64,000 nt of DNA from Vulcanimicrobiota bacterium (GTDB taxonomy: Bacteria > Vulcanimicrobiota > Vulcanimicrobiia > Vulcanimicrobiales > Vulcanimicrobiaceae), in assembly GCA_027459645.1 (NCBI GenBank), contig DAIDHQ010000028.1:1-64000 (forward strand), written 5' to 3'. Positions within the stretch are counted from its first letter, which is position 1; each line of letters begins with the position of its first letter. A program made the position numbers and the translations under genes. Of the stretch, positions 1-64,000 are shown one piece after another. The notes beneath the pieces were generated by a model. It made no database searches. It was not told the DNA's origin and worked only from the letters and a program-made list of their open reading frames with translations.

Positions 1-125
1 GGTGCGGCAAACGCGCCAAAAGCCGCGACTTTTGCGAGACAATCGAGCGCGAACGCTCGAATCGGGCGCCATTGTTCGAAGCTTTCACCATCAGCATTCC
101 GGCGCGCGGCGCTAACCTTCAAATT

Positions 126-332
126 TCAGAGTCGCCCTAGCGAAATGGCGTCGTTGCGGTCGAGACATGCGCGCAGATAATCCTCGGACGGTTGCCGAGC
201 GCCGCACGTCTCAACGCCTTCACACGCAACCCTAAACATGGGGATCATCTCGCGCATAAAAGGCACCTCCGGTGTGTGCAGTTGACGGATGGTCCACGCT
301 CGCTCGTCCAAGACACTTCCCTTTTTGAACAC
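126..332 (-). pseudogene. N-terminal fragment of a GNAT acetyltransferase (AAC(3)-I-like)
   Basis: This 68-residue frame begins like GNAT acetyltransferases of the AAC(3)-I type: a 'TIRQL' beta strand, a helix containing 'MREMIPMFRVACEG', then 'SEDYLRACL'. It stops before the acetyl-CoA-binding motif, and I see no continuation in the 125 bases beyond the stop. A complete family member would be roughly 150-170 residues, so this is read as a decayed remnant. The match comes from remembered family patterns only, so the identity is tentative. Confidence 0.35.
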
Positions 333-412
333 GCGTCGGTTTGACCTGTAGCGACGCGGGGATCGGCCTTTTCGCGTGTAACCAGATGGACACGATGGCA
401 GGCAATCAATTG

Positions 413-1078
413 ATGCGCCTCCAGGCGGTGAGCCTGGTGGTCGCGATTTCAGTGCTGGCAGCCCCGCACATCGTTGATGCTCGTAGCGCGTCGCCGGTGC
501 TTACCTCGGCAGTGTGTAATAACCCGCCGATCATTCGCTCTTTGTCCAACATGGTAGCGCCGGCAACAGCTTTCACGACTCCGGAAAGGCGAGGTTACGC
601 GATCGCATCGGTCGCTGTCGACAGCCACGGACGAGCCATACAGGCACGTCTGCTGGTGCGCCGAGGCAATCCGCAGCTCGATGCCGCGACCACTGTAGCT
701 CTCCGAAGTTCCACCTACGAGCCGGCGCAAAGGCGGTGCGTTGCCGTCTCCGGGACGCTGGCCGTGTACGTAACATTCATCCCGCGGGCGATCAGCATAG
801 CCAATCCGTGCGATCACCCCCCTCTGAAAATCGTTACGTCTGTGCCTGCTTTCCCGGAAGAACGCCTTCCCAAGTCCCCCGTTGACGTGCCGATTCGTGT
901 AACGCTCAATACGATCGGAAAAGTCGTAGGCGTTCATCTCATAAAGGCGAGCCGTTTGAAAGACCTCGATGATATCGGGTTGGGCATGGCGCGTGGATCA
1001 TCGTACTTGCCCGCAGTTAGGAATTGCCGGCCGGTGACCGAGTCCGCCGCATTTAATTTTCACTTGTACCGTCGCTAA
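413..1078 (+). CDS. Secreted protein with two TonB C-terminal-like domains
   Basis: From the ATG at 413 the protein starts with a plausible signal peptide: MRLQ, a hydrophobic run VSLVVAISVLAA, then an A-rich cleavage zone. Upstream in-frame starts at 386, 395 and 341 would add a hydrophilic N-tail and are less likely. The mature part contains two similar modules, about residues 30-120 and 125-220. Each has a Cys near its start and a strand-turn-strand pattern (a 'VDSHGRAIQARLL' type hairpin, 'LDAATTVALRSSTYEPA') typical of TonB C-terminal or TonB-like folds. There is no proline-rich spacer or N-terminal membrane anchor as in true TonB, so it is probably a periplasmic or exported TonB-like protein. 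It lies 24 bp upstream of the small membrane protein at 1103 and may be co-transcribed with it. Confidence 0.6.
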   Translation: MRLQAVSLVVAISVLAAPHIVDARSASPVLTSAVCNNPPIIRSLSNMVAPATAFTTPERRGYAIASVAVDSHGRAIQARLLVRRGNPQLDAATTVALRSSTYEPAQRRCVAVSGTLAVYVTFIPRAISIANPCDHPPLKIVTSVPAFPEERLPKSPVDVPIRVTLNTIGKVVGVHLIKASRLKDLDDIGLGMARGSSYLPAVRNCRPVTESAAFNFHLYRR

Positions 1079-1102
1079 GGTAAAAACACAAGGAGCCATA
1101 GC

Positions 1103-1300
1103 ATGAATCCGTTCAATCCGTACAGCAGCATGATGGGCATGGGCTTCTCCGGACTGGCGTTGCTCGTCGTCTTTTGGTTCATCGCAACGTTGGTAACGGG
1201 CTACGTTCTCGGCCTCGGGATCTGGCTTGCAATGCCCGGCAGGCTCAAACGCTTGATTCGGATCTACTCGACCCAGCCGCCACAGCCACCCTCCGCCTAG
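1103..1300 (+). CDS. Small membrane protein, 65 aa, function unknown
   Basis: The frame is preceded by a good Shine-Dalgarno site (AAGGAG, 1090-1095) seven bases before the ATG. The product has a Met/Ser/Phe-rich N-terminus and one long hydrophobic segment (about residues 15-45, possibly a helical hairpin), followed by a basic patch 'GRLKRLIRIY' and a Pro/Gln-rich tail. This is the topology of a single-pass or re-entrant inner-membrane peptide. No family is recognised. Confidence 0.6.
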   Translation: MNPFNPYSSMMGMGFSGLALLVVFWFIATLVTGYVLGLGIWLAMPGRLKRLIRIYSTQPPQPPSA

Positions 1301-1403
1301 CCATCCGGTTGAGGCGTAACCGAATCGCGGCGTGCTAAAACAGCACGGTGCCGGACGCGCCACGCACTACACGTTGGTCCGCTAAAGGCTCGCCTTGTAG
1401 CCG

Positions 1404-3164
1404 TTAAACGTCGACGATGCTGCGATAGGCCTGTAACACATCGCGGCGCGTGACGATGCCGACCAGATGATCGCCCACGTCGACCACAGGCAGCAGCGGC
1501 GTCGAGGCTTCCGCCATGAGCGTCGCGGCGCGTTCGACGGTATCCTCGGGGCGCAAAAACTCCGTCGCCGTCCGCACGATCGTGTGCACCGGCTGCGCGC
1601 CGTTTCCCGACGACACGGCACTTGCGAGTTCCGCCGAGGTTACGATGCCGACGAAATGCTCGCCGTTGCAGACCGGCACCGCAAGTTCGCCCGCATCCGC
1701 ATCGCGCCGCACGATCTCGTCGATCGATTCGTTGAGTTGTGCGACGACCGGTGGTTTGCGCCCGACCGTTGCAACGTTGATGCGGCTCAAGAATCGCGGC
1801 CGGCGCACGCTCTGCCAATCGATTCCGCGTCGCAGCAATTTCTGTTCGTAGATCGTCGCGCCGAGGAACCTGCGCCCGAACAGCGTCGCAATAACAACGC
1901 ACACCATCAGCGGGAGAATAATCGTATAGTCGCTCGACATCTCGAAGACGATCATGATCGCCGTGATCGGCGCTTCCGCGGCCGCGGCGAAGACTGCGGC
2001 CATGCCGACCAGGCCGTACGCCGCGCCCGGTGCCGTCCAACTCGGGAACGCGTCGTGGATCAGCCGGCCGAAACCGTCGCCCAAGAACGCGCCGGTGAAG
2101 AGCGACGGTGCGAACACGCCGCCCGATCCACCGCCGCCCAACGTCAGCGACGTCGCAAGCGGCTTCATGAATGCAAGCGCGAAAGCGTGCGCGGCGGGAA
2201 CGTGACGGCTCAACACCGCTTGAATCGAATCATAACCGACGCCAAAAACCTGCGGAAACGCCAGACCGATCACGCCTACCGAACCGAAGCCGATCGCGCC
2301 CTTCGTCCATGCGGGCATCTTCAGCTTCTCGAACGCGTCCTCGAACCAGTAGAGCATGCGCACGAAGCCCGTCGCCCACGCTGCCGCAAGCAATCCGAGC
2401 ACCGCGTAAAACACCAGTTCGAACGGCGAGACCAATTGAAACGCCGATGCATCAAACGATGGATGGTTCCCCAAGAACGCGCGCCCGATGACGGCCGAAA
2501 GCACCGACGAAACGACGATCGCCGCAAACGATCGCGGCGCAAACTCGCCGAGAATCACCTCTGCGGCAAAGAACACGCCCCCGATCGGGGCGTTGAACGT
2601 CGCCGAAATGCCGGCGGCTGCTCCGCATGCGACGAGCGTGCGCGTAATTGGTGCCGGCGCGCGCGAAACTTGGCCGAGAACCGAACCGATCGTCGATCCA
2701 ATCTGCACGATCGGACCTTCACGCCCGCAGCTTCCGCCGAATCCAATCGACGTTGCCGAAGCGATCGCTTTGATCGCGATGATGCGCGGACGCATCTTTC
2801 CGCCGCGCAAGGCGACCGCTTCCATCACTTCGGGAACGCCGTGGCCTTTGGCTTCGGGAGCAAACCGCGTCGTGATCCACGCCGCAATGATGCCGCCGAC
2901 GGCCAACTGCAACACGATGGCGAGTGGGCCGAGAAATTTCAAGTGACCGCCGATCCCGCTAAACGCCAGCCACGTTTCCAGCAGGATTAGCTTGCGGAAC
3001 AACACCGCGCCGAGGCCGCCGCCGATCCCGGCCAGCACGGCCGCTGCGATCAGAAACGAACTCTGCGAAATATAGAACGAGCCGATACGCAACGCGTACC
3101 GCCCGTCACGCAAAACGCACGAAACGTTTCCGAAGAGCTTGGTAAAGGTTTCCGAACGTGTCAA
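1404..3164 (-). CDS. clcA: CLC-family chloride channel/antiporter with C-terminal CBS pair
   Basis: The 586-residue protein has the CLC signature loops: 'GGSCGREGPIVQIG' near residue 150 with the gating glutamate in GREGP, and 'GGGGSGGVFAPSLF' around residue 345 with the GxFxP motif. About ten hydrophobic segments lie between residues 30 and 430. The last 130 residues form a tandem CBS domain of the nucleotide-binding regulatory type. It probably moves chloride across the inner membrane, perhaps as a Cl-/H+ exchanger. The frame opens with TTG at 3164, which overlaps the purF stop in a TTGA configuration. This suggests translational coupling to purF, an unusual partner. A start further inside cannot be excluded. 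Confidence 0.9.
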   Translation of the reverse strand: MTRSETFTKLFGNVSCVLRDGRYALRIGSFYISQSSFLIAAAVLAGIGGGLGAVLFRKLILLETWLAFSGIGGHLKFLGPLAIVLQLAVGGIIAAWITTRFAPEAKGHGVPEVMEAVALRGGKMRPRIIAIKAIASATSIGFGGSCGREGPIVQIGSTIGSVLGQVSRAPAPITRTLVACGAAAGISATFNAPIGGVFFAAEVILGEFAPRSFAAIVVSSVLSAVIGRAFLGNHPSFDASAFQLVSPFELVFYAVLGLLAAAWATGFVRMLYWFEDAFEKLKMPAWTKGAIGFGSVGVIGLAFPQVFGVGYDSIQAVLSRHVPAAHAFALAFMKPLATSLTLGGGGSGGVFAPSLFTGAFLGDGFGRLIHDAFPSWTAPGAAYGLVGMAAVFAAAAEAPITAIMIVFEMSSDYTIILPLMVCVVIATLFGRRFLGATIYEQKLLRRGIDWQSVRRPRFLSRINVATVGRKPPVVAQLNESIDEIVRRDADAGELAVPVCNGEHFVGIVTSAELASAVSSGNGAQPVHTIVRTATEFLRPEDTVERAATLMAEASTPLLPVVDVGDHLVGIVTRRDVLQAYRSIVDV

Positions 3165-4531
3165 CCCGCGACGGCTCGCGTCTCGTGAGCGGCGGGAACG
3201 TTCGGATATTCACCCGTTAGGCAGCCGAGGCACATCTCGTCGCCTTTGCGTCCGCTCGCAGCGACGAGACCGGCCAAGCTCAGGTAGCCGAGCGAATCCG
3301 CGCCCGTCTTCTGCCGAATTTGATCGACGGTGTAATTCGCGGCGATCAACTCGTCGTACGTCGCCATATCGACGCCGAGGTAACACGGATGCTTGATCGG
3401 CGGCGAGGTGATGCGCAGATGCACTTCTTTCGCACCGGCTTCGCGCAACAGACTGACGATGCGCGGCGTCGTCGTGCCGCGTACGATCGAATCGTCGACG
3501 ACCACGACGCGCTGTCCGCGCAGATTTTCGATCACGGGATTGAACTTCAACTGCACGCCGCGCGCGCGCATGCCTTGATCCGGACTGATGAACGTGCGCC
3601 CGATATAGCGATTCTTGATCAGCCCTTCCACGTACGGTAATCCGCTCTCCGAGGCGTAGCCGATGCCGCCCGGCACGGCGGAATCCGGAATCGCCATCAC
3701 GACGTCGGCGTCTACCGGATGTTCCTTGGCAAGCTGCTTGCCCATTTCGTAGCGCGCCATGTAGATCGATCGCCCGTTCAGCGTGGAATCGGGCCGCGCG
3801 AAATAGATGTATTCGAACATGCACATCGCCGGATGCGCGGATTCATTCACGATCTTGTGCGATTCCATGCCGGCGCTCGTAACGCGAATCACTTCGCCCG
3901 GTTCCACTTCGCGCATGTACGTTGCGCCGATCGTCGGCAGCGCGCACGATTCCGATGCGACCGCATAGCCGCCGTCGGCAAACTTTCCGATGCAGAGCGG
4001 CCGCACGCCCCACGGATCGCGAAACGCGTAGAGTTCGTCTTTCGTGCACAGCACGATCGAATACGCACCGCGCGCAACCTTCAAGACGCGCGTGATGCGA
4101 TCGAGCATCGATCCGTTCGCCTCAACGATCGTCTTGGCCATCACTTCGGAATCGGAGGTCGCTTGCAGCGTCGTCGTCGGTGCGAGCGCTTCGCGCAGCT
4201 CGTCGGTATTGGTCAGATTGCCGTTGTGCGCGAACGCGAAATCGCCGATCTCGGTCGATTCCAGGAGCGGCTGGGCGTTGACCACGACCGAGGAACCGGT
4301 CGTCGAATAGCGCGTGTGGCCGACCGCGACATAGCCGGAGAGCTGCCCAAGCAGCTCTTCATCGAAAATCGCGCCGATGAGGCCCATGTCTTTGTGCGAG
4401 CGGATGGTACCGCCGTCGGCAGCCGCAATTCCGGCCGATTCTTGGCCGCGATGTTGCAACGCGTAGAGCCCAAAATACGCGAGGCGTGCTGCATCACGCC
4501 CCGGCGCAAAAATTCCCGTAATCCCGCACAT
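3161..4531 (-). CDS. purF: Amidophosphoribosyltransferase
   Basis: Catalyses the first committed step of purine synthesis, from PRPP and glutamine to phosphoribosylamine. The start is set at the ATG giving MCGITGIF, because the Cys after the initiator Met is the N-terminal nucleophile of the glutaminase domain; the frame itself extends to 4555. An Ntn glutaminase domain (about residues 1-230, with 'LQHRGQESAGI' and 'GHTRYST') is followed by a type I phosphoribosyltransferase domain with the PRPP loop 'VVVVDDSIVRGTTT'. Four Cys near the C-terminus and elsewhere could support an Fe-S cluster as in the Bacillus-type enzyme, but I did not verify this. The length of 456 residues is normal for the family. 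Confidence 0.97.
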   Translation of the reverse strand: MCGITGIFAPGRDAARLAYFGLYALQHRGQESAGIAAADGGTIRSHKDMGLIGAIFDEELLGQLSGYVAVGHTRYSTTGSSVVVNAQPLLESTEIGDFAFAHNGNLTNTDELREALAPTTTLQATSDSEVMAKTIVEANGSMLDRITRVLKVARGAYSIVLCTKDELYAFRDPWGVRPLCIGKFADGGYAVASESCALPTIGATYMREVEPGEVIRVTSAGMESHKIVNESAHPAMCMFEYIYFARPDSTLNGRSIYMARYEMGKQLAKEHPVDADVVMAIPDSAVPGGIGYASESGLPYVEGLIKNRYIGRTFISPDQGMRARGVQLKFNPVIENLRGQRVVVVDDSIVRGTTTPRIVSLLREAGAKEVHLRITSPPIKHPCYLGVDMATYDELIAANYTVDQIRQKTGADSLGYLSLAGLVAASGRKGDEMCLGCLTGEYPNVPAAHETRAVAG

Positions 4532-4582
4532 GGTCCGTTCCACCCATTCTAACATCCGAACGGGTGTTCCGGCTTCACGACT

Positions 4583-5254
4583 TTAGTCGTTCGAGCGCCG
4601 GGAGCCCCCCGTGATCTGCAGGATCGCCAAAAAGATGTTGACCGCGTCCAGGTAGATCTGCACGGCCATCTGCACCGGCGTATAGCCGTCGCCGCCCGCG
4701 CGGATTCGCGCGAAATCGATGAAGACCAAGCCGGTAAAAATCACCAGCACGCCCCACGAATAGATCGTGGGCGAGATGAAGTGGAAGAACATCGAGGCGA
4801 TGCCGGCCACGATCAGCAGCAGCAACGCGCCCATTAGCCAGCCCTGGAAGCGCCGCAGGTCCAGGCCCGTGGCATACACGATCGCGCCGACCGCGAACAT
4901 GCCCAGACCCGTCGTTAGCGCCGCGTTATAGACGATCGCCGGCCCGTCCAGGTGCGCGTACGTCGTGACGATGGGCGAAATCGCGAGCCCTTCGAGAAAG
5001 GTGAATGCGTAGAACAGCAGCAGCGAGAGCGCACTGTTCGCGCGGGTCGCGTTGATCGCGAAGAGCAGAATGAAGGCCCCGAAGAACGCTATCCAGCTCA
5101 AGCCGCCGATCGAATTCCCGAAGAGGTAGACGGCGAGCGCACTGATGCACATGCCCAGCGCCGTAATGCCGAGCACTTGGCCAAGCATCGACTGCGGCTT
5201 GACCGCGGTGCCCGGTCCGGCGCCGTAGGGTGAGGGTTGAAAACGATAAGCCAT
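4583..5254 (-). CDS. Bax inhibitor-1/YccA family membrane protein
   Basis: A 223-residue polytopic protein with seven hydrophobic segments and a short Pro/Gly-rich cytosolic N-tail. The family features are visible: 'TRANSALSLLLFYAFTFLEGLAISPI' in the middle (given as a loose pattern) and the C-terminal 'VIFTGLVFIDFARI' helix followed by 'YLDAVNIFLAILQI'. Bacterial members are implicated in calcium leak and membrane proteostasis. The gene is 50 bp upstream of purF on the same strand and 80 bp from the divergent radical SAM gene. Confidence 0.88.
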   Translation of the reverse strand: MAYRFQPSPYGAGPGTAVKPQSMLGQVLGITALGMCISALAVYLFGNSIGGLSWIAFFGAFILLFAINATRANSALSLLLFYAFTFLEGLAISPIVTTYAHLDGPAIVYNAALTTGLGMFAVGAIVYATGLDLRRFQGWLMGALLLLIVAGIASMFFHFISPTIYSWGVLVIFTGLVFIDFARIRAGGDGYTPVQMAVQIYLDAVNIFLAILQITGGSRRSND

Positions 5255-5296
5255 ATCGTTAAATACTAACCTCCGGGCGGCTCATAGGTTACGCCC

Positions 5297-5325
5297 TTGC
5301 GTATCGAACATATGTTCGCTATAGT
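5297..5325 (+). promoter_or_regulatory. Sigma-70-type promoter containing a LexA (SOS) box
   Basis: A -35 TTGCGT (5297-5302) and a -10 TATAGT (5320-5325) are separated by exactly 17 bp. Inside the spacer lies CGAACATATGTTCG (5305-5318), a perfect palindrome that fits the Gram-positive-type LexA consensus CGAACRNRYGTTYG. Transcription would start around 5332-5335, at or next to the ATG at 5335, so the mRNA is leaderless or nearly so. Repressor binding there would block the polymerase directly. Confidence 0.8.
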
Positions 5326-5334
5326 AGAACGACG

Positions 5335-6228
5335 ATGCGCGGCGTCGAGGTAATCGAACAAACGGCCAAAAGCGTGCTCAATGCCGTCCGCGGCATGCCC
5401 TTTGGCTGGTCGATCAATCCCTATCGAGGCTGCTATCACCAGTGCCGCTTCTGCTACGCCCGGCGCACGCACACCTATCTGGAAGCCGACGGCAGCACCC
5501 AATGGGGCTCGCGCATCTACGTCAAGGTCAACGCTGCCGCCGTCGTCCGCACCGAAGTCGCCGCACGCTCCTGGAAGCACGAGAAGGTCACGATCGGGAC
5601 CGCCACCGATCCCTATCAGCCGCTCGAAGGCCGCTACCGCATCACGCGCGGCATCCTTGAAGCGCTGCGCGACTATCCCACGCCCGCCGGCATCATTACC
5701 CGCTCGCCCTTGATCGTTCGCGATATCGACGTGCTGCAATCGCTCGCGCGCGTCGCGGGCGTCAGCGTCTCCGTCAGCATCGCCACGCTCGACGAAACGC
5801 TCGCTCGGGAACTGGAGCCCACGGTTGCGCCGCCGCGCCAACGTCTACGCGCCGTTCGCATGCTGGCCGAAGCCGGCATCGACGTCAGCGTCGCGCTCGC
5901 GCCGATTCTTCCGCAGATCAACGACAGCGCCGAATCGATCGAAGCCGTGGTTCGTGCCGCGCGCGATGCCGGCGCGCGCCGCGTTTGGCACAACACGCTC
6001 AATCTGCACGACGTCACGCGCGACGAATTCTTTCGCTACCTTCGCGAATCGCATCCGGCCATGCTCGCAACCTACGCGCAGATGTATCGCGGAAAATATG
6101 CGCCGCGCGCCGTCTCGGACGCCATCGACGAACGCGTGCGCGCAGTTCGATCCAGCACCCACGAAACGCACTTCCCGCGCATCGTCACCGTCCAACCGCT
6201 GCAGCTTGCCCTCGCCCTGTCGTCGTGA
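5335..6228 (+). CDS. Radical SAM protein of the spore-photoproduct-lyase-like (Rv2578c) group
   Basis: A 297-residue protein with the radical SAM cluster motif CxxxCxxC at about residues 35-42 ('GCYHQCRFCYAR'), preceded by 'SINPYRGC' as in SplB/Rv2578c-type proteins. The TIM-barrel strands follow, for example 'VTIGTATDPYQPLEGRYRIT' and 'VSVALAPILPQIND'. SPL itself repairs a UV-induced thymine dimer; the substrate of this subgroup is not known to me. The LexA-box promoter immediately upstream supports a role in DNA damage tolerance. No Shine-Dalgarno is present, which fits a leaderless start. Confidence 0.85.
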   Translation: MRGVEVIEQTAKSVLNAVRGMPFGWSINPYRGCYHQCRFCYARRTHTYLEADGSTQWGSRIYVKVNAAAVVRTEVAARSWKHEKVTIGTATDPYQPLEGRYRITRGILEALRDYPTPAGIITRSPLIVRDIDVLQSLARVAGVSVSVSIATLDETLARELEPTVAPPRQRLRAVRMLAEAGIDVSVALAPILPQINDSAESIEAVVRAARDAGARRVWHNTLNLHDVTRDEFFRYLRESHPAMLATYAQMYRGKYAPRAVSDAIDERVRAVRSSTHETHFPRIVTVQPLQLALALSS

Positions 6229-6233
6229 GCCTG

Positions 6234-6290
6234 TGTCATCCTGAGCGGAGCGGTTTCGCGAAGCGAAACTCGCGCAGACGAAGGACCGCT
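6234..6290. repeat. 'TCATCCTGAGC' intergenic repeat with hairpin
   Basis: The gap between the convergent radical SAM and purD genes holds a TGTCATCCTGAGCGGAGC unit followed by the hairpin GTTTCGC-gaa-GCGAAAC (6253-6269). Related units occur at 21,281-21,375, 51,173-51,215 and 60,262-60,310. The hairpin may serve as a bidirectional terminator, though no clear U-tract follows. Confidence 0.7.
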
Positions 6291-6294
6291 ACGC

Positions 6295-7569
6295 TTACTT
6301 CAATGCCGCAATGTCGGTGCGATACGTCAACTGCGTCGTGCCGATTTTTGCGGCGAGCGTGCGAACCGCGTCGTAGGCGCTCGCGCGCGCGTCGGCGATG
6401 GTCTCACCGAGTGCGGTGACGGTAAGGACACGTCCGCCGCCGGTTGAAACGCCGCCGTCTTCGAGCGTACTGCCGCCCCAAAACGCTTGCGAGCCCTCGG
6501 GCAGCGACACGTCGGGATTGAGGTGTTTCAGCGCGGTGTTCGCGCGAGGATACTCGTTCGTCGCCAGCACCACGCCCACGCACGCGTTCGGTGAAAGCGT
6601 CGCCGTGCTCACGTCCATCGCGCCGTCGGCGCACGAATAGAGCAGCGCGGCGACGTCGCCGTTCAAACGCGGCATCAGCACTTGCGTTTCCGGATCACCG
6701 AAGCGCACGTTGAATTCGATCACGTACGGACCGTCATCGGTCCACATCAGCCCGCAGTACAGCACGCCGATGTAGGTCTCGCTCTCAGCCAGCAGCCCGC
6801 GCAGCACGGGCGCCAGAATGCGCTCGCGCACCTGATCGTACATGTCGCTCGGAAAGTCGAACGGCGGCGAATACGCGCCCATGCCGCCGGTGTTGGGTCC
6901 GGTATCGCCGTCGCCCGCGCGCTTGTAGTCGCACGCCGCTGCCAGCGGCACCATCGCCCGCCCGTCGGCGAGAGCGAAGACGCTCACCTCGCGGCCGCGT
7001 AACCGCTCCTCCAACAGCACGTCACTGCCGCCGCCGGGAATGCGGTTGTTCGCATACCAGTCGTTCAGCACGGCACGCGCTTCTTCGACCGTGTCGCACA
7101 CCACGACGCCTTTGCCCGCGGCCAAACCGTCGGCTTTAACGACGACGCCTTCGCCGATCCATTCGTCGAGCGCCGCCATCGCGGTCGATTTCGAATGCAC
7201 GATCACCGCGCGCGCGGTCGGAACGCCGTGGCGCTCCATGAACCGCTTCGAAAACACTTTGCTCGATTCCAGACGGCCGCCGGAACGATTCGGTCCGAAG
7301 ACGCGAATGCCGGCATCGCGCAATTTGTCGCCGACGCCCGCGGCAATCGCCGACTCGGGGCCAAGCACGACCAAATCGATCTTCTCCGCCACGACGCGCT
7401 CCAGAATCGCTTTGCCGTCCGTCGCCGCCACGTCGGGCCAGTTCGTCGCGCGCGACGCCGTACCGGCGTTGCCCGGCGCGCAAAAGATCGCTTCGCATGA
7501 CGCCGATTGCGCGAGCCGCCACACCAGCGCGTCTTCCCGCGCCCCATTCCCAACAACAAGTATTCGCAT
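6295..7569 (-). CDS. purD: Phosphoribosylamine-glycine ligase (GARS)
   Basis: An ATP-grasp ligase that makes glycinamide ribonucleotide, step two of purine synthesis. The 424 residues match family length. The N-terminus 'MRILVVGNGAREDALVWRL' is the PurD N-domain (GGREH in most homologues, here NGARED). The ATP-grasp lid 'VVKADGLAAGKGVVV' and the 'GGMGAYSPP' and 'EFNVRFGDPETQ' motifs are intact. It lies downstream of guaA on the same strand, separated by 123 bp that contain a hairpin repeat. Confidence 0.96.
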   Translation of the reverse strand: MRILVVGNGAREDALVWRLAQSASCEAIFCAPGNAGTASRATNWPDVAATDGKAILERVVAEKIDLVVLGPESAIAAGVGDKLRDAGIRVFGPNRSGGRLESSKVFSKRFMERHGVPTARAVIVHSKSTAMAALDEWIGEGVVVKADGLAAGKGVVVCDTVEEARAVLNDWYANNRIPGGGSDVLLEERLRGREVSVFALADGRAMVPLAAACDYKRAGDGDTGPNTGGMGAYSPPFDFPSDMYDQVRERILAPVLRGLLAESETYIGVLYCGLMWTDDGPYVIEFNVRFGDPETQVLMPRLNGDVAALLYSCADGAMDVSTATLSPNACVGVVLATNEYPRANTALKHLNPDVSLPEGSQAFWGGSTLEDGGVSTGGGRVLTVTALGETIADARASAYDAVRTLAAKIGTTQLTYRTDIAALK

Positions 7570-7602
7570 GAACGTGTTTATTCTTTTTCTCTAAAATAGT
7601 TA

Positions 7603-7666
7603 GGCGCGAGGAAGTGCAGCAGGAGCGACGGCACGACGCCGTCGCGAGGAGCGGCCGCAAAGCGAA
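7603..7666 (+). repeat. Dispersed covarying-hairpin repeat, copy A
   Basis: On the plus strand a conserved left flank (GAGGAAGTGCAGCAGGAGC) is followed by a stem GACGGC-acgac-GCCGTC closed by GC/GC, then the right flank GCGAGGAGCGGCCGC. Copies B (21,397-21,500) and C (15,497-15,600) share the flanks but have different, compensated stems. It sits between guaA and purD. Confidence 0.75.
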
Positions 7667-7692
7667 CGGCATACGAACGAGCAGAGCAAAAG

Positions 7693-9237
<1,545 letters not shown>

Positions 9238-9280
9238 GGAGGCGCTCTGTTCGGCTCCCGCTCGCCCGCCTCTTGCGTCC

Positions 9281-9823
9281 TTAGCGCCCGGCTTCTTGGG
9301 CGACCTTGATGGCCTCGTCGTAGTCGGGCTCCTGGGTCAGCTCGGGGACGAGCTGGACGTACCGGACGGTCTTGTCCTTGCCGATCACCACGATCGCGCG
9401 CGCCAGCAGGCCGTTTTCCTTCGCGCGCAAGCCATAGTCGTAGCCGAAGCGTAAATCGCGGTAGTCCGAGAGCATGCCGAGCTTGACGTCGCCTTCGTTG
9501 CCGCACCAGCGCGCTTGCGCGAACGGAAGATCCATACTGACGACGTAGGCCTTCACGTTGCCCAGTTCCGAGATGCGCGTGTTGAACGTGTGCGATTCGG
9601 TCGAGCACACGCCGGTATCGAGCGAGGGCACGGTGATGAGCATCACGGCGTTCTTGCCCTGATCGGTGAGATCGTCGAGCGTCTTCACGCTAAAATCACC
9701 GGCGGTCAAATGCACCTCGGGCGCGGCTGCGCCCACGCGCAGTTCGGGGCCTTGCAGCGTCAGCGGATTTCCGCGAACCGTCAGTTTTCCGGTGCGTTCT
9801 TCGGGCATCGTTTGCGTGGTCAT
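9281..9823 (-). CDS. tpx: Thiol peroxidase (Tpx, atypical 2-Cys peroxiredoxin)
   Basis: The peroxiredoxin fold shows the peroxidatic Cys in '[16 protein letters not shown]' (about residue 72) and the resolving Cys in '[11 protein letters not shown]' (about residue 106). This spacing is characteristic of Tpx. It reduces H2O2 and alkyl hydroperoxides with thioredoxin as electron donor in the cytoplasm. The 180 residues include a short N-terminal extension compared with the E. coli enzyme. It is encoded just upstream of guaA. Confidence 0.95.
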
Positions 9824-9852
9824 CGTTCCTCCAATTCGCTCCGCATAAAAAG

Positions 9853-9882
9853 AATGAGGCCCGCAAAGTTGCGGGCCTCATT
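9853..9882 (-). terminator. Rho-independent terminator after the zinc-ribbon gene
   Basis: A perfect 14-bp stem (9853-9866 with 9869-9882, two-base loop) is followed on the minus strand by a T-rich tract (TTCTTTTT). It lies 20 bp past the stop of the gene at 9903-10,229 and before tpx. Confidence 0.85.
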
Positions 9883-9902
9883 TCCGATATTCCTATCGCT
9901 AG

Positions 9903-10229
9903 TTAGCGATACGACGGACGCGACTGGAAGCAGTCGCGGCAGTACACCGGTTTGTCACCGCGCGGTTGGAACGGAACTTCCGCGACGCCGCCGCACTGGC
10001 TGCACGTTGCACGGAACATTTCACGCTGCTGGCCGCCACCGCCGCCGCCGAAGCCGCCACGGCTGCCGCCGCCACGACCACCGCCGGCCGCCTTACGCGC
10101 CGCACGGCAATCCGGGCAACGGTTCGGCTTGTTGGCAAAGCCTTTCATCGCGTAGAACTCTTGTTCTCCGGCGGAAAACGTGAACTGACGCGCACAATCG
10201 ACGCAGTTCAAATATTCATCTTGGTACAT
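9903..10229 (-). CDS. CxxC zinc-ribbon protein with Gly/Arg-rich linker
   Basis: A 108-residue protein with two CxxC/CxxC zinc-ribbon halves. The N-terminal half is 'CVDC...FSAGEQEFYAMKG...CPDC' (probable-zinc-ribbon type). The C-terminal half is 'CSQCG...FQPRGDKPVYCRDC' (CxxC_CxxC_SSSS-like), ending in RPSYR. An RGG-like stretch rich in Gly/Arg (about residues 47-70) joins them, suggesting nucleic-acid binding. A paralogue with the same architecture but no Gly-rich linker is at 27,172-27,468. Molecular function is unknown. Confidence 0.85.
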   Translation of the reverse strand: MYQDEYLNCVDCARQFTFSAGEQEFYAMKGFANKPNRCPDCRAARKAAGGGRGGGSRGGFGGGGGGQQREMFRATCSQCGGVAEVPFQPRGDKPVYCRDCFQSRPSYR

Positions 10230-10339
10230 TTGGGAAACGAGGACTCCTCGATTACGTAGTGTTCATTGATCTCGGAATCGACTCGTTTAGCCCATCTCTT
10301 GGGAACCAGACCGCGAAACCTTGACGAGTGGAGCCTATC

Positions 10340-10843
10340 ATGCCGGGGGGCGAAGCGCAAGTCTCGGGCGAATCCGCCCCCTTAATGGAAGCCAACGCGC
10401 CGCGCATGACGGACGCCCTCTTACCCGTTCTCAACTTGCCCAAAGACGGCCGTTTGCTCAGCTTTGGCGCCGGCGGCGCGATGGCCGCCATGGAGATCGC
10501 CGAGGCCCGCGATGACGTCCTGGTGGTCATCTGCGACACCTCCTATGAGACCACGCGCCGGATCTCCGACCTGGCCCTGGAGCGCGGCTTGCACAACGTC
10601 GTCATCGGCGACTCGCCTGCCGGTCCCCCGGTCGACCGGGCCCTCGTCTTCCAAAGCACCCAAGGCTTGCAAGGGATGGACCTGGTCACCATCCGCACGG
10701 CCATCCTGCCCGGCGGCTATGCCGTCTTCGTCGATTCCAGCGTCGACGGCGCGCAGCTCGCGGAGCAGCTCAAAGCGGTCGGTTACGCGGTAACCGACGT
10801 GCTCGATCCGCTCGGCGACTACACCGTTGTCCGCGCCCGCTAG
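10340..10843 (+). CDS. Small Rossmann-fold, methyltransferase-like protein
   Basis: The start at 10,340 is chosen for the GGAG six bases upstream; a GTG at 10,328 and later ATGs are alternatives. The 167-residue product looks like a compact SAM-methyltransferase or nucleotide-binding Rossmann fold: 'GRLLSFGAGGAMAAMEIAE' as motif I, then 'VLVVICDTS', 'NVVIGDSPAG', 'LPGGYAVFVDSS' and 'DYTVVRAR' as successive strands. No substrate is indicated. It converges with purP copy 1, sharing a 4-bp overlap of the stop codons. Confidence 0.6.
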   Translation: MPGGEAQVSGESAPLMEANAPRMTDALLPVLNLPKDGRLLSFGAGGAMAAMEIAEARDDVLVVICDTSYETTRRISDLALERGLHNVVIGDSPAGPPVDRALVFQSTQGLQGMDLVTIRTAILPGGYAVFVDSSVDGAQLAEQLKAVGYAVTDVLDPLGDYTVVRAR

Positions 10844-11976
10844 GTCAGGATCTCCGCCAGGCGATTGGCATCGCGGGCCATGACCAGCTCCATCGCGATG
10901 CGCTCGCCGACCGAAACGTCGCGCCCCCAGCGGTAGGCCGAATACGGCGTGTAACGCGTTCCCGGCGAGCCCGGGATGCGCAGCGAGACGTCGTAGCAGA
11001 CGAACTGTTTGGGCGGCCCGGCCACGATGATGCACTGCAACGCGAACGGTCCGATCACGCCCGGCGCATGGGCTTCGCGAGCCGCGCGCACAAAGCGCTC
11101 GCCCATCTCGAACGCTTTTTCCAGCGTCGATTCCGTAAGCGTCGCCGCGATGTGTCCCGCTTCTTCCAAGCGCATCGGTACGTTTTTGAGCGCTTCGAAT
11201 ACGGCCGGCGGCACGTTACGAAAGCCCTCGAGATTCGTCTGCCGGCGCGTGTCGGTACCGACCAACTCCAACTCGCCCAAGAGCGGCGAATAAAAAAAGT
11301 TCAAATTGATCGACGGCCCCAGCAAATACTCTTCGATCACCGCGTCGGCCAAGCCGGCCTCCGTGAGCATTCCCTCGCGTATCAGCCGCGCGCTCACCTC
11401 GCGGTACTCTTTCGGCGACGACACCAAGAAGAACGCGCGCTCGAAGCTGATCTTGGCGTGCGGCGCTTTCACCATGACCAATCGGTCGATGTCCTCGGGC
11501 GACGCAAACTGCTGCGGGTGCCGAATGCCGGCTTGCGCCATCAACGCGTATTGGTTGCCCGCTTCGTCGCGCTCTTCGGCGCGCAGCAGATAGCGGTTGC
11601 CGAAGAACGGCACGCGCATGCCGCGTTCGATTCGATCGTAGCTGAATTTTTGATGCAGATAGACTTCGAAGGAACGGTTCGCAACGAAGACCGCATTCGC
11701 GGCCAGCAGTTTTTCTTGCACGCCGTCGTCGAGAATGTCGGGAAATGCCTCGAGCTCCAGCACCTCATCGACGCACCCGCGCGGCACCGGCGACTCGCGC
11801 CGGATGAAGTGCTCGGTGTAGGTGCGTTCGCGCCCCTTGGCGGTCACGACCAAGTTTCGCAGGCCTTGCGTGCGCGCGCCATAGGCAACTTCGAGCGCGG
11901 AATGGCTTCCGATCGAACAGAGGGTTAGGCGCGAACGGTCGTAGCGCGCGAGCGCTTCCGAGACATAGTCAGGCAC
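10840..11976 (-). CDS. purP: PurP-like FAICAR synthetase (formate-dependent), copy 1
   Basis: An ATP-grasp protein of the PurP family: 'LTLCSIGSHSALEVAYGAR' at the N-terminus, 'FFGNRYLLRAEE' and 'YLLGPSINLNFFYSPL' in the core, and 'QCIIVAGPPKQFVCYDVSLRIPGSPGTRY' near the C-terminus (quoted as a pattern). Archaeal PurP converts AICAR to FAICAR with formate and ATP, replacing the transformylase half of PurH. The start is uncertain: GTG at 11,976 gives a sensible N-terminus, while the frame extends to 12,027 inside cydB. This copy is more divergent than copy 2: it lacks the glycine-rich 'GAGGGKGYMF' loop and has 'HAKISFERAFFLV' there instead. It may have a different substrate or reduced activity. 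Confidence 0.8.
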   Translation of the reverse strand: MPDYVSEALARYDRSRLTLCSIGSHSALEVAYGARTQGLRNLVVTAKGRERTYTEHFIRRESPVPRGCVDEVLELEAFPDILDDGVQEKLLAANAVFVANRSFEVYLHQKFSYDRIERGMRVPFFGNRYLLRAEERDEAGNQYALMAQAGIRHPQQFASPEDIDRLVMVKAPHAKISFERAFFLVSSPKEYREVSARLIREGMLTEAGLADAVIEEYLLGPSINLNFFYSPLLGELELVGTDTRRQTNLEGFRNVPPAVFEALKNVPMRLEEAGHIAATLTESTLEKAFEMGERFVRAAREAHAPGVIGPFALQCIIVAGPPKQFVCYDVSLRIPGSPGTRYTPYSAYRWGRDVSVGERIAMELVMARDANRLAEILT

Positions 11977-11987
11977 GATGCGCCCGA

Positions 11988-12971
11988 TTACTCCGCCACA
12001 TGCACCTTGCCTGCCAGCATCCGCCACACGATCGTCCCGTAGACGGCAACGGCCACCAGACCGGCGATCGAGACGCCCAACGCAGATACGAGCGCGGCCG
12101 GAGACGACGAGGCGTCATAGATCGAAAGCCCGGCGCCCGCCGACTGCGGAAATGCGGGCAGCAGATACGGGAAGAGCGTCGCGGCAACCGCCCCCATCTG
12201 CAGCGCCAAAAACGCGCTGCTGATCCCGAAGATCGCCGCTTCGGGGGCGCGCGCGAGGGCGCGCAGCGCCAAGAGCGCTGCAAACGCCAAAACGCCGAAT
12301 GCCACGGCGACGGCTCCGACCGGGTGGGTGAAAAACGTCGCCACGGTCACCAGCACGAAGAGCACCAGCACGACCGGCCAGATGCGCCGCACCGCCATCT
12401 TGGCGCGCTGGTTCAACTCGCCGTCCACGCGAAGCGCCAGAAACGCCGCACCGTGCAGCGCCAGCGCGCCGAGCGCAAAGACCGCGACCAGCAACGCGTA
12501 CCAGTTCAACAAGAACGCGAAGGTGCCGAGAAAATACCCCTGCGCGTCCAGCGGAAGTCCGCGAATCAAATTTCCGAGCGCAACGCCGAAAAATACCACC
12601 AGCAGCGCGCTCGACAAGAAAAAGATCGCATCCCAGAACTGTCGCCACATCCGGTTCGGATAATGGTCGCGCAGTTCCAGCGAGATGCCGCGTCCCATCA
12701 AGAGCCACAGCACCACGATGAAGGGCAGATAGAATCCCGAAAACGAGGCGGCATATGCGCGCGGAAAGAGCGCGAACAAAATGCCGCCGCCGGCGATGAG
12801 GCACACCTCGTTGCCGTTCCAAAACGGTCCAATCGCCTGCATCGCGGCCAAACGCTGGCGCTCGTTGCGCGCGACGAACGGCGCGATTGCGGCGACGCCC
12901 AAATCGTAGCCGTCGAGCAGCACGTACGCGGTCAGAATCACGGCGATTACGACAAACGCGGCGACGTTCAT
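11988..12971 (-). CDS. cydB: Cytochrome bd-type ubiquinol oxidase subunit II
   Basis: The start is the ATG at 12,971, which overlaps the cydA stop by 4 bp (ATGA); the open frame upstream of it is antisense-like filler. The N-terminal helix 'AVILTAYVLLDGYDLGV' and 'GPFWNGNEVCLIAGGG' are CydB signatures. About eight to nine membrane helices are predicted over 327 residues. With CydA it forms the high-affinity quinol oxidase that reduces O2 to water. Confidence 0.95.
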   Translation of the reverse strand: MNVAAFVVIAVILTAYVLLDGYDLGVAAIAPFVARNERQRLAAMQAIGPFWNGNEVCLIAGGGILFALFPRAYAASFSGFYLPFIVVLWLLMGRGISLELRDHYPNRMWRQFWDAIFFLSSALLVVFFGVALGNLIRGLPLDAQGYFLGTFAFLLNWYALLVAVFALGALALHGAAFLALRVDGELNQRAKMAVRRIWPVVLVLFVLVTVATFFTHPVGAVAVAFGVLAFAALLALRALARAPEAAIFGISSAFLALQMGAVAATLFPYLLPAFPQSAGAGLSIYDASSSPAALVSALGVSIAGLVAVAVYGTIVWRMLAGKVHVAE

Positions 12972-14326
12972 GAAACCGCCTCCACGCTGCCTTCGCGTAC
13001 CTGCGCCTCGCCGCTCGGGCCGATCCCGATCTCGCGGAGCACGAGATAGATGAAGAGTACGCCCAGAATGAAGTACATGCCGACGAAACCGATCAGCGTG
13101 AAGATCGTCTCGCCCGTCACGACGGTCGGCGAGGCGGCCGAAGCGGTTTTCATCAAGCCGTACACGATCCACGGCTGGCGCCCGACTTCAGTCGTCGTCC
13201 AACCCGCTTCATTCGCAATGTAGGGAAACGGCATCGCGAGCATCATCAGCCACAGCATCCACCGCGTCTGAAACAACCGCTTACGCCATAACAGCAGCGC
13301 CGCAACCGCGGCAATCGTTACGAAGATCGTGCCGAGCCCCACCATTACGTGATAGGCGTAGTACGTCAGTTCAACGGGCGGCCACAACTCGGTTGCATAC
13401 GCGCTGAGCCCCTTCACGTTCGCATCGAAGTTGCCGTAGGCGAGAAAGCTCAAGATGTTCGGAACGAAGACCGGGTCGATCAACGATTTGTTCTGCAGGT
13501 CGGGCATGCCGATGATCGCCAGGGGCGCGCCCTTCGTCGATTCGAACAAGCCTTCCATCGCCGCAAGCTTCACGGGTTGGTATTGCGTGACGTTTTTGCT
13601 GTTGCCGTCGCCGGTCGGGAAAATCACCAGCATCGAAAAGACGATCGCCACGATCGTGCCCAAGTGCACGAAGCGCCGTGCGATCGCTTCTTCGCGTCCG
13701 GCGAGCAGATAGTACGCGCCGACGCCCGCCACCACGAATCCGCCGGTCACGAGCGCGCCCGCGAGGACGTGCGTGTATTGCCACCAAGCAAAGGGCGAGA
13801 GCAAGACCGCCGCAAGATTTCCCATCTGCAGCGATCCATCCGATGCGACCACGTATCCCACGGGATGCTGCATCCATGCGTCGGTCGCCACGATGAAAAA
13901 GCCCGACAACCACGATCCCAGCCAAACCATCACGCCGGCGACGGCCTGCAGCTTGTTCGGAATGCGCCCGCGATTGTAAAAGAGCGCACCAAGAAAGATC
14001 GACTCCAGGAAGAACGCATACACGCCTTCCATCGCGAGCGGCTGCCCGACGACGGCGCCGGCTTTGGCCGAAAACGCCGCCCAATTCGTTCCGAACTGGA
14101 ACTCCATCGGGATGCCGGTCACGACGCCGATCGCAAAGTTGATCGTGAAGATTTTCGTCCAAAACGCCGCGGCTCGCGCGCGTTCCTCGTCTTGCGTCCG
14201 GTACGCGCGCACGGTGAACCACGCGACGAACGGCGCCAATCCCATCGTCGTGATGGGAAACAGGTAATGGAACATGATCGTAAAGGCGAATTGCAGCCGA
14301 TCGGCTAGAACGACGTCCATCGACAC
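12968..14326 (-). CDS. cydA: Cytochrome bd-type ubiquinol oxidase subunit I
   Basis: The 452-residue subunit has the heme-binding N-terminus 'ADRLQFAFTIMFHYLFP' (axial His), 'GIPMEFQFGTNW' and the quinol-site region 'GDGNSKNVTQYQPVKLAAMEG'. The length indicates the short Q-loop class rather than the E. coli long form. It is the first gene of cydAB, which has no visible cydX-like gene after cydB, although a 30-residue peptide could be missed. Confidence 0.96.
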   Translation of the reverse strand: MSMDVVLADRLQFAFTIMFHYLFPITTMGLAPFVAWFTVRAYRTQDEERARAAAFWTKIFTINFAIGVVTGIPMEFQFGTNWAAFSAKAGAVVGQPLAMEGVYAFFLESIFLGALFYNRGRIPNKLQAVAGVMVWLGSWLSGFFIVATDAWMQHPVGYVVASDGSLQMGNLAAVLLSPFAWWQYTHVLAGALVTGGFVVAGVGAYYLLAGREEAIARRFVHLGTIVAIVFSMLVIFPTGDGNSKNVTQYQPVKLAAMEGLFESTKGAPLAIIGMPDLQNKSLIDPVFVPNILSFLAYGNFDANVKGLSAYATELWPPVELTYYAYHVMVGLGTIFVTIAAVAALLLWRKRLFQTRWMLWLMMLAMPFPYIANEAGWTTTEVGRQPWIVYGLMKTASAASPTVVTGETIFTLIGFVGMYFILGVLFIYLVLREIGIGPSGEAQVREGSVEAVS

Positions 14327-14355
14327 CTCCGCGTCATCGTGCGTCTTCGCCTATG

Positions 14356-15636
14356 CTACGTCGAACTGCTTCCCGCCGTTAAGACCTTTCGCGCTTGGGG
14401 CGAGTCCTGGTACTCCACCGTCAGAATCGAACGCAGCCGCTTCTCGGCTGCTTGAACCTTGGGCGTATCCATGCGCTGCAGCGTCTGGATCGACTCCAGC
14501 AGAATCTTCGGCAGATCCCGGTCGCGCGGATAGACCTTCTGCATCGATTCGACCGCATTCACGACCAGCAGCGCCGGCCCGGCCTCGCGGTTGCCGTACT
14601 TATAGTTCAACATGATGTTGATGTGCTTGAGCTCGTTCTCGATGCCGAGAATCGAATAGCCCATCCGGCCGAAGTATTCGTCCGCGGGCGCAAGCGTCGT
14701 CAGGTAGACGTCGCGCGGCACGGCGTGCACGCTTGCGATCACCATGGGCGAGGTGAGATTCTTCAGGCGTAATTCTATCGTATGCGCGTTTGCCTGATCG
14801 CCGGCCGACGCGCCCGCGAGCGTGCCCGCATCGGCCATCTCGACCGCGCGCATGAATTCCGGCCCATAGCTCGTCGGCAGATGCGCCAGCGGAAAGTTCG
14901 CTTTTGCCGCGCGCTGGAACGCGAGCGTCCGCCAAGAAGTATCTCCGGTCAATAAATAGCCGCGCCAGTCGGCTTCGACTTGCTGCAGCAACGCGTTCAC
15001 GTCGCCCGGATAGGTCTTCACGTTTGCCGCGGCATCGCTGTCGGCAAGCTGCGCCAAACGCTCGGGATGCTCTTCGGAATTCACACGCTCGAGCAACCCC
15101 GCCGCATCCTTCTGCAGCTGCGGATCGGACGAATGTTGCTGCACCCAGATCGACGCTTCGCGCACGTACCACGCCGCGGCGTCATGGTTGGTCAGCGGGT
15201 TGTAGTGCAATCCCGCTCCCACTTGCACCGTCAGCGTCGCCAGTTCGCCATAGGCCGGATCGTTCGGCCGCTGCAGCGAGTACGCGCGCCCGGCGTTAAA
15301 GATGGTCGCGAGATACCGCTCCTGGTAGCTGAACGCCCAGTTGTGCGTGCCCGCCTTGTCGTACGCCGCCTTCATCTGCGCGTAGAGTACCTGCGGGTCG
15401 ACCTCGATCGTCGCCCTCGCCGCAATCGGCAAACAACTACTCGCGAGGAGGGCGATAAGCGCAAGCGTTCTTGAGATCGGCAGCAACCATTTCTGCCCGG
15501 TCGCCGTTCCTCGCTTTTCCCTCCTGGAAAAGCTCCTACTGCCTTCCTCGCGGCTCTCGCCATCCTGGCTCCGCCGCTCGTTCAGAGCCGCCCAGGCAAA
15601 AACGGTCACTGCCGATCTAAAGAACGCTCGTATCAT
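14356..15636 (-). CDS. Secreted alpha-helical protein of unknown function
   Basis: The product has a clear signal-peptide-like stretch 'ISRTLALIALLASSCLPIAARA' around residues 54-76 of the full frame. About 340 residues of mainly helical, Gln/Ala-rich sequence follow, with repeated 'YLATIFNAGRAYSL'-type segments resembling tetratricopeptide-like helical pairs. The ATG at 15,636 overlaps the purP stop by 20 bp, but residues 17-50 are encoded by a dispersed hairpin repeat (copy C). The real start may therefore be the TTG at 15,486, directly before the signal peptide. No family is recognised. Confidence 0.65.
   Translation of the reverse strand: MIRAFFRSAVTVFAWAALNERRSQDGESREEGSRSFSRREKRGTATGQKWLLPISRTLALIALLASSCLPIAARATIEVDPQVLYAQMKAAYDKAGTHNWAFSYQERYLATIFNAGRAYSLQRPNDPAYGELATLTVQVGAGLHYNPLTNHDAAAWYVREASIWVQQHSSDPQLQKDAAGLLERVNSEEHPERLAQLADSDAAANVKTYPGDVNALLQQVEADWRGYLLTGDTSWRTLAFQRAAKANFPLAHLPTSYGPEFMRAVEMADAGTLAGASAGDQANAHTIELRLKNLTSPMVIASVHAVPRDVYLTTLAPADEYFGRMGYSILGIENELKHINIMLNYKYGNREAGPALLVVNAVESMQKVYPRDRDLPKILLESIQTLQRMDTPKVQAAEKRLRSILTVEYQDSPQARKVLTAGSSST
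15497..15600 (-). repeat. Dispersed covarying-hairpin repeat, copy C
   Basis: Read on the minus strand it has the same layout as copy B: GCTCTGAACGAGCG, GGAGCCAGGATGGCGAGA, CGCGAGGAAGGCAGTAGGAGC, then the stem TTTTCC-aggag-GGAAAA closed by GC/GC and a shorter right flank. It lies inside the 5' part of the open frame of the secreted protein, before its signal peptide. Confidence 0.75.
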
Positions 15637-16639
15637 CTAATACTAAACGCAAGTTGTTGGTCAAAAGTGCGTTCTTGATTTCGCGCGCGATGCGGCGGCC
15701 CGTGGACATCGGCTCGGAGTAATTCAGGTACGAATACGGCGAACCGTCGATGAAGAGGTTCGTTCCGGCCACGATCCGGGCGGAGATTTCCATAACGTAG
15801 AATTGCATGTCGGGCGTGATAATCGTCTCGATGCAGAACGCGCCGAAGAGTCCCTTCGGCCCGGCGATTTCCTTGCTGACTCGTACCACGTTCTCGCCCA
15901 TCCGTAACGCCTCGGCCAGCATCGATTCCCGCAGGCTCACGGGCTGATTGCCGACGACGACGTACGAAGGGCTGACGTCCATGCCTTCCTGAGCGTTGGC
16001 CGGGATGCGTCCGAGCGAATCGACGTTCGTTTCGTAACGGCGGTCCATCGACATGATTTCCAAGCGGTCGTTCAGCGGCGAATAGAAATAGTGGATGTAG
16101 AGCGGAACGCCGATGATGTATTCCTGAATCGTGTAGGCCTTCTTCAGCTCTTTCGAACGCAGCTCGAAATCTTGCGCGTCGCGAATGAACATGTAGCCCT
16201 TGCCGCCGCCCGCGCCGTAGAGTTTCACGATCACGGGGCGATCGATTTCGGCGCCGGTTTTGAATTGCCGCGGCATCAAGATGCCCGCGCTCGTCAGCCA
16301 GTCGCGCTGCAGTTCGCGGCTGGCTTCCCAATCCAGCACCGCTTTGTTGCCGAAATAGGGAATCGTCATCTTCTTGTGTTCGTCGAGCGATAAATACGCG
16401 ACGAACGAGCCGTGCGGCACGATGATGACCTTGCGCTTCTCGAGTTCCGGCACAAGTCCGGGAAACTCCGAGTACGATTCGACGCCGATGACTTCGTCAA
16501 CGAACGCGAACGATTTATAGAGCCGTTCGGTGTCGCGATTGGCGACGGCGAGCGTCTTAAAGCCTTCGTCGTGCGCGCCTTTGAGAATTTGGAGCGCCGA
16601 GTGCGAGCCCAGGGTAGCTATCGTATACTGGCGATTCAT
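15617..16639 (-). CDS. purP: PurP-type FAICAR synthetase (formate-dependent), copy 2
   Basis: A 340-residue ATP-grasp enzyme of archaeal PurP type. It contains 'TIATLGSHSALQILKGA' at the N-terminus, the nucleotide loop 'VIVKLYGAGGGKGYMFI' near residue 145, 'QEYIIGVPLYIHYFYSPL' and the C-terminal 'FYVMEISARIVAGTNLF' with the metal/phosphate residues. It would formylate AICAR using free formate and ATP. Its place at the end of purC-purL-purQ-purS, overlapping purS by one base, strongly supports a working role in the purine pathway. No purH is seen in this window. Confidence 0.92.
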   Translation of the reverse strand: MNRQYTIATLGSHSALQILKGAHDEGFKTLAVANRDTERLYKSFAFVDEVIGVESYSEFPGLVPELEKRKVIIVPHGSFVAYLSLDEHKKMTIPYFGNKAVLDWEASRELQRDWLTSAGILMPRQFKTGAEIDRPVIVKLYGAGGGKGYMFIRDAQDFELRSKELKKAYTIQEYIIGVPLYIHYFYSPLNDRLEIMSMDRRYETNVDSLGRIPANAQEGMDVSPSYVVVGNQPVSLRESMLAEALRMGENVVRVSKEIAGPKGLFGAFCIETIITPDMQFYVMEISARIVAGTNLFIDGSPYSYLNYSEPMSTGRRIAREIKNALLTNNLRLVLDDTSVL

Positions 16640-17043
16640 CAGAGCGTTCCTTCGCGGGTTTGGTAGCGGGCCGTTTCGATGGCCGGATTACACAGCAGCG
16701 ATGTGGTGGCGCGTTCGAGCGTCTCGCGATCGACGGGCGCCCCGGCCCGATTCAAGAGCCGCCAGCCCACGTAGCGTCCCGGCGGTGCATGATGCTCCGC
16801 GATCCACACTTCACCCGGGCGCGGTTGCGCGACGCCGAGGTCCGTCAAACGGTGTTTGTTCGGATTAAAGACACGTTCGTCGCGTTCGATCCGTCGCAGC
16901 GCATCTTCCCCTGCATCGTCGATGATGAGAATGTCGTTGCGTTCCACGCGCGCGACGTCGATGCCCAACCGTTGCAGGGTCGTCAAGGTCGTATAGGCGG
17001 CGTTGTCGGGAATCTTCAACCCGATCGCGATCGCGCGGCTCAC
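16639..17043 (-). CDS. purS: Divergent PurS-like FGAM synthase subunit
   Basis: Located between purQ and purP, where purS is expected. The last residues 'LLCNPAIETARY' match the PurS C-terminal pattern 'LLANPVIE', and the N-terminus 'AIAIGLKIPDNAAYTTLTTLQRLG' fits the first strand and helix. The protein is 134 residues rather than about 80-85, with an inserted middle region (about residues 55-110, 'FNPNKHRLTDLG...GEVWIAEHHAPPGRYVGWRLL'). It starts with GTG overlapping the purQ stop (GTGA). PurS normally bridges PurQ and PurL and channels ammonia; the insertion may be lineage-specific. Confidence 0.7.
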   Translation of the reverse strand: MSRAIAIGLKIPDNAAYTTLTTLQRLGIDVARVERNDILIIDDAGEDALRRIERDERVFNPNKHRLTDLGVAQPRPGEVWIAEHHAPPGRYVGWRLLNRAGAPVDRETLERATTSLLCNPAIETARYQTREGTL

Positions 17044-17807
17044 CGGTTCACCCCCATCACGAAGCTGCGGAAGAACAGCGCGCCACCCGAAGGTTCGAGA
17101 ATGCCCGCGCGCCCGCGCCGATCGGGATGATTGAACGCCCAGCCGTCGCGTTCGGGATGGGGCATGATCGCCAGGACGTTACCTTGGGCGTTAACCAGCG
17201 CGGCGGCGCCGAGCGCCGATTGGTTCGGAATTGCACTTGCGTCCACGCTGCCGTCGCGGTGCGCGTAGACGAAGGCGACGTGGCCCCCGCGTTCGATCTG
17301 CGCCAAATGCGCTTCGTCGGCGGCCAAACGGCCTTCACCGTGCGCGGCCCACGCCGGAATCAACTCGCCATCTTTTAGGCCGGCGGTAATCGGCGAACGC
17401 TTGGGTTCGATCGCCAGCTTCACCCACACGTGCCGGCAGATAAAATGCGGTACGGGACCGTTACGCGTAAACGCGGCGGTCGGCCGGCGCACGGTACCCG
17501 TGCCCGGAACGAGTCCCGCTTCTAAAAGAATCTGCGCGCCGTTGCAAACGCCCAACACCAGTTTGCCGGCCTGCGCGCCGTCGATCACGGCATCCATCAT
17601 CTCGTCGTGCGCGGCGATCGCGCCCGCGCGAATGCGATCTTCGTAGGCAAAGCCGCCCGGCAGCACGTACGCATCGAACTGCGGCAGCAGCTTCGCGCGG
17701 CTCCAATGCACCAAATGCGCGTCGCCGCCGCAGTCGCGCAGCAGCCGCAGCGTCTCTTCTTCGGAATTCGTGCCCGGAAATACGAGCACGGCGATGCGCT
17801 TGCTCAC
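17040..17807 (-). CDS. purQ: FGAM synthase glutaminase subunit
   Basis: A class I glutamine amidotransferase of 255 residues with 'VLVFPGTNSEEETLRLL' at the N-terminus, the nucleophile in 'LGVCNGAQILLEAGL' and 'IMPHPERDGW' near the C-terminus. The GTG at 17,807 is chosen because GGAGG lies seven bases upstream and it forms a GTGA overlap with the purL stop. It supplies ammonia to PurL. Confidence 0.96.
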   Translation of the reverse strand: MSKRIAVLVFPGTNSEEETLRLLRDCGGDAHLVHWSRAKLLPQFDAYVLPGGFAYEDRIRAGAIAAHDEMMDAVIDGAQAGKLVLGVCNGAQILLEAGLVPGTGTVRRPTAAFTRNGPVPHFICRHVWVKLAIEPKRSPITAGLKDGELIPAWAAHGEGRLAADEAHLAQIERGGHVAFVYAHRDGSVDASAIPNQSALGAAALVNAQGNVLAIMPHPERDGWAFNHPDRRGRAGILEPSGGALFFRSFVMGVNR

Positions 17808-20077
17808 GGATAGACCTCCGCAAGCGGCGTGCTCCACAGATGGTGCAGACGGCGAAGATCGTACGCTTCCGAATCGAACGATAACACGGGCTGCTCGACC
17901 GTCACGCCGATCTCGTGTACGCCTTCGGTGTCGTCGGCCAGACCTTCGAATGCTTCGATGTCTTCGGGTGCGATTTCGACGACGAAACCGCCCGCCTCAC
18001 CGAAGAGCGCCTCTAACCGTCCGACCGCGCCGTGCGTCCACTGCCACGAATCGTCGATCTGCACGCCGATCGGCTTCATGCCGTGCGCGAGCGACGGAAA
18101 TGCCATCTCGCAGAGCGCTACGACCAGACCGCCGTTTCCGATGCTGCGCGCGGAGCGCAGCACGCTGGCTTGCGCGGCCTCCAGCACCAGCGCGTGCTGC
18201 GCGCGCGCGAGTTCGTAATCGACGCGCGGAAGGCGCGGATCGTGACGACCGAGCACGTCGATCAACACCGAACCGCCGAGTGCGGATTGCGGCGAGCCGA
18301 CGAAATAGAGTACCGAACCGGCGTGCTTGAGGCGCGATGTGACCGCATGACTCACGTCGCCGATTGCGCCGACGCAGGCCACGATCGGCGACGCGGGAAT
18401 CGCTTTCCCGCTCGCGGCTTCGTTGTATAAGCTCACGTTGCCCGAAACGAACGGCGCTTGGAACGCCGAAGCCGCTTTCGCAAGCCCGTCGATCGCGGCG
18501 ACGAATTCTCCCAGATGCGCCGGATTGCGCGGATTGCCGAAGTTCAAACAATCGGTCAGACCGATCGGCGCCGCGCCCGTCGCCACCACCTTGCGCACCG
18601 CTTCATAGACCGCGTGCTCGCCGGCCGCGCGCGCGTTCAAGCGCCCGTACCGCGGATTACCCGCCACGCTCAGCGCCACGCCCATCGCCGATCCGAAGAC
18701 CGGCGCGAGCATGCCCGCATCGGCCGCGCCGCGCGGAATCACGGTCGCGCCGCGCACCACCGTGTCGTAACGGCGGTAGAGCGGTTCGCGCGAGCAGACG
18801 TCGCGGTGCGCGAGCACGCGCTCGAGCAATTCGTCGTCTTGCAGCCCCGTCACCAGCGGCGCCTCGTCGACCACGCTCGTCGCGACCTGCGGTTCTTCGT
18901 AAGGCAGTTCGTCGCGAATGGTCCCGGTGAGAAACTCGATGTCGACGTCCATCACCGTCTCGGCGCGATGGCGCAGTTTGTAGCGCGGTTGCGCCGTCAC
19001 CTTGCCGATCACGGTCGCGCGCGCATTGTACGCAATCTGTGGCAACGTGAATTCGTCGTTGTAGATGCGCAGGACGTGCGGCGTCACGTCGGGCGGCACG
19101 ACCCAAATCAGCCGCTCCTGCGTTTCGCCGACGGCGATGACTTCGGGCGCGAGCCCTTCGAGCGCAACGTTGACCTGGTCGAGATCGATATCGGCGCCGT
19201 ATCCGCCCGCCGACGTAATCTCCGCCGAGCATCCCATGATGCCGCCCGCACCGAGATCTTTAAAGCCCGCGGTTATGTTGTGTTCGCGCAAGTAGCCGAA
19301 GACGGCGTAGCTCGCGCGCATCAGCACGTTTTTCAAGAACGGATCGGGCACTTGCACGGCACCCTTGTTCGATTCTTCGTCTTGCGCATCGAGCGTCAGC
19401 GAGGAAAACGACGCGCCGCCGAAGCCGCTCGGATCGGTCGCTTTGCCGACGAGAATCATGTCCCAGCCGTCTGCGCCTTTGGGCGCGTAGGAGTGGATGA
19501 TCTCGGATTCTTTGACGATGCCCATCGCAACGACGTTGACCAAGCAATTGTCGTCGAAGCGTTCGTCGAAATAGACGTCGCCGGCGATATTCGGCACGCC
19601 GATCGCGTTGCCGTACGCGCTAATCCCGTCGACCGCCGTCTGCGCAACGTAACGCTGGTGCGCGTGCCCGTCCTCGATCGACCCGAACCGCAGCGGATCG
19701 GCAACCGCGATAACTTCGGCACCCATGCACAGGACGTCGCGAACGATGCCGCCGATGCCGGTTGCAGCGCCTTCGAACGGCACCACCTGCGAAGGATGAT
19801 TGTGCGACTCGTGCGCGATGACGATGCCGTACCGCTCGCCCCGATGCTCGCCCAAATGCAGAATGCCGGAATCCTCGGCCGGTCCAAGCACCACCCGCTC
19901 GCCGGTCGTCGGGAGTTTCTTTAAATGATGCCGGCTCGATTTATAGCTGCAATGCTCGCTCCACTGCGCATCGAACGCGTGCAACTCGACGACGCTCGGT
20001 TTGCGCCCGAGCGCTTCTTCGATCTTGCGCAGTTCGTCGGGACGCAGCGCGAGCCCGAGCGAATCGACCTCAGCCAA
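17804..20077 (-). CDS. purL: FGAM synthase, small (three-subunit) PurL
   Basis: The ATP-dependent synthetase subunit converting FGAR to FGAM. Visible features: 'SEHCSYKSSRHHLKKLPT' at the N-terminus, 'GEATGIGG'-type 'GAATGIGGIVRDVLCMGAEVIA', 'KDLGAGGIMGCSAE', and the second-half 'ALCEMAF' region. At about 757 residues it is the PurS/PurQ-dependent type. The open frame extends to 20,134 inside purC, but those residues look unlike a PurL N-terminus. The TTG at 20,077, after a G-rich stretch and overlapping the purC end by 8 bp, is preferred. Confidence 0.95.
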   Translation of the reverse strand: MAEVDSLGLALRPDELRKIEEALGRKPSVVELHAFDAQWSEHCSYKSSRHHLKKLPTTGERVVLGPAEDSGILHLGEHRGERYGIVIAHESHNHPSQVVPFEGAATGIGGIVRDVLCMGAEVIAVADPLRFGSIEDGHAHQRYVAQTAVDGISAYGNAIGVPNIAGDVYFDERFDDNCLVNVVAMGIVKESEIIHSYAPKGADGWDMILVGKATDPSGFGGASFSSLTLDAQDEESNKGAVQVPDPFLKNVLMRASYAVFGYLREHNITAGFKDLGAGGIMGCSAEITSAGGYGADIDLDQVNVALEGLAPEVIAVGETQERLIWVVPPDVTPHVLRIYNDEFTLPQIAYNARATVIGKVTAQPRYKLRHRAETVMDVDIEFLTGTIRDELPYEEPQVATSVVDEAPLVTGLQDDELLERVLAHRDVCSREPLYRRYDTVVRGATVIPRGAADAGMLAPVFGSAMGVALSVAGNPRYGRLNARAAGEHAVYEAVRKVVATGAAPIGLTDCLNFGNPRNPAHLGEFVAAIDGLAKAASAFQAPFVSGNVSLYNEAASGKAIPASPIVACVGAIGDVSHAVTSRLKHAGSVLYFVGSPQSALGGSVLIDVLGRHDPRLPRVDYELARAQHALVLEAAQASVLRSARSIGNGGLVVALCEMAFPSLAHGMKPIGVQIDDSWQWTHGAVGRLEALFGEAGGFVVEIAPEDIEAFEGLADDTEGVHEIGVTVEQPVLSFDSEAYDLRRLHHLWSTPLAEVYP

Positions 20078-21275
20078 GCGCGCCCCCCGCGGGCATCGAT
20101 CCCGGTGCGGGTTGTTGCAGCAGCGCATCGGCATGCAGCACCGCCGAACGCGCGTTGGCCTGCATCAGCAGCGTGCGCCCGTACAGCACCGTGTCTTCCA
20201 ATCCGAGCAGCTTCGCGCAATCGAGCGCGAGTTCGCTCGGATCGCCGCGCCAATCCAGCACCGGCGACGAGGACGCCGAATCCAGCATCGCGCGCAGCGA
20301 GCCGTCTTCGTCGACCGCAACGAAGAACAAGCGCGCGAACGTCGCTTCGAGTTGCTGCACCAGTTGCAGCACGTATCCCGGCGTTTTAGAAGGGCTCGCC
20401 ACGTGGCGCACCGTCGGAAGTCCGAGCTGCTGCAGCGCGGCGACGACCGCGTTGATCGATTCCGTGCGTTCGCCCGTATCGCCGATGACGGCCGCCATGC
20501 CGGGGCGCATCACCGGAAACATGCCGACCAGATCGGCGACTTGTTCGTACGCCTGCTTCACCTGCGCGAGCGCCGCGTCATCGACCGTTTCCAAATTGCG
20601 GTACATCTGTTTGTCGAGCATCAACTCTTCGCGCCCCTGCGGCCAGATGCGCCACGAATCGTTGTCGATCACGTCCGCGATCACGAGCGCTCCCTTATCG
20701 GGGCCGCCGCTCAGCCGCCCGAACTCGACCTTCAGATCGACGAGCAGCACGTCGCGCTTGCGCCATGCATGCGAGAGAACTTCGAAGGTCAACCGCGCGA
20801 GTTCGGTCATCACGCCGACTTCGTTCGGATTGGCGATCCCGCGCGCGACGATCGCATCGGGCGAAATCATCGGATCGTGCTCGGCGTCGTCTTTGTAGAA
20901 GAATTCGATGACGCGCGGCACCATCAGCGCACCGCGTCCGATGCCTGGGTTACGCTTCACGAACGAACCGGCCGCCACGCCGCGCACCACGACCTCGAGC
21001 GGAATCATGTTGCAGCGCCGCACGAGCATTTCGTTGTTGTCGTCGTCTTCGCCGCCGCTCAGATAGTGCGTCGGCAAACCGCAGAGATTGAGCAAACGGA
21101 AGACACGCGCGGTCGTCTGCGCGGCCAGCCGTCCTTTGCCCGGAATCTCGTTGCGCCGCGCACCGTCGCCGGCCGAAATCGAATCCGTCTGCGCGACGAC
21201 GACCTGATCCGGCGAACCTTGCAGTTCGTACAAGACCTTGGTCTTGCCACGCGCGATCTCAATACCCTTATTCAC
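20070..21275 (-). CDS. purC: SAICAR synthetase fused to a degenerate PurE-like domain
   Basis: Residues 1-245 are a complete SAICAR synthetase: 'GIEIARGKTKVLYEL', 'IPLEVVVRGVAAGSFVKR', 'LLVDLKVEFGR', 'VIADVIDNDSWRIWP' and 'DKQMYRN'. Residues 255-400 resemble an AIR carboxylase (PurE), beginning 'AAVIGDTGERTESINAVVAAL' and continuing 'VRHVASPSKTPGYVLQL'. The usual PurE MGSxSD and SAHRTP motifs are altered to IGDTGER and SPSKTP, so activity of this half is doubtful. The order PurC-PurE is that of animal PAICS. The gene opens the purC-purL-purQ-purS-purP run. Confidence 0.88.
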   Translation of the reverse strand: MNKGIEIARGKTKVLYELQGSPDQVVVAQTDSISAGDGARRNEIPGKGRLAAQTTARVFRLLNLCGLPTHYLSGGEDDDNNEMLVRRCNMIPLEVVVRGVAAGSFVKRNPGIGRGALMVPRVIEFFYKDDAEHDPMISPDAIVARGIANPNEVGVMTELARLTFEVLSHAWRKRDVLLVDLKVEFGRLSGGPDKGALVIADVIDNDSWRIWPQGREELMLDKQMYRNLETVDDAALAQVKQAYEQVADLVGMFPVMRPGMAAVIGDTGERTESINAVVAALQQLGLPTVRHVASPSKTPGYVLQLVQQLEATFARLFFVAVDEDGSLRAMLDSASSSPVLDWRGDPSELALDCAKLLGLEDTVLYGRTLLMQANARSAVLHADALLQQPAPGSMPAGGALG

Positions 21276-21280
21276 AAATG

Positions 21281-21375
21281 TGTCATCCTGAGCGGAGCGT
21301 GCTGTGTCATCCTGAGCGGAGCCGTGTCACCCTGAGCCTGTCGAAGGGCGACACGGCTCCGTCGAAGGATCGCCT
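21281..21375. repeat. Clustered 'TCATCCTGAGC' repeats with a long hairpin
   Basis: Three tandem units of GTCATCCTGAGC type precede purC. The third lies in an 11-bp perfect inverted repeat, GGAGCCGTGTC (21,318-21,328) with GACACGGCTCC (21,350-21,360). Related to the units at 6,234, 51,173 and 60,262. Confidence 0.7.
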
Positions 21376-21396
21376 GCGAACGGTGCGTCGGCGATA

Positions 21397-21500
21397 ATGC
21401 CCCGGGCTTGCGGCCGCTCGTCGCAATTCCATCGTGGAATTGCTCCTGCTGCGCTTCCTCGCGCTTCTCGCCATCCTGGCTCCAGCGCTCGTTCAGAGCC
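21397..21500 (-). repeat. Dispersed covarying-hairpin repeat, copy B
   Basis: The longest copy, in the purB-purC gap. On the minus strand: GCTC-tgaac-GAGC mini-hairpin, GGAGCCAGGATGGCGAGA, CGCGAGGAAGCGCAGCAGGAGC, stem AATTCC-acgat-GGAATT closed by GC/GC, then GCGACGAGCGGCCGCAAGCC. Flanks match copies A and C; the stem sequence does not, but every change is compensated. Confidence 0.78.
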
Positions 21501-21543
21501 CGCGCGCCCGGAGCATTTTCGCTTCGCACCGATTCGCTCGCGA

Positions 21544-22965
21544 TCATTGTTGTAGTTCCACTTTCTTCTGCAATGGGAACGCGTGCAGGGCGTCGATGCG
21601 TTCGGCCAGCGTCAGCGCGCGTTTCGGCGCGGTACCGACGTGTTTGCTCGGATCGAGCAATTGGCGAATCTCGGCCGGATCGACCAGGGCGGTGAGCGAT
21701 GCGTCGGAGGAGAGGCGCTGCGCGAGCGGATTGTCTTGCCCTTGCGCAAGTGCGGCCCACGCTTCCATCGCCGCTTCGCGGATCGTCTCGTGCAGCTCCT
21801 GACGGTTGCCGCCGGCGCGAGCCGCCTCCATCATGACGGCTTCGGTTCCCGCGAACGGACCGTACGTGCGCAGGTTGTGCGCGATGCGGCGCTCCTCGAC
21901 GCGCAGCCCGTCGATGACTTTGCGCGCGAGTGTGATGATTTCGTCCGTGCACAGCAGCGCTTCCGGAAGGATCGTGCGGCGATTCGCGCTGTCGTCGAGC
22001 GTGCGTTCCAAATAATTCGTCGCGGCGTTCTGCCACGCGACGTCGGAGTAGCCGATCAGCAGGCGCGCGAGCGAATCGATGCGCTCGCACATGATGGGAT
22101 TGCGCTTGAACGGCATCGCGGAACTTCCGACTTGCGATTTTCCGAACGGCTCGGCAACTTCGCCGAACTCCGGACTCGAGAGAATGCGCACGTCGGCGGC
22201 AAATTTCGAAAGCGACGCGCCGACGCCGGCGAGCGCCGAGAGCAGCAAGTAATCGAGTTTGCGCGGATAGGTCTGCGTGCTGATATCGCGCGCGGCCAAA
22301 CCGAAGCGCTCGAGCACGTGTGCTTCGATCTGCCCGGAGTCGCCGGAATGATCGAGCAAATGTTCGTAGGAGGCGGCGGTTCCGACCGCGCCGCGCATGC
22401 CTTTGGTCGTGAGTTGATCGAAGACGAAGCGCAGGTTGGTGTCGTCGATCAGCAGATCTTGCGCGTAGACCGCCAGGCGATAGCCCAGCGTCGTCGGCTC
22501 GGCCGGTTGCAGATGGGTGAACGCCATCGTCACCACATCGGCGTACTGCCGCACGCGCCCCGCGAACGACGCGAGCAGCGCCCGCAAGTTCTCGCCCACC
22601 AGCGAAAGCGCAAGGCGCAAGCGATAGGTCTCGACCGTGTCCTCGACGTCCATCGACGTCGCCCCGAGGTGCAGCTTTCCGCCGCCGGTCTTCGCTTGCG
22701 ACGCAAAGACGCGAATCTCGGCCATGAGGTCGTGGTGGATCTCGCGCTCGATCTCGAGCGCCGCCTCGATGTCGATCTCCCCCGCGTGCGCGCGGATATC
22801 CGCGAGTTCTTCCGGCGTGACCAGGCCGCGTTCGGCCTGCGCTTCTGCAAGCGCAACCCACACCGCGCGCCACAAGCGGCGCCGTTCCTCTTCCGAAAAT
22901 AGCGCGCGAAGCTCGGCGCGGCCGTATCTCCAAGAGAACGGCGAGGCATACGTGCGATAATCCAT
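21544..22965 (-). CDS. purB: Adenylosuccinate lyase
   Basis: A fumarase/aspartase-superfamily enzyme acting twice in purine synthesis, on SAICAR and on adenylosuccinate. The signature loop 'GSSAMPFKRNPIMCERI' (about residues 270-286) is intact, as are 'GATSMDVEDTVETYRLR' and 'THLQPAEPTTLGYRL'. The 473 residues are typical. It follows the AAA protein by 26 bp and precedes purC after a 268-bp repeat-rich gap. Confidence 0.96.
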   Translation of the reverse strand: MDYRTYASPFSWRYGRAELRALFSEEERRRLWRAVWVALAEAQAERGLVTPEELADIRAHAGEIDIEAALEIEREIHHDLMAEIRVFASQAKTGGGKLHLGATSMDVEDTVETYRLRLALSLVGENLRALLASFAGRVRQYADVVTMAFTHLQPAEPTTLGYRLAVYAQDLLIDDTNLRFVFDQLTTKGMRGAVGTAASYEHLLDHSGDSGQIEAHVLERFGLAARDISTQTYPRKLDYLLLSALAGVGASLSKFAADVRILSSPEFGEVAEPFGKSQVGSSAMPFKRNPIMCERIDSLARLLIGYSDVAWQNAATNYLERTLDDSANRRTILPEALLCTDEIITLARKVIDGLRVEERRIAHNLRTYGPFAGTEAVMMEAARAGGNRQELHETIREAAMEAWAALAQGQDNPLAQRLSSDASLTALVDPAEIRQLLDPSKHVGTAPKRALTLAERIDALHAFPLQKKVELQQ

Positions 22966-22991
22966 GGGACGTGGGGCAGCTTCGCCCCGGC

Positions 22992-25103
22992 TTACAGCGC
23001 CGCCTCGTCGCCTTTCGTCGCAGGTGCGTGGGCCGTCGCGGGTTCGAAGTCGCCGAGTGCGATGACGATGGTCGTCGGGTCGCCCTGATCGATCGCGCGG
23101 AGCGCCGCTTTACGCACCGCGTCGTCCACCAGATGGCGAAGCTGCTCCTCGGTCATCCCCTCCGTGAGGGACTCCAGGTGCTCCAGCGCCAGGTCCAGCG
23201 AGAAGTCGAGCGCCCGGCCTTCCAGCAGCTGCCGCAGCCGCGTCCGTCGCGCCGCCGCGTCGAGCTCGGTGAGATCGATGACTTCGGTAAAGCGCGCGCG
23301 CAGCTCGGGCTCGACCGCGTCCTCGCGAGGCCCCAGGGCCAGCACGAAAACCGTCGCCCGGTTCGCCTGCAGTTCGTCGATCAGGACCGCCAAGTGCGCG
23401 AGTGCCCCGGGGTCCGCATATTCGGGAACGTCGACGACGATCAGCGCGCGGCCCCGGTCGCGCGCCAGGAGCACCGCGCTATCGATATCATCCACCAGCG
23501 TATCGATGATGGGGAGCTCCGTCTGCTCCGCCAAGCTTCGCGCCAACGCCTGTTTCGTGCCCGTCGAGCCGCCGGCGACGAGCACGGCGCGCGGCACCGT
23601 AATGCCTTGCGATTCCATCGTGTCCACGTGCGCGAACATCGCCGCGAGCAGTCGCACGCGCGCCTGCACGGGCTCGGGCAGCGTCGACTCCTCGTACGAC
23701 TCGCCGTCGCCCGAAAAGCCGTCGATGATCACCGTCGAGGGATCGCTCTCGCTTCCGGCGGGCGTGAAGTCGACGAGCGTTCCGAACCGCGCGACCACAC
23801 CGTCGTCCAGCCCCTCGCGCGTCGTCGCAACCGCAACGACCCAAACGTCGGAGCGATCGGCGATCGCCTCCCATTCTTTGAGGATCGCCGTCACGACTTC
23901 GCGCCGCATCGATTCGTACGCCGCCGAACCGCCCACCGTGAAGAAGCGCTCCGCTTCGTCGATGAAGAGAATCGATCGCGTCCGTTTCGCCGTTTCGAAC
24001 AAGCGCGCGACCGTCGACGCGCCTTGACCCACGTAGCCGATCTTGATCTGCGTGAACGACAAGCGCAGCAACGTTGCGGCGGCCGCGCGCGAAAGCGTTT
24101 GCATCACTTCCAGCGTGTCGACGCGATCGCCGGATACGATAAACATCCCGCGCCGCACCGACGGCTCGCCAAGACGGAACAGCACCACTTGCCGCAGCAG
24201 CTTGTTGCGCAACGCCGCCGAGAGCGGAAGCTGACGCATGATCGCCGCCGTGCCGTCGAATTCGCGCAGTTCTTCTTCTAAGCGCGCAAGCCGGTCGTCG
24301 AGATCCTTACGCTGCCCGTAATGCTGAACCATTTGATGAAACTCTTGCGCCTGCGGAACGACCTCGAGCAGATGCCGCTCCAACGCCCGCTGTAAAAACA
24401 CGCCGTAACTGCGCACGAACGGATTTTCGAGATCGGCGTGAACCAGCGTCGGCTTCTTTTCCGGAAAGCGCGTCAGCAACACGTTACTCCGGCGATCGTC
24501 GAGCACTTCGAGGAACGTCTCGTCGAGCGCTTCCCGCTCGCGCACCCCCGGAATCTTCCACGCGCGATCTTCCAACATACCGTCGCGCGGGCCGTCGAAA
24601 CCGATGAGCGGGTGCTGCAGCGACGGTTCGTAGCGCGTGAATGCGACGAAGCGCAGATCCTTGCCGTCGTCGCCAAGGTACGATGCGCGCGCCTTGCGCA
24701 GCGGCGCGAGCGTGCGATCGCGCGCGACGAAATATCCCACGAGCGAAAGCAGCAGATACACGACGATCCCGGCGACGACGCCGATTACCTGCATCACCGC
24801 GCCCAGACCGATGATTGCGGCCAGCATCGCGCCGATGCTAACCCATTGATAGCGGCCGGTCCACCCGAAGGTAAACGCCGCCGTCAGATTCTCTTTGTCG
24901 CGCATCGCCTGCAGCTGCGCGCAAACGTCGCGCCAAACGTGCTGCACCACGCCCTCGAGCGCGCTCGCAATGCCGCCCAGTTTCTCACGATCGCTCGCGA
25001 TCTGGCGTTCGAGGTCCTCACGCGCCCCGCGCGCGCGCTCGACGTCATCCTGAAGCTCGGCCTTCGGGTCACCCTCGAAGACGGGTGGCGTTACGACATC
25101 CAT
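22992..25103 (-). CDS. Membrane-anchored protein with two AAA-like modules
   Basis: The 703-residue protein begins with a coiled-coil region (about 15-55) and two adjacent membrane helices (about 90-135). The first AAA-like module (about 330-480) has a Walker B 'SILFIDEAERFF' and a sensor-like 'VWVVAVATTREGLDDGVVARF', but 'MFIVSGDRVDTLEVM' stands where a Walker A should be. The second module (about 525-690) has 'VLVAGGSTGTKQALARSL', close to GxxxxGK[ST] but with Thr for the second Gly and Gln at the last position, and a weak Walker B 'ALIVVDVPEY'. This is reminiscent of FtsH/p97-like tandem ATPases with impaired sites. Function is unknown. It is 12 bp after holA in the same run. Confidence 0.75.
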   Translation of the reverse strand: MDVVTPPVFEGDPKAELQDDVERARGAREDLERQIASDREKLGGIASALEGVVQHVWRDVCAQLQAMRDKENLTAAFTFGWTGRYQWVSIGAMLAAIIGLGAVMQVIGVVAGIVVYLLLSLVGYFVARDRTLAPLRKARASYLGDDGKDLRFVAFTRYEPSLQHPLIGFDGPRDGMLEDRAWKIPGVREREALDETFLEVLDDRRSNVLLTRFPEKKPTLVHADLENPFVRSYGVFLQRALERHLLEVVPQAQEFHQMVQHYGQRKDLDDRLARLEEELREFDGTAAIMRQLPLSAALRNKLLRQVVLFRLGEPSVRRGMFIVSGDRVDTLEVMQTLSRAAAATLLRLSFTQIKIGYVGQGASTVARLFETAKRTRSILFIDEAERFFTVGGSAAYESMRREVVTAILKEWEAIADRSDVWVVAVATTREGLDDGVVARFGTLVDFTPAGSESDPSTVIIDGFSGDGESYEESTLPEPVQARVRLLAAMFAHVDTMESQGITVPRAVLVAGGSTGTKQALARSLAEQTELPIIDTLVDDIDSAVLLARDRGRALIVVDVPEYADPGALAHLAVLIDELQANRATVFVLALGPREDAVEPELRARFTEVIDLTELDAAARRTRLRQLLEGRALDFSLDLALEHLESLTEGMTEEQLRHLVDDAVRKAALRAIDQGDPTTIVIALGDFEPATAHAPATKGDEAAL

Positions 25104-25115
25104 CTGTCTCCTTGG

Positions 25116-26102
25116 TTATCGGCGGGCAAGGCCGGAAAGCTCGGCCGCGATGCGCTCGACCAGCGTTCGGTGATCCTCGGGATCGCTTCCGGCGCTCCCG
25201 GTAACGACGGCCTCCACGCCGCGCACCGCGCGTTCGTACGCCGCCCGGGCGCGCCGTTCGCCGATCCGCGCGGCCAGCGGCCGTAAGGCCCGCTCGCGCC
25301 AGCGAGCGCGCGCCGGAAGCTCGCCCCCGGGCCGCGCGAGCTCCCAAATCAGCCCGCACTCGGTCGCGAGCGCCGAAAGCAAGGGAATCGCCGCGCCCCG
25401 CGGATCGCTCGAAAAGAACTCGTGAGCGATCCCGAACGCCTCGGGGAGTTTCCCTTCAACGAGCGCGCTTGCAAACAGATAGGCCTTCGGGTCTTCGATC
25501 GCGAGCGACTCGGCCTGCAGATCCTTGTAGGTGATCTTCTTTCCGCCCAACGCCAGCTTCTCCAAATCGTTGCGCACCGCGGCGAGGTCGCTTTCGCTGC
25601 GTGCCAATTCCGCGATGACGCGCGGCTCGGCGCTCGCTCCCAACCGTTCGAGCGTCTCGCGCACGAAGCGCGTGCGCGCCTCTTCGTTCGCCGTCGTGTC
25701 GACGCGCATCGCCGAACGCCCCAGTTGCGACGCGAGCGGCTGCGGCCGCTGCGAACGAGGCGACAGCAGATCGAGAATCACGAGCGTGTTGCCGTCGGGA
25801 ACGTTTTGCGCGACGTCGAGCAGATCGCGCCGCGGTTGCGCCTTGAGCGACTGCGCGTCGGTCACCACGACCACGCGCCGGTCGGCGAGAAACGGCATCG
25901 CCTGCACGGCCTCGCGCACGCGCCCGGCGTCGCTCCATTCCGCCGCCGGAAACCGTTCGAGATTCAAGTCCCGCATGTCGGGCGGCAACAGCCGGTCCAA
26001 CGCGACGTCGAGCGCCAGCTCCGCGAGCGCCCGTTCCGTTCCTTCTATAACAACGACGCTTCCGATCTTCGGCGCCTTGTCGATAAAGTCGTAATACTTC
26101 AC
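25116..26102 (-). CDS. holA: DNA polymerase III delta subunit
   Basis: The clamp-loader delta fold is visible: 'SVVVIEGTERALAELALDVAL' at the start (domain I), 'MPFLADRRVVVVTDAQSL', 'LVILDL', and the helical C-terminal collar. The 'ELARSESDLAAVRNDLEKLALGG' segment (a typical 'L..DL..L..EL.KL' helix) is characteristic of HolA. The GTG at 26,102 overlaps the mtnA stop as GTGA and is preferred over the GTG at 26,117. It opens the beta clamp for loading onto DNA. Confidence 0.88.
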   Translation of the reverse strand: MKYYDFIDKAPKIGSVVVIEGTERALAELALDVALDRLLPPDMRDLNLERFPAAEWSDAGRVREAVQAMPFLADRRVVVVTDAQSLKAQPRRDLLDVAQNVPDGNTLVILDLLSPRSQRPQPLASQLGRSAMRVDTTANEEARTRFVRETLERLGASAEPRVIAELARSESDLAAVRNDLEKLALGGKKITYKDLQAESLAIEDPKAYLFASALVEGKLPEAFGIAHEFFSSDPRGAAIPLLSALATECGLIWELARPGGELPARARWRERALRPLAARIGERRARAAYERAVRGVEAVVTGSAGSDPEDHRTLVERIAAELSGLARR

Positions 26103-27118
26103 GCCAGCACGCGCCACGCGGGCCGATCGGCCAGCGCCGGAATCGACTCGGCGTACGGCGGCCGAATCACGCCGTATTCGGTAATAAATGCGGTAACGAG
26201 ATGGCCCGGCGTCACGTCGAAGGCGGGATTGTACACGCGCGCGTCCTTCATGGCGACGGCGGTGGGGCCGAACGACGTCACTTCTTCGGCTTTGCGCTCT
26301 TCGATGTGAATCGCGGAACCGTCGGCAATCGAAAAGTCGAACGTCGTGCGCGGCGCGGCGACGAAGAACGGAATGCCGTGGTGCGCGGCCAGCACGGCTA
26401 GGCCGTACGTGCCGATTTTATTGGCCGTATCGCCGTTGCGCGCGATGCGATCGGCGCCCACGATGACCAGATCGATGCCTTTGCGCTGCATCGCAATCGC
26501 CGCCGCGCCGTCGACCTGCAGCGTCGCCTCGACGCCCGCTTGCGCCAACTCGAAATACGTCAAACGGCCGCCTTGCAACAGCGGACGCGTTTCGTCGACG
26601 AAGACGTGCGGCTTCTTCCCGGCGCGCGCCGCATGAATAATGACGCCGAGCGCCGTTCCGCCGCCGGCCGTCGCGATCGGGCCGGTATTGCAATGGGTGA
26701 GGATCTTGGCGTTCTTCGGAATCAGTTCCAGGCCGGCGTCGGCGATGGCCGCGTCCATCGCGATCTGCTCGCGATGAATCGCTTTCGCTTCGGCGAGCAT
26801 ATCGCTCGAGCCGAGCACGCGATCGACCGCCCAAGCCAGATTGACCGCGGTCGGCCGCGCGTTGCGCACGCGCGCGGCGGCTTGCGCAAACGCGTCGTCA
26901 CTTGCAAGTGCGTCGCGCAACAAGGCTACGCCGTAGGCGCCGAAGACGCCGATCGCGGGGGCGCCGCGCACGGCGAGCGTTTGAATCGCCGCTTCGATTT
27001 CGTCGACGGTGCGCGCACGTTCGCGGCGCACTTCATGCGGCAACAACCGCTGATCGACGTAACCAACGGCGTCGCCGTCCCAACTGACGGCCGCGAGATC
27101 GGATTCGGAAAAAGACAT
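26099..27118 (-). CDS. mtnA: S-methyl-5-thioribose-1-phosphate isomerase
   Basis: A methionine-salvage enzyme of the eIF2B-alpha-related fold. The start is the ATG giving MSFSESDLAAVSWDGD; residues encoded upstream to 27,268 are not family-like. Motifs: 'TLAVRGAPAIGVFGAYGV', the catalytic Cys in 'ILTHCNTGPIATAGGGTAL' and the catalytic Asp in 'IVGADRIARNGDTANKIGT'. 339 residues, normal length. Other mtn genes are not seen nearby. Confidence 0.95.
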   Translation of the reverse strand: MSFSESDLAAVSWDGDAVGYVDQRLLPHEVRRERARTVDEIEAAIQTLAVRGAPAIGVFGAYGVALLRDALASDDAFAQAAARVRNARPTAVNLAWAVDRVLGSSDMLAEAKAIHREQIAMDAAIADAGLELIPKNAKILTHCNTGPIATAGGGTALGVIIHAARAGKKPHVFVDETRPLLQGGRLTYFELAQAGVEATLQVDGAAAIAMQRKGIDLVIVGADRIARNGDTANKIGTYGLAVLAAHHGIPFFVAAPRTTFDFSIADGSAIHIEERKAEEVTSFGPTAVAMKDARVYNPAFDVTPGHLVTAFITEYGVIRPPYAESIPALADRPAWRVLA

Positions 27119-27171
27119 CGCGCCGAGCCATTCGGGCCCGGCGCGATCAGTCCATGTAAACGCGGAGGGGT

Positions 27172-27468
27172 TTAAACGCCGGCCGGGACGCGCGCGGTGT
27201 AGCAGGTGCGGCAGTAGACGGGGCGGTCGCCGCGGGGCCGGAACGGCACGGTCGTCGTCACATTGCATTCAGCGCAAACGGCTTCGTAGCTGGGCCGCGC
27301 CGACGAGGGCGCACCGCCGTCACCGCTCTGGGTGCGGCGCGCCTGGCGACATTCGCGGCAGCGTTGGGGCTGGTTCTGGAACCCTTTGTCCGCGAAAAAC
27401 TGCTGTTCGCGCGCCGAGAAAACGAACTGGGCGCCGCAGCCTTTACACGTCAGCATCTTGTCTTCCAC
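27172..27468 (-). CDS. CxxC zinc-ribbon protein, paralogue
   Basis: A 98-residue paralogue of the protein at 9,903-10,229: 'CKGCGAQFVFSAREQQFFADKGF...CREC' followed by 'CAECN...FRPRGDRPVYCRTC'. The linker is short and charged instead of RGG-rich. Four CxxC pairs could bind two zinc ions. It heads the run mtnA-holA-AAA on the minus strand. Function is unknown. Confidence 0.82.
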   Translation of the reverse strand: MEDKMLTCKGCGAQFVFSAREQQFFADKGFQNQPQRCRECRQARRTQSGDGGAPSSARPSYEAVCAECNVTTTVPFRPRGDRPVYCRTCYTARVPAGV

Positions 27469-27621
27469 GTGGGAGCCTCCGGAGCAACTGATAGAAGGCG
27501 CTCAATTGCGACTTTGGTAGAGAACCTCCTCTGGAAGGGGACCAAGCGGGCGAAGGGTCTTGCAACCTCAGGCAATCTATGGTAGCCTACAAATGCACAA
27601 TAGCTTTAGGAGAGCAACGCC

Positions 27622-28161
27622 ATGAGCACTTTTACTTTCGATCCCGCCCATTCGTCCGTCGAATTCGTCGTCAAACACATGATGTTCGCGAAGGTTCGCG
27701 GCTACTTCACATCCGTCAACGTCACCCTCGATGTCGACGATGCCACGAACGTTCCGACCTCGATCAGCGCCGACATCGATGCCGCGTCGATCAACACGAA
27801 CGTCGCCGACCGCGACGCCCACCTTCGCTCGCAAGATTTTCTGCACGTCGAAGCGTTCCCGAAGATCACCTACCGTAGCACCGGCGTCACCGGTACCGCG
27901 GACAACTTCACCGTCAACGGCGAACTGACGATCCACGGAAAGTCGCTACCCGTTGCGCTGCGCGGCGCATGCGAAGGACGCGCGAAGGATCCGTGGGGCA
28001 ACGATCGCATCGCGTTTAGCGCGCACGCGAAGATCAATCGCAAAGATTTCGGACTGACGTGGAATCAGGCACTCGAAGCGGGCGGCGTGCTCGTCGGTGA
28101 AGAGATCGACATTCAACTCGCAGTCGAAGCGACCAAGGCGCAGACGGCCGCAGCCGTTTAA
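27622..28161 (+). CDS. yceI: YceI-family lipocalin-like protein
   Basis: 'FTFDPAHSSVEFVVKHMMFAKVRGYF' at the N-terminus, 'RDAHLRSQDFLHVEAFPKITY' and 'LTIHGKSLPVALRG' are hallmark YceI motifs. The fold is a beta barrel binding isoprenoid or amphiphilic ligands. There is no signal peptide, so this 179-residue form is probably cytoplasmic. AGGAG lies about ten bases before the ATG. It overlaps the small minus-strand frame at 28,158 by 4 bp. Confidence 0.93.
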   Translation: MSTFTFDPAHSSVEFVVKHMMFAKVRGYFTSVNVTLDVDDATNVPTSISADIDAASINTNVADRDAHLRSQDFLHVEAFPKITYRSTGVTGTADNFTVNGELTIHGKSLPVALRGACEGRAKDPWGNDRIAFSAHAKINRKDFGLTWNQALEAGGVLVGEEIDIQLAVEATKAQTAAAV

Positions 28162-28313
28162 GCGTCCTTCGCGTCTTCCGCGTCGATCGTAGGATGCGGC
28201 TCGACGTTGGTGTTGCGCGGCTCGGCATCGTTGCCGGTATCGCCGCGAATCACCGGCGCCGGGCCGTTATCCGTTTCGTCGACCGGTGGATGCCGTTGCT
28301 GACGTTCGTTCAT
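28158..28313 (-). CDS. Possible small acidic hypothetical protein
   Basis: A 51-residue hydrophilic, Asp/Glu/Pro-rich frame beginning MNERQQRHPPVDETDNG, directly downstream of ribH (24 bp after its stop) and on the same strand. There is no Shine-Dalgarno, and the longer open frame upstream is a shadow of ribH. It could be a real disordered peptide or a chance frame. Confidence 0.3.
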   Translation of the reverse strand: MNERQQRHPPVDETDNGPAPVIRGDTGNDAEPRNTNVEPHPTIDAEDAKDA

Positions 28314-28336
28314 GGCGAACGTCGTACCCGAACCGC

Positions 28337-28846
28337 TTACGAACGAAAGCCGGCGCGCGGCCGCTCGTGCTGGGTATCGATCGACGCGAGGACTGCTGCG
28401 GCAAGCGCGGCTTCGTAGCCCTTGTCGCCACGTTGCGGATCGGCACGCTCTTCGGCCTGCGCCATGTTTTCGGTCGTCAAGACGCCGAAGCCGATCGGCA
28501 CACTGGTTGCCAGCTGCACCGTCATGATGCCTTGCGCACACTGCCCCGCCACGTAGTCGAAGTGCGGCGTGTCGCCGCGTACCACGACGCCCAGCGCGAC
28601 GACCCCGTCGACCTCGTCCTTTGCGATGATTTTTCGGCAGGCGAGCGGCAACTCGAAACAGCCGGGCACGTCGTAGACTTCGACGTCGTCATCTTTCACG
28701 CCGCAGTCGTGCAGCGCGCGCCGCGCACCGTCGACCAGTTGATCGGTGAGTTCGCGATAGAAGCGCGCCGCGACGATCGCAAAGCGTTTGCCTTCGCAAT
28801 CCGGCAGCGCGACGGCAGGCGCCGACGCACCGTTTTCGCGCTTCAC
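28337..28846 (-). CDS. ribH: 6,7-dimethyl-8-ribityllumazine synthase
   Basis: Penultimate step of riboflavin synthesis. The lumazine synthase core is clear: 'FAIVAARFYRELTDQLVDGA', 'YDVPGCFELPLACRKI', 'VALGVVVRGDTPHFDYVAG' with the catalytic His, and 'VPIGFGVLTTEN'. The ATG overlaps the ribBA stop by 4 bp. 169 residues including a short C-tail. Confidence 0.96.
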   Translation of the reverse strand: MKRENGASAPAVALPDCEGKRFAIVAARFYRELTDQLVDGARRALHDCGVKDDDVEVYDVPGCFELPLACRKIIAKDEVDGVVALGVVVRGDTPHFDYVAGQCAQGIMTVQLATSVPIGFGVLTTENMAQAEERADPQRGDKGYEAALAAAVLASIDTQHERPRAGFRS

Positions 28847-30252
28847 GATGCGACCGTTTCGTCGAGCATGTGCCCGAGCTTCGAACGCTTCGTGGCCATA
28901 TAGCGCTTGTTGTGCGCCGTCGGCGTCGTCTGTAACGGCACGCGCCCGACGATTTTCAAGCCGTAGCCTTCCAGCCCGAAGATCTTGCGCGGATTGTTAG
29001 TGATAATGCGCAATTCTTTGACGCCGAGATCGACGAGAATCTGCGAGCCGATGCCGTAGTCGCGCTTGTCGACCGGCAATCCGAGCGCGAGATTCGCCTC
29101 GACCGTGTCGGCCCCGCGATCTTGCAGTTCGTAGGCGCGAAGCTTATTGGAAAGACCGATGCCGCGGCCTTCCTGGCGCAGATAGAGAAAGACGCCGCGG
29201 CCTTCCTTGGCGATGATCGCCATCGCGCCGTCACGCTGCGCCGCGCAATCGCAGCGGATGGAATGGAGCGCGTCGCCGGTGAGGCATTCGGAGTGTACGC
29301 GCACGAGCACGTCTTTACCGTCGCTGATGTCGCCCATCACGAGCGCGACGTGCGTGTTCGCGTCGATCGTGGTTTCATAGGCGACGCCGCGCCAACCACC
29401 CGTGGTCGTGGGGAGTTCGAATTCGGCGACTTTCTTTACGAGTTTTTCGTTGCGCATGCGGTACGCGATTAAATCCTTGACGGTGATGAGCCGAAGCCCG
29501 TGACGGTCGGCATATTTCCGTAACCCGTCCAAGCGCTCCATCGTTCCGTCTTCCGCCATGATTTCGCAAATGACGCCGGCGGGATAGAGACCCGCAAGCC
29601 GCGCGAGATCGACCGATGCTTCGGTCTGGCCCGCGCGCACCAGCACGCCGCCTTCACGCGCGCGCAGCGGAAACGTGTGACCCGGCCGCAAGAAATCACT
29701 CGAATTGGCGTTCGGGTCGATCAGCATTTTGATCGTCGCCGCGCGGTCGTGCGCCGAGATACCGGTCGTCGTGACGCCGCGGGCTTCGACCGATACCGTG
29801 AACGCCGTTTCATGCACGGCGGTATTTTCCGACACCATCATCGGGATCTGCAGTTCGTCCAGACGCCGCCCGAGCATCGGCACGCAGATCAGGCCACCGG
29901 CCTCCTTGCGCATGAAGTTGATCGCTTCGGCGGTCACCATCTGCGCCGCCATCACCAAGTCGCCTTCGTTCTCGCGATCCTCGTCGTCGAGCACGACGAC
30001 CATCTTGCCGGCGCGAATGTCGTCGATCGCTTCTTCTATAGCGTCGAATTGGCTCTCGGGCTCGGACTCGACCGACGCGAGCTCCGGGAGCACTTTCACC
30101 AGCCGCTGCAACGTGCGGTACGACGGCTGCCGCCGCCCCGACCGCAGCAGCGAGACCGCGGACTCCGTGACGCCGGCCCGCTGGGCAAGCTCGGAAGCGG
30201 AAAGCCGCGCGGCTTCCATGGCCGCATTGAGGGACTCGGCGAACTGGCTCAT
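28843..30252 (-). CDS. ribBA: XRE helix-turn-helix fused to bifunctional RibBA
   Basis: Residues 1-60 are a Cro/CI-type helix-turn-helix ('ARLSASELAQRAGVTESAVS' followed by 'LLRSGRRQPSYRTLQRLVKV'). About residues 70-275 are DHBP synthase RibB ('VVLDDEDRENEGDLVMAA', 'LRPGHTFPLRAREGGVLVR'). About 280-469 are GTP cyclohydrolase II RibA with the zinc Cys set in 'ECLTGDALHSIRCDC' and 'LYLRQEGRGIGL'. Both activities look intact. The start is the ATG at 30,252; an upstream GTG-type extension to 30,288 is unlikely. The fused DNA-binding domain suggests direct autoregulation. A palindrome lies 23 bp upstream (30,275-30,288). Confidence 0.93.
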   Translation of the reverse strand: MSQFAESLNAAMEAARLSASELAQRAGVTESAVSLLRSGRRQPSYRTLQRLVKVLPELASVESEPESQFDAIEEAIDDIRAGKMVVVLDDEDRENEGDLVMAAQMVTAEAINFMRKEAGGLICVPMLGRRLDELQIPMMVSENTAVHETAFTVSVEARGVTTTGISAHDRAATIKMLIDPNANSSDFLRPGHTFPLRAREGGVLVRAGQTEASVDLARLAGLYPAGVICEIMAEDGTMERLDGLRKYADRHGLRLITVKDLIAYRMRNEKLVKKVAEFELPTTTGGWRGVAYETTIDANTHVALVMGDISDGKDVLVRVHSECLTGDALHSIRCDCAAQRDGAMAIIAKEGRGVFLYLRQEGRGIGLSNKLRAYELQDRGADTVEANLALGLPVDKRDYGIGSQILVDLGVKELRIITNNPRKIFGLEGYGLKIVGRVPLQTTPTAHNKRYMATKRSKLGHMLDETVAS

Positions 30253-30274
30253 AGCCCCACCGTAGCCCCGCGAC

Positions 30275-30288
30275 TTTACAGTTGTCAA
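30275..30288 (-). promoter_or_regulatory. Palindromic candidate operator overlapping the ribBA -35
   Basis: TTTACA-GT-TGTCAA (plus strand) is an imperfect 6-2-6 palindrome. On the minus strand it supplies TTGACA, a perfect -35, for ribBA. A convincing -10 is missing (TACGGT with an 18-bp spacer is the best). An XRE-type dimer, such as the N-domain of RibBA itself, could bind here. The mobile-element boundary starts 10 bp further upstream. Confidence 0.45.
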
Positions 30289-30304
30289 GATGATACCTCG
30301 CTTC

Positions 30305-30359
30305 GGGCTTTGCCTATAAAATGGCAGTTGCCCATAAAACCTGGAACCTGCCCATAAAA
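30305..30359 (+). repeat. Left-end iterons (TGCCYATAAAA x3)
   Basis: Three copies begin at 30,311 (TGCCTATAAAA), 30,329 and 30,349 (TGCCCATAAAA), spaced 18 and 20 bp, about two helical turns. The first is part of the terminal inverted repeat. A degenerate copy, GTCCATAAAA, occurs at 31,229. Confidence 0.75.
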
Positions 30360-30386
30360 GCGAGATGAGAAGCGCCTTTCGGCGAT

Positions 30387-30533
30387 CTACGGTGCAGGAT
30401 CAGGTTCCGGCTGCGGGCGTTTCGTGACGCTCGCGGCGAGCCGAACTGTAAGTTCGGGCTGGATGCTCACCACGTCGATGAGCCCGCGTTCGATGAGGGC
30501 GTGAAGGGCGCGATCTGGAGTCATCTCTGTCAT
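30387..30533 (-). CDS. Possible small protein at the island's left end
   Basis: A 48-residue frame (MTEMTPDRALHALIERGLID... with a Pro-rich end) that is compositionally protein-like. The open frame upstream of this ATG is very basic and looks spurious. The 390-bp stretch between ribBA and the gene at 30,682 otherwise holds only the iterons. No family is recognised. Confidence 0.3.
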   Translation of the reverse strand: MTEMTPDRALHALIERGLIDVVSIQPELTVRLAASVTKRPQPEPDPAP

Positions 30534-30681
30534 CTGCCCAGCTTGGCGCTCGAAGGTTTCCGGCGTATGGCCGAATCGTGGACGGGTGTTTGGTATCCGG
30601 GTTCCCGATATACTGACGCCCCGCCCGAGAATCGAGCGGGGCGCTTTGCGCCGGGTGGTGCGCCAGGGCTTCCTATCCTTC

Positions 30682-31179
30682 CTAGGGCTTCGACGCCTTC
30701 GCGCGGCGGACCGCTTCCTCAAACTCGTCGGCTGTTACGTCAAACTCGAAGCGATCGACCGTAACGCCCTGCTCGGCCAGCGCCTTTTTGCCGCGAAGGA
30801 ACTCCGCGACCTCGGCGATACGGCTCTCGCGCAACGACGGATCGTGAACATTGCAGCGCGTTAATGCCCACCCATTTACGACTTGCAACCCACCAGGGGC
30901 ACCGCAAACTTCGCAAGTCGTGCGCGAGCGCAATTCAGCAGACTCAACCGCATCCACCACGCTTTTAGGAATCTCGCCGCCTTGAAGGTCCACGCGCAGC
31001 TCGCCGAATTTTTCTTTGATGCCGACCAGCGCGATTGTCGCTCGCTCGGCTGCATCGGCACAGTCGCGAACGAGTTCGTGCCAGCCATCGCCGCACTCAA
31101 TCACAGCAACGTCGCGTAGTGCGATCGGGAACTCGCTCCGCAGCTCGTCTTCAATCTCCGGCATCATAGTTCGAAGCAT
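30682..31179 (-). CDS. Hypothetical protein with Cys/His zinc-like motif
   Basis: A 165-residue acidic protein. The N-terminal half ('ALRDVAVIECGDGWHELVRDC...IKEKFGELRVDL') resembles a small alpha/beta domain. The middle contains CxxC (TTCEVCGAPG) and, 20 residues on, 'RCNVHD', a possible zinc site. The C-terminus is a charged helix. ATGs at 31,167/31,164 are alternative starts. It is the last gene of the minus-strand block in the island and may be co-transcribed with the gene ending at 31,250. Confidence 0.6.
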   Translation of the reverse strand: MLRTMMPEIEDELRSEFPIALRDVAVIECGDGWHELVRDCADAAERATIALVGIKEKFGELRVDLQGGEIPKSVVDAVESAELRSRTTCEVCGAPGGLQVVNGWALTRCNVHDPSLRESRIAEVAEFLRGKKALAEQGVTVDRFEFDVTADEFEEAVRRAKASKP

Positions 31180-31249
31180 ACCACGGCTTGATATTGCTTA
31201 GGAACGGGGTCGGCGAAGACGCGGCCCGTCCATAAAAGGCAAGCCACGT

Positions 31250-32044
31250 TCAGAACAACGACAAGTTTTCGATGATGCGTGGCGGATAAAACAGACCGCA
31301 GATTATCCAGTTCTGCGGATGCTGGTGGACGGTACCCACGAAGAAATGGGTATCGCGCTCTTCGATCATCTCGGCTTCATACCGTTGCCGAAATTTCTCT
31401 TCCCAGTTGTCGCCGTATTGGCGGCGGAACTTACGATAAGATTCGCCGATTTCCCAGTCGGTGCAACTGAGTTGATGCCCGTTACACGTTTCGTGATCGC
31501 ATTTGAAGTGATAATAGAATCCATATGGAATTTTTTCTAGCGGGCGTTTCGGCGTTTTGCCGAACAGATCGCCTTGGCTTATGAGAACCGCCTGCTCCGC
31601 AGTCCAATTTGGATTAACCGGGGTGATTCGAAGCTTCTTGATTTCTCTTGGACGAAAGATACCGAGCGTGGGATGACCGTCGCGTTTTTGCCTTTCCATC
31701 AGACAGCACAGGCAATGCGATAGCAGCGGCCGGAGAGCGCTCTTGCGATCGCGCCAGGCGTAGCGCGTCGGCAATGGGTCCGACAGTATCGTTATCCCGT
31801 CACCGCTTAATTTGTAGCTCTCCGGCCGTACGTCGCTCGTGCTCTTCGAGACCGCAACCTCGACCCACTGATACTTGCGAAACCGTTTATCGCTGTCTAG
31901 GAGACGCCACGGGACCGGGAACAACCTGATCCACTCCGCGTTTTCAGTAATTGCGGCCGTACAGGACACCTCGACTCCGCTGTGAGCTGGCGTGGGATAG
32001 GTTTTGACGACGATCAGGACTTTCTTAGTCTCGCGCAACGCCAC
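31250..32044 (-). CDS. Conserved hypothetical partner of DUF488
   Basis: A 264-residue protein beginning 'KKVLIVVKTYPTPAHSGVEV', then 'CTAAITENAEWIRLFPVPWR', 'YQWVEVAVSK', 'DVRPESYKL', and a Cys/His cluster 'KCDHETCNGHQLSC' with 'WEIGESYRKF'. I recall this architecture as a conserved family found next to DUF488 genes; its biochemical role is unknown to me. It follows the DUF488 gene by 12 bp. Confidence 0.7.
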   Translation of the reverse strand: MALRETKKVLIVVKTYPTPAHSGVEVSCTAAITENAEWIRLFPVPWRLLDSDKRFRKYQWVEVAVSKSTSDVRPESYKLSGDGITILSDPLPTRYAWRDRKSALRPLLSHCLCCLMERQKRDGHPTLGIFRPREIKKLRITPVNPNWTAEQAVLISQGDLFGKTPKRPLEKIPYGFYYHFKCDHETCNGHQLSCTDWEIGESYRKFRRQYGDNWEEKFRQRYEAEMIEERDTHFFVGTVHQHPQNWIICGLFYPPRIIENLSLF

Positions 32045-32056
32045 ACCAGCGCATCC

Positions 32057-32584
32057 CTAGAGGTCGTAGCCTCTGAGCCCAAGAGCTTCAAGGGCGATAA
32101 ACAATCGGTGGCGGTGACACTCTCCCGGATCAATCTCAACGCACATCAGCGCCACGGGATGTTCTAGTGAGTTTAGAAAACGGTGAAGATTCCGGCCCGG
32201 ATACAACGGTACTACGTACTTGTCGTACCACTCCCAGATATATTCGCGATTGCCGGCCGCTGCCGCCTTGGAGCGCACCGTCGATGGAACACCGAGTTCT
32301 CGTAGGTGCGTGTACGCAATCCCGCGGCCTTCAACGTGGCGCTGGAGGTTTGACTTGCTCAACTCCGGTCGATACATACTAACGGCGTTATATCGAATAT
32401 CGACCAGAGTGCGAACTCCGTGCTCCTCAAGCAACCCCAACAGGTCGTCAATGTTCCGGCCGGTATAGCCAACCGTAAAGAAGTCGGCATCGTTTGGCGA
32501 TCTCGCGTCGTTCCAAATCGCCTTCCGTTCCACTTGCTGTTTCGCGGGCGCGCTTGGTAGTGCAATATGGTTGAATAGTGCCAT
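32057..32584 (-). CDS. DUF488 family protein
   Basis: 'FFTVGYTGRNIDDLLGLLEE' followed by 'VRTLVDIRYNAVSMYRPELS' and the conserved C-terminal 'ALMCVEIDPGECHRHRLFIAL' are the defining DUF488 motifs (usually CxExxPxxCHR). Enzymatic activity is not established; the Cys-Glu-His set hints at catalysis or metal binding. 175 residues, second gene of the minus-strand operon. Confidence 0.88.
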   Translation of the reverse strand: MALFNHIALPSAPAKQQVERKAIWNDARSPNDADFFTVGYTGRNIDDLLGLLEEHGVRTLVDIRYNAVSMYRPELSKSNLQRHVEGRGIAYTHLRELGVPSTVRSKAAAAGNREYIWEWYDKYVVPLYPGRNLHRFLNSLEHPVALMCVEIDPGECHRHRLFIALEALGLRGYDL

Positions 32585-32593
32585 AGGGCTGCA

Positions 32594-32980
32594 CTATTTG
32601 AGTTGCCAGCGAATAATACCGCCTTTGTCGCGCTTGCGCTCAAGCCCGATCTCTTCTTCAAGCTGACGAACCCACTTGTTGTTCGGGAACGCCTGCGGCA
32701 GCTTCGCTAAAGTGCGAATCTCGGTCCAGGTTAGAGCGCGCTCGGCACCGCGCAGCGTCTTTTCGACGATTATCTTGAAATCGTCAAAACGCATCATAGC
32801 TTTTGTCCTGGGCCGATCCCAGTTGGCGCTCTTACACTTCGGGCAGATGCTCGGTTCGCCAGTGCTTCGTGGCAACCACTCGTGGTGACACCTCTCACAA
32901 CGATAACCCATCACCGTGATCGGCACTCGCGCCACTACCGTACCTCGGGGCCAAAAGCCCAACAGATTAGAATCACCCAC
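32594..32980 (-). CDS. Zinc ribbon plus winged-helix-like small protein
   Basis: 'YRCERCHHEWLPRS...PSICPKCKSANWDRPR' (CxxC-x(15-20)-CxxC) is a zinc ribbon. It is followed by a helical domain with 'ALTWTEIRTLAKLPQAFPNNKWVRQLEEEIGL', which resembles a winged-helix DNA-binding segment (quoted as a pattern). The GTG at 32,980 sits just at the expected transcription start of the minus-strand promoter, so a leaderless start is plausible; the ATG at 32,911 is the alternative. First gene of the island operon and a candidate regulator of it. Confidence 0.65.
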   Translation of the reverse strand: MGDSNLLGFWPRGTVVARVPITVMGYRCERCHHEWLPRSTGEPSICPKCKSANWDRPRTKAMMRFDDFKIIVEKTLRGAERALTWTEIRTLAKLPQAFPNNKWVRQLEEEIGLERKRDKGGIIRWQLK

Positions 32981-32987
32981 CTATTAG

Positions 32988-33023
32988 AGTATACCTTGAC
33001 AGGTTTACGTTTGCAAGTATACT
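32988..33023. promoter_or_regulatory. Overlapping divergent promoters in a palindrome
   Basis: Plus strand: TTGACA (32,996-33,001), 16-bp spacer, TATACT (33,018-33,023). Minus strand: TTGCAA (33,011-33,016), 17-bp spacer, TATACT (32,993-32,988). The two promoters lie face to face over the same DNA inside a near-palindrome GTATACCTTG...CAAGTATAC. Only one can be occupied at a time. The plus transcript would have an about 80-nt structured leader before the transposase ATG; the minus transcript would begin at the GTG of the zinc-ribbon gene. Confidence 0.7.
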
Positions 33024-33111
33024 TAGTTAGGTAAAACGGTCGATAGGCCAAAACTGAAGCCGCCCAGGTGCTGTAACACCCGAGCGGCGCGTGAACGCGA
33101 GGTACTAGCTC

Positions 33112-34368
33112 ATGTCCACTATCGGTAAGGATACCTCCAACGCCCAGGCGAGGGAAGCCCGCGAGCAGCGCGGCCTTGAAATCGCCGCCACCAAGAAGCT
33201 GAAGCAAAAGGGAGACTTGTGGCTCGTCCCATCGACGACCGGCGTTGGCACGTACGTTGTCGATACGACGGTCTACGGTCCCGCTACGTGCACATGCCCC
33301 GATTTCGAGCTACGTGGTGGTCCATGCAAGCACGTCCATGCCGTCGAGTTTACGCTCCGGCGTGAAACCCAAACTAAAAACGGCACCGTGACGGAAACGA
33401 TCACGTACCGCCAAGAGTGGGGCGCATACAATGCCGCGCAAGCGAACGAGAAAGTTCGCCTGGCTGAACTATTGCACAACCTCTGCTCCGTGATTGATAA
33501 CCCGGTCCAGGGGCGTGGTCGTCCGCGCTTGCCGATGTCGGACGCGCTTTTCTGCGCCACGATGAAGGTCTACAGCGGAATGTCCGCACGTCGTGCGACG
33601 AGCGATCTTCGCGAATTCGCGGAACGTGGTCTGATCGACAAAGCGCCGCACTATAATTCCGTGATTAACGCGCTAGAGAATCCTGACCTAACGCCGTTTC
33701 TTCGGGCGCTCATCGAAGAAAGCGCGGCCCCGCTCGCGACGCTTGAAACGGACTTCGCGGCGGACAGCAGCGGCTTTTCCACGAATGTCTATGCGCGATG
33801 GTTCAATGCTAAGTATGGAAAGGAGATGGCCTACAATTTCTGGGTGAAGGCCCACGTCATGGTTGGAACTCGCACGAATGTCATAACCGCGGTGGAGGTT
33901 ACCGATCATCGGACGAACGATTCGCCCATGCTTCCGACGCTTCTTCAGGCATCGGCGAAGCGTTTCACGATGAAGCGCGTCTCAGCCGACAAAGGCTACT
34001 TAGCCGATTCAAACGTGCAAGCGATCGCAGCTCACGGAGCGGAAGCGTTCATCGCGCCGAAAGTTTCTACCGTGCTTAACCGCCCCGTCGATGCAAGCCG
34101 CAAGAAATCCGAAACCTGGGATCGGATGCTGCACTACTACCACTACCGGAAGGATGATTTTCTTCGGCACTATCACCGGCGCTCGAACGTCGAAACGACG
34201 TTCCATATGATTAAGGCGAAGTTCGGTAGCCGCATCCGGTCAAAGAGTGCGACGGCGATGGTCAACGAGGTCCTGTGCAAGGTCCTCTGCCACAACCTGT
34301 GCGTGCTCGTGCAGTCGATCTATGAACTCGGGATCGAGGCAACGTTCTGGAAATCGGAGGTTGCCTGA
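33112..34368 (+). CDS. DDE transposase with N-terminal SWIM zinc finger
   Basis: The N-terminal SWIM motif 'CTCPDFELRGGPCKHVHAVEF' (CxCx(n)CxH; about residues 60-82, given as a pattern) precedes an IS4/IS5-like DDE domain. Candidate catalytic residues are Asp in 'DFAADSSGFSTNVYARW', Asp in 'VSADKGYLADSN' and Glu in 'RRSNVETTFHMIKAKFG'. 418 residues and apparently intact. I recall close relatives in Planctomycetes and other phyla as single-gene insertion sequences. No inverted repeats of its own are apparent within about 100 bp on either side, so it may use the island termini. Confidence 0.85.
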   Translation: MSTIGKDTSNAQAREAREQRGLEIAATKKLKQKGDLWLVPSTTGVGTYVVDTTVYGPATCTCPDFELRGGPCKHVHAVEFTLRRETQTKNGTVTETITYRQEWGAYNAAQANEKVRLAELLHNLCSVIDNPVQGRGRPRLPMSDALFCATMKVYSGMSARRATSDLREFAERGLIDKAPHYNSVINALENPDLTPFLRALIEESAAPLATLETDFAADSSGFSTNVYARWFNAKYGKEMAYNFWVKAHVMVGTRTNVITAVEVTDHRTNDSPMLPTLLQASAKRFTMKRVSADKGYLADSNVQAIAAHGAEAFIAPKVSTVLNRPVDASRKKSETWDRMLHYYHYRKDDFLRHYHRRSNVETTFHMIKAKFGSRIRSKSATAMVNEVLCKVLCHNLCVLVQSIYELGIEATFWKSEVA

Positions 34369-34399
34369 TTGCCATGCAGAAAAATGCCAATAATGACGC

Positions 34400-34426
34400 T
34401 TGACATTTTGAGAACGGCATCATAAT
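34400..34426 (+). promoter_or_regulatory. Promoter-like sequence before hsdM
   Basis: TTGACA at 34,400-34,405 and CATAAT at 34,421-34,426 with a short 15-bp spacer. The CATAAT overlaps the ATG at 34,425. If this promoter fired, transcription would begin at or inside the heptamer tract, so the ATG would need another promoter. Its activity is uncertain. Confidence 0.35.
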
Positions 34427-34433
34427 GGCTAAG

Positions 34434-34517
34434 AAGCCGCAAGCCGCAAGCCGCAAGCCGCAAGCCGCAAGCCGCAAGCCGCAAGCCGCAAGCCGCAAGC
34501 CGCAAGCCGCAAGCCGC
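34434..34517 (+). repeat. Heptanucleotide tandem repeat (AAGCCGC)x12
   Basis: Twelve perfect, uninterrupted 7-bp units. The tract begins nine bases after an ATG (34,425) and ends two bases before the first codon of the conserved hsdM frame (34,519). Because 7 is not a multiple of 3, each gain or loss of a unit changes the reading frame. Translated in any frame it gives a seven-residue period (PQAASRK). Confidence 0.97.
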
Positions 34518-34518
34518 A

Positions 34519-36705
34519 CTAAGTGTACTTCGGGACGATAAGGGGCGAATCTTCAGCCATGTTCGTAAAAAGTGGCTTTTAGAGACTCCAGAAGAGCGAG
34601 TGCGCCAAGAATATCTTTGCGTACTGGTTAACGAGTATGGCTTCGAACTCGATCAGATAGGTGAAGAGCTTTCCGTTACGAAGCGAGGGGCAGGCCAAGC
34701 ACGTGCAGACCTTCTCGTCTGGCGCACCGTCGTGGAAAAGAGCGAGGAGAAGCTTCCCCTAATCGTTGTCGAGTGCAAGGCCGACAACGTGAGCATCGAC
34801 CCCGCGACGTATAAGCAAGGCGCGAACTACGCCCAATACTGCAAGGCGCGCTTTTTTGTTACTCATAATAACCGGCAGACCCGCTATTGGAACGTCGATC
34901 ACGCGCGGATGATGCCGAATTATGACGAGATTGAGAATATCCCACACGCGGACGATAGCGACAAAGAAATAGAGGCCTTGATCGCTCGCCTTAAGGTGTT
35001 CAAAGAAAACGAGTTCGCCGACCTGCTTCACGAATGCCACAATGTCATCCGCAATCGTGAGGCGCACGATCCTACGAAGGCATTCGACGAGACCGCGAAG
35101 ATTCTGTTTATCAAGGTCTTCGTCGAACGCGAGATGAGGGAAAAGAAGCAGCGGAAAAACATCTTCAGTGTCGAGGTGCTGGATGAGCAATTCGGAGATG
35201 ACCCGCTTAACGATCTCTTCGAGAAGACGAAGAAGCACTACGCGAAGGACGCGCTATTCGCGCCGGACGAAAAAATCAACCTAAAGCGCGAAACCGGTAG
35301 AGCGATCGTCAAGCTCCTGGAGAAATATAACCTCTCTGACACGTCCGAGGACATCAAAGGCATCGCTTTCGAGCGGTTCCTAGGACGGACATTTCGCGGC
35401 GAAATAGGCCAGTTCTTTACGCCGCGTTCCATCGTCGAGTTTATGATTAGGATGCTTGATCCGAAGGAAGGCGAGGTCATCTGCGACCCGGCGGCTGGCT
35501 CCGGCGGATTCTTGATCCGATTTTTCGAGATAGTTCGTGAGCAAATTCTAGCAGACGCCGACCGTGAATACATTGAGTTTTCCGAAGCTCTGACGAAAGA
35601 CGCGAGACTTAGCGAAAGTCGGCGCGCGAAGCTCCTTACCACCAAGTATGCCGAAATACAAGCCGGAATCGACCAGCGAACCGAGGGCGCGCGATTATGG
35701 ACTCTCGCAAATCGCTGCATTTATGGTACTGACAAGAACGATCGTATGGCGCGCACCAGCAAAATGAACATGATTATGCACGGTGACGGGCATGGCGGGG
35801 TGCATCACTGGAACGGCTTCCTTAACGTCAACGGTATCTTCGAGGGCCGCTTCGATTTGATCCTTACGAACCCACCGTTCGGCGCGAAGGTCGAAGGTGA
35901 CGAGAAGATTCTCGAAAATGAAATTCATCTGGACGAAGACATTGAGCGCCACTACGAGCGTCAACATGGTGGTGCTTACAAGAAGGCTCGCGCTGCTCTA
36001 AAGGCAGCAGTCGGGAGATCCATAGCTTCGCTATTCAGTCTTCCCAAAGGCGAAGGCAGTAAGATCAATACCGAAGTTCTATTCATCGAACGCTGCCTCG
36101 ATTTACTTAAGCCTGGTGGTCGCCTCGGCATCGTACTGCCAGAGGGCGTGTTTAGCAATCCTTCGCTTGCCTACGTGCGCGAATTTGTGGAAGATCGCGC
36201 TTTCGTGGACGCCGTCGTAAGTCTTCCATCGGAGACATTCAAGGCTAGTGGCGCATCGGTGAAATGCTCCCTGTTATTTTTGCGGAAGTTCACCGAAGGG
36301 GAAGCCACTAGCTTTGAGCGTGAGCGCAAACGTGCGTACGACGACACTTCGGACAAATACGCTAACGAAATGAGCGCCGAGCGCCTGCGCCTGCAGGCTT
36401 CCATCGACGCGGCCACTCGACGCAAGCCGCGGGATGCGAATGCCATCCGAGTAGCAAAAAAATCGTTGACGGATTATGAAAGGACGATGCTATCGAAAAT
36501 TACGGATGAATCGCGCGCGTTGCTCAAGCAGCGGTTTGACTATCCGGTGTTCATGTACGAGGCGGCAAAGGTCGGCATCAACTCTACGGGTGAATCGGAC
36601 GACAACGAACTCATCCCGAATGATCGCCTCCCGACGGGTGTCGTAAAAAGCGCGTTAGAGGTATTCCAAGACTATCGCAAAGACCCCGTACCATTTCTAG
36701 TCTGA
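34519..36705 (+). CDS. hsdM: Type I-like DNA methyltransferase HsdM with N-terminal nuclease-like domain; phase-variable
   Basis: The only in-frame start codon downstream of the repeat is GTG at 34,600. Conserved family sequence in the same frame starts at 34,519 ('VLRDDKGRIFSHVRKKW', then 'LLETPEERVRQEYL'), so initiation upstream of the repeat is expected. From the ATG at 34,425 the current 12 units lead to a stop at 34,537-34,539, the OFF state. Domain order: HSDR_N-like PD-(D/E)xK region ('ARADLLVWRT...LIVVECKAD'), an HsdM helical domain ('DTSEDIKGIAFERFLG'), and an N6-adenine methylase with 'DPAAGSGGFLI' and 'ILTNPPFG'. It is followed after 8 bp by hsdS. No hsdR is seen. Confidence 0.9.
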   Translation, partial: LSVLRDDKGRIFSHVRKKWLLETPEERVRQEYLCVLVNEYGFELDQIGEELSVTKRGAGQARADLLVWRTVVEKSEEKLPLIVVECKADNVSIDPATYKQGANYAQYCKARFFVTHNNRQTRYWNVDHARMMPNYDEIENIPHADDSDKEIEALIARLKVFKENEFADLLHECHNVIRNREAHDPTKAFDETAKILFIKVFVEREMREKKQRKNIFSVEVLDEQFGDDPLNDLFEKTKKHYAKDALFAPDEKINLKRETGRAIVKLLEKYNLSDTSEDIKGIAFERFLGRTFRGEIGQFFTPRSIVEFMIRMLDPKEGEVICDPAAGSGGFLIRFFEIVREQILADADREYIEFSEALTKDARLSESRRAKLLTTKYAEIQAGIDQRTEGARLWTLANRCIYGTDKNDRMARTSKMNMIMHGDGHGGVHHWNGFLNVNGIFEGRFDLILTNPPFGAKVEGDEKILENEIHLDEDIERHYERQHGGAYKKARAALKAAVGRSIASLFSLPKGEGSKINTEVLFIERCLDLLKPGGRLGIVLPEGVFSNPSLAYVREFVEDRAFVDAVVSLPSETFKASGASVKCSLLFLRKFTEGEATSFERERKRAYDDTSDKYANEMSAERLRLQASIDAATRRKPRDANAIRVAKKSLTDYERTMLSKITDESRALLKQRFDYPVFMYEAAKVGINSTGESDDNELIPNDRLPTGVVKSALEVFQDYRKDPVPFLV

Positions 36706-36713
36706 GTCGATCC

Positions 36714-38111
36714 ATGAAACATACGATGAGCTTTGCGGTGATGTTTTCGAAGACGTCACGTTGGGACGTTTCTGGATTCTCGCGCGTGGAATGGCGGTGG
36801 CCGGCAAGCGTCCTAAAGCCGCTGGGAGCGGCGCTTGTTCGAGTCGTTAAAGAGTTCCCGGATTCAATGCCAAGACGCGACATACCGATCATCGAGAAGA
36901 TTTCTTTTGCAGGTGAGCTAACCCTCACTGCGCCGGAAGATCGCCTGACGTATAAAGGGCGACTGTTTAAGGCAACATCGGGACAATTGATCTATAGTAA
37001 GATTCGCGTCAAGCAAGGTTCGCTCTGCGTAGTCCCAAGCAACACTAAGGCTGTGGGTGTCAGCACCGAATATCCGGTATTTGAGATTCGGAGCGATGTT
37101 GCACTTGGAGCGTACCTCGAACTTGCATTGAGGACGCCGATGTTTCAAAAGCAGTTGCATGGACTAGCGCATGGCGGCGACACGAAAACCCGTATCGATC
37201 CAGATCAATTCCTCGGAATCGAACTTCCAATCCCGTCGATTTCGGCTCAGCGAGCGATTATTTCGCATTGGCAGCAAGCGCAAGCGGAGATTGCTGGTAT
37301 GGAAAGTAGCGCAAGGCGCATCGAACATGAAGCCTCCGCCAAGTTCCTAGATGCATTAGGTATATCTAAGCACGCTGAAAAAATGCCAAGTAACAGCTTC
37401 GCCTTAAAATGGTCAGAAGTACAGCGTTGGAGTTTTGAATCTACTCGGAGAAGCGCAGCGGTACGAACCTACTCGTCTTCGCGCTATCCGATGATGCTCG
37501 GCACGGAGTGCCTTGCGAGCGTGTCGCACGGTTGCTCGGCTTCACCATCGGACCGTCCAACCCAATTAAAAATCCTTAAGATCAGCGCGGTTACCCGAGG
37601 TAGACTTGATTTAGCTCAATGGAAGCACGCGCCGAATCGCGAGGAACTCCGCCAACGTTTTGCCTTACGTGATGGCGATGTCTTGCTCTGCCGCACGAAT
37701 GGTACGCTCGACTATGTAGGAATGTCGGCGTTAGTCGAACGCGATCAAGCTGATTTCATTTTCCCTGACAAACTCATCCGGGTGCGTTGTCGCCCAACGC
37801 TCTTGCCCGCCTTTCTTTGGCGTCTACTGCAACTGCCCGTGATGCGAACCCAGATCGAAGCCGCTGCGCGAACCGCCGTAGGCAACTACGCGATTGGTAC
37901 TACAGATTTGTGGAGATTCAAGTATCCGCTCCCGCCCCCCGAAGTCCAAGCCGCCCTCGTAGCAGATTTCGCGAAGGCCGCCATAAGGGCAGACGCGCTA
38001 CGCACCCAGGCCTACCAGCGTAGAAAATCTGTTGGAGATGAGGTGGAAGCGATGGTGCTCGGGTCGCTGCCGGTAACGGACTTTAGAAATCAGCAGGCGG
38101 CGATCGTTTGA
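36714..38111 (+). CDS. hsdS: Type I restriction specificity subunit
   Basis: 465 residues with two target-recognition regions separated by a central helical segment ('SISAQRAIISHWQQAQAEIAGMESSARR', quoted as a pattern), plus a second at the C-terminus ('PLPPPEVQAALVADFAKAAIRADALR'), the classic HsdS layout. 'RIDPDQFLGIELPIPS' and 'YAIGTTDLWRFKYPLP' are the TRD-ending motifs. It sets the bipartite DNA target for HsdM. The second half looks less conserved than the first. Confidence 0.88.
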   Translation: MKHTMSFAVMFSKTSRWDVSGFSRVEWRWPASVLKPLGAALVRVVKEFPDSMPRRDIPIIEKISFAGELTLTAPEDRLTYKGRLFKATSGQLIYSKIRVKQGSLCVVPSNTKAVGVSTEYPVFEIRSDVALGAYLELALRTPMFQKQLHGLAHGGDTKTRIDPDQFLGIELPIPSISAQRAIISHWQQAQAEIAGMESSARRIEHEASAKFLDALGISKHAEKMPSNSFALKWSEVQRWSFESTRRSAAVRTYSSSRYPMMLGTECLASVSHGCSASPSDRPTQLKILKISAVTRGRLDLAQWKHAPNREELRQRFALRDGDVLLCRTNGTLDYVGMSALVERDQADFIFPDKLIRVRCRPTLLPAFLWRLLQLPVMRTQIEAAARTAVGNYAIGTTDLWRFKYPLPPPEVQAALVADFAKAAIRADALRTQAYQRRKSVGDEVEAMVLGSLPVTDFRNQQAAIV

Positions 38112-38190
38112 CCGCCGCCTGCTCGCTGCGCGGCGGGCTTCCCATCCGGCCGGATTGAGTATGATTCGGTGCCCTTCACGTTGCTAACTA

Positions 38191-38259
38191 GGGGCTGCCC
38201 ATAAAATCAGGACTCTGCCCATAAATTCAACCTAAAAAGCGACTTTATGGGCAAAGCCC
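38191..38259. repeat. Right-end iterons of the island
   Basis: TGCCCATAAAA at 38,196-38,206 and TGCCCATAAAT at 38,216-38,226 are direct copies 20 bp apart, oriented like those of the left end. A third, inverted copy within TTTATGGGCAAAGCCC (38,244-38,259) forms the terminal repeat. The remaining 38,112-38,342 stretch contains no gene. Confidence 0.75.
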
Positions 38260-38342
38260 TCGCTTCGCGACTGCCGGACGCACAGGGAGCGGGCGCTTAC
38301 TTAGCTCTCGCCGCGATGGCGGTGGACTTGGCGCGTCCTCGT

Positions 38343-39221
38343 TTACCAGACGCCCACGCCGGCATCGCCGAGGAAATGCACGCAGACCGCGATGGCGATG
38401 TTGCCGGTACGTAGCGTGAGATAGCCCATCGCCAATCCGAACACGCTCATCTCCGCGATCATCAGTCCAGCCGCATGCACGACGTTTCCATGCGAAAGGT
38501 TCATCGTGTACCCAATGTGCATGAACCCGAAGAGCAGCGCTTGCACGACGAGCGCCGCTTCCGTCGACATCATCGCGCGCAAACGCCCCATCAGCGCGCC
38601 GCGAAAAAAGGCTTCTTCGGGGAACCCGTTTTGGAGGAAATTCGCCACCCACACCAGTCCCATGTGACCGAGTGACATCTGGTGCGACGCCAATACTCCG
38701 CCGAAGTGGACGACTGCGGTAAAGAGCCACAGGATTGCGACTAACACGCTTCCCTTGCGGAATGCGCCGAAGCCAAGGTCGCGAGCCTTGACGCCCAAGA
38801 GCAGCAATACCGCAAAAATCGGCAGCACGTCGATCGCGACGTTCGCAACGCCGTTTGCGACGGCAGGCTCGTGAAACACGCGAAGTCCCCATGCATTAAC
38901 CGCATCGTGGGCGATGTCGAACGGATTCCACGGCATCTTCACGCCGAGATTGAACGCTATGCCGGTGCCGGCGATACCGATGAAGCATACCGCTAGCGCC
39001 GCGACCTGCAGGGCCGGCATACGGCCGGGAGTGGGAGGAGGTTCGCCAACGTCGTTGCCGCGCGTCAGCCACCAGGTCAGCCCGCAAAAGACGATCGCTT
39101 CGAATCCCCAGTCGAGCGCACTGCCCGCAGCGCCGTTGAGCCCGCCCTGCGGCCAAAGCACGATGACAGCCAATATCCAGAGGACAACATAGCCCGCAAT
39201 CCAGGGTGATATTCGCTTCAT
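38343..39221 (-). CDS. CPBP-family intramembrane glutamic protease
   Basis: A 292-residue membrane protein with eight or so hydrophobic segments and the three CPBP (Abi/Rce1) motifs: 'NGFPEEAFFRGALMGRL' (EExxxR), 'FGFMHIG' (FxxxH) and 'CVHFLGDAG' (HxxxD/N). Family members process CAAX-like peptides, bacteriocins or anti-sigma factors. It lies directly outside the right end of the island. Confidence 0.88.
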   Translation of the reverse strand: MKRISPWIAGYVVLWILAVIVLWPQGGLNGAAGSALDWGFEAIVFCGLTWWLTRGNDVGEPPPTPGRMPALQVAALAVCFIGIAGTGIAFNLGVKMPWNPFDIAHDAVNAWGLRVFHEPAVANGVANVAIDVLPIFAVLLLLGVKARDLGFGAFRKGSVLVAILWLFTAVVHFGGVLASHQMSLGHMGLVWVANFLQNGFPEEAFFRGALMGRLRAMMSTEAALVVQALLFGFMHIGYTMNLSHGNVVHAAGLMIAEMSVFGLAMGYLTLRTGNIAIAVCVHFLGDAGVGVW

Positions 39222-39240
39222 CGGTGGCTTTTACACAAGA

Positions 39241-39330
39241 GCGTTGAGCAATGTTTCGCGGATCGGTGCGCGGAGCGGCATGCGAGGCGTCATGATAGAA
39301 GACCAAGTGATGAGCGCCGGTGCAAAGCCA
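39241..39330 (-). pseudogene. Remnant of a thioesterase gene 3' end
   Basis: On the minus strand the sequence encodes '...APALITW' then 'RMPLRAPIRETLL' and a stop. This parallels 'HAPALMGDW' and 'SMPLPPPIRETLL' of the intact thioesterase at 43,380-43,838, with the part between deleted. At DNA level 39,246-39,283 matches 43,407-43,444 at 34 of 38 positions. Confidence 0.55.
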
Positions 39331-39367
39331 ATACGACGCGCCAAAAGTACTCTTCTTACCGCCAAGC

Positions 39368-40804
39368 TCAATTGGAAGCTTGACCAGAGGTTTCGTCAAG
39401 CTCCAGCATCGCCTCAATACAAAAACGCATCGCCGTGATATCGACCGCCTCCAGCGCTCGTTGCCACTTCACCACGATCGTTTGATTGTCAAATGGGAAC
39501 AGTATTCTTCTGCGCTCGATATTCACTACCGTCTCGTCGGTTTGGTAGTCGTCGATCGGCGCGACCTCCGCTTCAAAGTGTTCGGCAAACAGCGCCCGTA
39601 GGACGCTCAGCCGCTCTGCCCTGCTGGCCGCCTCGGCCATCAAGGGCAAGGCGAGCACGAGCTTCGTTAGTGGAGAATACCTTCGCGCGCGCGACGCCGG
39701 AAACGTCAGCACACGCTCTCGTGTGAGGACAGCTTCCGTACGGTCCGAGCTGCGGATCCCCTGGGCTACGAAGTGAACCACTCTGGCTCCGCCGCTTTCG
39801 TCGGTTTCCGCAAAAACATAGGACGCCTCTTCACCGGCTTCCAGCTTTTTCCGAATTTCGCGTCCGATATTGCCGCGGCTAGCTAACAAATGCAGCAAGC
39901 GCCTCTGCTTCGCGCGTGCTGCGTGCTCGTTTTCGAACGATGCGACGAGTTGGTCGTTCTCGGACGCCTCATAGAGCGTCACCCGATCCTGCGAATGTTC
40001 CAGTGCGGCGAGGAAGAGGCTGACCTGATTGGATGCACGGCGTCGCAGGCTGATGTCGCGTCCAACGGTGATACGCATGGGATTACCATGGCTGCTTTCG
40101 AACGCGTGATCGACGAATTCGAACCAAAACTCACTACCGTTTTTACGGCGTATCAACAACTCGCGAAAATTAGTACGCCCTGCAGCGATCGTCGAGCGGA
40201 TCGCTTCCAGAACCGCCGCGTCATTGGCGGGCGAATAATTTATATCGTAGCGCTGCCCGATAAGCTCGCGCTCTTCGCGTCCAACCGATTCGCATAACGC
40301 CCGGTTCACATATACTATGCGGGGACCGCCGGCATCGATTGGAGTAGCGTCGGTCACTTGAATTAACTCGCCAGAGTTTTCAACCGCCTCAGAGAGCATC
40401 ATCAGGCGCTCCTCTTGAGTGCGCCGCTCGGTGACATCGTACATGTCCAAAAAGCAGTGATACGGGGGAGCGGCGATCGTATGGACCTCGGCCCAGAACC
40501 ATGAACGGTCCTTGCGATAGAGCTTTAGCTCAATGCGCACGTTCTCGCCGCGCCGCACCGAGTCGATACAGCGCAGCACCAGACGCCGGTCGGTACCTGG
40601 ACCGAGGATCGCTGGATAGACGCCCGCATCGTGTTCGTCGCGCGTATAGCCCGTAAGACGATAGAAACTATCGTTTGCGTAGACGATAGGCGGACGCAAT
40701 GGAACTCCGGCATCGAGGCGCACGATGAACATTGCGGTCGGAGCATCGTTGACAAAACGGGCGAGCATTCGGTCGAGGTCGGGGACTAGCAAATCGGTAT
40801 CCAC
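39368..40804 (-). CDS. PAS-domain sensor protein with orphan C-terminal domain
   Basis: Two PAS/PAC modules: about residues 15-130 ('IVYANDSFYRLTGYTRDEH', 'DMYDVTERRTQEERL') and 135-260 ('VYVNRALCESVGREERELIG', 'VGRDISLRRRASNQ'). The last 200 residues match no output domain I know: no histidine kinase, GGDEF or EAL. They end in a 'RRILFPFDNQTIVVKWQRALEAVDI' segment (quoted as a pattern). Starts with GTG. Divergent from the GGDEF-EAL gene across a 120-bp gap, suggesting a shared signalling theme. Confidence 0.8.
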   Translation of the reverse strand: MDTDLLVPDLDRMLARFVNDAPTAMFIVRLDAGVPLRPPIVYANDSFYRLTGYTRDEHDAGVYPAILGPGTDRRLVLRCIDSVRRGENVRIELKLYRKDRSWFWAEVHTIAAPPYHCFLDMYDVTERRTQEERLMMLSEAVENSGELIQVTDATPIDAGGPRIVYVNRALCESVGREERELIGQRYDINYSPANDAAVLEAIRSTIAAGRTNFRELLIRRKNGSEFWFEFVDHAFESSHGNPMRITVGRDISLRRRASNQVSLFLAALEHSQDRVTLYEASENDQLVASFENEHAARAKQRRLLHLLASRGNIGREIRKKLEAGEEASYVFAETDESGGARVVHFVAQGIRSSDRTEAVLTRERVLTFPASRARRYSPLTKLVLALPLMAEAASRAERLSVLRALFAEHFEAEVAPIDDYQTDETVVNIERRRILFPFDNQTIVVKWQRALEAVDITAMRFCIEAMLELDETSGQASN

Positions 40805-40923
40805 GGCTTTCAGTGCATTGTTTGAAGTGCGTCCTTATGAACCGGGTCTATTTCTGTCATATTTTCGGCAAGATGGTGAAGCGCACCGCCCCCTCTGCCC
40901 GATGAATAATAAATGGAGGGTGA

Positions 40924-43383
40924 GTGGGCCGAGTGATTCCCTTGCAACTACTGCGCTTTCAGCGTGTTCTCACGGATGCCGCCATGCGCCTTGCAGGGGG
41001 CGCGACTGCGGAGGACCTCTTCACCTCCCTGGCGCCCGCACTCTGTACGACGTTCGGCGTTAGACGCGTCGTTGTATCAGCTCGCTCGGGGTTTAGTCGC
41101 GACTTTGGCGCTAGCTCAGACGATTCCGGCTCAATTCGCGCCGCTTATCCAGTCCTCGTCGACGGCGGCGAGGGCGGAAGGATCGAGCTTACGATTGGCC
41201 CGGCAAACACGCAGGGTTACCTAACGTCCGCGATGCAAGACGTATGCTCGCTCTTTTCCATTGCTTTGGCCGACCACCCCCGCGCTCCTTCGCAAGTAGA
41301 ACGGGAAGACTGGCGCTCGCTCTTTGACGAGCATCCCGCTCCACTACTGGTGTACGCCGTAGAAGACGCCCGTATCCTTGCCGTAAATGCGGCATTTTGT
41401 GAAAGCTATGGCTATGACGCGATCGAGCTGCTGGGGCGCCGTTTTACCGACGTCTGCATTCCCGACGCAGAATACGCAGAACTCATCGGCCTACATGAAG
41501 ATTCAACTAATGCTCCAGTCCGCTGTAGGCACCAAAAGCGCAACGGCATGCGTTTAGATGTGGAAGTTACGACGCGGTACTGCTTGTGGCTCGGCGAGTC
41601 GGCCTGTATCGCGCTTATCAACGATGTTACCAGCCGAACCCGGATCGAGCGACGGCTTGTAGAGAGCGAGAGGCGCCTCGAACGCGTTCAAGCGATCGGC
41701 GGCGTCGGGATTTTCGAAGTGGATTTGCGCAGCGGTCAACGCTATTGGTCGAAAGAACTCTACCACCAACTAGGTGTCGCACTTGGCAATGCGCTTCCGT
41801 GTTCCAAGACCTTCAGTCTCGACGAGGTGCACCCGGAGGATCGCGAGGCAGTACGTACCGCGTTCGACGCAGCAATGAAAGAACATGCCACGGTGCGAGT
41901 CGATCACCGCGTCATTCACCCTTCAGGGGAAGTGGTGTGGTTGCAACTCCAAGCAGACGTAGACTTCGATGCTGACGGCACTCCCATCCGCGTCATCGGC
42001 ACGACTGTCGATATCACAGATCGTAAGCACGCCGAAGAACAACTCGGCTTTCTCGCTCACTACGATCCCCTAACGCGTTTGGCAAATCGGCAAAATGCCA
42101 TGAGCCGATTACGCAATCTGCTTCAATATCAGCGCAAGCGCACGCGCCCCACGTTACTTTTCGTCGATCTCGATCATTTCAAAGAAATCAACGATACGAT
42201 GGGACACGAAGCCGGCGACCAAGTGCTAATCGAGATAGGCTCGCGCCTACAGAAAGCCCTCCGCGACAGCGACTGTGTTGCGCGCATCGGAGGCGACGAG
42301 TTCGTCGTCATCATGTCAAACGACACTGACGTCGACAAAACGCACATCGTCGCGGGCCGCATCATTGCAGCAGTCGAGAAGCCGCTTCGCGTAGCGGGTC
42401 GGGAAATCATTCTCACATGCAGCGTAGGAATCGCGCAGGCTCCGAGCGAGGGCATCGATGTCGAAGGTCTGGTGAGCCGTGCCGACATGGCGATGTATCA
42501 CGCAAAACGCACCGGCCGTAACCGTTTCGCGATTTACGAAGATAATATGCTACGGGAGACACTTGAGCGCTTCCAGACGGAATCAGAACTTCGCCTCGCA
42601 ATCGAGCGTAGAGAGTTCTTTTTACTTTATCAGCCGATTATGAGCATCAGCCAACGCGAGTTGACGGGAGTCGAGGCGCTCGTGCGGTGGCGTCATTCAA
42701 GTGGAGTTCGGACTCCAGATCAGTTCATCAGGATCGCTGAAGACAGCGATATAATCCTCGCAGTCGACGATTGGGTTTTACGAGAGGCATGCCGTCAGGG
42801 AACCATTTGGTTACGCGAATGCCCCGGGATATGTATGTCGGTTAACGTTTCGCGACGACAACTCAGTGACCCGAACTACGCAAGGCACGTGTTAGCGGTT
42901 CTAGACGAAGTGGGGTTTGACCCAAAATCGCTCCAGCTCGAGCTCACGGAAACCACGCTAACCAGCGACCTAGGACATGCCCGTAACGTCCTCTTCGAAC
43001 TCCGCCAAGCCGGCGTTCGCATCGCAATCGATGATTTCGGAACCGGGTACAATTCGCTCGCTAATCTTCGCTACTTTTCGATCGATGCATTAAAAATCGA
43101 TCGTTCCTTCACAAGTGGTGTAAACTCCAGCCCAAGCGATATGGCGATCGCGGGTGCCGTAGTGTCGGCCGGACGGAACCTTGGAATCCGTGTCATAGCA
43201 GAAGGCGTTGAAAACGAAGATCATATCGATACGCTTCGTCGCCTCGGGTGCGACGACGCGCAGGGATACTGGTTCAGCAAACCCATCGCAGCCGACTGCT
43301 TCGAGCAGCAATTCATTCGTGTGCACTCGACTCCGGCGCCATCTGCGTTGACTGAGACGACACCGGAAACTGCGCGGGCCTAG
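40924..43383 (+). CDS. Diguanylate cyclase/phosphodiesterase (PAS-PAS-GGDEF-EAL)
   Basis: 819 residues. A GAF-like N-domain (about 10-120) is followed by PAS about 130-240, PAS/PAC about 250-375, GGDEF about 380-540 with an intact 'RIGGDEFVVI' and an RxxD inhibitory site (RDSD) five residues before it, and EAL about 555-800 with 'GVEALVRW' and 'DDFGTGYNSLANLR'. Both c-di-GMP synthesis and hydrolysis appear possible. The GTG start follows GGAGG by four bases. The stop overlaps the convergent thioesterase stop by 4 bp. Confidence 0.95.
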   Translation: MGRVIPLQLLRFQRVLTDAAMRLAGGATAEDLFTSLAPALCTTFGVRRVVVSARSGFSRDFGASSDDSGSIRAAYPVLVDGGEGGRIELTIGPANTQGYLTSAMQDVCSLFSIALADHPRAPSQVEREDWRSLFDEHPAPLLVYAVEDARILAVNAAFCESYGYDAIELLGRRFTDVCIPDAEYAELIGLHEDSTNAPVRCRHQKRNGMRLDVEVTTRYCLWLGESACIALINDVTSRTRIERRLVESERRLERVQAIGGVGIFEVDLRSGQRYWSKELYHQLGVALGNALPCSKTFSLDEVHPEDREAVRTAFDAAMKEHATVRVDHRVIHPSGEVVWLQLQADVDFDADGTPIRVIGTTVDITDRKHAEEQLGFLAHYDPLTRLANRQNAMSRLRNLLQYQRKRTRPTLLFVDLDHFKEINDTMGHEAGDQVLIEIGSRLQKALRDSDCVARIGGDEFVVIMSNDTDVDKTHIVAGRIIAAVEKPLRVAGREIILTCSVGIAQAPSEGIDVEGLVSRADMAMYHAKRTGRNRFAIYEDNMLRETLERFQTESELRLAIERREFFLLYQPIMSISQRELTGVEALVRWRHSSGVRTPDQFIRIAEDSDIILAVDDWVLREACRQGTIWLRECPGICMSVNVSRRQLSDPNYARHVLAVLDEVGFDPKSLQLELTETTLTSDLGHARNVLFELRQAGVRIAIDDFGTGYNSLANLRYFSIDALKIDRSFTSGVNSSPSDMAIAGAVVSAGRNLGIRVIAEGVENEDHIDTLRRLGCDDAQGYWFSKPIAADCFEQQFIRVHSTPAPSALTETTPETARA

Positions 43384-43838
43384 GAAGGTTCCGGCTGCAT
43401 AGCGACGAGCAATGTTTCGCGAATCGGCGGGGGGAGCGGCATGCTCTTGCGGGTTTCGCGGCCCATGCACGCGACCGTTAACGAGAGCACCGCGCTCGCT
43501 TCTTCCGTCCGCTCGTTGAACATCACGGTCTTCCAGCGCACGCTCGATGCGCCGATTTTCACTAGATGCGTTCGCATCCGAAGCCAATCACCCATGAGCG
43601 CCGGCGCGTGATAGTCGGCCTCGGCGTGCACGCGCGGCAACCAAAACTCGTACTGTTCGAAGACGCGATCGTACGGGAAGCCAAGCTCGCGAAACATCTC
43701 CATCTCGGCATATTCCGCAAAGCGCCAGTACGTCGGGAAATACATGATGCCGGCGATATCGACGTCCGCCCATTGCACGGGCAGACGCGCATGGAAGACG
43801 CGCGCTCCCTCCGGCAAATCGTCGTGAAAGCGCGGCAT
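43380..43838 (-). CDS. Acyl-CoA thioesterase, hot-dog fold (YbgC/FadM type)
   Basis: 'LPVQWADVDIAGIMYFPTYWRFAEYAEMEMF' carries the 4-hydroxybenzoyl-CoA-thioesterase signature with the catalytic Asp (DVDIAGIMY; given as a pattern). 152 residues, complete. Its ATG overlaps the ribE stop by one base, so it is translated from the ribD-ribE message. A broken duplicate of its 3' end lies at 39,241. Confidence 0.85.
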   Translation of the reverse strand: MPRFHDDLPEGARVFHARLPVQWADVDIAGIMYFPTYWRFAEYAEMEMFRELGFPYDRVFEQYEFWLPRVHAEADYHAPALMGDWLRMRTHLVKIGASSVRWKTVMFNERTEEASAVLSLTVACMGRETRKSMPLPPPIRETLLVAMQPEPS

Positions 43839-44452
43839 TATGACGTCCTTCCTTTCCCTAAACTCGCCGTGACGGCGTAGGCGTAGCGTGCCATCGGATC
43901 GACTTCCAGATTTACGCGCGATTCGACCGGACGTTCCCCGAGCGTGGTGCGCGCGAGCGTTTCGGGAATGAGCGCGAGCTCGAACCAGCCTTCGCCGGTT
44001 GCCGCGACGGTGAGGCTCACGCCGTCGACCGCAACGAACGCCTTATCCACGATCATGGGCGCGAGTTCCGGCGGCCGTTCGATGCGCACGCGTTCGCCTT
44101 GCCCTTCGGCGGTTCGCGACATCACGCACGCGGCGGCGTCGACGTGCCCGTACACGAAGTGGCCGCCCATGCGCTCGCCGATGCGTAGCGAGTATTCAAC
44201 GTTTGTGCGATCGCCCGTCCGCAACGTGCCGAGATTCGTCCTCGAGATCGTTTCCGGAATGACGTCGAAGGACACCGTAGCGCCGTCGATGCGAGTAGCG
44301 GTCAAGCACACGCCGTTGATTGCAATCGAATCTTTGACCTCGGGACGTTCGCGTTCCACGCCCTCACATTCGATGACCAGCGTCGCACCGCCGCCGGATA
44401 ACATCTCGATGCTGCGAACGCGACCGCGATAGGCGATCAATCCGCTAAACAT
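43838..44452 (-). CDS. ribE: Riboflavin synthase alpha chain
   Basis: Two lumazine-binding barrels: 'MFSGLIAYRGRVRSIEML' opens the first, with 'IAINGVCLTATRI' and 'SLRIGERMGGHFVYGHVD'. The second has 'VAVDGVSLTVA' and 'ALIPETLARTTLG'. It dismutates two lumazines to riboflavin. 204 residues, full length. Overlaps ribD by 8 bp. Confidence 0.97.
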   Translation of the reverse strand: MFSGLIAYRGRVRSIEMLSGGGATLVIECEGVERERPEVKDSIAINGVCLTATRIDGATVSFDVIPETISRTNLGTLRTGDRTNVEYSLRIGERMGGHFVYGHVDAAACVMSRTAEGQGERVRIERPPELAPMIVDKAFVAVDGVSLTVAATGEGWFELALIPETLARTTLGERPVESRVNLEVDPMARYAYAVTASLGKGRTS

Positions 44453-45533
44453 GCACGCGTCCCGTCAAAAGCGCATCCTCTCCGATCATCTCCACCCGGT
44501 CGAACCGCACGCTTTCGCGCAGCGTTGCAAGATTCGCGCCCGCCAGCACCGGCACCGCACGCGGTGCGGTGAAAAAGCGCGGCGCTACTCCCCAATACAC
44601 CCGATCCACCAAGCCGCCTGCCAACAGGCGCGCGCCAAGCGTAGGACCGCCCTCGCACAGTACGCTCTGCACGCCGGCATCGCGCAGCGCGCGCATCGCG
44701 GCCCGCAAATCCAATTGCGCGTCCGAAGCCGCTCCGACAAAGGTCACGTTCGCGACCGCATCGAGCTCGCCGAAACGTTCGCGCGCGCCGGCCGGCGCCA
44801 GCACGATCGTCCGCGCGTAATCGGCAACGCCGCGAAAGACGTTGCTGCTCGCCGGTACGGCGTCGGTTTCGCACACCACGACGCGCGTGTACGGGCGCAA
44901 GCGGTGCGACGGGGGCCGCACGGTCAACTGCGAGTCGTCGACGCGAATCGTGCCCGCCCCGACCATCACCGCATCGTAGGCGATGCGCAAATCGCGAACG
45001 AACAGCCGCCACGCTTCGCCGGTGATCGCCGTCGTCGTCCCCTGCGTCGCGGAGGCTTTGCCGTCGAGCGACATTGCCATCTTCAGCGCAACGAATGGGC
45101 GGTCGTGCCGCACCGCAAAGGCAAACGGTTCGATGAGTTGAACGGCGCGAGCATCCGCCAGAACATCGACGCGAATGCCGGCATCGCGCAGCGCGCGAAT
45201 TCCGCCACCATCGGTTTTCGGATTCGGATCGGCCGCTCCAATCACCACGCGCGCGACGCCGGCGCCGATGAGCGACTGCGCGCACGCGGGCGTTCGTCCG
45301 ACGTGATTGCATGGTTCGAGGGTGACGTACGCCGTTGCGCCGCGCGCATCACCGGCCGCGGCGAGCGCGTTTGCTTCCGCGTGCGCCTCACCGGCCCGGT
45401 GGTGGTATCCCTCGCCGAGCACGCGGCCGTCGCGAACGATCACGCAGCCGACCGCCGGATTGGGCGCGGTCGAGCCGACGCCGCGCGCGGCCAATTCCAA
45501 CGCGCGATCCATGAACAGCCGGTCCAGTTCGCT
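44445..45533 (-). CDS. ribD: Bifunctional riboflavin deaminase/reductase
   Basis: The deaminase N-domain contains 'GEAHAEANALAAAG' (HxE) and the zinc cysteines of 'LEPCNHVGRTPACAQSLI'; the reductase C-domain has 'LKMAMSLDGKAS' and 'VLCEGGPTLGARLL'. The GTG at 45,533 (MSELDRLFMDRALELAARG) is preferred to the TTG-initiated longer frame to 45,566, as family proteins begin near here. It acts on the product of RibA. Confidence 0.95.
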   Translation of the reverse strand, partial: SELDRLFMDRALELAARGVGSTAPNPAVGCVIVRDGRVLGEGYHHRAGEAHAEANALAAAGDARGATAYVTLEPCNHVGRTPACAQSLIGAGVARVVIGAADPNPKTDGGGIRALRDAGIRVDVLADARAVQLIEPFAFAVRHDRPFVALKMAMSLDGKASATQGTTTAITGEAWRLFVRDLRIAYDAVMVGAGTIRVDDSQLTVRPPSHRLRPYTRVVVCETDAVPASSNVFRGVADYARTIVLAPAGARERFGELDAVANVTFVGAASDAQLDLRAAMRALRDAGVQSVLCEGGPTLGARLLAGGLVDRVYWGVAPRFFTAPRAVPVLAGANLATLRESVRFDRVEMIGEDALLTGRVHV

Positions 45534-45574
45534 CACGCGAGTTCGCTTCGCGCCAGGACGCCACAATCATGCGC

Positions 45575-46159
45575 TCAGCCGACGAGCGCGATCGCGAGCG
45601 CTTCTTCCACCCTCGCACCGGCGGCGCGCAAGGCCGCCGCGCAATCCTGGAACGTCGTTCCGGTGGTACAAACGTCGTCGAGCAGCACGACCTCGCATCC
45701 AGCGACGACCTCGCTGCAGGTGAAGCGGCCCACCGACGCCAGACGCTGCGCGCGCGATTTGCCGCGCTGATGCCCGGCGCTCGTGCACTGCAGGGCCTCC
45801 AGCACGCTCGCGTCCGCGCGGGCGGCGGCGTGCGACGCGATGGCCACCACGCCGTCGAACCCGCGTAAGCGCCGGCGCGCTTGCGTGGTAGGCACCGGAA
45901 CGACGATCGTTCCCGGCGCCAGATGGTCCGCCAGCCGTTCACCCAGCGCGACGGCAACGTCGCGGCGTCCGTCTTTGAGTGCGTGAATCGCGCGGCGGAC
46001 GCAAACGGTGTACGGCGCGAGCGCGCGCACGCGCAGGCCCCGAAGCCGCCGCGCAATCGTCACGCCGGGAGGCAAGCACGATTCGCAGACGCCCGCGCCC
46101 TTGCGACCGCAACCGCCGCATTGCGGCGGGAAGACGAGATCGATGATCCGGTCACGCAT
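45575..46159 (-). CDS. comF: ComF-family phosphoribosyltransferase-like protein
   Basis: A zinc-ribbon N-terminus 'CGGCGRKGAGVCESC' and a PRTase loop 'EVVLLDDVCTTGTTFQDCAAAL' are the ComF hallmarks. 194 residues. In competent bacteria ComFC supports DNA uptake or processing. It precedes ribD by about 40 bp, so they may share a transcript. Confidence 0.9.
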   Translation of the reverse strand: MRDRIIDLVFPPQCGGCGRKGAGVCESCLPPGVTIARRLRGLRVRALAPYTVCVRRAIHALKDGRRDVAVALGERLADHLAPGTIVVPVPTTQARRRLRGFDGVVAIASHAAARADASVLEALQCTSAGHQRGKSRAQRLASVGRFTCSEVVAGCEVVLLDDVCTTGTTFQDCAAALRAAGARVEEALAIALVG

Positions 46160-46296
46160 ATCACCGGATCGATCCCTCGATGTCGCCCGAGCATCTAGTG
46201 CGCTGCTATACCGATCGTGGTCTCTTTTTCGTCGAGTCGCAAAAAATATCGGCTTCGATCCATTACGGCAAGGACATTGTGAAGGGCGATCTTTTG

Positions 46297-47325
46297 CTAA
46301 GTTGGGACCTCTTCGTTAGCGACGACCGCACCGCTAAGCTCGGTGCCGTCTTCGACGCGGAAATTCATGCCGACGATCGTATCGCGCAGGATCGCGCCTT
46401 GACCGATCGATGCGCCCGCCCACAGAATCGCGCGCTCCAACACCGCTCCGTCGCCGACGACGACGCCGTCGCCGATCACCGACGGACCACCGATGCGCGC
46501 GTGCGCACCGACACGCGCGTTTGCGCCGATCCAGACGTTGGCGTCGACGTGTGCGCTCGGATCGATCCGGGCGCTCGGGTCCGCGCCGTTCGCGCGGGTT
46601 CCCGGCATGCGGAAGAGCCCATTGACCACGTCGTCGCTCGCGCGCCGGTATTCGTCGGGCGTGCCGATGTCGCACCAGTATGCGTCGCGCGCGTCGTACC
46701 CGTAGAACGGCTTGCCGCCTTCGAGCAGCTCCGGAAAGACCTGCTTGCCGAAATCGTAGAACTCGTTTGCCGGAATACGATCGAAGATCTCGGGTGAAAA
46801 TGCGTAGATGCCCGTGTTTACGAGCTTGCTGCGCTCCGTGCCGGGCGCCGGCTTTTCTTGGAAGCCGGTGATGCGGCCGTCCGCGTCAAGCACGACGACG
46901 CCATATTGATCGACGCGAGGCCGTACGACCAAGCCGATCGTCGCAACGGCACGCTTGGTCTGATGCATCGCGACGAGTTTGTCGATCGGCACGTTCGTCA
47001 GATCGTCGCATCCGACGACCACGAAGGTCTCGTCGCCGAAGAACGACTGAAGCGGCTTGACTGCACCGGCGCTTCCCATCAACGTCTCTTCGTGCAAATA
47101 TTTCAAGCGCACGCCGAACTGCGATCCATCGCCTAACGCCTGTACGATCGCATCGGCCAGATAGTGCACGTTGATCGCGATCTCGTCGTAGCCATAGGAC
47201 TTCAAATAGTTGATCAAGTGCACCGCGTTGGGAACCCCCGCCACCGGCACGAGCGGCTTCGGCACTTGCTTCGTCAACGGGTAGAGGCGCGTCGAAAGAC
47301 CGCCCGCCAAAATCATCGCCTTCAC
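46297..47325 (-). CDS. Sugar-1-phosphate nucleotidyltransferase with left-handed beta helix
   Basis: 'AMILAGGLSTRLYPLTKQVPKPLVPVAG' is the nucleotidyltransferase signature (given as a pattern), with 'GCDDLTNVPIDKLV' as the metal site. The C-terminal third is a hexapeptide-repeat left-handed helix ('GANARVGAHARIGGPSVIGDG'). The GTG at 47,325 forms a GTGA overlap with the wecG stop. Substrate is probably mannose-1-P or glucose-1-P; it cannot be decided from sequence. A paralogue is at 56,550-57,587. Translation upstream of 47,325 is a shadow of wecG. Confidence 0.88.
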   Translation of the reverse strand: MKAMILAGGLSTRLYPLTKQVPKPLVPVAGVPNAVHLINYLKSYGYDEIAINVHYLADAIVQALGDGSQFGVRLKYLHEETLMGSAGAVKPLQSFFGDETFVVVGCDDLTNVPIDKLVAMHQTKRAVATIGLVVRPRVDQYGVVVLDADGRITGFQEKPAPGTERSKLVNTGIYAFSPEIFDRIPANEFYDFGKQVFPELLEGGKPFYGYDARDAYWCDIGTPDEYRRASDDVVNGLFRMPGTRANGADPSARIDPSAHVDANVWIGANARVGAHARIGGPSVIGDGVVVGDGAVLERAILWAGASIGQGAILRDTIVGMNFRVEDGTELSGAVVANEEVPT

Positions 47326-48074
47326 GTGTTCGTCGTTCCCTTCTCTTGCAATCCCAGCCGTTCGAGTGCGACCAGCCAGACGAAATACGGCAACGCCAGT
47401 TGCCGCCGAAACCGCCGCGGCTCTCGCAGCAGCCGATAGAGCCATTCGAGTCCGGCGCGTTGCCACGCGACCGGTGCGCGCTCGACACGTCCGCTCAACA
47501 CATCGAACGAACCGCCAACGCCGATCCCGGCTCCGCACCCGGTTGCGCCTAAGTTCCGCGCTAGCCAAAATTCTTGCCGCGGCGATCCCAGGCCCACGAA
47601 GAGTAGCTTTGCGCCGCTCGAACGAATCGCTTCGACGATCACCGCTTCATCTTCCAGCGTAAAAAACCCATTGCGCGTTCCGGCCACGCGTAGTCCCGGA
47701 AAGCGCGCCTCCAGGATCGCCGCGGCATCGGCTGCCACGCCTTCCGCGCCGCCCAAAAAATAGACCGGCACCCCGTCGCGCGCCGCACGGTCGCAAAGAT
47801 GCTGCACGAGTTCCACGCCGGTCACTCGCTCGCGCAGCTTCGCGCCTCGGCGGCGTGCGACCGTCAGCAATCCGACCGTGTCGCACAGCGAGAGCGCGCA
47901 TGCGTTGACGACTTCGCGAAACGCGGTATCGCGCTGCGCTTGCACCACCATCTCGGTGCCGAGCGTGACGACTTGTGCCGCAGCCCCGTCGCGCACGAAC
48001 TGCATGATGCGTTCGGTCGCCGCGTCCGCGTCGAGCAGATCGAGGCGACATCCGAGAATCTCGAGCGAGTCCAC
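47322..48074 (-). CDS. WecG/TagA/CpsF-family glycosyltransferase
   Basis: The family (GT26) motif 'CGAGIGVGGSFDVLSGRVERAP' with 'WQRAGLEWLYRLLREPRRFRRQ' is intact (pattern). 'FVGLGSPRQEFWL' and 'DTVGLLTVARRRG' also match. Members transfer ManNAc-type or other sugars to lipid-linked intermediates in cell-surface polymer synthesis. GTG start overlapping the dapA stop by one base. 250 residues. Confidence 0.93.
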   Translation of the reverse strand: MDSLEILGCRLDLLDADAATERIMQFVRDGAAAQVVTLGTEMVVQAQRDTAFREVVNACALSLCDTVGLLTVARRRGAKLRERVTGVELVQHLCDRAARDGVPVYFLGGAEGVAADAAAILEARFPGLRVAGTRNGFFTLEDEAVIVEAIRSSGAKLLFVGLGSPRQEFWLARNLGATGCGAGIGVGGSFDVLSGRVERAPVAWQRAGLEWLYRLLREPRRFRRQLALPYFVWLVALERLGLQEKGTTNT

Positions 48075-48961
48075 TACACCGCGGTCAGATACGGAGCCAC
48101 CAGCGGGCGCAGGCGTTCTTGCAGTTCCGCCGGCAATTCATCGAGCGGCAGACGGCACGTTCCCGCGGCAAAGCCGAGTTGGTTCACCGCCCACTTGATG
48201 GCAATCGGGTTCGTCGTCGCGAAGAGCACGTCGATCAGCGCGAGCAGCGATCCGTGAATCTCGGCCGCTTCCTTGACGTTGCCGGCGCGATAGGCGTCGA
48301 GCATCCGGCGGTATTCGGGCGAGCACAGATGTGAAGCCACACCGACGACGCCGTCCGCGCCTACCGCGAGGGAAGGCAGAAACAAGTAGTCGTCGCCGCA
48401 CCAGACTTTGAATCCGGACGGGCGATCGCGGACGATCGTGGCGATCTGCATCAGATCCCCGCTGGATTCTTTGACGCCGGCAACGCTTGGATGGCGGCGC
48501 CGAATCTCGAGCAGCGTTTCGGCGCGCATATTCGCCGCAGTGCGTCCGGGAATGTTGTAGATCATCATCGGTAGCGGCGCGGCGTCCGCAATCGCGCCGA
48601 AATGCGCGATCATTCCGCTCTGCGTCGGCTTGCTGTAGGGCGGCACGACGACGAGAATCCCGTCGGCACCGGCCGCGTGCGCCTCGCGCGCGTTGTGCAC
48701 CGATGCGCGAGTGTCGCTCGTGCCCACGTTCGCGATGACGGCAGCGCGCGATCCCACCGCTTCTTTGACCGCGTGCACGAGTTCGTTGCGCTCGGCGCTA
48801 TCGAGCGTCATCCCCTCACCCGTCGATCCGGCTACCACCAGTCCGTCGTTGCCGCGCTCGACCAGCCACGCCGCCAGACGTTTCGCTTCGGAGATATTGA
48901 CGGCGCCGGATGCATCGAACGGCGTGACCATTGCGGTAACGATCGTTCCGAGATCGTTCAT
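48074..48961 (-). CDS. dapA: 4-hydroxy-tetrahydrodipicolinate synthase
   Basis: A (beta/alpha)8 class I aldolase. 'AGSTGEGMTLDSAERNELV', the catalytic Tyr in 'PLPMMIYNIPGRTAANM' and the Schiff-base Lys in 'VAGVKESSGDL' are all present. 295 residues. It condenses pyruvate with aspartate semialdehyde. Its start overlaps the lysC stop by 4 bp. Confidence 0.97.
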   Translation of the reverse strand: MNDLGTIVTAMVTPFDASGAVNISEAKRLAAWLVERGNDGLVVAGSTGEGMTLDSAERNELVHAVKEAVGSRAAVIANVGTSDTRASVHNAREAHAAGADGILVVVPPYSKPTQSGMIAHFGAIADAAPLPMMIYNIPGRTAANMRAETLLEIRRRHPSVAGVKESSGDLMQIATIVRDRPSGFKVWCGDDYLFLPSLAVGADGVVGVASHLCSPEYRRMLDAYRAGNVKEAAEIHGSLLALIDVLFATTNPIAIKWAVNQLGFAAGTCRLPLDELPAELQERLRPLVAPYLTAV

Positions 48962-50178
48962 GACGTTTTATCCTCCAAATGAAACGAGTCGTGAACCGCG
49001 CGCTCGGCCTGGGCGACGTCGCCTTCGGGCACGAGCACGGAAATGGTGATGTTGCTATCCGTGCAATGGATGATTTCGACGTTCGCGCGGCTGAGCGCGT
49101 CGACTAACTGACGCACGACGCCGGGCGCATAGCGCATGCCGGCCCCGACGACCGAAATCTTCGCGCACCCCTCGCGCACGCGCACGGCCAAGTTCAGATC
49201 GCCCAGCAGTTCGCGCACGTCGTTCGCACGATCGCCCTCGACGACGAAGGCCACCCCCGCTTGATTGATCGTCACTTGATCGATCGAAATGCCGGCATCG
49301 GCGATGCGGCGGAACATCTCGAGCTCGGTCTGCATGCGGCGCGTCGGATTTTCGATGTCGCCGCGAATGACGCGAACCCACGTCACGCGTCCGCTGGACG
49401 TTACGCCCGTGACCGGATGCGACGACTCGTAGCTTTCGTCGACCATCGTGCCCTTGTCGCTCGCGAGGCCCTTCACCGCATAACGCAAACCGCGCCGCTG
49501 CGCGAAGCCGGCGGCTTTGTCGTGCATCACCTTCGCACCGTGCTCGGCGAGTTCGGTCATCTCTTCCAGCGACGCGCGTTCGATGATACGCGCACCCTCG
49601 ACGCGGCGCGGATCTGCCGTCATGACGCCGCTGACGTCGGTATAGATGTCGACGCGTTCGGCGCCGAGCGCGGAGCCTAGGGCAATCGCCGTTAAATCCG
49701 TTCCGCCGCGCCCGAGCGTGGTAATCGCGCCGGCTTCCGTGACGCCTTGAAACCCGGCGATGACCGGAACGGCGCCCGCTTCGAGCAACTCGCGCACCCC
49801 GTCAGGTTCGACGCGCAAGATCTTCGCGTCGCCGTGGCGCGCATCGGTGATGATTCCGGCCTGCCAGCCCGCGAGCGCGATCGCCTTGACGTTCATCGCC
49901 GAAAGCTCTTGCGCAAAAACGGCTGCCGCGATCAATTCACCCGCGGAAAGCAGCACGTCGGCATTCGGCGTACCGGCGGCACCCCCGATCAGGGAAAGCA
50001 GCGAATCGGTTGCATACGGCTGCGGCGCGCGTCCCATCGCCGATACGACCGCGACCGGCGCAAAGCCCGCTTCACGCGCATCCAGAATGCGCGCAAAGGC
50101 GATCTCGCGCTGATCGCGCGAGGCGACGGAGGTACCGCCGAACTTCAGCACGGCGATGCGCGCGGTCGCGGTCTTCAT
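48958..50178 (-). CDS. lysC: Aspartate kinase
   Basis: The start is the ATG giving MKTATARIAVLKFGGTSV, where KFGGTSV is the nucleotide site; the frame further upstream is antisense to asd. 'TLGRGGTDLTAIALGSALGAERVDIYTDVSG' (pattern) confirms the kinase domain. Two ACT domains at the C-terminus (about residues 260-400) imply feedback control by lysine and/or threonine. 406 residues. Overlaps asd by 4 bp. Confidence 0.96.
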   Translation of the reverse strand: MKTATARIAVLKFGGTSVASRDQREIAFARILDAREAGFAPVAVVSAMGRAPQPYATDSLLSLIGGAAGTPNADVLLSAGELIAAAVFAQELSAMNVKAIALAGWQAGIITDARHGDAKILRVEPDGVRELLEAGAVPVIAGFQGVTEAGAITTLGRGGTDLTAIALGSALGAERVDIYTDVSGVMTADPRRVEGARIIERASLEEMTELAEHGAKVMHDKAAGFAQRRGLRYAVKGLASDKGTMVDESYESSHPVTGVTSSGRVTWVRVIRGDIENPTRRMQTELEMFRRIADAGISIDQVTINQAGVAFVVEGDRANDVRELLGDLNLAVRVREGCAKISVVGAGMRYAPGVVRQLVDALSRANVEIIHCTDSNITISVLVPEGDVAQAERAVHDSFHLEDKTS

Positions 50179-51149
50179 TGCGGCAAGAACCCACGCGAGA
50201 GCAAGAGTTCCAAAATCTGCACACCGTTTGTCGCCGCGCCCTTGCGCAGTTGATCGCCCACGAACCACAGCACGAAGTGGCGGTTCGAAGCATCGTCCTC
50301 GCGGCGAACGCGCGCCACGTGAACCTCGTCGCGCCCTTCCACATCGCGGGGGGTTACGATGCCGTCGCGATGAAACACGACGCCCGGCGCGCGTTCGAAT
50401 GCCGCCGCGAGCGCTTCCACGCTGGTATCGCGCTCGGTTTCGAACCACACCGCTTCCGAATGCGCCGTCCGCACCGGCACGCGTACCGTCGTCGCACTCA
50501 CCATCAGGCGCGGAAGGTCCAGCATCTTGCGCGTCTCATCGCGCACCTTTTCTTCTTCGCCGCACGAACCGCTTGCATCGATACGGCCAACTTGCGGGAT
50601 TACGTTTCCGGCGAGCGTCGCCGGGAACGCCGACGGCTGCGGAAGCGGCGTGCCTTCTACGCACGCGCGTTCCTGCGCGAGCAACTCGTCGAGGCCCGCG
50701 CGGCCCGCACCGCTTGCCGCCTGATAGGTTGCAACGCGCACCGCGCGCAGCCCCGCGACGTCACGGACGGGTGCAAGCGCCGTGCAGAGAATGATCGCGG
50801 TGCAATTCGCAACGGGGAACAAACGGTGCTCCGCGCGCACGGCAGCGGCGTTGACTTCCGGAACGACCAGCGGCACGCCCTCGCGCATGCGGAACGTCGA
50901 GCTGTTGTCGATAACAAACGCACCGCGCTCGAGCAAGGGCGGCGCGTAGCGTTCGCTCGCGTCCTCAGTGCTCGCGAAAAACACCACGTCGTACTCGCGC
51001 AGCGCTTCGTCGCTCGTCGCCTTTACGCCGTTACGCTCGCGCGAGGCAAAACGCCCCACGCGCCCGAGCGGAAGCTGGCGCTCTTCCAACACGCGTAAGA
51101 TCGTCTCGCCGACGACACCTGTCGCCCCGACCACCGCAACGCTAACCAC
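50175..51149 (-). CDS. asd: Aspartate-semialdehyde dehydrogenase
   Basis: 'VAVVGATGVVGETILRVLEER' is the NAD(P) loop, 'FPVANCTAIILCTALAPV' carries the active-site Cys (usually 'NPNC', here 'VANC'), and 'YQAASGAGRAGLDELLAQ' is typical of the Gram-positive/archaeal branch. 324 residues. Feeds both dapA and homoserine synthesis. Confidence 0.95.
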   Translation of the reverse strand: MVSVAVVGATGVVGETILRVLEERQLPLGRVGRFASRERNGVKATSDEALREYDVVFFASTEDASERYAPPLLERGAFVIDNSSTFRMREGVPLVVPEVNAAAVRAEHRLFPVANCTAIILCTALAPVRDVAGLRAVRVATYQAASGAGRAGLDELLAQERACVEGTPLPQPSAFPATLAGNVIPQVGRIDASGSCGEEEKVRDETRKMLDLPRLMVSATTVRVPVRTAHSEAVWFETERDTSVEALAAAFERAPGVVFHRDGIVTPRDVEGRDEVHVARVRREDDASNRHFVLWFVGDQLRKGAATNGVQILELLLSRGFLPQ

Positions 51150-51161
51150 GCCGAACCCTTG

Positions 51162-51890
51162 TCATGGCTGCGCCTTTGTCATGCTGAGCTTGTCGAAGCA
51201 CGAAGGATCGAGCCCCACCTGAAGCCCCGTGATGCCCATCACGTGGTGCACGGCGGCGAGCATGCCCGGCACGAACGACTCGCGCGAGGTGGAATCGTGG
51301 CGGATCGTCAGCACCTCGCCTTCGGTGCCGAAGAGCACTTCCTGATGCGCGAGCATCCCCATCATGCGCACGCTGTGGATCGGTACGCTTGCGGGGCCGC
51401 CGGCGGCGCTGACGCGTTCGGCCGTCAGCCGCGAGGTTCCCGACGGCGCGTCTTTTTTGCGCTCGTGATGCAATTCCACGATCTCGACGCTCTTGAAGAA
51501 CGGCGCTGCCTGCGCGGCAAAGTCCATCATCAGAATCGCGCCGATCGAAAAGTTCGGAACGATCATCGCGCCAATGCCGCGTTCGCGCGCGGCGCGATCG
51601 AGGCCCTCGCGCTCGGATGCGCTCCAGCCCGTTGCGCCGACGACGGGACGCACGCCGTGCGCCACCGCTTGCAGCGAGATCTCGAGCGTCGACGGATACG
51701 TCGTGAGGTCGAGCAGCACGTCGGGTTCTCCGCGTTCGAACAACGCGTGCAAGTCGTCGACGATCTGTTCTTCGGGGACCGCCGTGCGTGCGAAACCACC
51801 GGCGAAAATAACGCCGGTGGTCGATTGTAAGGCGGCGGTTGCGACGCGACCCATGCGTCCCAACGCCCCGGCAACTGCTACGCGAATCAT
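51162..51890 (-). CDS. dapB: 4-hydroxy-tetrahydrodipicolinate reductase
   Basis: 'RVAVAGALGRMGRVATAALQ' is the dinucleotide site (usual GxxGxMG), followed by 'DVLLDLTTYPSTLEISLQAV', 'VVGATGW', 'IVPNFSIGAILMMDFA' and 'VEIVELHHERKKDAPSGTS' with the catalytic His/Lys region. The final 12-15 residues are encoded by a dispersed 'GAGCTTGTCGAAG' repeat, so the original stop was probably upstream. 242 residues. Confidence 0.95.
   Translation of the reverse strand: MIRVAVAGALGRMGRVATAALQSTTGVIFAGGFARTAVPEEQIVDDLHALFERGEPDVLLDLTTYPSTLEISLQAVAHGVRPVVGATGWSASEREGLDRAARERGIGAMIVPNFSIGAILMMDFAAQAAPFFKSVEIVELHHERKKDAPSGTSRLTAERVSAAGGPASVPIHSVRMMGMLAHQEVLFGTEGEVLTIRHDSTSRESFVPGMLAAVHHVMGITGLQVGLDPSCFDKLSMTKAQP
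51173..51215. repeat. 'TCATGCTGAGCTTGTCGAAG' repeat at the dapB 3' end
   Basis: TGTCATGCTGAGCTTGTCGAAG then GAAGGATCGAG belongs to the same family as the repeats at 6.2, 21.3 and 60.3 kb. Here it is translated as the tail of DapB (LDPSCFDKLSMTKAQP). Confidence 0.6.
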
Positions 51891-51911
51891 CTCACTCAGG
51901 ATGAGACAATT

Positions 51912-54077
51912 TTAGATTCGTTCCAGCGGGGCGTATTTAAGCATGAGCATCTTCTGGCCCACGTTCGGGAAGTCGATCGTGATGAGGCCGTCACCGCCCG
52001 CGCCGACGACGCCGCGGATCGTGCCCTCACCCCATTTGGGATGACGCACGCGATCGCCATCTTTGAGATCCATGTTCAGTCCCGCGCCGGCCGATTCGTG
52101 AATCGAAACCTCGCGCCAGCGGCCGCCGGACGGACGCGGCAACTGCACGCTCGAGCTCTCGAGAATCTCGATGCCCGGCATCTCTTCGATGAAGCGCGAC
52201 TTCGGATACGCATAGGTGTTGCCGAAGAGCGCGCGCCGCTGCGCGTAGGTCAGGAAGAGGCGGTCCATCGCGCGCGTGACGCCCACGTAGGCAAGGCGGC
52301 GCTCTTCTTCGAGTTCCGGCATGTCGGTGAGCGCGCGGCTGTGCGGGAAGACGCCTTCTTCCAAGCCGGTCAGAAACACGTGCGGGAATTCCAGGCCCTT
52401 CGCGCCGTGCATCGTCATGAGCGTGACGTAGGACGAATCCGGATCGAGCGCGTCGAGATCGCTGATCAGCGCGATATTGGCGAGGAACCCGGCGAGCGTC
52501 GCTTCCGGATCGCTCGATTCGTATTCACGCGCCACGCCGACGAGCTCTTGCAGATTTTCCATCCGCGCACGCGCGTCGTGCGTCTCTTCCGCCTGAAGTT
52601 CGCGAATGTAGCCCGAGTCTTCCATGACGGTCACGAGCAGATCGGCTACGCCGAGCGGCTCCATCTGGTCGCGGAAGTTGCGAATCAACTCGGCAAAGCG
52701 CTCGAGTTCTTTCAGCTTTTTCGGAACGGCTTCTTTGAGCAGATCGTTGTCGAAGACCGCTTCGCCGACCGACATGTTACGCGCGGTGGCCGCCGTGACC
52801 AGGGCGCTCAGCGTCTGCTGACCGATTCCGCGGCGCGGCACGTTGACGATGCGCTTGAAGGCAAGCGCGTCGGCCGGGTTCATCACGTACCGCAAGTAAG
52901 CGATGATGTCTTTGATTTCGGCGCGGGCATAAAATCCGACGCCGCCTACGACGCGGTACGGAATACCGTCGGCAATCAACGCCTCTTCAAAGACGCGCGA
53001 TTGAGCGTTCGTGCGGTAGAGAATCAAGAAGTCGCGATAGGCCGACCCGTCGCGCACCATCTCTTTGATTTTCTCGGTGACGTAACGCGCTTCGTCGCGC
53101 TCGGTCGCCGCCGGATAGACCGTGATCGGTTCGCCCTCGGCGCGACGCGTGAAGAGCTTCTTCTTCGCGCGCGTTTTATTGTTCGCGACGAGCGCATTTG
53201 CCGCATCGAGAATGCGTTGCGTCGAGCGGTAGTTCTCTTCGAGCTTGAAGACTTTCGCGCCGGGGAAATCTTCCTCGAAGCGCAGGATCATGCGATAGTC
53301 GCTGCCGCGCCACGAATAGATCGACTGATCGTCGTCGCCGACGACCGTGACGTTCTTATATTTCTCCGCGAGCAGCGTCACCAGGCGGTACTGTGCGATG
53401 TTGACGTCTTGGTATTCGTCGACCAGCACGTATTCGAACTTGCGCTGATACTTCTCGCGTACCGTCTCGTCTTTTTCGAGCAGATCGATCGTGCGAACGA
53501 TCAGATCGTCGAAGTCCAAGCTGTTGCTCTCGCGCAAGCGCCGTTCGTATTCGGTATAGACGTTCGCCATGCGCTCGCCCAGGAACGACGTTTGCTTCTC
53601 GTGATAGCGGTCCGGCCAGATCAGCGCGTTCTTCGCCTTGCTGATTTCGTTCAAGCACGCGCCGGGCGCGATTTGCCGCTCGTCGTAATCCAGGTCGTCG
53701 AGAATGTCTTTGACCAGCTGCCGCTGATCCGAGTCGTCGATGATGGCGAAGTTCGGCGAGATGCCCGCGCGGCTGCCGTCGCGGCGCAGCATGCGAACGC
53801 ACATCGAGTGGAAGGTTCCGACCCAGAGATCCCGCGCCACGCCGCCGACCATGCGTTCCAGCCGCGTTTTCATTTCGCCGGCGGCCTTGTTCGTGAAGGT
53901 TACGGCAAGAATGCGGTCCGGCGATACTTTTCGCTCGTCCAGCAGATGGGCAATGCGATGCGTCAGCACCCGCGTCTTGCCGCTGCCAGCACCGGCAAAG
54001 ATCAAAACAGGGCCGTCGCAATGTTCGACGGCCTTGGCTTGTACGTCGTTGAGCGCCTCGGTTTCCAGGATCATCAT
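51912..54077 (-). CDS. pcrA: ATP-dependent DNA helicase PcrA/UvrD
   Basis: Superfamily 1A helicase. Walker A 'IFAGAGSGKTRVLTHRIAHL', motif II 'YVLVDEYQDVNIAQY', motif III 'VVGDDDQSIYSWRGSDY', motif V/VI 'LMTMHGAKGLEFPHVFL' and 'AYVGVTRAMDRLFLTY' are all intact. The C-terminus has the Tudor-like 'DGDRVRHPKWGEGTIRGVV' RNA-polymerase-interaction domain of PcrA. 721 residues. Roles in nucleotide excision repair and conflict resolution. Confidence 0.97.
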   Translation of the reverse strand: MMILETEALNDVQAKAVEHCDGPVLIFAGAGSGKTRVLTHRIAHLLDERKVSPDRILAVTFTNKAAGEMKTRLERMVGGVARDLWVGTFHSMCVRMLRRDGSRAGISPNFAIIDDSDQRQLVKDILDDLDYDERQIAPGACLNEISKAKNALIWPDRYHEKQTSFLGERMANVYTEYERRLRESNSLDFDDLIVRTIDLLEKDETVREKYQRKFEYVLVDEYQDVNIAQYRLVTLLAEKYKNVTVVGDDDQSIYSWRGSDYRMILRFEEDFPGAKVFKLEENYRSTQRILDAANALVANNKTRAKKKLFTRRAEGEPITVYPAATERDEARYVTEKIKEMVRDGSAYRDFLILYRTNAQSRVFEEALIADGIPYRVVGGVGFYARAEIKDIIAYLRYVMNPADALAFKRIVNVPRRGIGQQTLSALVTAATARNMSVGEAVFDNDLLKEAVPKKLKELERFAELIRNFRDQMEPLGVADLLVTVMEDSGYIRELQAEETHDARARMENLQELVGVAREYESSDPEATLAGFLANIALISDLDALDPDSSYVTLMTMHGAKGLEFPHVFLTGLEEGVFPHSRALTDMPELEEERRLAYVGVTRAMDRLFLTYAQRRALFGNTYAYPKSRFIEEMPGIEILESSSVQLPRPSGGRWREVSIHESAGAGLNMDLKDGDRVRHPKWGEGTIRGVVGAGGDGLITIDFPNVGQKMLMLKYAPLERI

Positions 54078-54153
54078 CCCGTAATACTTCGCCGCGCGTG
54101 GCTATTGCGCCTCGGCGCCGGAACAGCGCGTCTACCGGCTTTTGTCGCTAGTG

Positions 54154-55203
54154 CTAGCGGGCGATTCTCAGGGTCGCGACGCGCTGTTCGGCAAGGGCGT
54201 ACGCGGACGCGAGATATGCAAGGGTCGATTCGGCCCCCATATTCCGATTGGGGCCGCGCTCCTCGAGCCCGTCAAAGCAACCGCCGCCGCTCGCCATGCG
54301 AACGCCAAGGCTGTTCTTGCCCTCATACCAGGCATGGGCGCGTTCCGCATTGATCAAGCGATGCGCCGATGGCGCGACGGCATGCGCTGCCAGCTCCGCT
54401 TCCACCATTGCGACCGCTTCGAGCGGCTGCTGGGCGTAACGGGCGCGCGCTCCGCCCCGCCGGTACCAGCCTTCGTTGCCGATCGGCACGAAGATGCCGT
54501 CTTCGAAGACGACGTCTTCCAAGAACGCGAGCGTGCGCAATCCCGTTTTGAGAACGCGCTCGTCTTCGGTCACCGCGGCGGCGCGCAACAACGCCTCCGG
54601 TAGGCGCGCGTTGTCGTACGTCATCTCGTCTTCGAACCACGTCCACCCCTCGCCGGCGCAGGCCTCGAATCGATCCACCGCGTCCTGCGCGAGCCGCTGC
54701 AGCGCCGATCGATATCCGGGCGCGGGCGCTTGGGCGAGCGCGGCATGAGCGAGGCCGAGCATCGCATAGGCCTGCGCGCGCGGATATTCAAGCCAGTCGC
54801 ACGCCTGCAGCGCCGCATCCAGCAGACGCCGGCAGACGCGCCGCGTTGCGCCGTCGGCGGCAAATCGCACGCCGAAGCCGAGCGACCACATCGCGCGCCC
54901 GCAACTATCGTGCGTTCCTACTTCGTCGAGCCACGCACGATCGTAGCTCATGAAGTTGTGGAAGCGCCCATCCTCGAGTTGCGCGTCGTGCAGAAACGAC
55001 AGCGACGTCGTGGCAATCCGCGAGGCATCGGCGTCGTTTGGAAACAGACGCTTGCGCGCGACCGCGACGATGAACGCGCGCGCGACGTCGTCGGTACAGT
55101 ACCCCGTGGAACGGTTCGGTACCGACTCGATCGCGTGCTGAATGATGCCGGTGTCGTCGCTGAGCGCAATCACGTGCTCGAGCGACGGCAGTTGCGCAGC
55201 CAT
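54154..55203 (-). CDS. Predicted alpha/alpha-barrel glycan-active protein beside a glycosyltransferase
   Basis: The start is the ATG giving MAAQLPSLEHVIALSDDTGI; the longer frame is a shadow. 349 residues with 'GIIQHAIESVPNRSTGYCTDDVARAFIVA', 'FHNFMSYDRAWLDEVG' and 'TYDNARLPEALLRAA' (patterns), the profile of six-hairpin glycosidase-like proteins that often accompany GT4 enzymes. Catalytic acids cannot be assigned. Two bases separate it from the glycosyltransferase stop, so they form one operon. Confidence 0.7.
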   Translation of the reverse strand: MAAQLPSLEHVIALSDDTGIIQHAIESVPNRSTGYCTDDVARAFIVAVARKRLFPNDADASRIATTSLSFLHDAQLEDGRFHNFMSYDRAWLDEVGTHDSCGRAMWSLGFGVRFAADGATRRVCRRLLDAALQACDWLEYPRAQAYAMLGLAHAALAQAPAPGYRSALQRLAQDAVDRFEACAGEGWTWFEDEMTYDNARLPEALLRAAAVTEDERVLKTGLRTLAFLEDVVFEDGIFVPIGNEGWYRRGGARARYAQQPLEAVAMVEAELAAHAVAPSAHRLINAERAHAWYEGKNSLGVRMASGGGCFDGLEERGPNRNMGAESTLAYLASAYALAEQRVATLRIAR

Positions 55204-55205
55204 CG

Positions 55206-56411
55206 TCAGGCGGAGGTCACCAGCTCGACGCACTGTTCGGGCGCGAGCTCGATGAACAGTTCGCCGTAGCGGCGCGCCACGTGCGGCCACGTCATTTGGC
55301 GTCCGAAACGGTAGGCGCGGCGCTCGGTCGCACGGCGCAGCGAGTTATCGTCCAGCAGCATGTTGAGCTGCCGCGTGATGGACGTGGCGTCGCGGAAGTC
55401 ACAGAGAAAACCGCGTCCGTGCGCCAAGAGTTCTTCGGCATACAGATACGGCGTCGAAACGACGGCCTTTCCGCAACCCACGGCGTAGGCGAGCGTACCC
55501 GAAACAATCTGCACGGGATTCAGATACGGCGTCAAATACACGTCGGTCGCTTGCAGATACGACACGAGCTCGTCGAAATCGAGATACTTGTCGATCAACT
55601 GCACGTTGTTCTGCAGTCCCAAGCCGTGGACCATTTCCTGCAGCGATTCGCGATACGATTCGCCTTCACGCCGCCGGACGACCGGATGCGTCTCTCCCAA
55701 GATCAGATAGAGCGCTTCGGGGTGGCGTTTCACGACGTCGCGCATCGCTTCGATCGCGAATTCGAGCCCCTTACCGCGATTGATCAGCCCGAACGTCGAA
55801 ATCACGGTGCGCTGGCCGATGCCGAAGCTCGCCTTTGCCGCGTCGGCCGACTGAAACGGCACGTCCGGAACGCCATGATGAATCAGCGCGACCTTCTCGG
55901 GGTCGATGCCATAGGCGTTGCGCAGCAAATCGCAGCCCGTTCCGGAAAGCGACACGACCTTCGCGGCGCGTTCGCACAGCGCGCGGGTCACACGCAACAT
56001 CGTTTCGTCGGGCTCGGGCAGCACGGTGTGCATCGTAATCACGACGGGTTTCTCGACCGCGTCGAGCAAATCGCAAAGCCATTCGCCGCGCTCGCCGCCG
56101 AAGAGTCCGTACTCGTGCTGAATGTTCAGCAACTGCGCCGGATGATTGTTGACGAATGTGGCGATCTCGCGGTAGCTGTAGCGGTCGTCTTCGCGCAAGC
56201 GCGCGACGACTTCGGGGGGATAGCGTCGCATCTCGCCGCCCGGTTCGTCGATCGCGATGACTTCGCTGCGCGATCCGAACGCGCGGTCGAACGACGTCAC
56301 GACGTCGTGCGTAAAGGTGGCGATGCCGCATTCGCGCGGCGGATACGATCCCAACAAGAGCACGCGAGGCACGGCCTTGAGGGCAAGCGTGTCCACGGTT
56401 CTCGGCGTCAT
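55206..56411 (-). CDS. GT4-family glycosyltransferase
   Basis: GT-B fold. The N-terminal 'VLLLGSYPPRECGIATFTHDV' and 'QLLNIQHEYGLFGGERGEWL' and the C-terminal 'STFGLINRGKGLEFAIEAMRDV' and 'VSGTLAYAVGCGKAVVSTPYLYAEELL' fit GT4 (quoted as patterns). It is probably cytoplasmic, building an intracellular or surface glycan. 401 residues, paired with the downstream six-hairpin protein. Confidence 0.88.
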   Translation of the reverse strand: MTPRTVDTLALKAVPRVLLLGSYPPRECGIATFTHDVVTSFDRAFGSRSEVIAIDEPGGEMRRYPPEVVARLREDDRYSYREIATFVNNHPAQLLNIQHEYGLFGGERGEWLCDLLDAVEKPVVITMHTVLPEPDETMLRVTRALCERAAKVVSLSGTGCDLLRNAYGIDPEKVALIHHGVPDVPFQSADAAKASFGIGQRTVISTFGLINRGKGLEFAIEAMRDVVKRHPEALYLILGETHPVVRRREGESYRESLQEMVHGLGLQNNVQLIDKYLDFDELVSYLQATDVYLTPYLNPVQIVSGTLAYAVGCGKAVVSTPYLYAEELLAHGRGFLCDFRDATSITRQLNMLLDDNSLRRATERRAYRFGRQMTWPHVARRYGELFIELAPEQCVELVTSA

Positions 56412-56549
56412 CGAATCTCCTTAGGTGATCGGGGAACGGAACTCGAGAGAGTCATCCAACGTAGGAAGCTCCTCCCTGGTCCACTAGACTCAAGTGTACC
56501 CCGGGCCAGTTATGTCATAAACCTTACGCGTGAATCTGTAGAGAAGGAC

Positions 56550-57587
56550 TCAACGCTTGATCGGTTCGGTTGCACCCAACCGGGCGCCCGGTTGTAAAAC
56601 TTGACCGTCGTCAACCACCGCATCGTGGCCGATCACGCTTCCCTTGCCGACGACCGCCTCGCTGCCGATACGCACGCGACTGGCGACGATCGCTTCGTCG
56701 ATTACCGCCCCTTCGCCGACCGTCACGTGGTCCCAGAGCACGCTGGAACGGATGACGGCGCGGGCGCCGACGCGCGTTCCCGAGCCCAAAACAACGTTGG
56801 GACCGATCTTCGCCGTCGGATCGATTGCCACATTTGCTTCCGCGAAATACGGAACGCCGGGCTCGATATCGAGCATCGGCATACGCCCTTCCAAGATATC
56901 GACGTGCGCGCCCAGGTACTGTTCGGGCTTGCCCAGATCCATCCAATAGTCGTCGGTCGTGTACGCAAAGAGATCTTTTCCGGCCGCGATCACCTGCGGG
57001 AACGTCTCGCGTTCGATCGAGACGTTGCGGCCGGCGGGAATAAAGTCGAGAATCTCGCGTTCGAAGAGATATGTGCCCGCGTTAATTTCGTTGGTTGGGG
57101 CCGTTTCGCGCGGCGGCTTCTCGACGAAAGACGAGATGCGGCCTTCGGCGTCGTGCACGACGCAGCCGAACGCGGACGGATCCTCGACGCGAATCAGATG
57201 CAGCATGCCGATGCCGCCCTTCTTCTCGTGCGCGGCGATCATCCCGCGCAGATTCATGCTCGTCAACACGTCGCCGTTGAGTACGAAGAAGCGTCCGTGA
57301 ATGTGCTGCTCGACATTTTTTAACGCGCCCGCGGTACCGAGCGGCACGTCCTCGATCACGTAGGTGATCTTCATGTTCAACTGCGATCCGTCGCCGAAAT
57401 AGTCCATGATCGCCTGCGGCATATAGCCCGCCGGCAGGATCACGTCGCGAATGCCCGCGGCATAGAGCCGCTCCATGGTCCGCGCGAGAAACGGCACGCC
57501 CATGATCGGAACCATCGGTTTGGGGGTTCCGTAGGTCAACGGACGTAACCGGGTGCCCTCGCCACCAACCAGGACGATCGCTTGCAA
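56550..57587 (-). CDS. Sugar-1-phosphate nucleotidyltransferase
   Basis: 'AIVLVGGEGTRLRPLTYGTPKPMVPI' is the GT-A nucleotidyltransferase loop (pattern), with 'FFVLNGDVLTSMNL' as the metal-binding Asp and 'SSFVEKPP' with the sugar-contacting Lys. A left-handed beta-helix of hexapeptide repeats occupies residues 245-330. Mannose-1-phosphate guanylyltransferase is the most likely activity, which would feed the adjacent GT4. 345 residues. The 138-bp gap before the glycosyltransferase contains no gene. Confidence 0.88.
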   Translation of the reverse strand: MQAIVLVGGEGTRLRPLTYGTPKPMVPIMGVPFLARTMERLYAAGIRDVILPAGYMPQAIMDYFGDGSQLNMKITYVIEDVPLGTAGALKNVEQHIHGRFFVLNGDVLTSMNLRGMIAAHEKKGGIGMLHLIRVEDPSAFGCVVHDAEGRISSFVEKPPRETAPTNEINAGTYLFEREILDFIPAGRNVSIERETFPQVIAAGKDLFAYTTDDYWMDLGKPEQYLGAHVDILEGRMPMLDIEPGVPYFAEANVAIDPTAKIGPNVVLGSGTRVGARAVIRSSVLWDHVTVGEGAVIDEAIVASRVRIGSEAVVGKGSVIGHDAVVDDGQVLQPGARLGATEPIKR

Positions 57588-57638
57588 ACGAGACTCCTTT
57601 CGCTCGATGAGAAGCGCAAGTATTCGACGTTTGCGCTC

Positions 57639-58328
57639 TCAATCCAGCCGAGCGGTATATCCCACGCGGCGAATCGTTCGAATCAGCGGCTTCGCGGCGT
57701 CCCGGTCCAGCTTGGAACGCAGGTACGAGATATAGGTCTCGACGACGTTCGGTTCGACGGCCGCGTCGTAACCCCAAACCTTGTCGATCAGCTGCTCGCG
57801 CGTGAAGACGCGCCCCGGTTCGCGCAGCAACGTCGCCAGCAGGTCGAATTCCCGGGCCGTAAGCGCGATGCGTTCGCCCGACCGCTCGACTTCTCGCGTC
57901 GCCACGTCCATGACGACGTCGGCATAGGCGATCGAGTCGCGCCGCGCGAGTTGCGGACGGCGCAGGCGCGAATGCAGGCGCGCGGCGAGTTCGCCCAGGT
58001 CGAACGGTTTGCCGACGTAGTCGTCGGCGCCGGCGGTGAGGGCGGCGATCTTGTCGGGCGCGTCTTTGCGCGCCGAAAGCATCACCACCGGCGCTTCGGT
58101 GACGCGGCGAAGCATCGGCAACAGCGACGTTCCGTCGATCTTCGGCATCATCACGTCGAGCACGATCACGTCGGGACGCGCGCTTTCGATCAGCGCAAGC
58201 GCCGCGGGGCCGTCCGGTGCGCAGGTGACGTCGAACCCGTACTGGCGCAAACCCAGGTCGAGCATGTCGCGCATATGTTCTTCGTCGTCGACGACGAGCA
58301 CGCGCGGTTTACCGAGTTGCGACGACAT
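57639..58328 (-). CDS. OmpR/PhoB-family response regulator
   Basis: The ATG at 58,328 gives MSSQLGKPRVLVVDDEEHM. The receiver domain has the acidic pocket DDE, phospho-acceptor Asp in 'VIVLDVMMPKIDG' and Lys in 'DDYVGKPFD'. The C-terminal winged helix is 'LTAREFDLLATLLREPGRVF...YISYLRSKLD'. 229 residues. The start lies 20 bp before the kinase stop. Partner is the histidine kinase just upstream. Confidence 0.95.
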   Translation of the reverse strand: MSSQLGKPRVLVVDDEEHMRDMLDLGLRQYGFDVTCAPDGPAALALIESARPDVIVLDVMMPKIDGTSLLPMLRRVTEAPVVMLSARKDAPDKIAALTAGADDYVGKPFDLGELAARLHSRLRRPQLARRDSIAYADVVMDVATREVERSGERIALTAREFDLLATLLREPGRVFTREQLIDKVWGYDAAVEPNVVETYISYLRSKLDRDAAKPLIRTIRRVGYTARLD

Positions 58329-59580
58329 GATGCTCCTCATCGGCGAGCGGAAAAGAGAGCGTGAACGACGTTTCGCCCGGACGCGACTGCAGTTCGACGC
58401 GGCCGTTCCAGCGTTCGGCAACGCGAGAGACGATCGCGAGTCCCAAGCCGGAACCTTCGCTGTCGCTGCGGCCGCTGCCGCGGTAAAAGCGTTTGAAGAT
58501 CGCTTCGCGCTCGTGCGCGGGAATGCCCGGACCGCGATCGGTGACGGTCGCATAGGCGCGGGCACCCCCGCTGCCCGTGCGCACGCTAACCGGCGAATCC
58601 GGCGCGTATCTGAGCGCGTTTTCGATCAAGTTGTGCAGCGCTTCGTATAAGTCGTCTTGATCGATCACGATCGATGCGTGCGAACCGTCCTCGACGTCGA
58701 TGGCGCGGCCGGGATACTTTGCGCGCATCGCGTCGGCGGCGTCATTGGCGATGGTGCCGATGTTGATGAGGCGCGGCACCGAAACCGGCGTCTCCAGGCG
58801 CGCGAGCAGCAGCATCTTCTCCACGAGCGCGCGCATGCGCGCGGTTTCTGCGCGCATGCCTTCAAAGAGACGACGCATGCGATCGTCGGATTCGTCGGCG
58901 TTGGCGCTCAAGATATCGACGTAGCCGCTCACGATGGTCAGCGGCGTGCGCAGTTCGTGCCCGGCGTCGGCGAGAAAACGTTGAAACTCGGCCGCGGCGA
59001 TGCGCCGCTCTTCGGCGATCGCGTGCAATTTCGAACGTTCCGCATCCGCGCTCGACGCGCCGATCCACAGAGCGATTCCAACCACGAGCGCAAGCGCCAG
59101 CACGACCGCGATGATTTCGAATTGTAAGAACCGCGCGAGATGGCGGATGTCGGGGCCGATCGAGAGGACGACTTGATCTGCACTGATGCGCGCCGGCGGA
59201 GTGCCGTAAAGGCTGCCCGCGATCCGGCCCAAGGCTCCCGGGCGCACCGGGCCGCCTTCGCCCGGCACGGGCGGCTGTGCGCTCGGAGGGCCTCCCTGAG
59301 CGCCCAGCGGCGGACGTTGACGAACTTGAACGTCGTCGCCGATCGCATCGAAGATTTGCCCGCTAAGCGTGTCCTGAACGACCACGTGCAAACCCGGGCG
59401 TTCGAGCGCGCGCACCAATAAGCCAGGATCGCGAACGCCGTTTTGCAACAGCGTGCGCGCGGCGGCGGCGCGATCCGCCTGTAACGAACGCACGCCGCCG
59501 GCGTACCAACGCCAGACGCCGGCCGCGGCGAGTAAGACGCAGAGAACCAAGAGCGTGCTGACCGCGGCAATGCGCTTCAT
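58309..59580 (-). CDS. Sensor histidine kinase
   Basis: Two membrane helices (residues 5-25 and about 155-175) enclose a 130-residue extracytoplasmic sensor with a Pro/Gly-rich loop. The cytoplasmic part has the H-box 'FLADAGHELRTPLTIVSGY', N-box 'ALHNLIENALRYAP', G1 'VTDRGPGIP' and G2 'GSGLGLAIV'. 423 residues. The signal is unknown; the divergent secreted protein at 59,683 is a candidate target or partner. Confidence 0.94.
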   Translation of the reverse strand: MKRIAAVSTLLVLCVLLAAAGVWRWYAGGVRSLQADRAAAARTLLQNGVRDPGLLVRALERPGLHVVVQDTLSGQIFDAIGDDVQVRQRPPLGAQGGPPSAQPPVPGEGGPVRPGALGRIAGSLYGTPPARISADQVVLSIGPDIRHLARFLQFEIIAVVLALALVVGIALWIGASSADAERSKLHAIAEERRIAAAEFQRFLADAGHELRTPLTIVSGYVDILSANADESDDRMRRLFEGMRAETARMRALVEKMLLLARLETPVSVPRLINIGTIANDAADAMRAKYPGRAIDVEDGSHASIVIDQDDLYEALHNLIENALRYAPDSPVSVRTGSGGARAYATVTDRGPGIPAHEREAIFKRFYRGSGRSDSEGSGLGLAIVSRVAERWNGRVELQSRPGETSFTLSFPLADEEHHVVATR

Positions 59581-59682
59581 TACTTATCCTGGTATCGTCG
59601 GTTTCTTGTGGCGGCCTGTGAGAGGCTTCAGGTGAACGCCCTTCTCGCGCGGTGATAATCGCGTCGGAGGTACAGACAAACG

Positions 59683-60246
59683 ATGAACATTCTTCTTGCG
59701 GCAGCAACCGCCGCCGTCTTTCCGCTCCCCGGCACGCACGTCACGTACGCCATCCACGATACGATGCCGCGCGGTGGCACCGTGGATGAAACCGTAACGC
59801 TGACCGGCGACCGTTCGCAGACCGTACGTGTCAGCGTCCCGGGACACGCACCCGTCCACGTAGCACTCAACGGCTCGCAGCCCGCACATCTGGATCGCGG
59901 CGTCGGCAGGGGCGTCCACTGGCTCGAGGTTTCGAACGCGATCGTGCAAGCCGCGCTCGCCGGAGCCCGCAGTGCCAGCGTCTATATCGGGCCGCCGGGC
60001 TCGAAGCCCGTGACGCTCGCCATCTCGTCGGTCGCCGGAACGATTACCGCGACCGGCGTCGCCGAGCTGCCCCCGCCGCCGCAAGGCCGTCGCCGCCAAG
60101 GACCGCCGCCGCAGGGTGACCGCACTCTGCACATTCGCATCGTGGCGAAAGTCGTCGGAGGCCGCCTTTCGAGCGCGCAAGGCGAGATGACGCCGGCCGG
60201 CGGCCGCGGTCCCCACATGTCGTGGAGCGTGAGCCGAAAAAACTAA
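59683..60246 (+). CDS. Secreted hypothetical protein, Pro/Gly-rich
   Basis: A short signal-peptide-like N-terminus (MNILLAAATAAVFPLPG) is followed by a beta-rich domain and a low-complexity 'PPPPQGRRRQGPPPQGD' segment near residue 130. 187 residues. Divergent from the two-component kinase, with GGAGG upstream of the ATG. No family is recognised. Confidence 0.6.
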   Translation: MNILLAAATAAVFPLPGTHVTYAIHDTMPRGGTVDETVTLTGDRSQTVRVSVPGHAPVHVALNGSQPAHLDRGVGRGVHWLEVSNAIVQAALAGARSASVYIGPPGSKPVTLAISSVAGTITATGVAELPPPPQGRRRQGPPPQGDRTLHIRIVAKVVGGRLSSAQGEMTPAGGRGPHMSWSVSRKN

Positions 60247-60261
60247 GGCGCCTCCAGGCCG

Positions 60262-60310
60262 ATGTCATCCTGAGCCTGTCGATGTCATCCTGAGCCTGTC
60301 GAAGGATGAC
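60262..60310. repeat. Two 'GATGTCATCCTGAGCCTGTCGA' units
   Basis: A tandem pair, the second ending CTGTCGAAGGATGAC, so that its ends are complementary (GTCATCC / GGATGAC) and can form a hairpin. Same family as the units at 6.2, 21.3 and 51.2 kb. It sits just after the secreted protein gene and may act as its terminator. Confidence 0.65.
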
Positions 60311-60339
60311 TCGATATCCGAACGTATGTTCGCTATGAT
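60311..60339 (+). promoter_or_regulatory. LexA-box promoter of the broken HNH gene
   Basis: CGAACGTATGTTCG (60,319-60,332) matches the same LexA consensus as the site at 5,305. It is followed by TATGAT (60,334-60,339), with a weak TCGATA 17 bp upstream. The expected transcription start coincides with the ATG at 60,346, again leaderless. Confidence 0.72.
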
Positions 60340-60345
60340 AAGTGC

Positions 60346-60737
60346 ATGCCGAAACGGCTCTACGATTGGTGAAAGCGATCAAGCGGGGCCAGCTCGATGC
60401 GGGTCCCGCGGAATTCGCCGACCGTCGCCGCAAATACGATTTCTTGGCAAAAGGCGAAAGTTCGGGGCGAAATTCTTCCCCGGGCTCGTCGCTGGCCGAT
60501 CGACCGAATACTCGCAAATTCGAAGTCGAGACTCTCGATTAGGATGAATGCGGCATTTCCGGGTGGCGCGGAAAGCCGCTCTCCGTACACGTCGATCACA
60601 TCAACGGCATAAAAGACGACCATCGGCTCGAGAACCTGCGAATGCTCTGCCCGAATTGTCACAGCCAGACGGACACCTACGGCGCAAAGAACCGAGTCAG
60701 GCTGCGAGCATTGCATGAGGGCCGCCAGACCGTGTAG
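60346..60737 (+). pseudogene. Decayed HNH endonuclease gene
   Basis: The ATG frame reads MPKRLYDW and then stops. The remainder is in another frame: 'KAIKRGQL' and about 50 more codons, a TAG at 60,540, then in the same frame 'DECGISGWRGKPLSVHVDH' followed by 'INGIKDDHRLENLRMLCPNC' and 'HSQTDTYG'. That is the zinc-binding HNH core (CxxC...DHINGI...CPNCH). An internal deletion after codon 8 and a nonsense mutation explain the damage. Confidence 0.8.
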
Positions 60738-60832
60738 TATTATCCGTCGCTACCCTTCCCGGATGATGAAACGGTATCATGACTGACTCTGACTCAGTTC
60801 TTCCTCGTTCGAATCGAGGTCCGGGAGCCAGC

Positions 60833-60908
60833 GGCCCTATCGTCTAGAGGCCTAGGACGCCGCCCTCTCACGGCGGTAACGCGGGTTCGAATCCCGCTGG
60901 GGCTACCA
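60833..60908 (+). tRNA. tRNA-Glu (anticodon CUC)
   Basis: A 76-nt cloverleaf: acceptor GGCCCTA pairing with TGGGGCT (two G-U wobbles), anticodon loop CCTCTCA with CTC, T-arm GCGGG-TTCGAAT-CCCGC, and an encoded CCA end at 60,906-60,908. Confidence 0.97.
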
Positions 60909-60911
60909 TTT

Positions 60912-60947
60912 AAAGAACGCTCGCATACACGAGCGTTCTTTATTTCT
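60912..60947 (+). terminator. Terminator after tRNA-Glu
   Basis: A perfect 12-bp stem AAAGAACGCTCG / CGAGCGTTCTTT with a six-base loop, followed by ATTTCTC. Because the stem begins with A and ends with T runs it could also serve the convergent pseudogene on the minus strand. Confidence 0.85.
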
Positions 60948-61398
60948 CTATGGGACATATAGGCAAGCGTCTTCGCTACCGTTCACTTGACCATTTATAA
61001 AACCGGTCACGAACGCGTTTCCATCCAGGATCATATCGCCTTCAAACTGCGCGGGACGATTCCCGAAATCACCATGTTTCGGTCCACCGTTAAATTCCCG
61101 GGGTAGATCGTCGTAATTTCCGAACCGTCGTCTTTTCGAGGATAGCGCTCTTCAAACTCTTCTTTTGTGACGCATCTGAAGTGCTGCACCTCCCGATAAG
61201 GTACAGCGAACGGATTCGGGTTGTTTCGTCCAGGGTGGGCCAGAGCGAGTTCCGTTAAGGGGTTGCCTTGATGATGACCACCAAGCGTGCTTTCGGCGTA
61301 GCCGGAGTTCGCGTCCGTTGAACAACATGCGACCCTATCGCCGCGATTACAACTAAAGCGGCGAGAAGCAACAGCGCATTACGCACGCGATCGTTCAT
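60948..61398 (-). pseudogene. Frameshifted gene, or small membrane protein plus broken tail
   Basis: The ATG at 61,398 follows GAGGTG. It opens a 47-residue frame with one membrane helix (MNDRVRNALLLLAALVVIAA) that stops at 61,255. Reading on in a second frame gives 'GNPLTELALAHPGRNNPNPF' and then '...EEFEERYPRKDDGSE' up to about 61,105. A third frame then gives 'EFNGGPKHGDFGNRPAQFEG' and 'DMILDGNAFVTGFIN' to a TAG at 60,948. The segments read like one secreted protein of about 145 residues broken by two single-base shifts, one at a C/G run. Family unknown. Confidence 0.45.
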
Positions 61399-61588
61399 AA
61401 AGAGCACCTCGTCGGGCTGCCTTTTGGGCCACAACGGTGCCGCCCTGCTGGTAGCGTCGAGCGCTATAATCGACCGTAAGATTGCGCGAGAGTGGCGGCG
61501 AAAACACCATGCCATTAAGGGACCTCAATCCGCCGTCCTAACCAACGTCCTCGCGTAGCGTAACAAAGGCTGGTAAAACCAAAGCATC

Positions 61589-63499
61589 ATGGAAGAGCGG
61601 GCGAAGCTTCGCCGGGACGTCGAGAAGATCGGTTGGAAATGGGTCAATCGCGAAACCGTCATGGTTCCGTGCGATCGCACGTTGCATATTGGCCCGCGAA
61701 AAGTGACGGTGCGCGGCGGCGTCGCGATCACGATGCCGCCTGACCTCGACGTCGAAGCCGGCGAAGCGGCGGCGAACGCGATCATCGATCCCACGATCGA
61801 ACTCTTCGTTCACGCGATGGAACACACGGCGAAGCAAATCCTCAGCCAGCCCGACGACGTGGAACGCTCGCATCTCTTCGAGCGCGCATCGATCTATAAA
61901 GCGCTCGAAGATGCGCGCCGGTCGCTCACGCAAATCTACCAACTCCTCGAAAACCGCCGGCTCGACGATCGGGTGGAAGCCGAACTCGGCCTGGGCTTTT
62001 ATCTCGCCGGCTTTACGACCGCAACGCGCAGTTTCGAATATTTTGTCGGGCCGACGAATTCCGGAAAAACCCACGCCGCCATCGAACACCTGCGCGAAGC
62101 GCAAAGCGGTGTCTATCTCGCGCCGCTACGCCTGCTCGCGCTCGAAGTCTACGAACGCCTCAACGAACTCGGCGTCGCGACCTCGCTCGTAACGGGCGAA
62201 GAACGCGTCATCAACCCGCTCGCGCAACACACCAGCTCCACGGTCGAGATGATCGACCTCGCAAAATCCTACGACGTAGCGGTAATCGACGAAACGCAAC
62301 TCTTGGAAGATCCGCAGCGCGGCTGGGCGTGGACGCTCGCCGTCGCCGCCGTTCGCGCAGAGCGCGTGATCCTCTGCGGCTCCGACGAAGGCCTCCGCGC
62401 GGCGCAACGGCTGATAGGACGCTTGAATGCAACGATGACCGTCCGCCGATTCGAACGCAAAGGGCCGCTACGCGTCGTGCCGGCGATTTCAATGAACGAT
62501 CTGCGCCGCGGTGACGCCGTCGTCGCATTTTCTCGCAACGAGGTCATCGAACTGCAAGGCGAAATCGGGCGGCGCGGATTTTCGTCCGCAGCGATCTACG
62601 GATCGCTTTCACCGATCGTACGGCGGCGCGAAGCCCAACGCTTTCGCTCTGGCGACGCGCACGTGCTCGTCGCCACCGACGCCATCGGCCTCGGGCTCAA
62701 TCTGCCGATCCGGCGGATCGTTTTCGCAACGGTCGAAAAATTCGACGGCATCGAAGAGCGGCGCCTGACGCCGCAAGAGGTACGCCAGATCGCCGGGCGC
62801 GCGGGACGCTACGGCCTCCATGAAGAGGGTCTCGTCACGTCGTTCGACCCGCGCGCGATCGGCCTGCTGCGACGAGCCATCGAACGTCAGGAAGTTACGG
62901 AATCACGCGACTGGATTTGGATTTCGCCGACCGACGAACACTTGCGGCGTCTCTCGAAAATCATCGGCACGACGCGAATCGGACGGCTGCTGCAATTCTT
63001 CCAAGAGCGCGTGCTGCGCGAAGACGAAACGGGGCTGCGCATCGCCGATCTTTCCGACACGATCGAAATTGCGAACACACTCGAACTCGCCGAAGGGTTT
63101 CTCGAGCTGCCGTTTTCCGTGCGCAGTACCTACAGCCGCGCGCCGGTAAACACGCGCGGACCCGCGCTCGCGATTCTCTCGCGATGGGGCGCGCAACATG
63201 CCGCGCAAGGTATCGTCGACGGAACGGAGTTGATGTTCGACGGCGGCTCCCGCGACCGGCTGCTGCAGTACGAGGATCGCTCGCGCATTGCAACGCTCTA
63301 CCTGTGGCTCGCGCAACGCTTCCCCGACGTATATACCAATCAGGCGGAAATCGCGCAGATCCGCGACAGCATCGACGACGACATCCATGCCGCGCTGCTC
63401 GCGCGCGGCGTTCATCGCAAGCGCGCCCCCCGCAAACCAACGCCGAAACCCAAGCGCGCGCGCCCCCGGCCGGCTTATGGTTTCAAGAAGCGGAAGTAG
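61589..63499 (+). CDS. SUV3-like DEAD/DExH RNA helicase
   Basis: Helicase motifs: I 'YFVGPTNSGKTHAAIEHL', II 'VAVIDETQLLEDPQRGW' (DETQ, typical of SUV3), 'LCGSDEG' where SUV3 has 'LCGE', V 'VATDAIGLGLNLPIRRIVF', VI 'QIAGRAGRYG'. The helicase core is about residues 155-440. The N-terminal 150 residues and a C-terminal extension (440-600) precede a very basic tail rich in Arg/Lys/Pro. SUV3 is best known as the mitochondrial degradosome helicase; bacterial homologues occur in some lineages. 636 residues, apparently intact. Confidence 0.88.
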   Translation: MEERAKLRRDVEKIGWKWVNRETVMVPCDRTLHIGPRKVTVRGGVAITMPPDLDVEAGEAAANAIIDPTIELFVHAMEHTAKQILSQPDDVERSHLFERASIYKALEDARRSLTQIYQLLENRRLDDRVEAELGLGFYLAGFTTATRSFEYFVGPTNSGKTHAAIEHLREAQSGVYLAPLRLLALEVYERLNELGVATSLVTGEERVINPLAQHTSSTVEMIDLAKSYDVAVIDETQLLEDPQRGWAWTLAVAAVRAERVILCGSDEGLRAAQRLIGRLNATMTVRRFERKGPLRVVPAISMNDLRRGDAVVAFSRNEVIELQGEIGRRGFSSAAIYGSLSPIVRRREAQRFRSGDAHVLVATDAIGLGLNLPIRRIVFATVEKFDGIEERRLTPQEVRQIAGRAGRYGLHEEGLVTSFDPRAIGLLRRAIERQEVTESRDWIWISPTDEHLRRLSKIIGTTRIGRLLQFFQERVLREDETGLRIADLSDTIEIANTLELAEGFLELPFSVRSTYSRAPVNTRGPALAILSRWGAQHAAQGIVDGTELMFDGGSRDRLLQYEDRSRIATLYLWLAQRFPDVYTNQAEIAQIRDSIDDDIHAALLARGVHRKRAPRKPTPKPKRARPRPAYGFKKRK

Positions 63500-63639
63500 A
63501 ACGCGACGAAGACGAGGACAATGCCGACGTTGACGGCCAGGCGCTCCCAAAAGCGGCCACGGAAGAACGCTACATCGACAACAACGACGATCACGACCAT
63601 CACGACGACAAGGATCGCTGCGCCTACCCGACTGGTCAT
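63475..63639 (-). CDS. Small two-helix membrane protein, 54 aa
   Basis: A frame too short for default ORF calling but well supported. AGGAGG lies about nine bases before the ATG at 63,639, and the product has two hydrophobic helices ('GAAILVVVMVVIVVVVDVAF' and 'LAVNVGIVLVFVAFYFRFL') with a basic turn between them, a topology like DUF1049/LapA-type peptides. Its 3' end overlaps the helicase 3' end by 25 bp in convergent orientation. Confidence 0.65.
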   Translation of the reverse strand: MTSRVGAAILVVVMVVIVVVVDVAFFRGRFWERLAVNVGIVLVFVAFYFRFLKP

Positions 63640-63735
63640 TTCAAACCGCCCTCCTATCGGTCGTCGCCGCCTCCATCCTGAACCGAGGCGTTTGCGATAA
63701 CGCCACGAAGCCTCTACGTCCGAGAGGAGGAAGCC

Positions 63736-64000
63736 ATGTCCATGACTCTTTGGCGCAGCGCCTCCATGACCATTGCGTTGAGTTTCGCCGCCGGAACGGT
63801 CGCCCTGGCCGCAATAACGATATCACCTGGAGCCTCCGTCACGCTCCACGCTCCCAAGGGAACACGGACCGCCGGTTCAACGGACGTCACGATTGTCGCC
63901 ACATCCGACGGGCCAAAAGATGTCGTCCTTGAAGCAACCACGTGCCATCAACTGACGAGCGTCCTCGGCTCCGTCGAACGCGGATCGAAGATCGTTAAAA
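63736..64000 (+). CDS. Secreted protein, truncated by the window edge
   Basis: GAGGAGG lies six bases before the ATG at 63,736. The 88 visible codons start with a signal peptide (MSMTLWRSASMTIALSFAAG, then TVALAA) and continue as a Thr/Val-rich beta-type segment with one Cys ('EATTCHQLTSVLGSVERGSK'). The 3' end lies outside the window. No family is recognised. Confidence 0.65.
   Translation, partial: MSMTLWRSASMTIALSFAAGTVALAAITISPGASVTLHAPKGTRTAGSTDVTIVATSDGPKDVVLEATTCHQLTSVLGSVERGSKIVK

What the first reader, a model, noticed from the sequence alone, without database searches (positions are those of the whole stretch)
34425..34620. Phase-variable methyltransferase: (AAGCCGC)12 between ATG and hsdM, currently out of frame
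The conserved HsdM N-terminal sequence begins directly after the repeat but has no start codon in its frame until GTG 34,600, inside the conserved region. The ATG at 34,425 reads through all 12 units into a stop at 34,537. Loss of one unit or gain of two (11, 14, 17...) would join ATG and hsdM. Heptamer tracts in a type I-like methylase are rare compared with tetra- or pentamer tracts in Neisseria and Haemophilus phasevarions.
Basis: seen in the sequence. Interest (0 to 1): 0.9.

Follow-up and report, generated by a model that had tools for sequence, protein, structure and literature searches.

The report
Heptamer on/off switch in restriction-modification gene
A perfect run of twelve 7-base repeats sits between the start codon and the body of a gene for a combined DNA-cutting and DNA-marking defence enzyme, so gaining or losing repeats should switch the whole enzyme on or off; in the sequenced genome it is switched off.

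Summary
(AAGCCGC)12.1 lies at 34434-34518, directly after ATG 34425. No ATG/GTG/TTG exists in the gene's frame before GTG 34600. Eighty relatives (47-67% identical) start upstream of the conserved block that GTG 34600 would delete, and none has a multi-base tract there. The heptamer is unique in its genome and among 149 genomes of the phylum.

The correction: this is not a plain HsdM. It is an R-M fusion (N-terminal PD-(D/E)XK domain plus N6-adenine methylase) followed by one S gene, with no HsdR nearby. The best fold and sequence match is the Type IIB enzyme BsaXI. Slippage should therefore switch cutting and methylation together. The genes lie on a low-GC island absent from relatives.

Closest precedents are H. 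pylori BcgI-like systems (poly-G in S), C. jejuni Cj0031 (poly-G in a fused R-M gene) and H. influenzae hsdM (pentamer). Length variation itself was not observed; only one genome exists.

The parts
34425..34427 (+). ATG start codon (MAKK...) of the ON-state gene
   Evidence: Only ATG/GTG/TTG that can give the conserved N-terminus, reached in frame at 3k+2 repeat units; several relatives also begin MAKK/MAKN/MSKK
34434..34518 (+). (AAGCCGC)12.1 heptamer tract; as codons a repeating KPQAASR heptapeptide; free of stop codons in all three frames
34425..34541 (+). OFF-state reading frame, 38 aa, ends at TAA 34539-34541
34516..36705 (+).
34588..34944 (+). HSDR_N_2 (PF13588) PD-(D/E)XK nuclease domain; E50/E51 (34663-34668), D65 (34708-34710), E86/K88 (34771-34779) invariant in 38 aligned proteins
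   Evidence: Pfam E 5e-22; conservation
35347..36315 (+). N6_Mtase region (approximate limits); SAM motif DPAAGSGG (35485-35508), catalytic NPPF (35869-35880)
   Evidence: Pfam E 9e-36, three stretches; NPPF in all 80 relatives
34600..34602 (+). GTG, first standard start codon in the gene's frame; codes a Val inside the conserved TPEExVRQ block, so an unlikely native start
36714..38111 (+). S (specificity) gene, 465 aa, intact
   Evidence: PADLOC Specificity_I E 1e-51; S homologue next to the R-M gene in most related loci
34400..34426 (+). Possible promoter TTGACA-15-CATAAT whose -10 overlaps the ATG; weak, function doubtful
   Evidence: seen in sequence; the scan with 16-18 nt spacers finds nothing
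33112..34368 (+). IS5-like transposase with SWIM zinc finger, ending 57 bp before the ATG; single copy in the genome (neighbour, not shown to be part of the switch)

Best explanation
The tract is a slipped-strand ON/OFF translation switch for a two-gene Type IIB-like restriction-modification system. ATG 34425 is the true start. Replication slippage changes the number of 7-base units; 3k+2 units (11, 14, ...) join ATG to the R-M fusion, which with the S subunit should form an (R-M)2S enzyme that methylates adenine and cuts unmodified DNA. Other counts near the present one, including the 12 seen, give a dead-end peptide of about 27-45 aa, so cutting and methylation go off together. From 12 units one contraction turns it ON and one expansion leaves it OFF. 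Shown: tract, frames, domain content, intact motifs, gene order, conserved N-terminus. Inferred: that tract length changes at useful rates, that the enzyme is active, and that selection is for hedging phage defence against gene uptake and self-restriction.
For: Perfect non-triplet tract between the only usable start and the gene. Residues 1-28 of the body, encoded before GTG 34600, are conserved in relatives: S14 97%, R17 95%, W20 88%, T24-P25-E26-E27 94-99%. 75 of 78 relatives have an in-frame ATG 3-57 codons before S14; the 11-unit leader (41 residues before S14) falls within that range. Frame intact over 729 codons with nuclease and methylase motifs kept, arguing against an old pseudogene. 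Structure model: N-terminal hairpin (11-14, 19-22) and helix 25-39 confidently modelled (block pLDDT about 87-92); best PDB fold matches are BsaXI chains, E about 1e-20, and BsaXI is also the best sequence hit. Tract unique in its genome and among 149 genomes of the phylum.
Against: No length variation seen: one assembly, no second strain, no reads. The tract is not conserved in any of 80 relatives, so nothing shows long-term maintenance. No good Shine-Dalgarno before ATG 34425, and the only promoter-like match overlaps the ATG. A fused nuclease-methylase switching ON in an unmethylated cell could be self-harming, although C. jejuni Cj0031 tolerates such switching (PMC4889913).
Confidence: 0.8

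Rival explanations
1. The gene is simply broken: the tract expanded neutrally in a horizontally acquired R-M gene and left it off, with no selected switching.
For: Relatives lack the tract; no other tetramer-or-longer repeat passes in a 771-kb sample, so this is not a genome rich in such switches; low-GC island (55% against 65% flanks) absent from relatives, next to a transposase.
Against: No other frameshift or stop in 729 codons, catalytic motifs intact, S gene intact. A perfect 12-unit tract is mutable by nature (general knowledge of repeats), so even a neutral one should revert.
Confidence: 0.1
2. Translation starts at GTG 34600 whatever the tract length, giving an N-truncated enzyme; the tract is only a 5' leader.
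For: GTG 34600 is the first standard start in frame; purine-rich AGAAGAG lies just upstream; the promoter-like TTGACA-15-CATAAT would start transcription after ATG 34425.
Against: It would delete an invariant block (S14, P25-E26-E27) and a confidently modelled hairpin plus part of the first helix. The purine stretch codes for the conserved PEER residues and ends only about 3 nt from GTG. In relatives that position is an ordinary Val codon (GTG in 21 of 78).
Confidence: 0.05
3. The repeat count is an assembly error and the real gene has a fixed in-frame number.
For: Draft genome in 47 contigs; tandem repeats can be miscounted in drafts.
Against: The 85-bp tract would fit within an ordinary short read and shows no base errors.
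Confidence: 0.05

Closest known systems
H. [quoted passage not shown]
   Same: Two-gene Type IIB layout (R-M fusion plus S) reported as prone to phase variation by a repeat tract
   Different: Tract is poly-G inside the S gene; here a heptamer at the start of the R-M gene, so both activities should switch. Sequence relation to those genes was not tested.
C. jejuni Cj0031 phase-variable Type IIG enzyme (PMC4889913)
   Same: Nuclease and methylase in one reading frame switched by repeat slippage, with effects on phage restriction and methylation
   Different: Single-chain Type IIG with poly-G at about base 2573; no separate S gene
H. influenzae HsdM with pentanucleotide tract (PMC2651432, PMC7394358)
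   Same: Repeat within a type I-related methylase gene switching it ON/OFF
   Different: Pentamer, true Type I hsdM; nuclease not in the same gene
BsaXI / BcgI Type IIB enzymes (PMC11997821, PMC3874165)
   Same: Domain order nuclease-helical connector-methylase plus S; BsaXI is the best fold and sequence match
   Different: No repeat tract mentioned in the passages read; only distant similarity (18-20% identity over the fold alignment)
H. influenzae hmw1A strain PittAA (AATTTTG)14 in the ORF (PMC2651432)
   Same: In-frame heptamer tract with frameshift
   Different: Adhesin gene in a host-adapted pathogen

Membership tests
Phase-variable gene controlled by a simple sequence repeat | Pure tandem tract, unit not a multiple of 3, between start codon and conserved protein | tested here: met
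Phase-variable gene controlled by a simple sequence repeat | Tract length varies between cells or strains | not testable with these tools
   One genome only; tract absent from the other 148 genomes of the phylum and from 80 homologues
Phase-variable gene controlled by a simple sequence repeat | Expression follows repeat number | not testable with these tools
   needs reporter or proteomics
Type IIB (BcgI/BsaXI-like) R-M system | One polypeptide with N-terminal PD-(D/E)XK nuclease and N6-adenine methylase | tested here: met
   Pfam, conserved E/D/ExK and NPPF, BsaXI top fold hit
Type IIB (BcgI/BsaXI-like) R-M system | Separate S subunit gene | tested here: met
[quoted passage not shown]
   biochemistry needed
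Classical Type I R-M | Separate HsdR translocase gene | tested here: not met
   None among ORFs around the locus; no shared large helicase neighbour in relatives' flanks. An unlinked HsdR elsewhere in the genome was not searched for.
Classical Type I R-M | HsdM equivalog model above cut-off | tested here: not met
   TIGR00497 36 bits against cut-off 243; PADLOC nevertheless files the family as Type I MTase
MADS (methylation-associated defence system) | MAD2 model above cut-off | tested here: not met
   302 bits against cut-off 720

The most novel reading that the evidence does not exclude
The tract switches restriction alone: with in-frame counts the full nuclease-methylase is made, while with other counts a shorter product from GTG 34600, lacking the first part of the nuclease fold, still methylates with S. 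That would let cells turn cutting on and off while the genome stays protected, solving the self-damage problem of switching fused R-M enzymes.
Probability: 0.04. Interest if true: 0.75.

Novelty: new variant of a known kind. Interest (0 to 1): 0.5.

Why it matters
Repeat-driven switching of R-M genes is known mainly from host-adapted pathogens and mostly by mono-, tetra- or pentamers. Here a heptamer controls the first codons of a combined nuclease-methylase on an acquired island, in a phylum in which no other held genome has this tract. If confirmed, one slippage event would switch both defence and epigenetic marking, which bears on how bacteria hedge between phage defence, gene uptake and self-restriction.

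Tried and rejected
Dispersed repeat family: the tract string occurs once in the genome and in no other genome of the phylum. AAGCCGC runs of 4-7 units occur in two viral contigs, apparently between genes and of unknown relation. Transposon ends supplying the tract: no long inverted repeats at the edges and no second copy to define the boundaries, so left open. Classical Type I and MADS membership: rejected. Searching the gene in 60 related genomes gave only distant methylases, so no allelic series could be built. Large neighbour ORFs as a shared HsdR: they do not cluster, and those with a Pfam match among the five scanned are unrelated (an ABC protein, an AcrB-type pump, Mfd, a phage terminase).

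Full report
Observation. The window holds a perfect (AAGCCGC)12.1 array at 34434-34518, immediately after ATG GCT AAG at 34425. Replacing the tract by 0-19 units in silico shows that only 2, 5, 8, 11, 14 or 17 units fuse the ATG to the long frame ending at 36705; 12 units give 38 residues and 13 give 34. In the gene's own frame no ATG, GTG or TTG occurs between 34426 and GTG 34600. In the window no other exact repeat of unit 4-12 nt passes the thresholds. In 771 kb of the same genome the only ones passing are one (GCG)7, seven GC/CG runs and one A9. The triple unit occurs nowhere else in the 3.14-Mb genome, and the four-unit string in none of the 148 other genomes of the phylum searched.

Where the protein really starts. 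Eighty homologues at 47-67% identity were found in species-representative genomes from many phyla. Their frames show a start a short, variable distance before a conserved block, GKIWSHVRKKWLxETPEExVRQEYL. In the window this block is encoded from about 34540 and is split by GTG 34600, the codon for the Val of EExVRQ. Conservation before that Val is high (S14 97%, R17 95%, P25 99%, E26 and E27 97%). 75 of 78 relatives with that region have an in-frame ATG 3-57 codons before S14, and the 11-unit leader would be 41 residues. The model puts a hairpin and the first helix in this stretch with block confidence of about 87-92. ATG 34425 is therefore the credible start, and the tract occupies a leader that is variable in length and sequence in relatives. 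None of the relatives has a multi-base repeat there.

What the protein is. Pfam finds HSDR_N_2 (residues 25-143) and N6_Mtase. E50, E51, D65, E86 and K88 are invariant in 38 aligned proteins, as are the methylase NPPF and the GSGG of the SAM motif. BsaXI uses E73, D90, E105 and K107 (PMC11997821); the order of residues is the same, and the equivalence is inferred. The best PDB sequence match is BsaXI R-M, and the three best fold matches are BsaXI chains (low TM-scores, rmsd large, so the match is of domain content and order rather than of overall pose). The next gene is an S subunit (PADLOC E 1e-51), adjacent in most related loci. No HsdR lies nearby, and large flanking ORFs in relatives share no family. 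This is the R-M plus S layout reviewed as BcgI-like Type IIB, in which both subunits are needed for cutting and methylating (PMC3874165). The TIGR HsdM model and the MADS MAD2 model are well below cut-off.

Setting. The rib genes on either side are near neighbours in relatives: in G001 the ribBA-side match and the edge of the ribE-side match lie on one contig about 1.9 kb apart, and in the single-contig G009 about 1.2 kb apart, against about 13 kb here. The R-M region has 55% GC against 65% in the flanks. The stretch also holds a single-copy transposase and a PDC-M19 candidate defence pair. Horizontal acquisition is the simplest reading.

Mechanism. Slipped-strand mispairing changes unit number, and one count in three gives the full enzyme. 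Because nuclease and methylase share the frame, and S cannot act without them, OFF means neither cutting nor marking. The present 12 is OFF and one contraction away from ON. Rate, activity and benefit are inferred. The main risk to the claim is that variation has not been seen.

Known relatives. Repeat tracts are reported in 2% of hsdM and 7.9% of hsdS genes (PMC7394358). Phase-variable fused R-M genes are known (Cj0031, PMC4889913), and H. pylori BcgI-like systems have a poly-G in S (PMC3936762). In-frame heptamers occur in H. influenzae (PMC2651432), and 6-9 nt repeats in prokaryotes are described as little studied (PMC4692102). New here is the combination: a heptamer at the very start of a Type IIB-like R-M gene, in a genome whose phylum otherwise lacks this tract. 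No paper found in the library described this, but the library lacks many subscription papers; the Type III repeat survey (gky192) was not held, and the Type I survey is known here only through PMC7394358.

Noticed in passing
L104:9370; compare L102:8895, L105:9728, L107:9083: Helicobacter/Campylobacter relatives of the same R-M plus S pair carry an in-frame (AT)n run in the middle of the S gene: 6.5 units with S intact in three, 7.5 units with S split into 207 and 251 aa frames in H. valdiviensis. Possible independent phase variation of specificity.
   Followed up: partly
31250-32584: DUF488 gene and a partner match PADLOC candidate defence pair PDC-M19A/B; a homologous pair lies next to a related R-M plus S system in L052 (Acidobacteria).
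   Followed up: partly
30290-43433: About 13 kb between rib genes is absent from relatives; a low-GC defence-bearing insertion point.
   Followed up: partly
33112-34368: Single-copy IS5-like transposase with an N-terminal SWIM zinc finger; ends 57 bp before the switch. No clear terminal repeats found.
   Followed up: partly
L132:1250-1298 and 2491-2518: A viral contig has two AAGCCGC runs (7 and 4 units), apparently intergenic; relation to this tract unknown.
   Followed up: no
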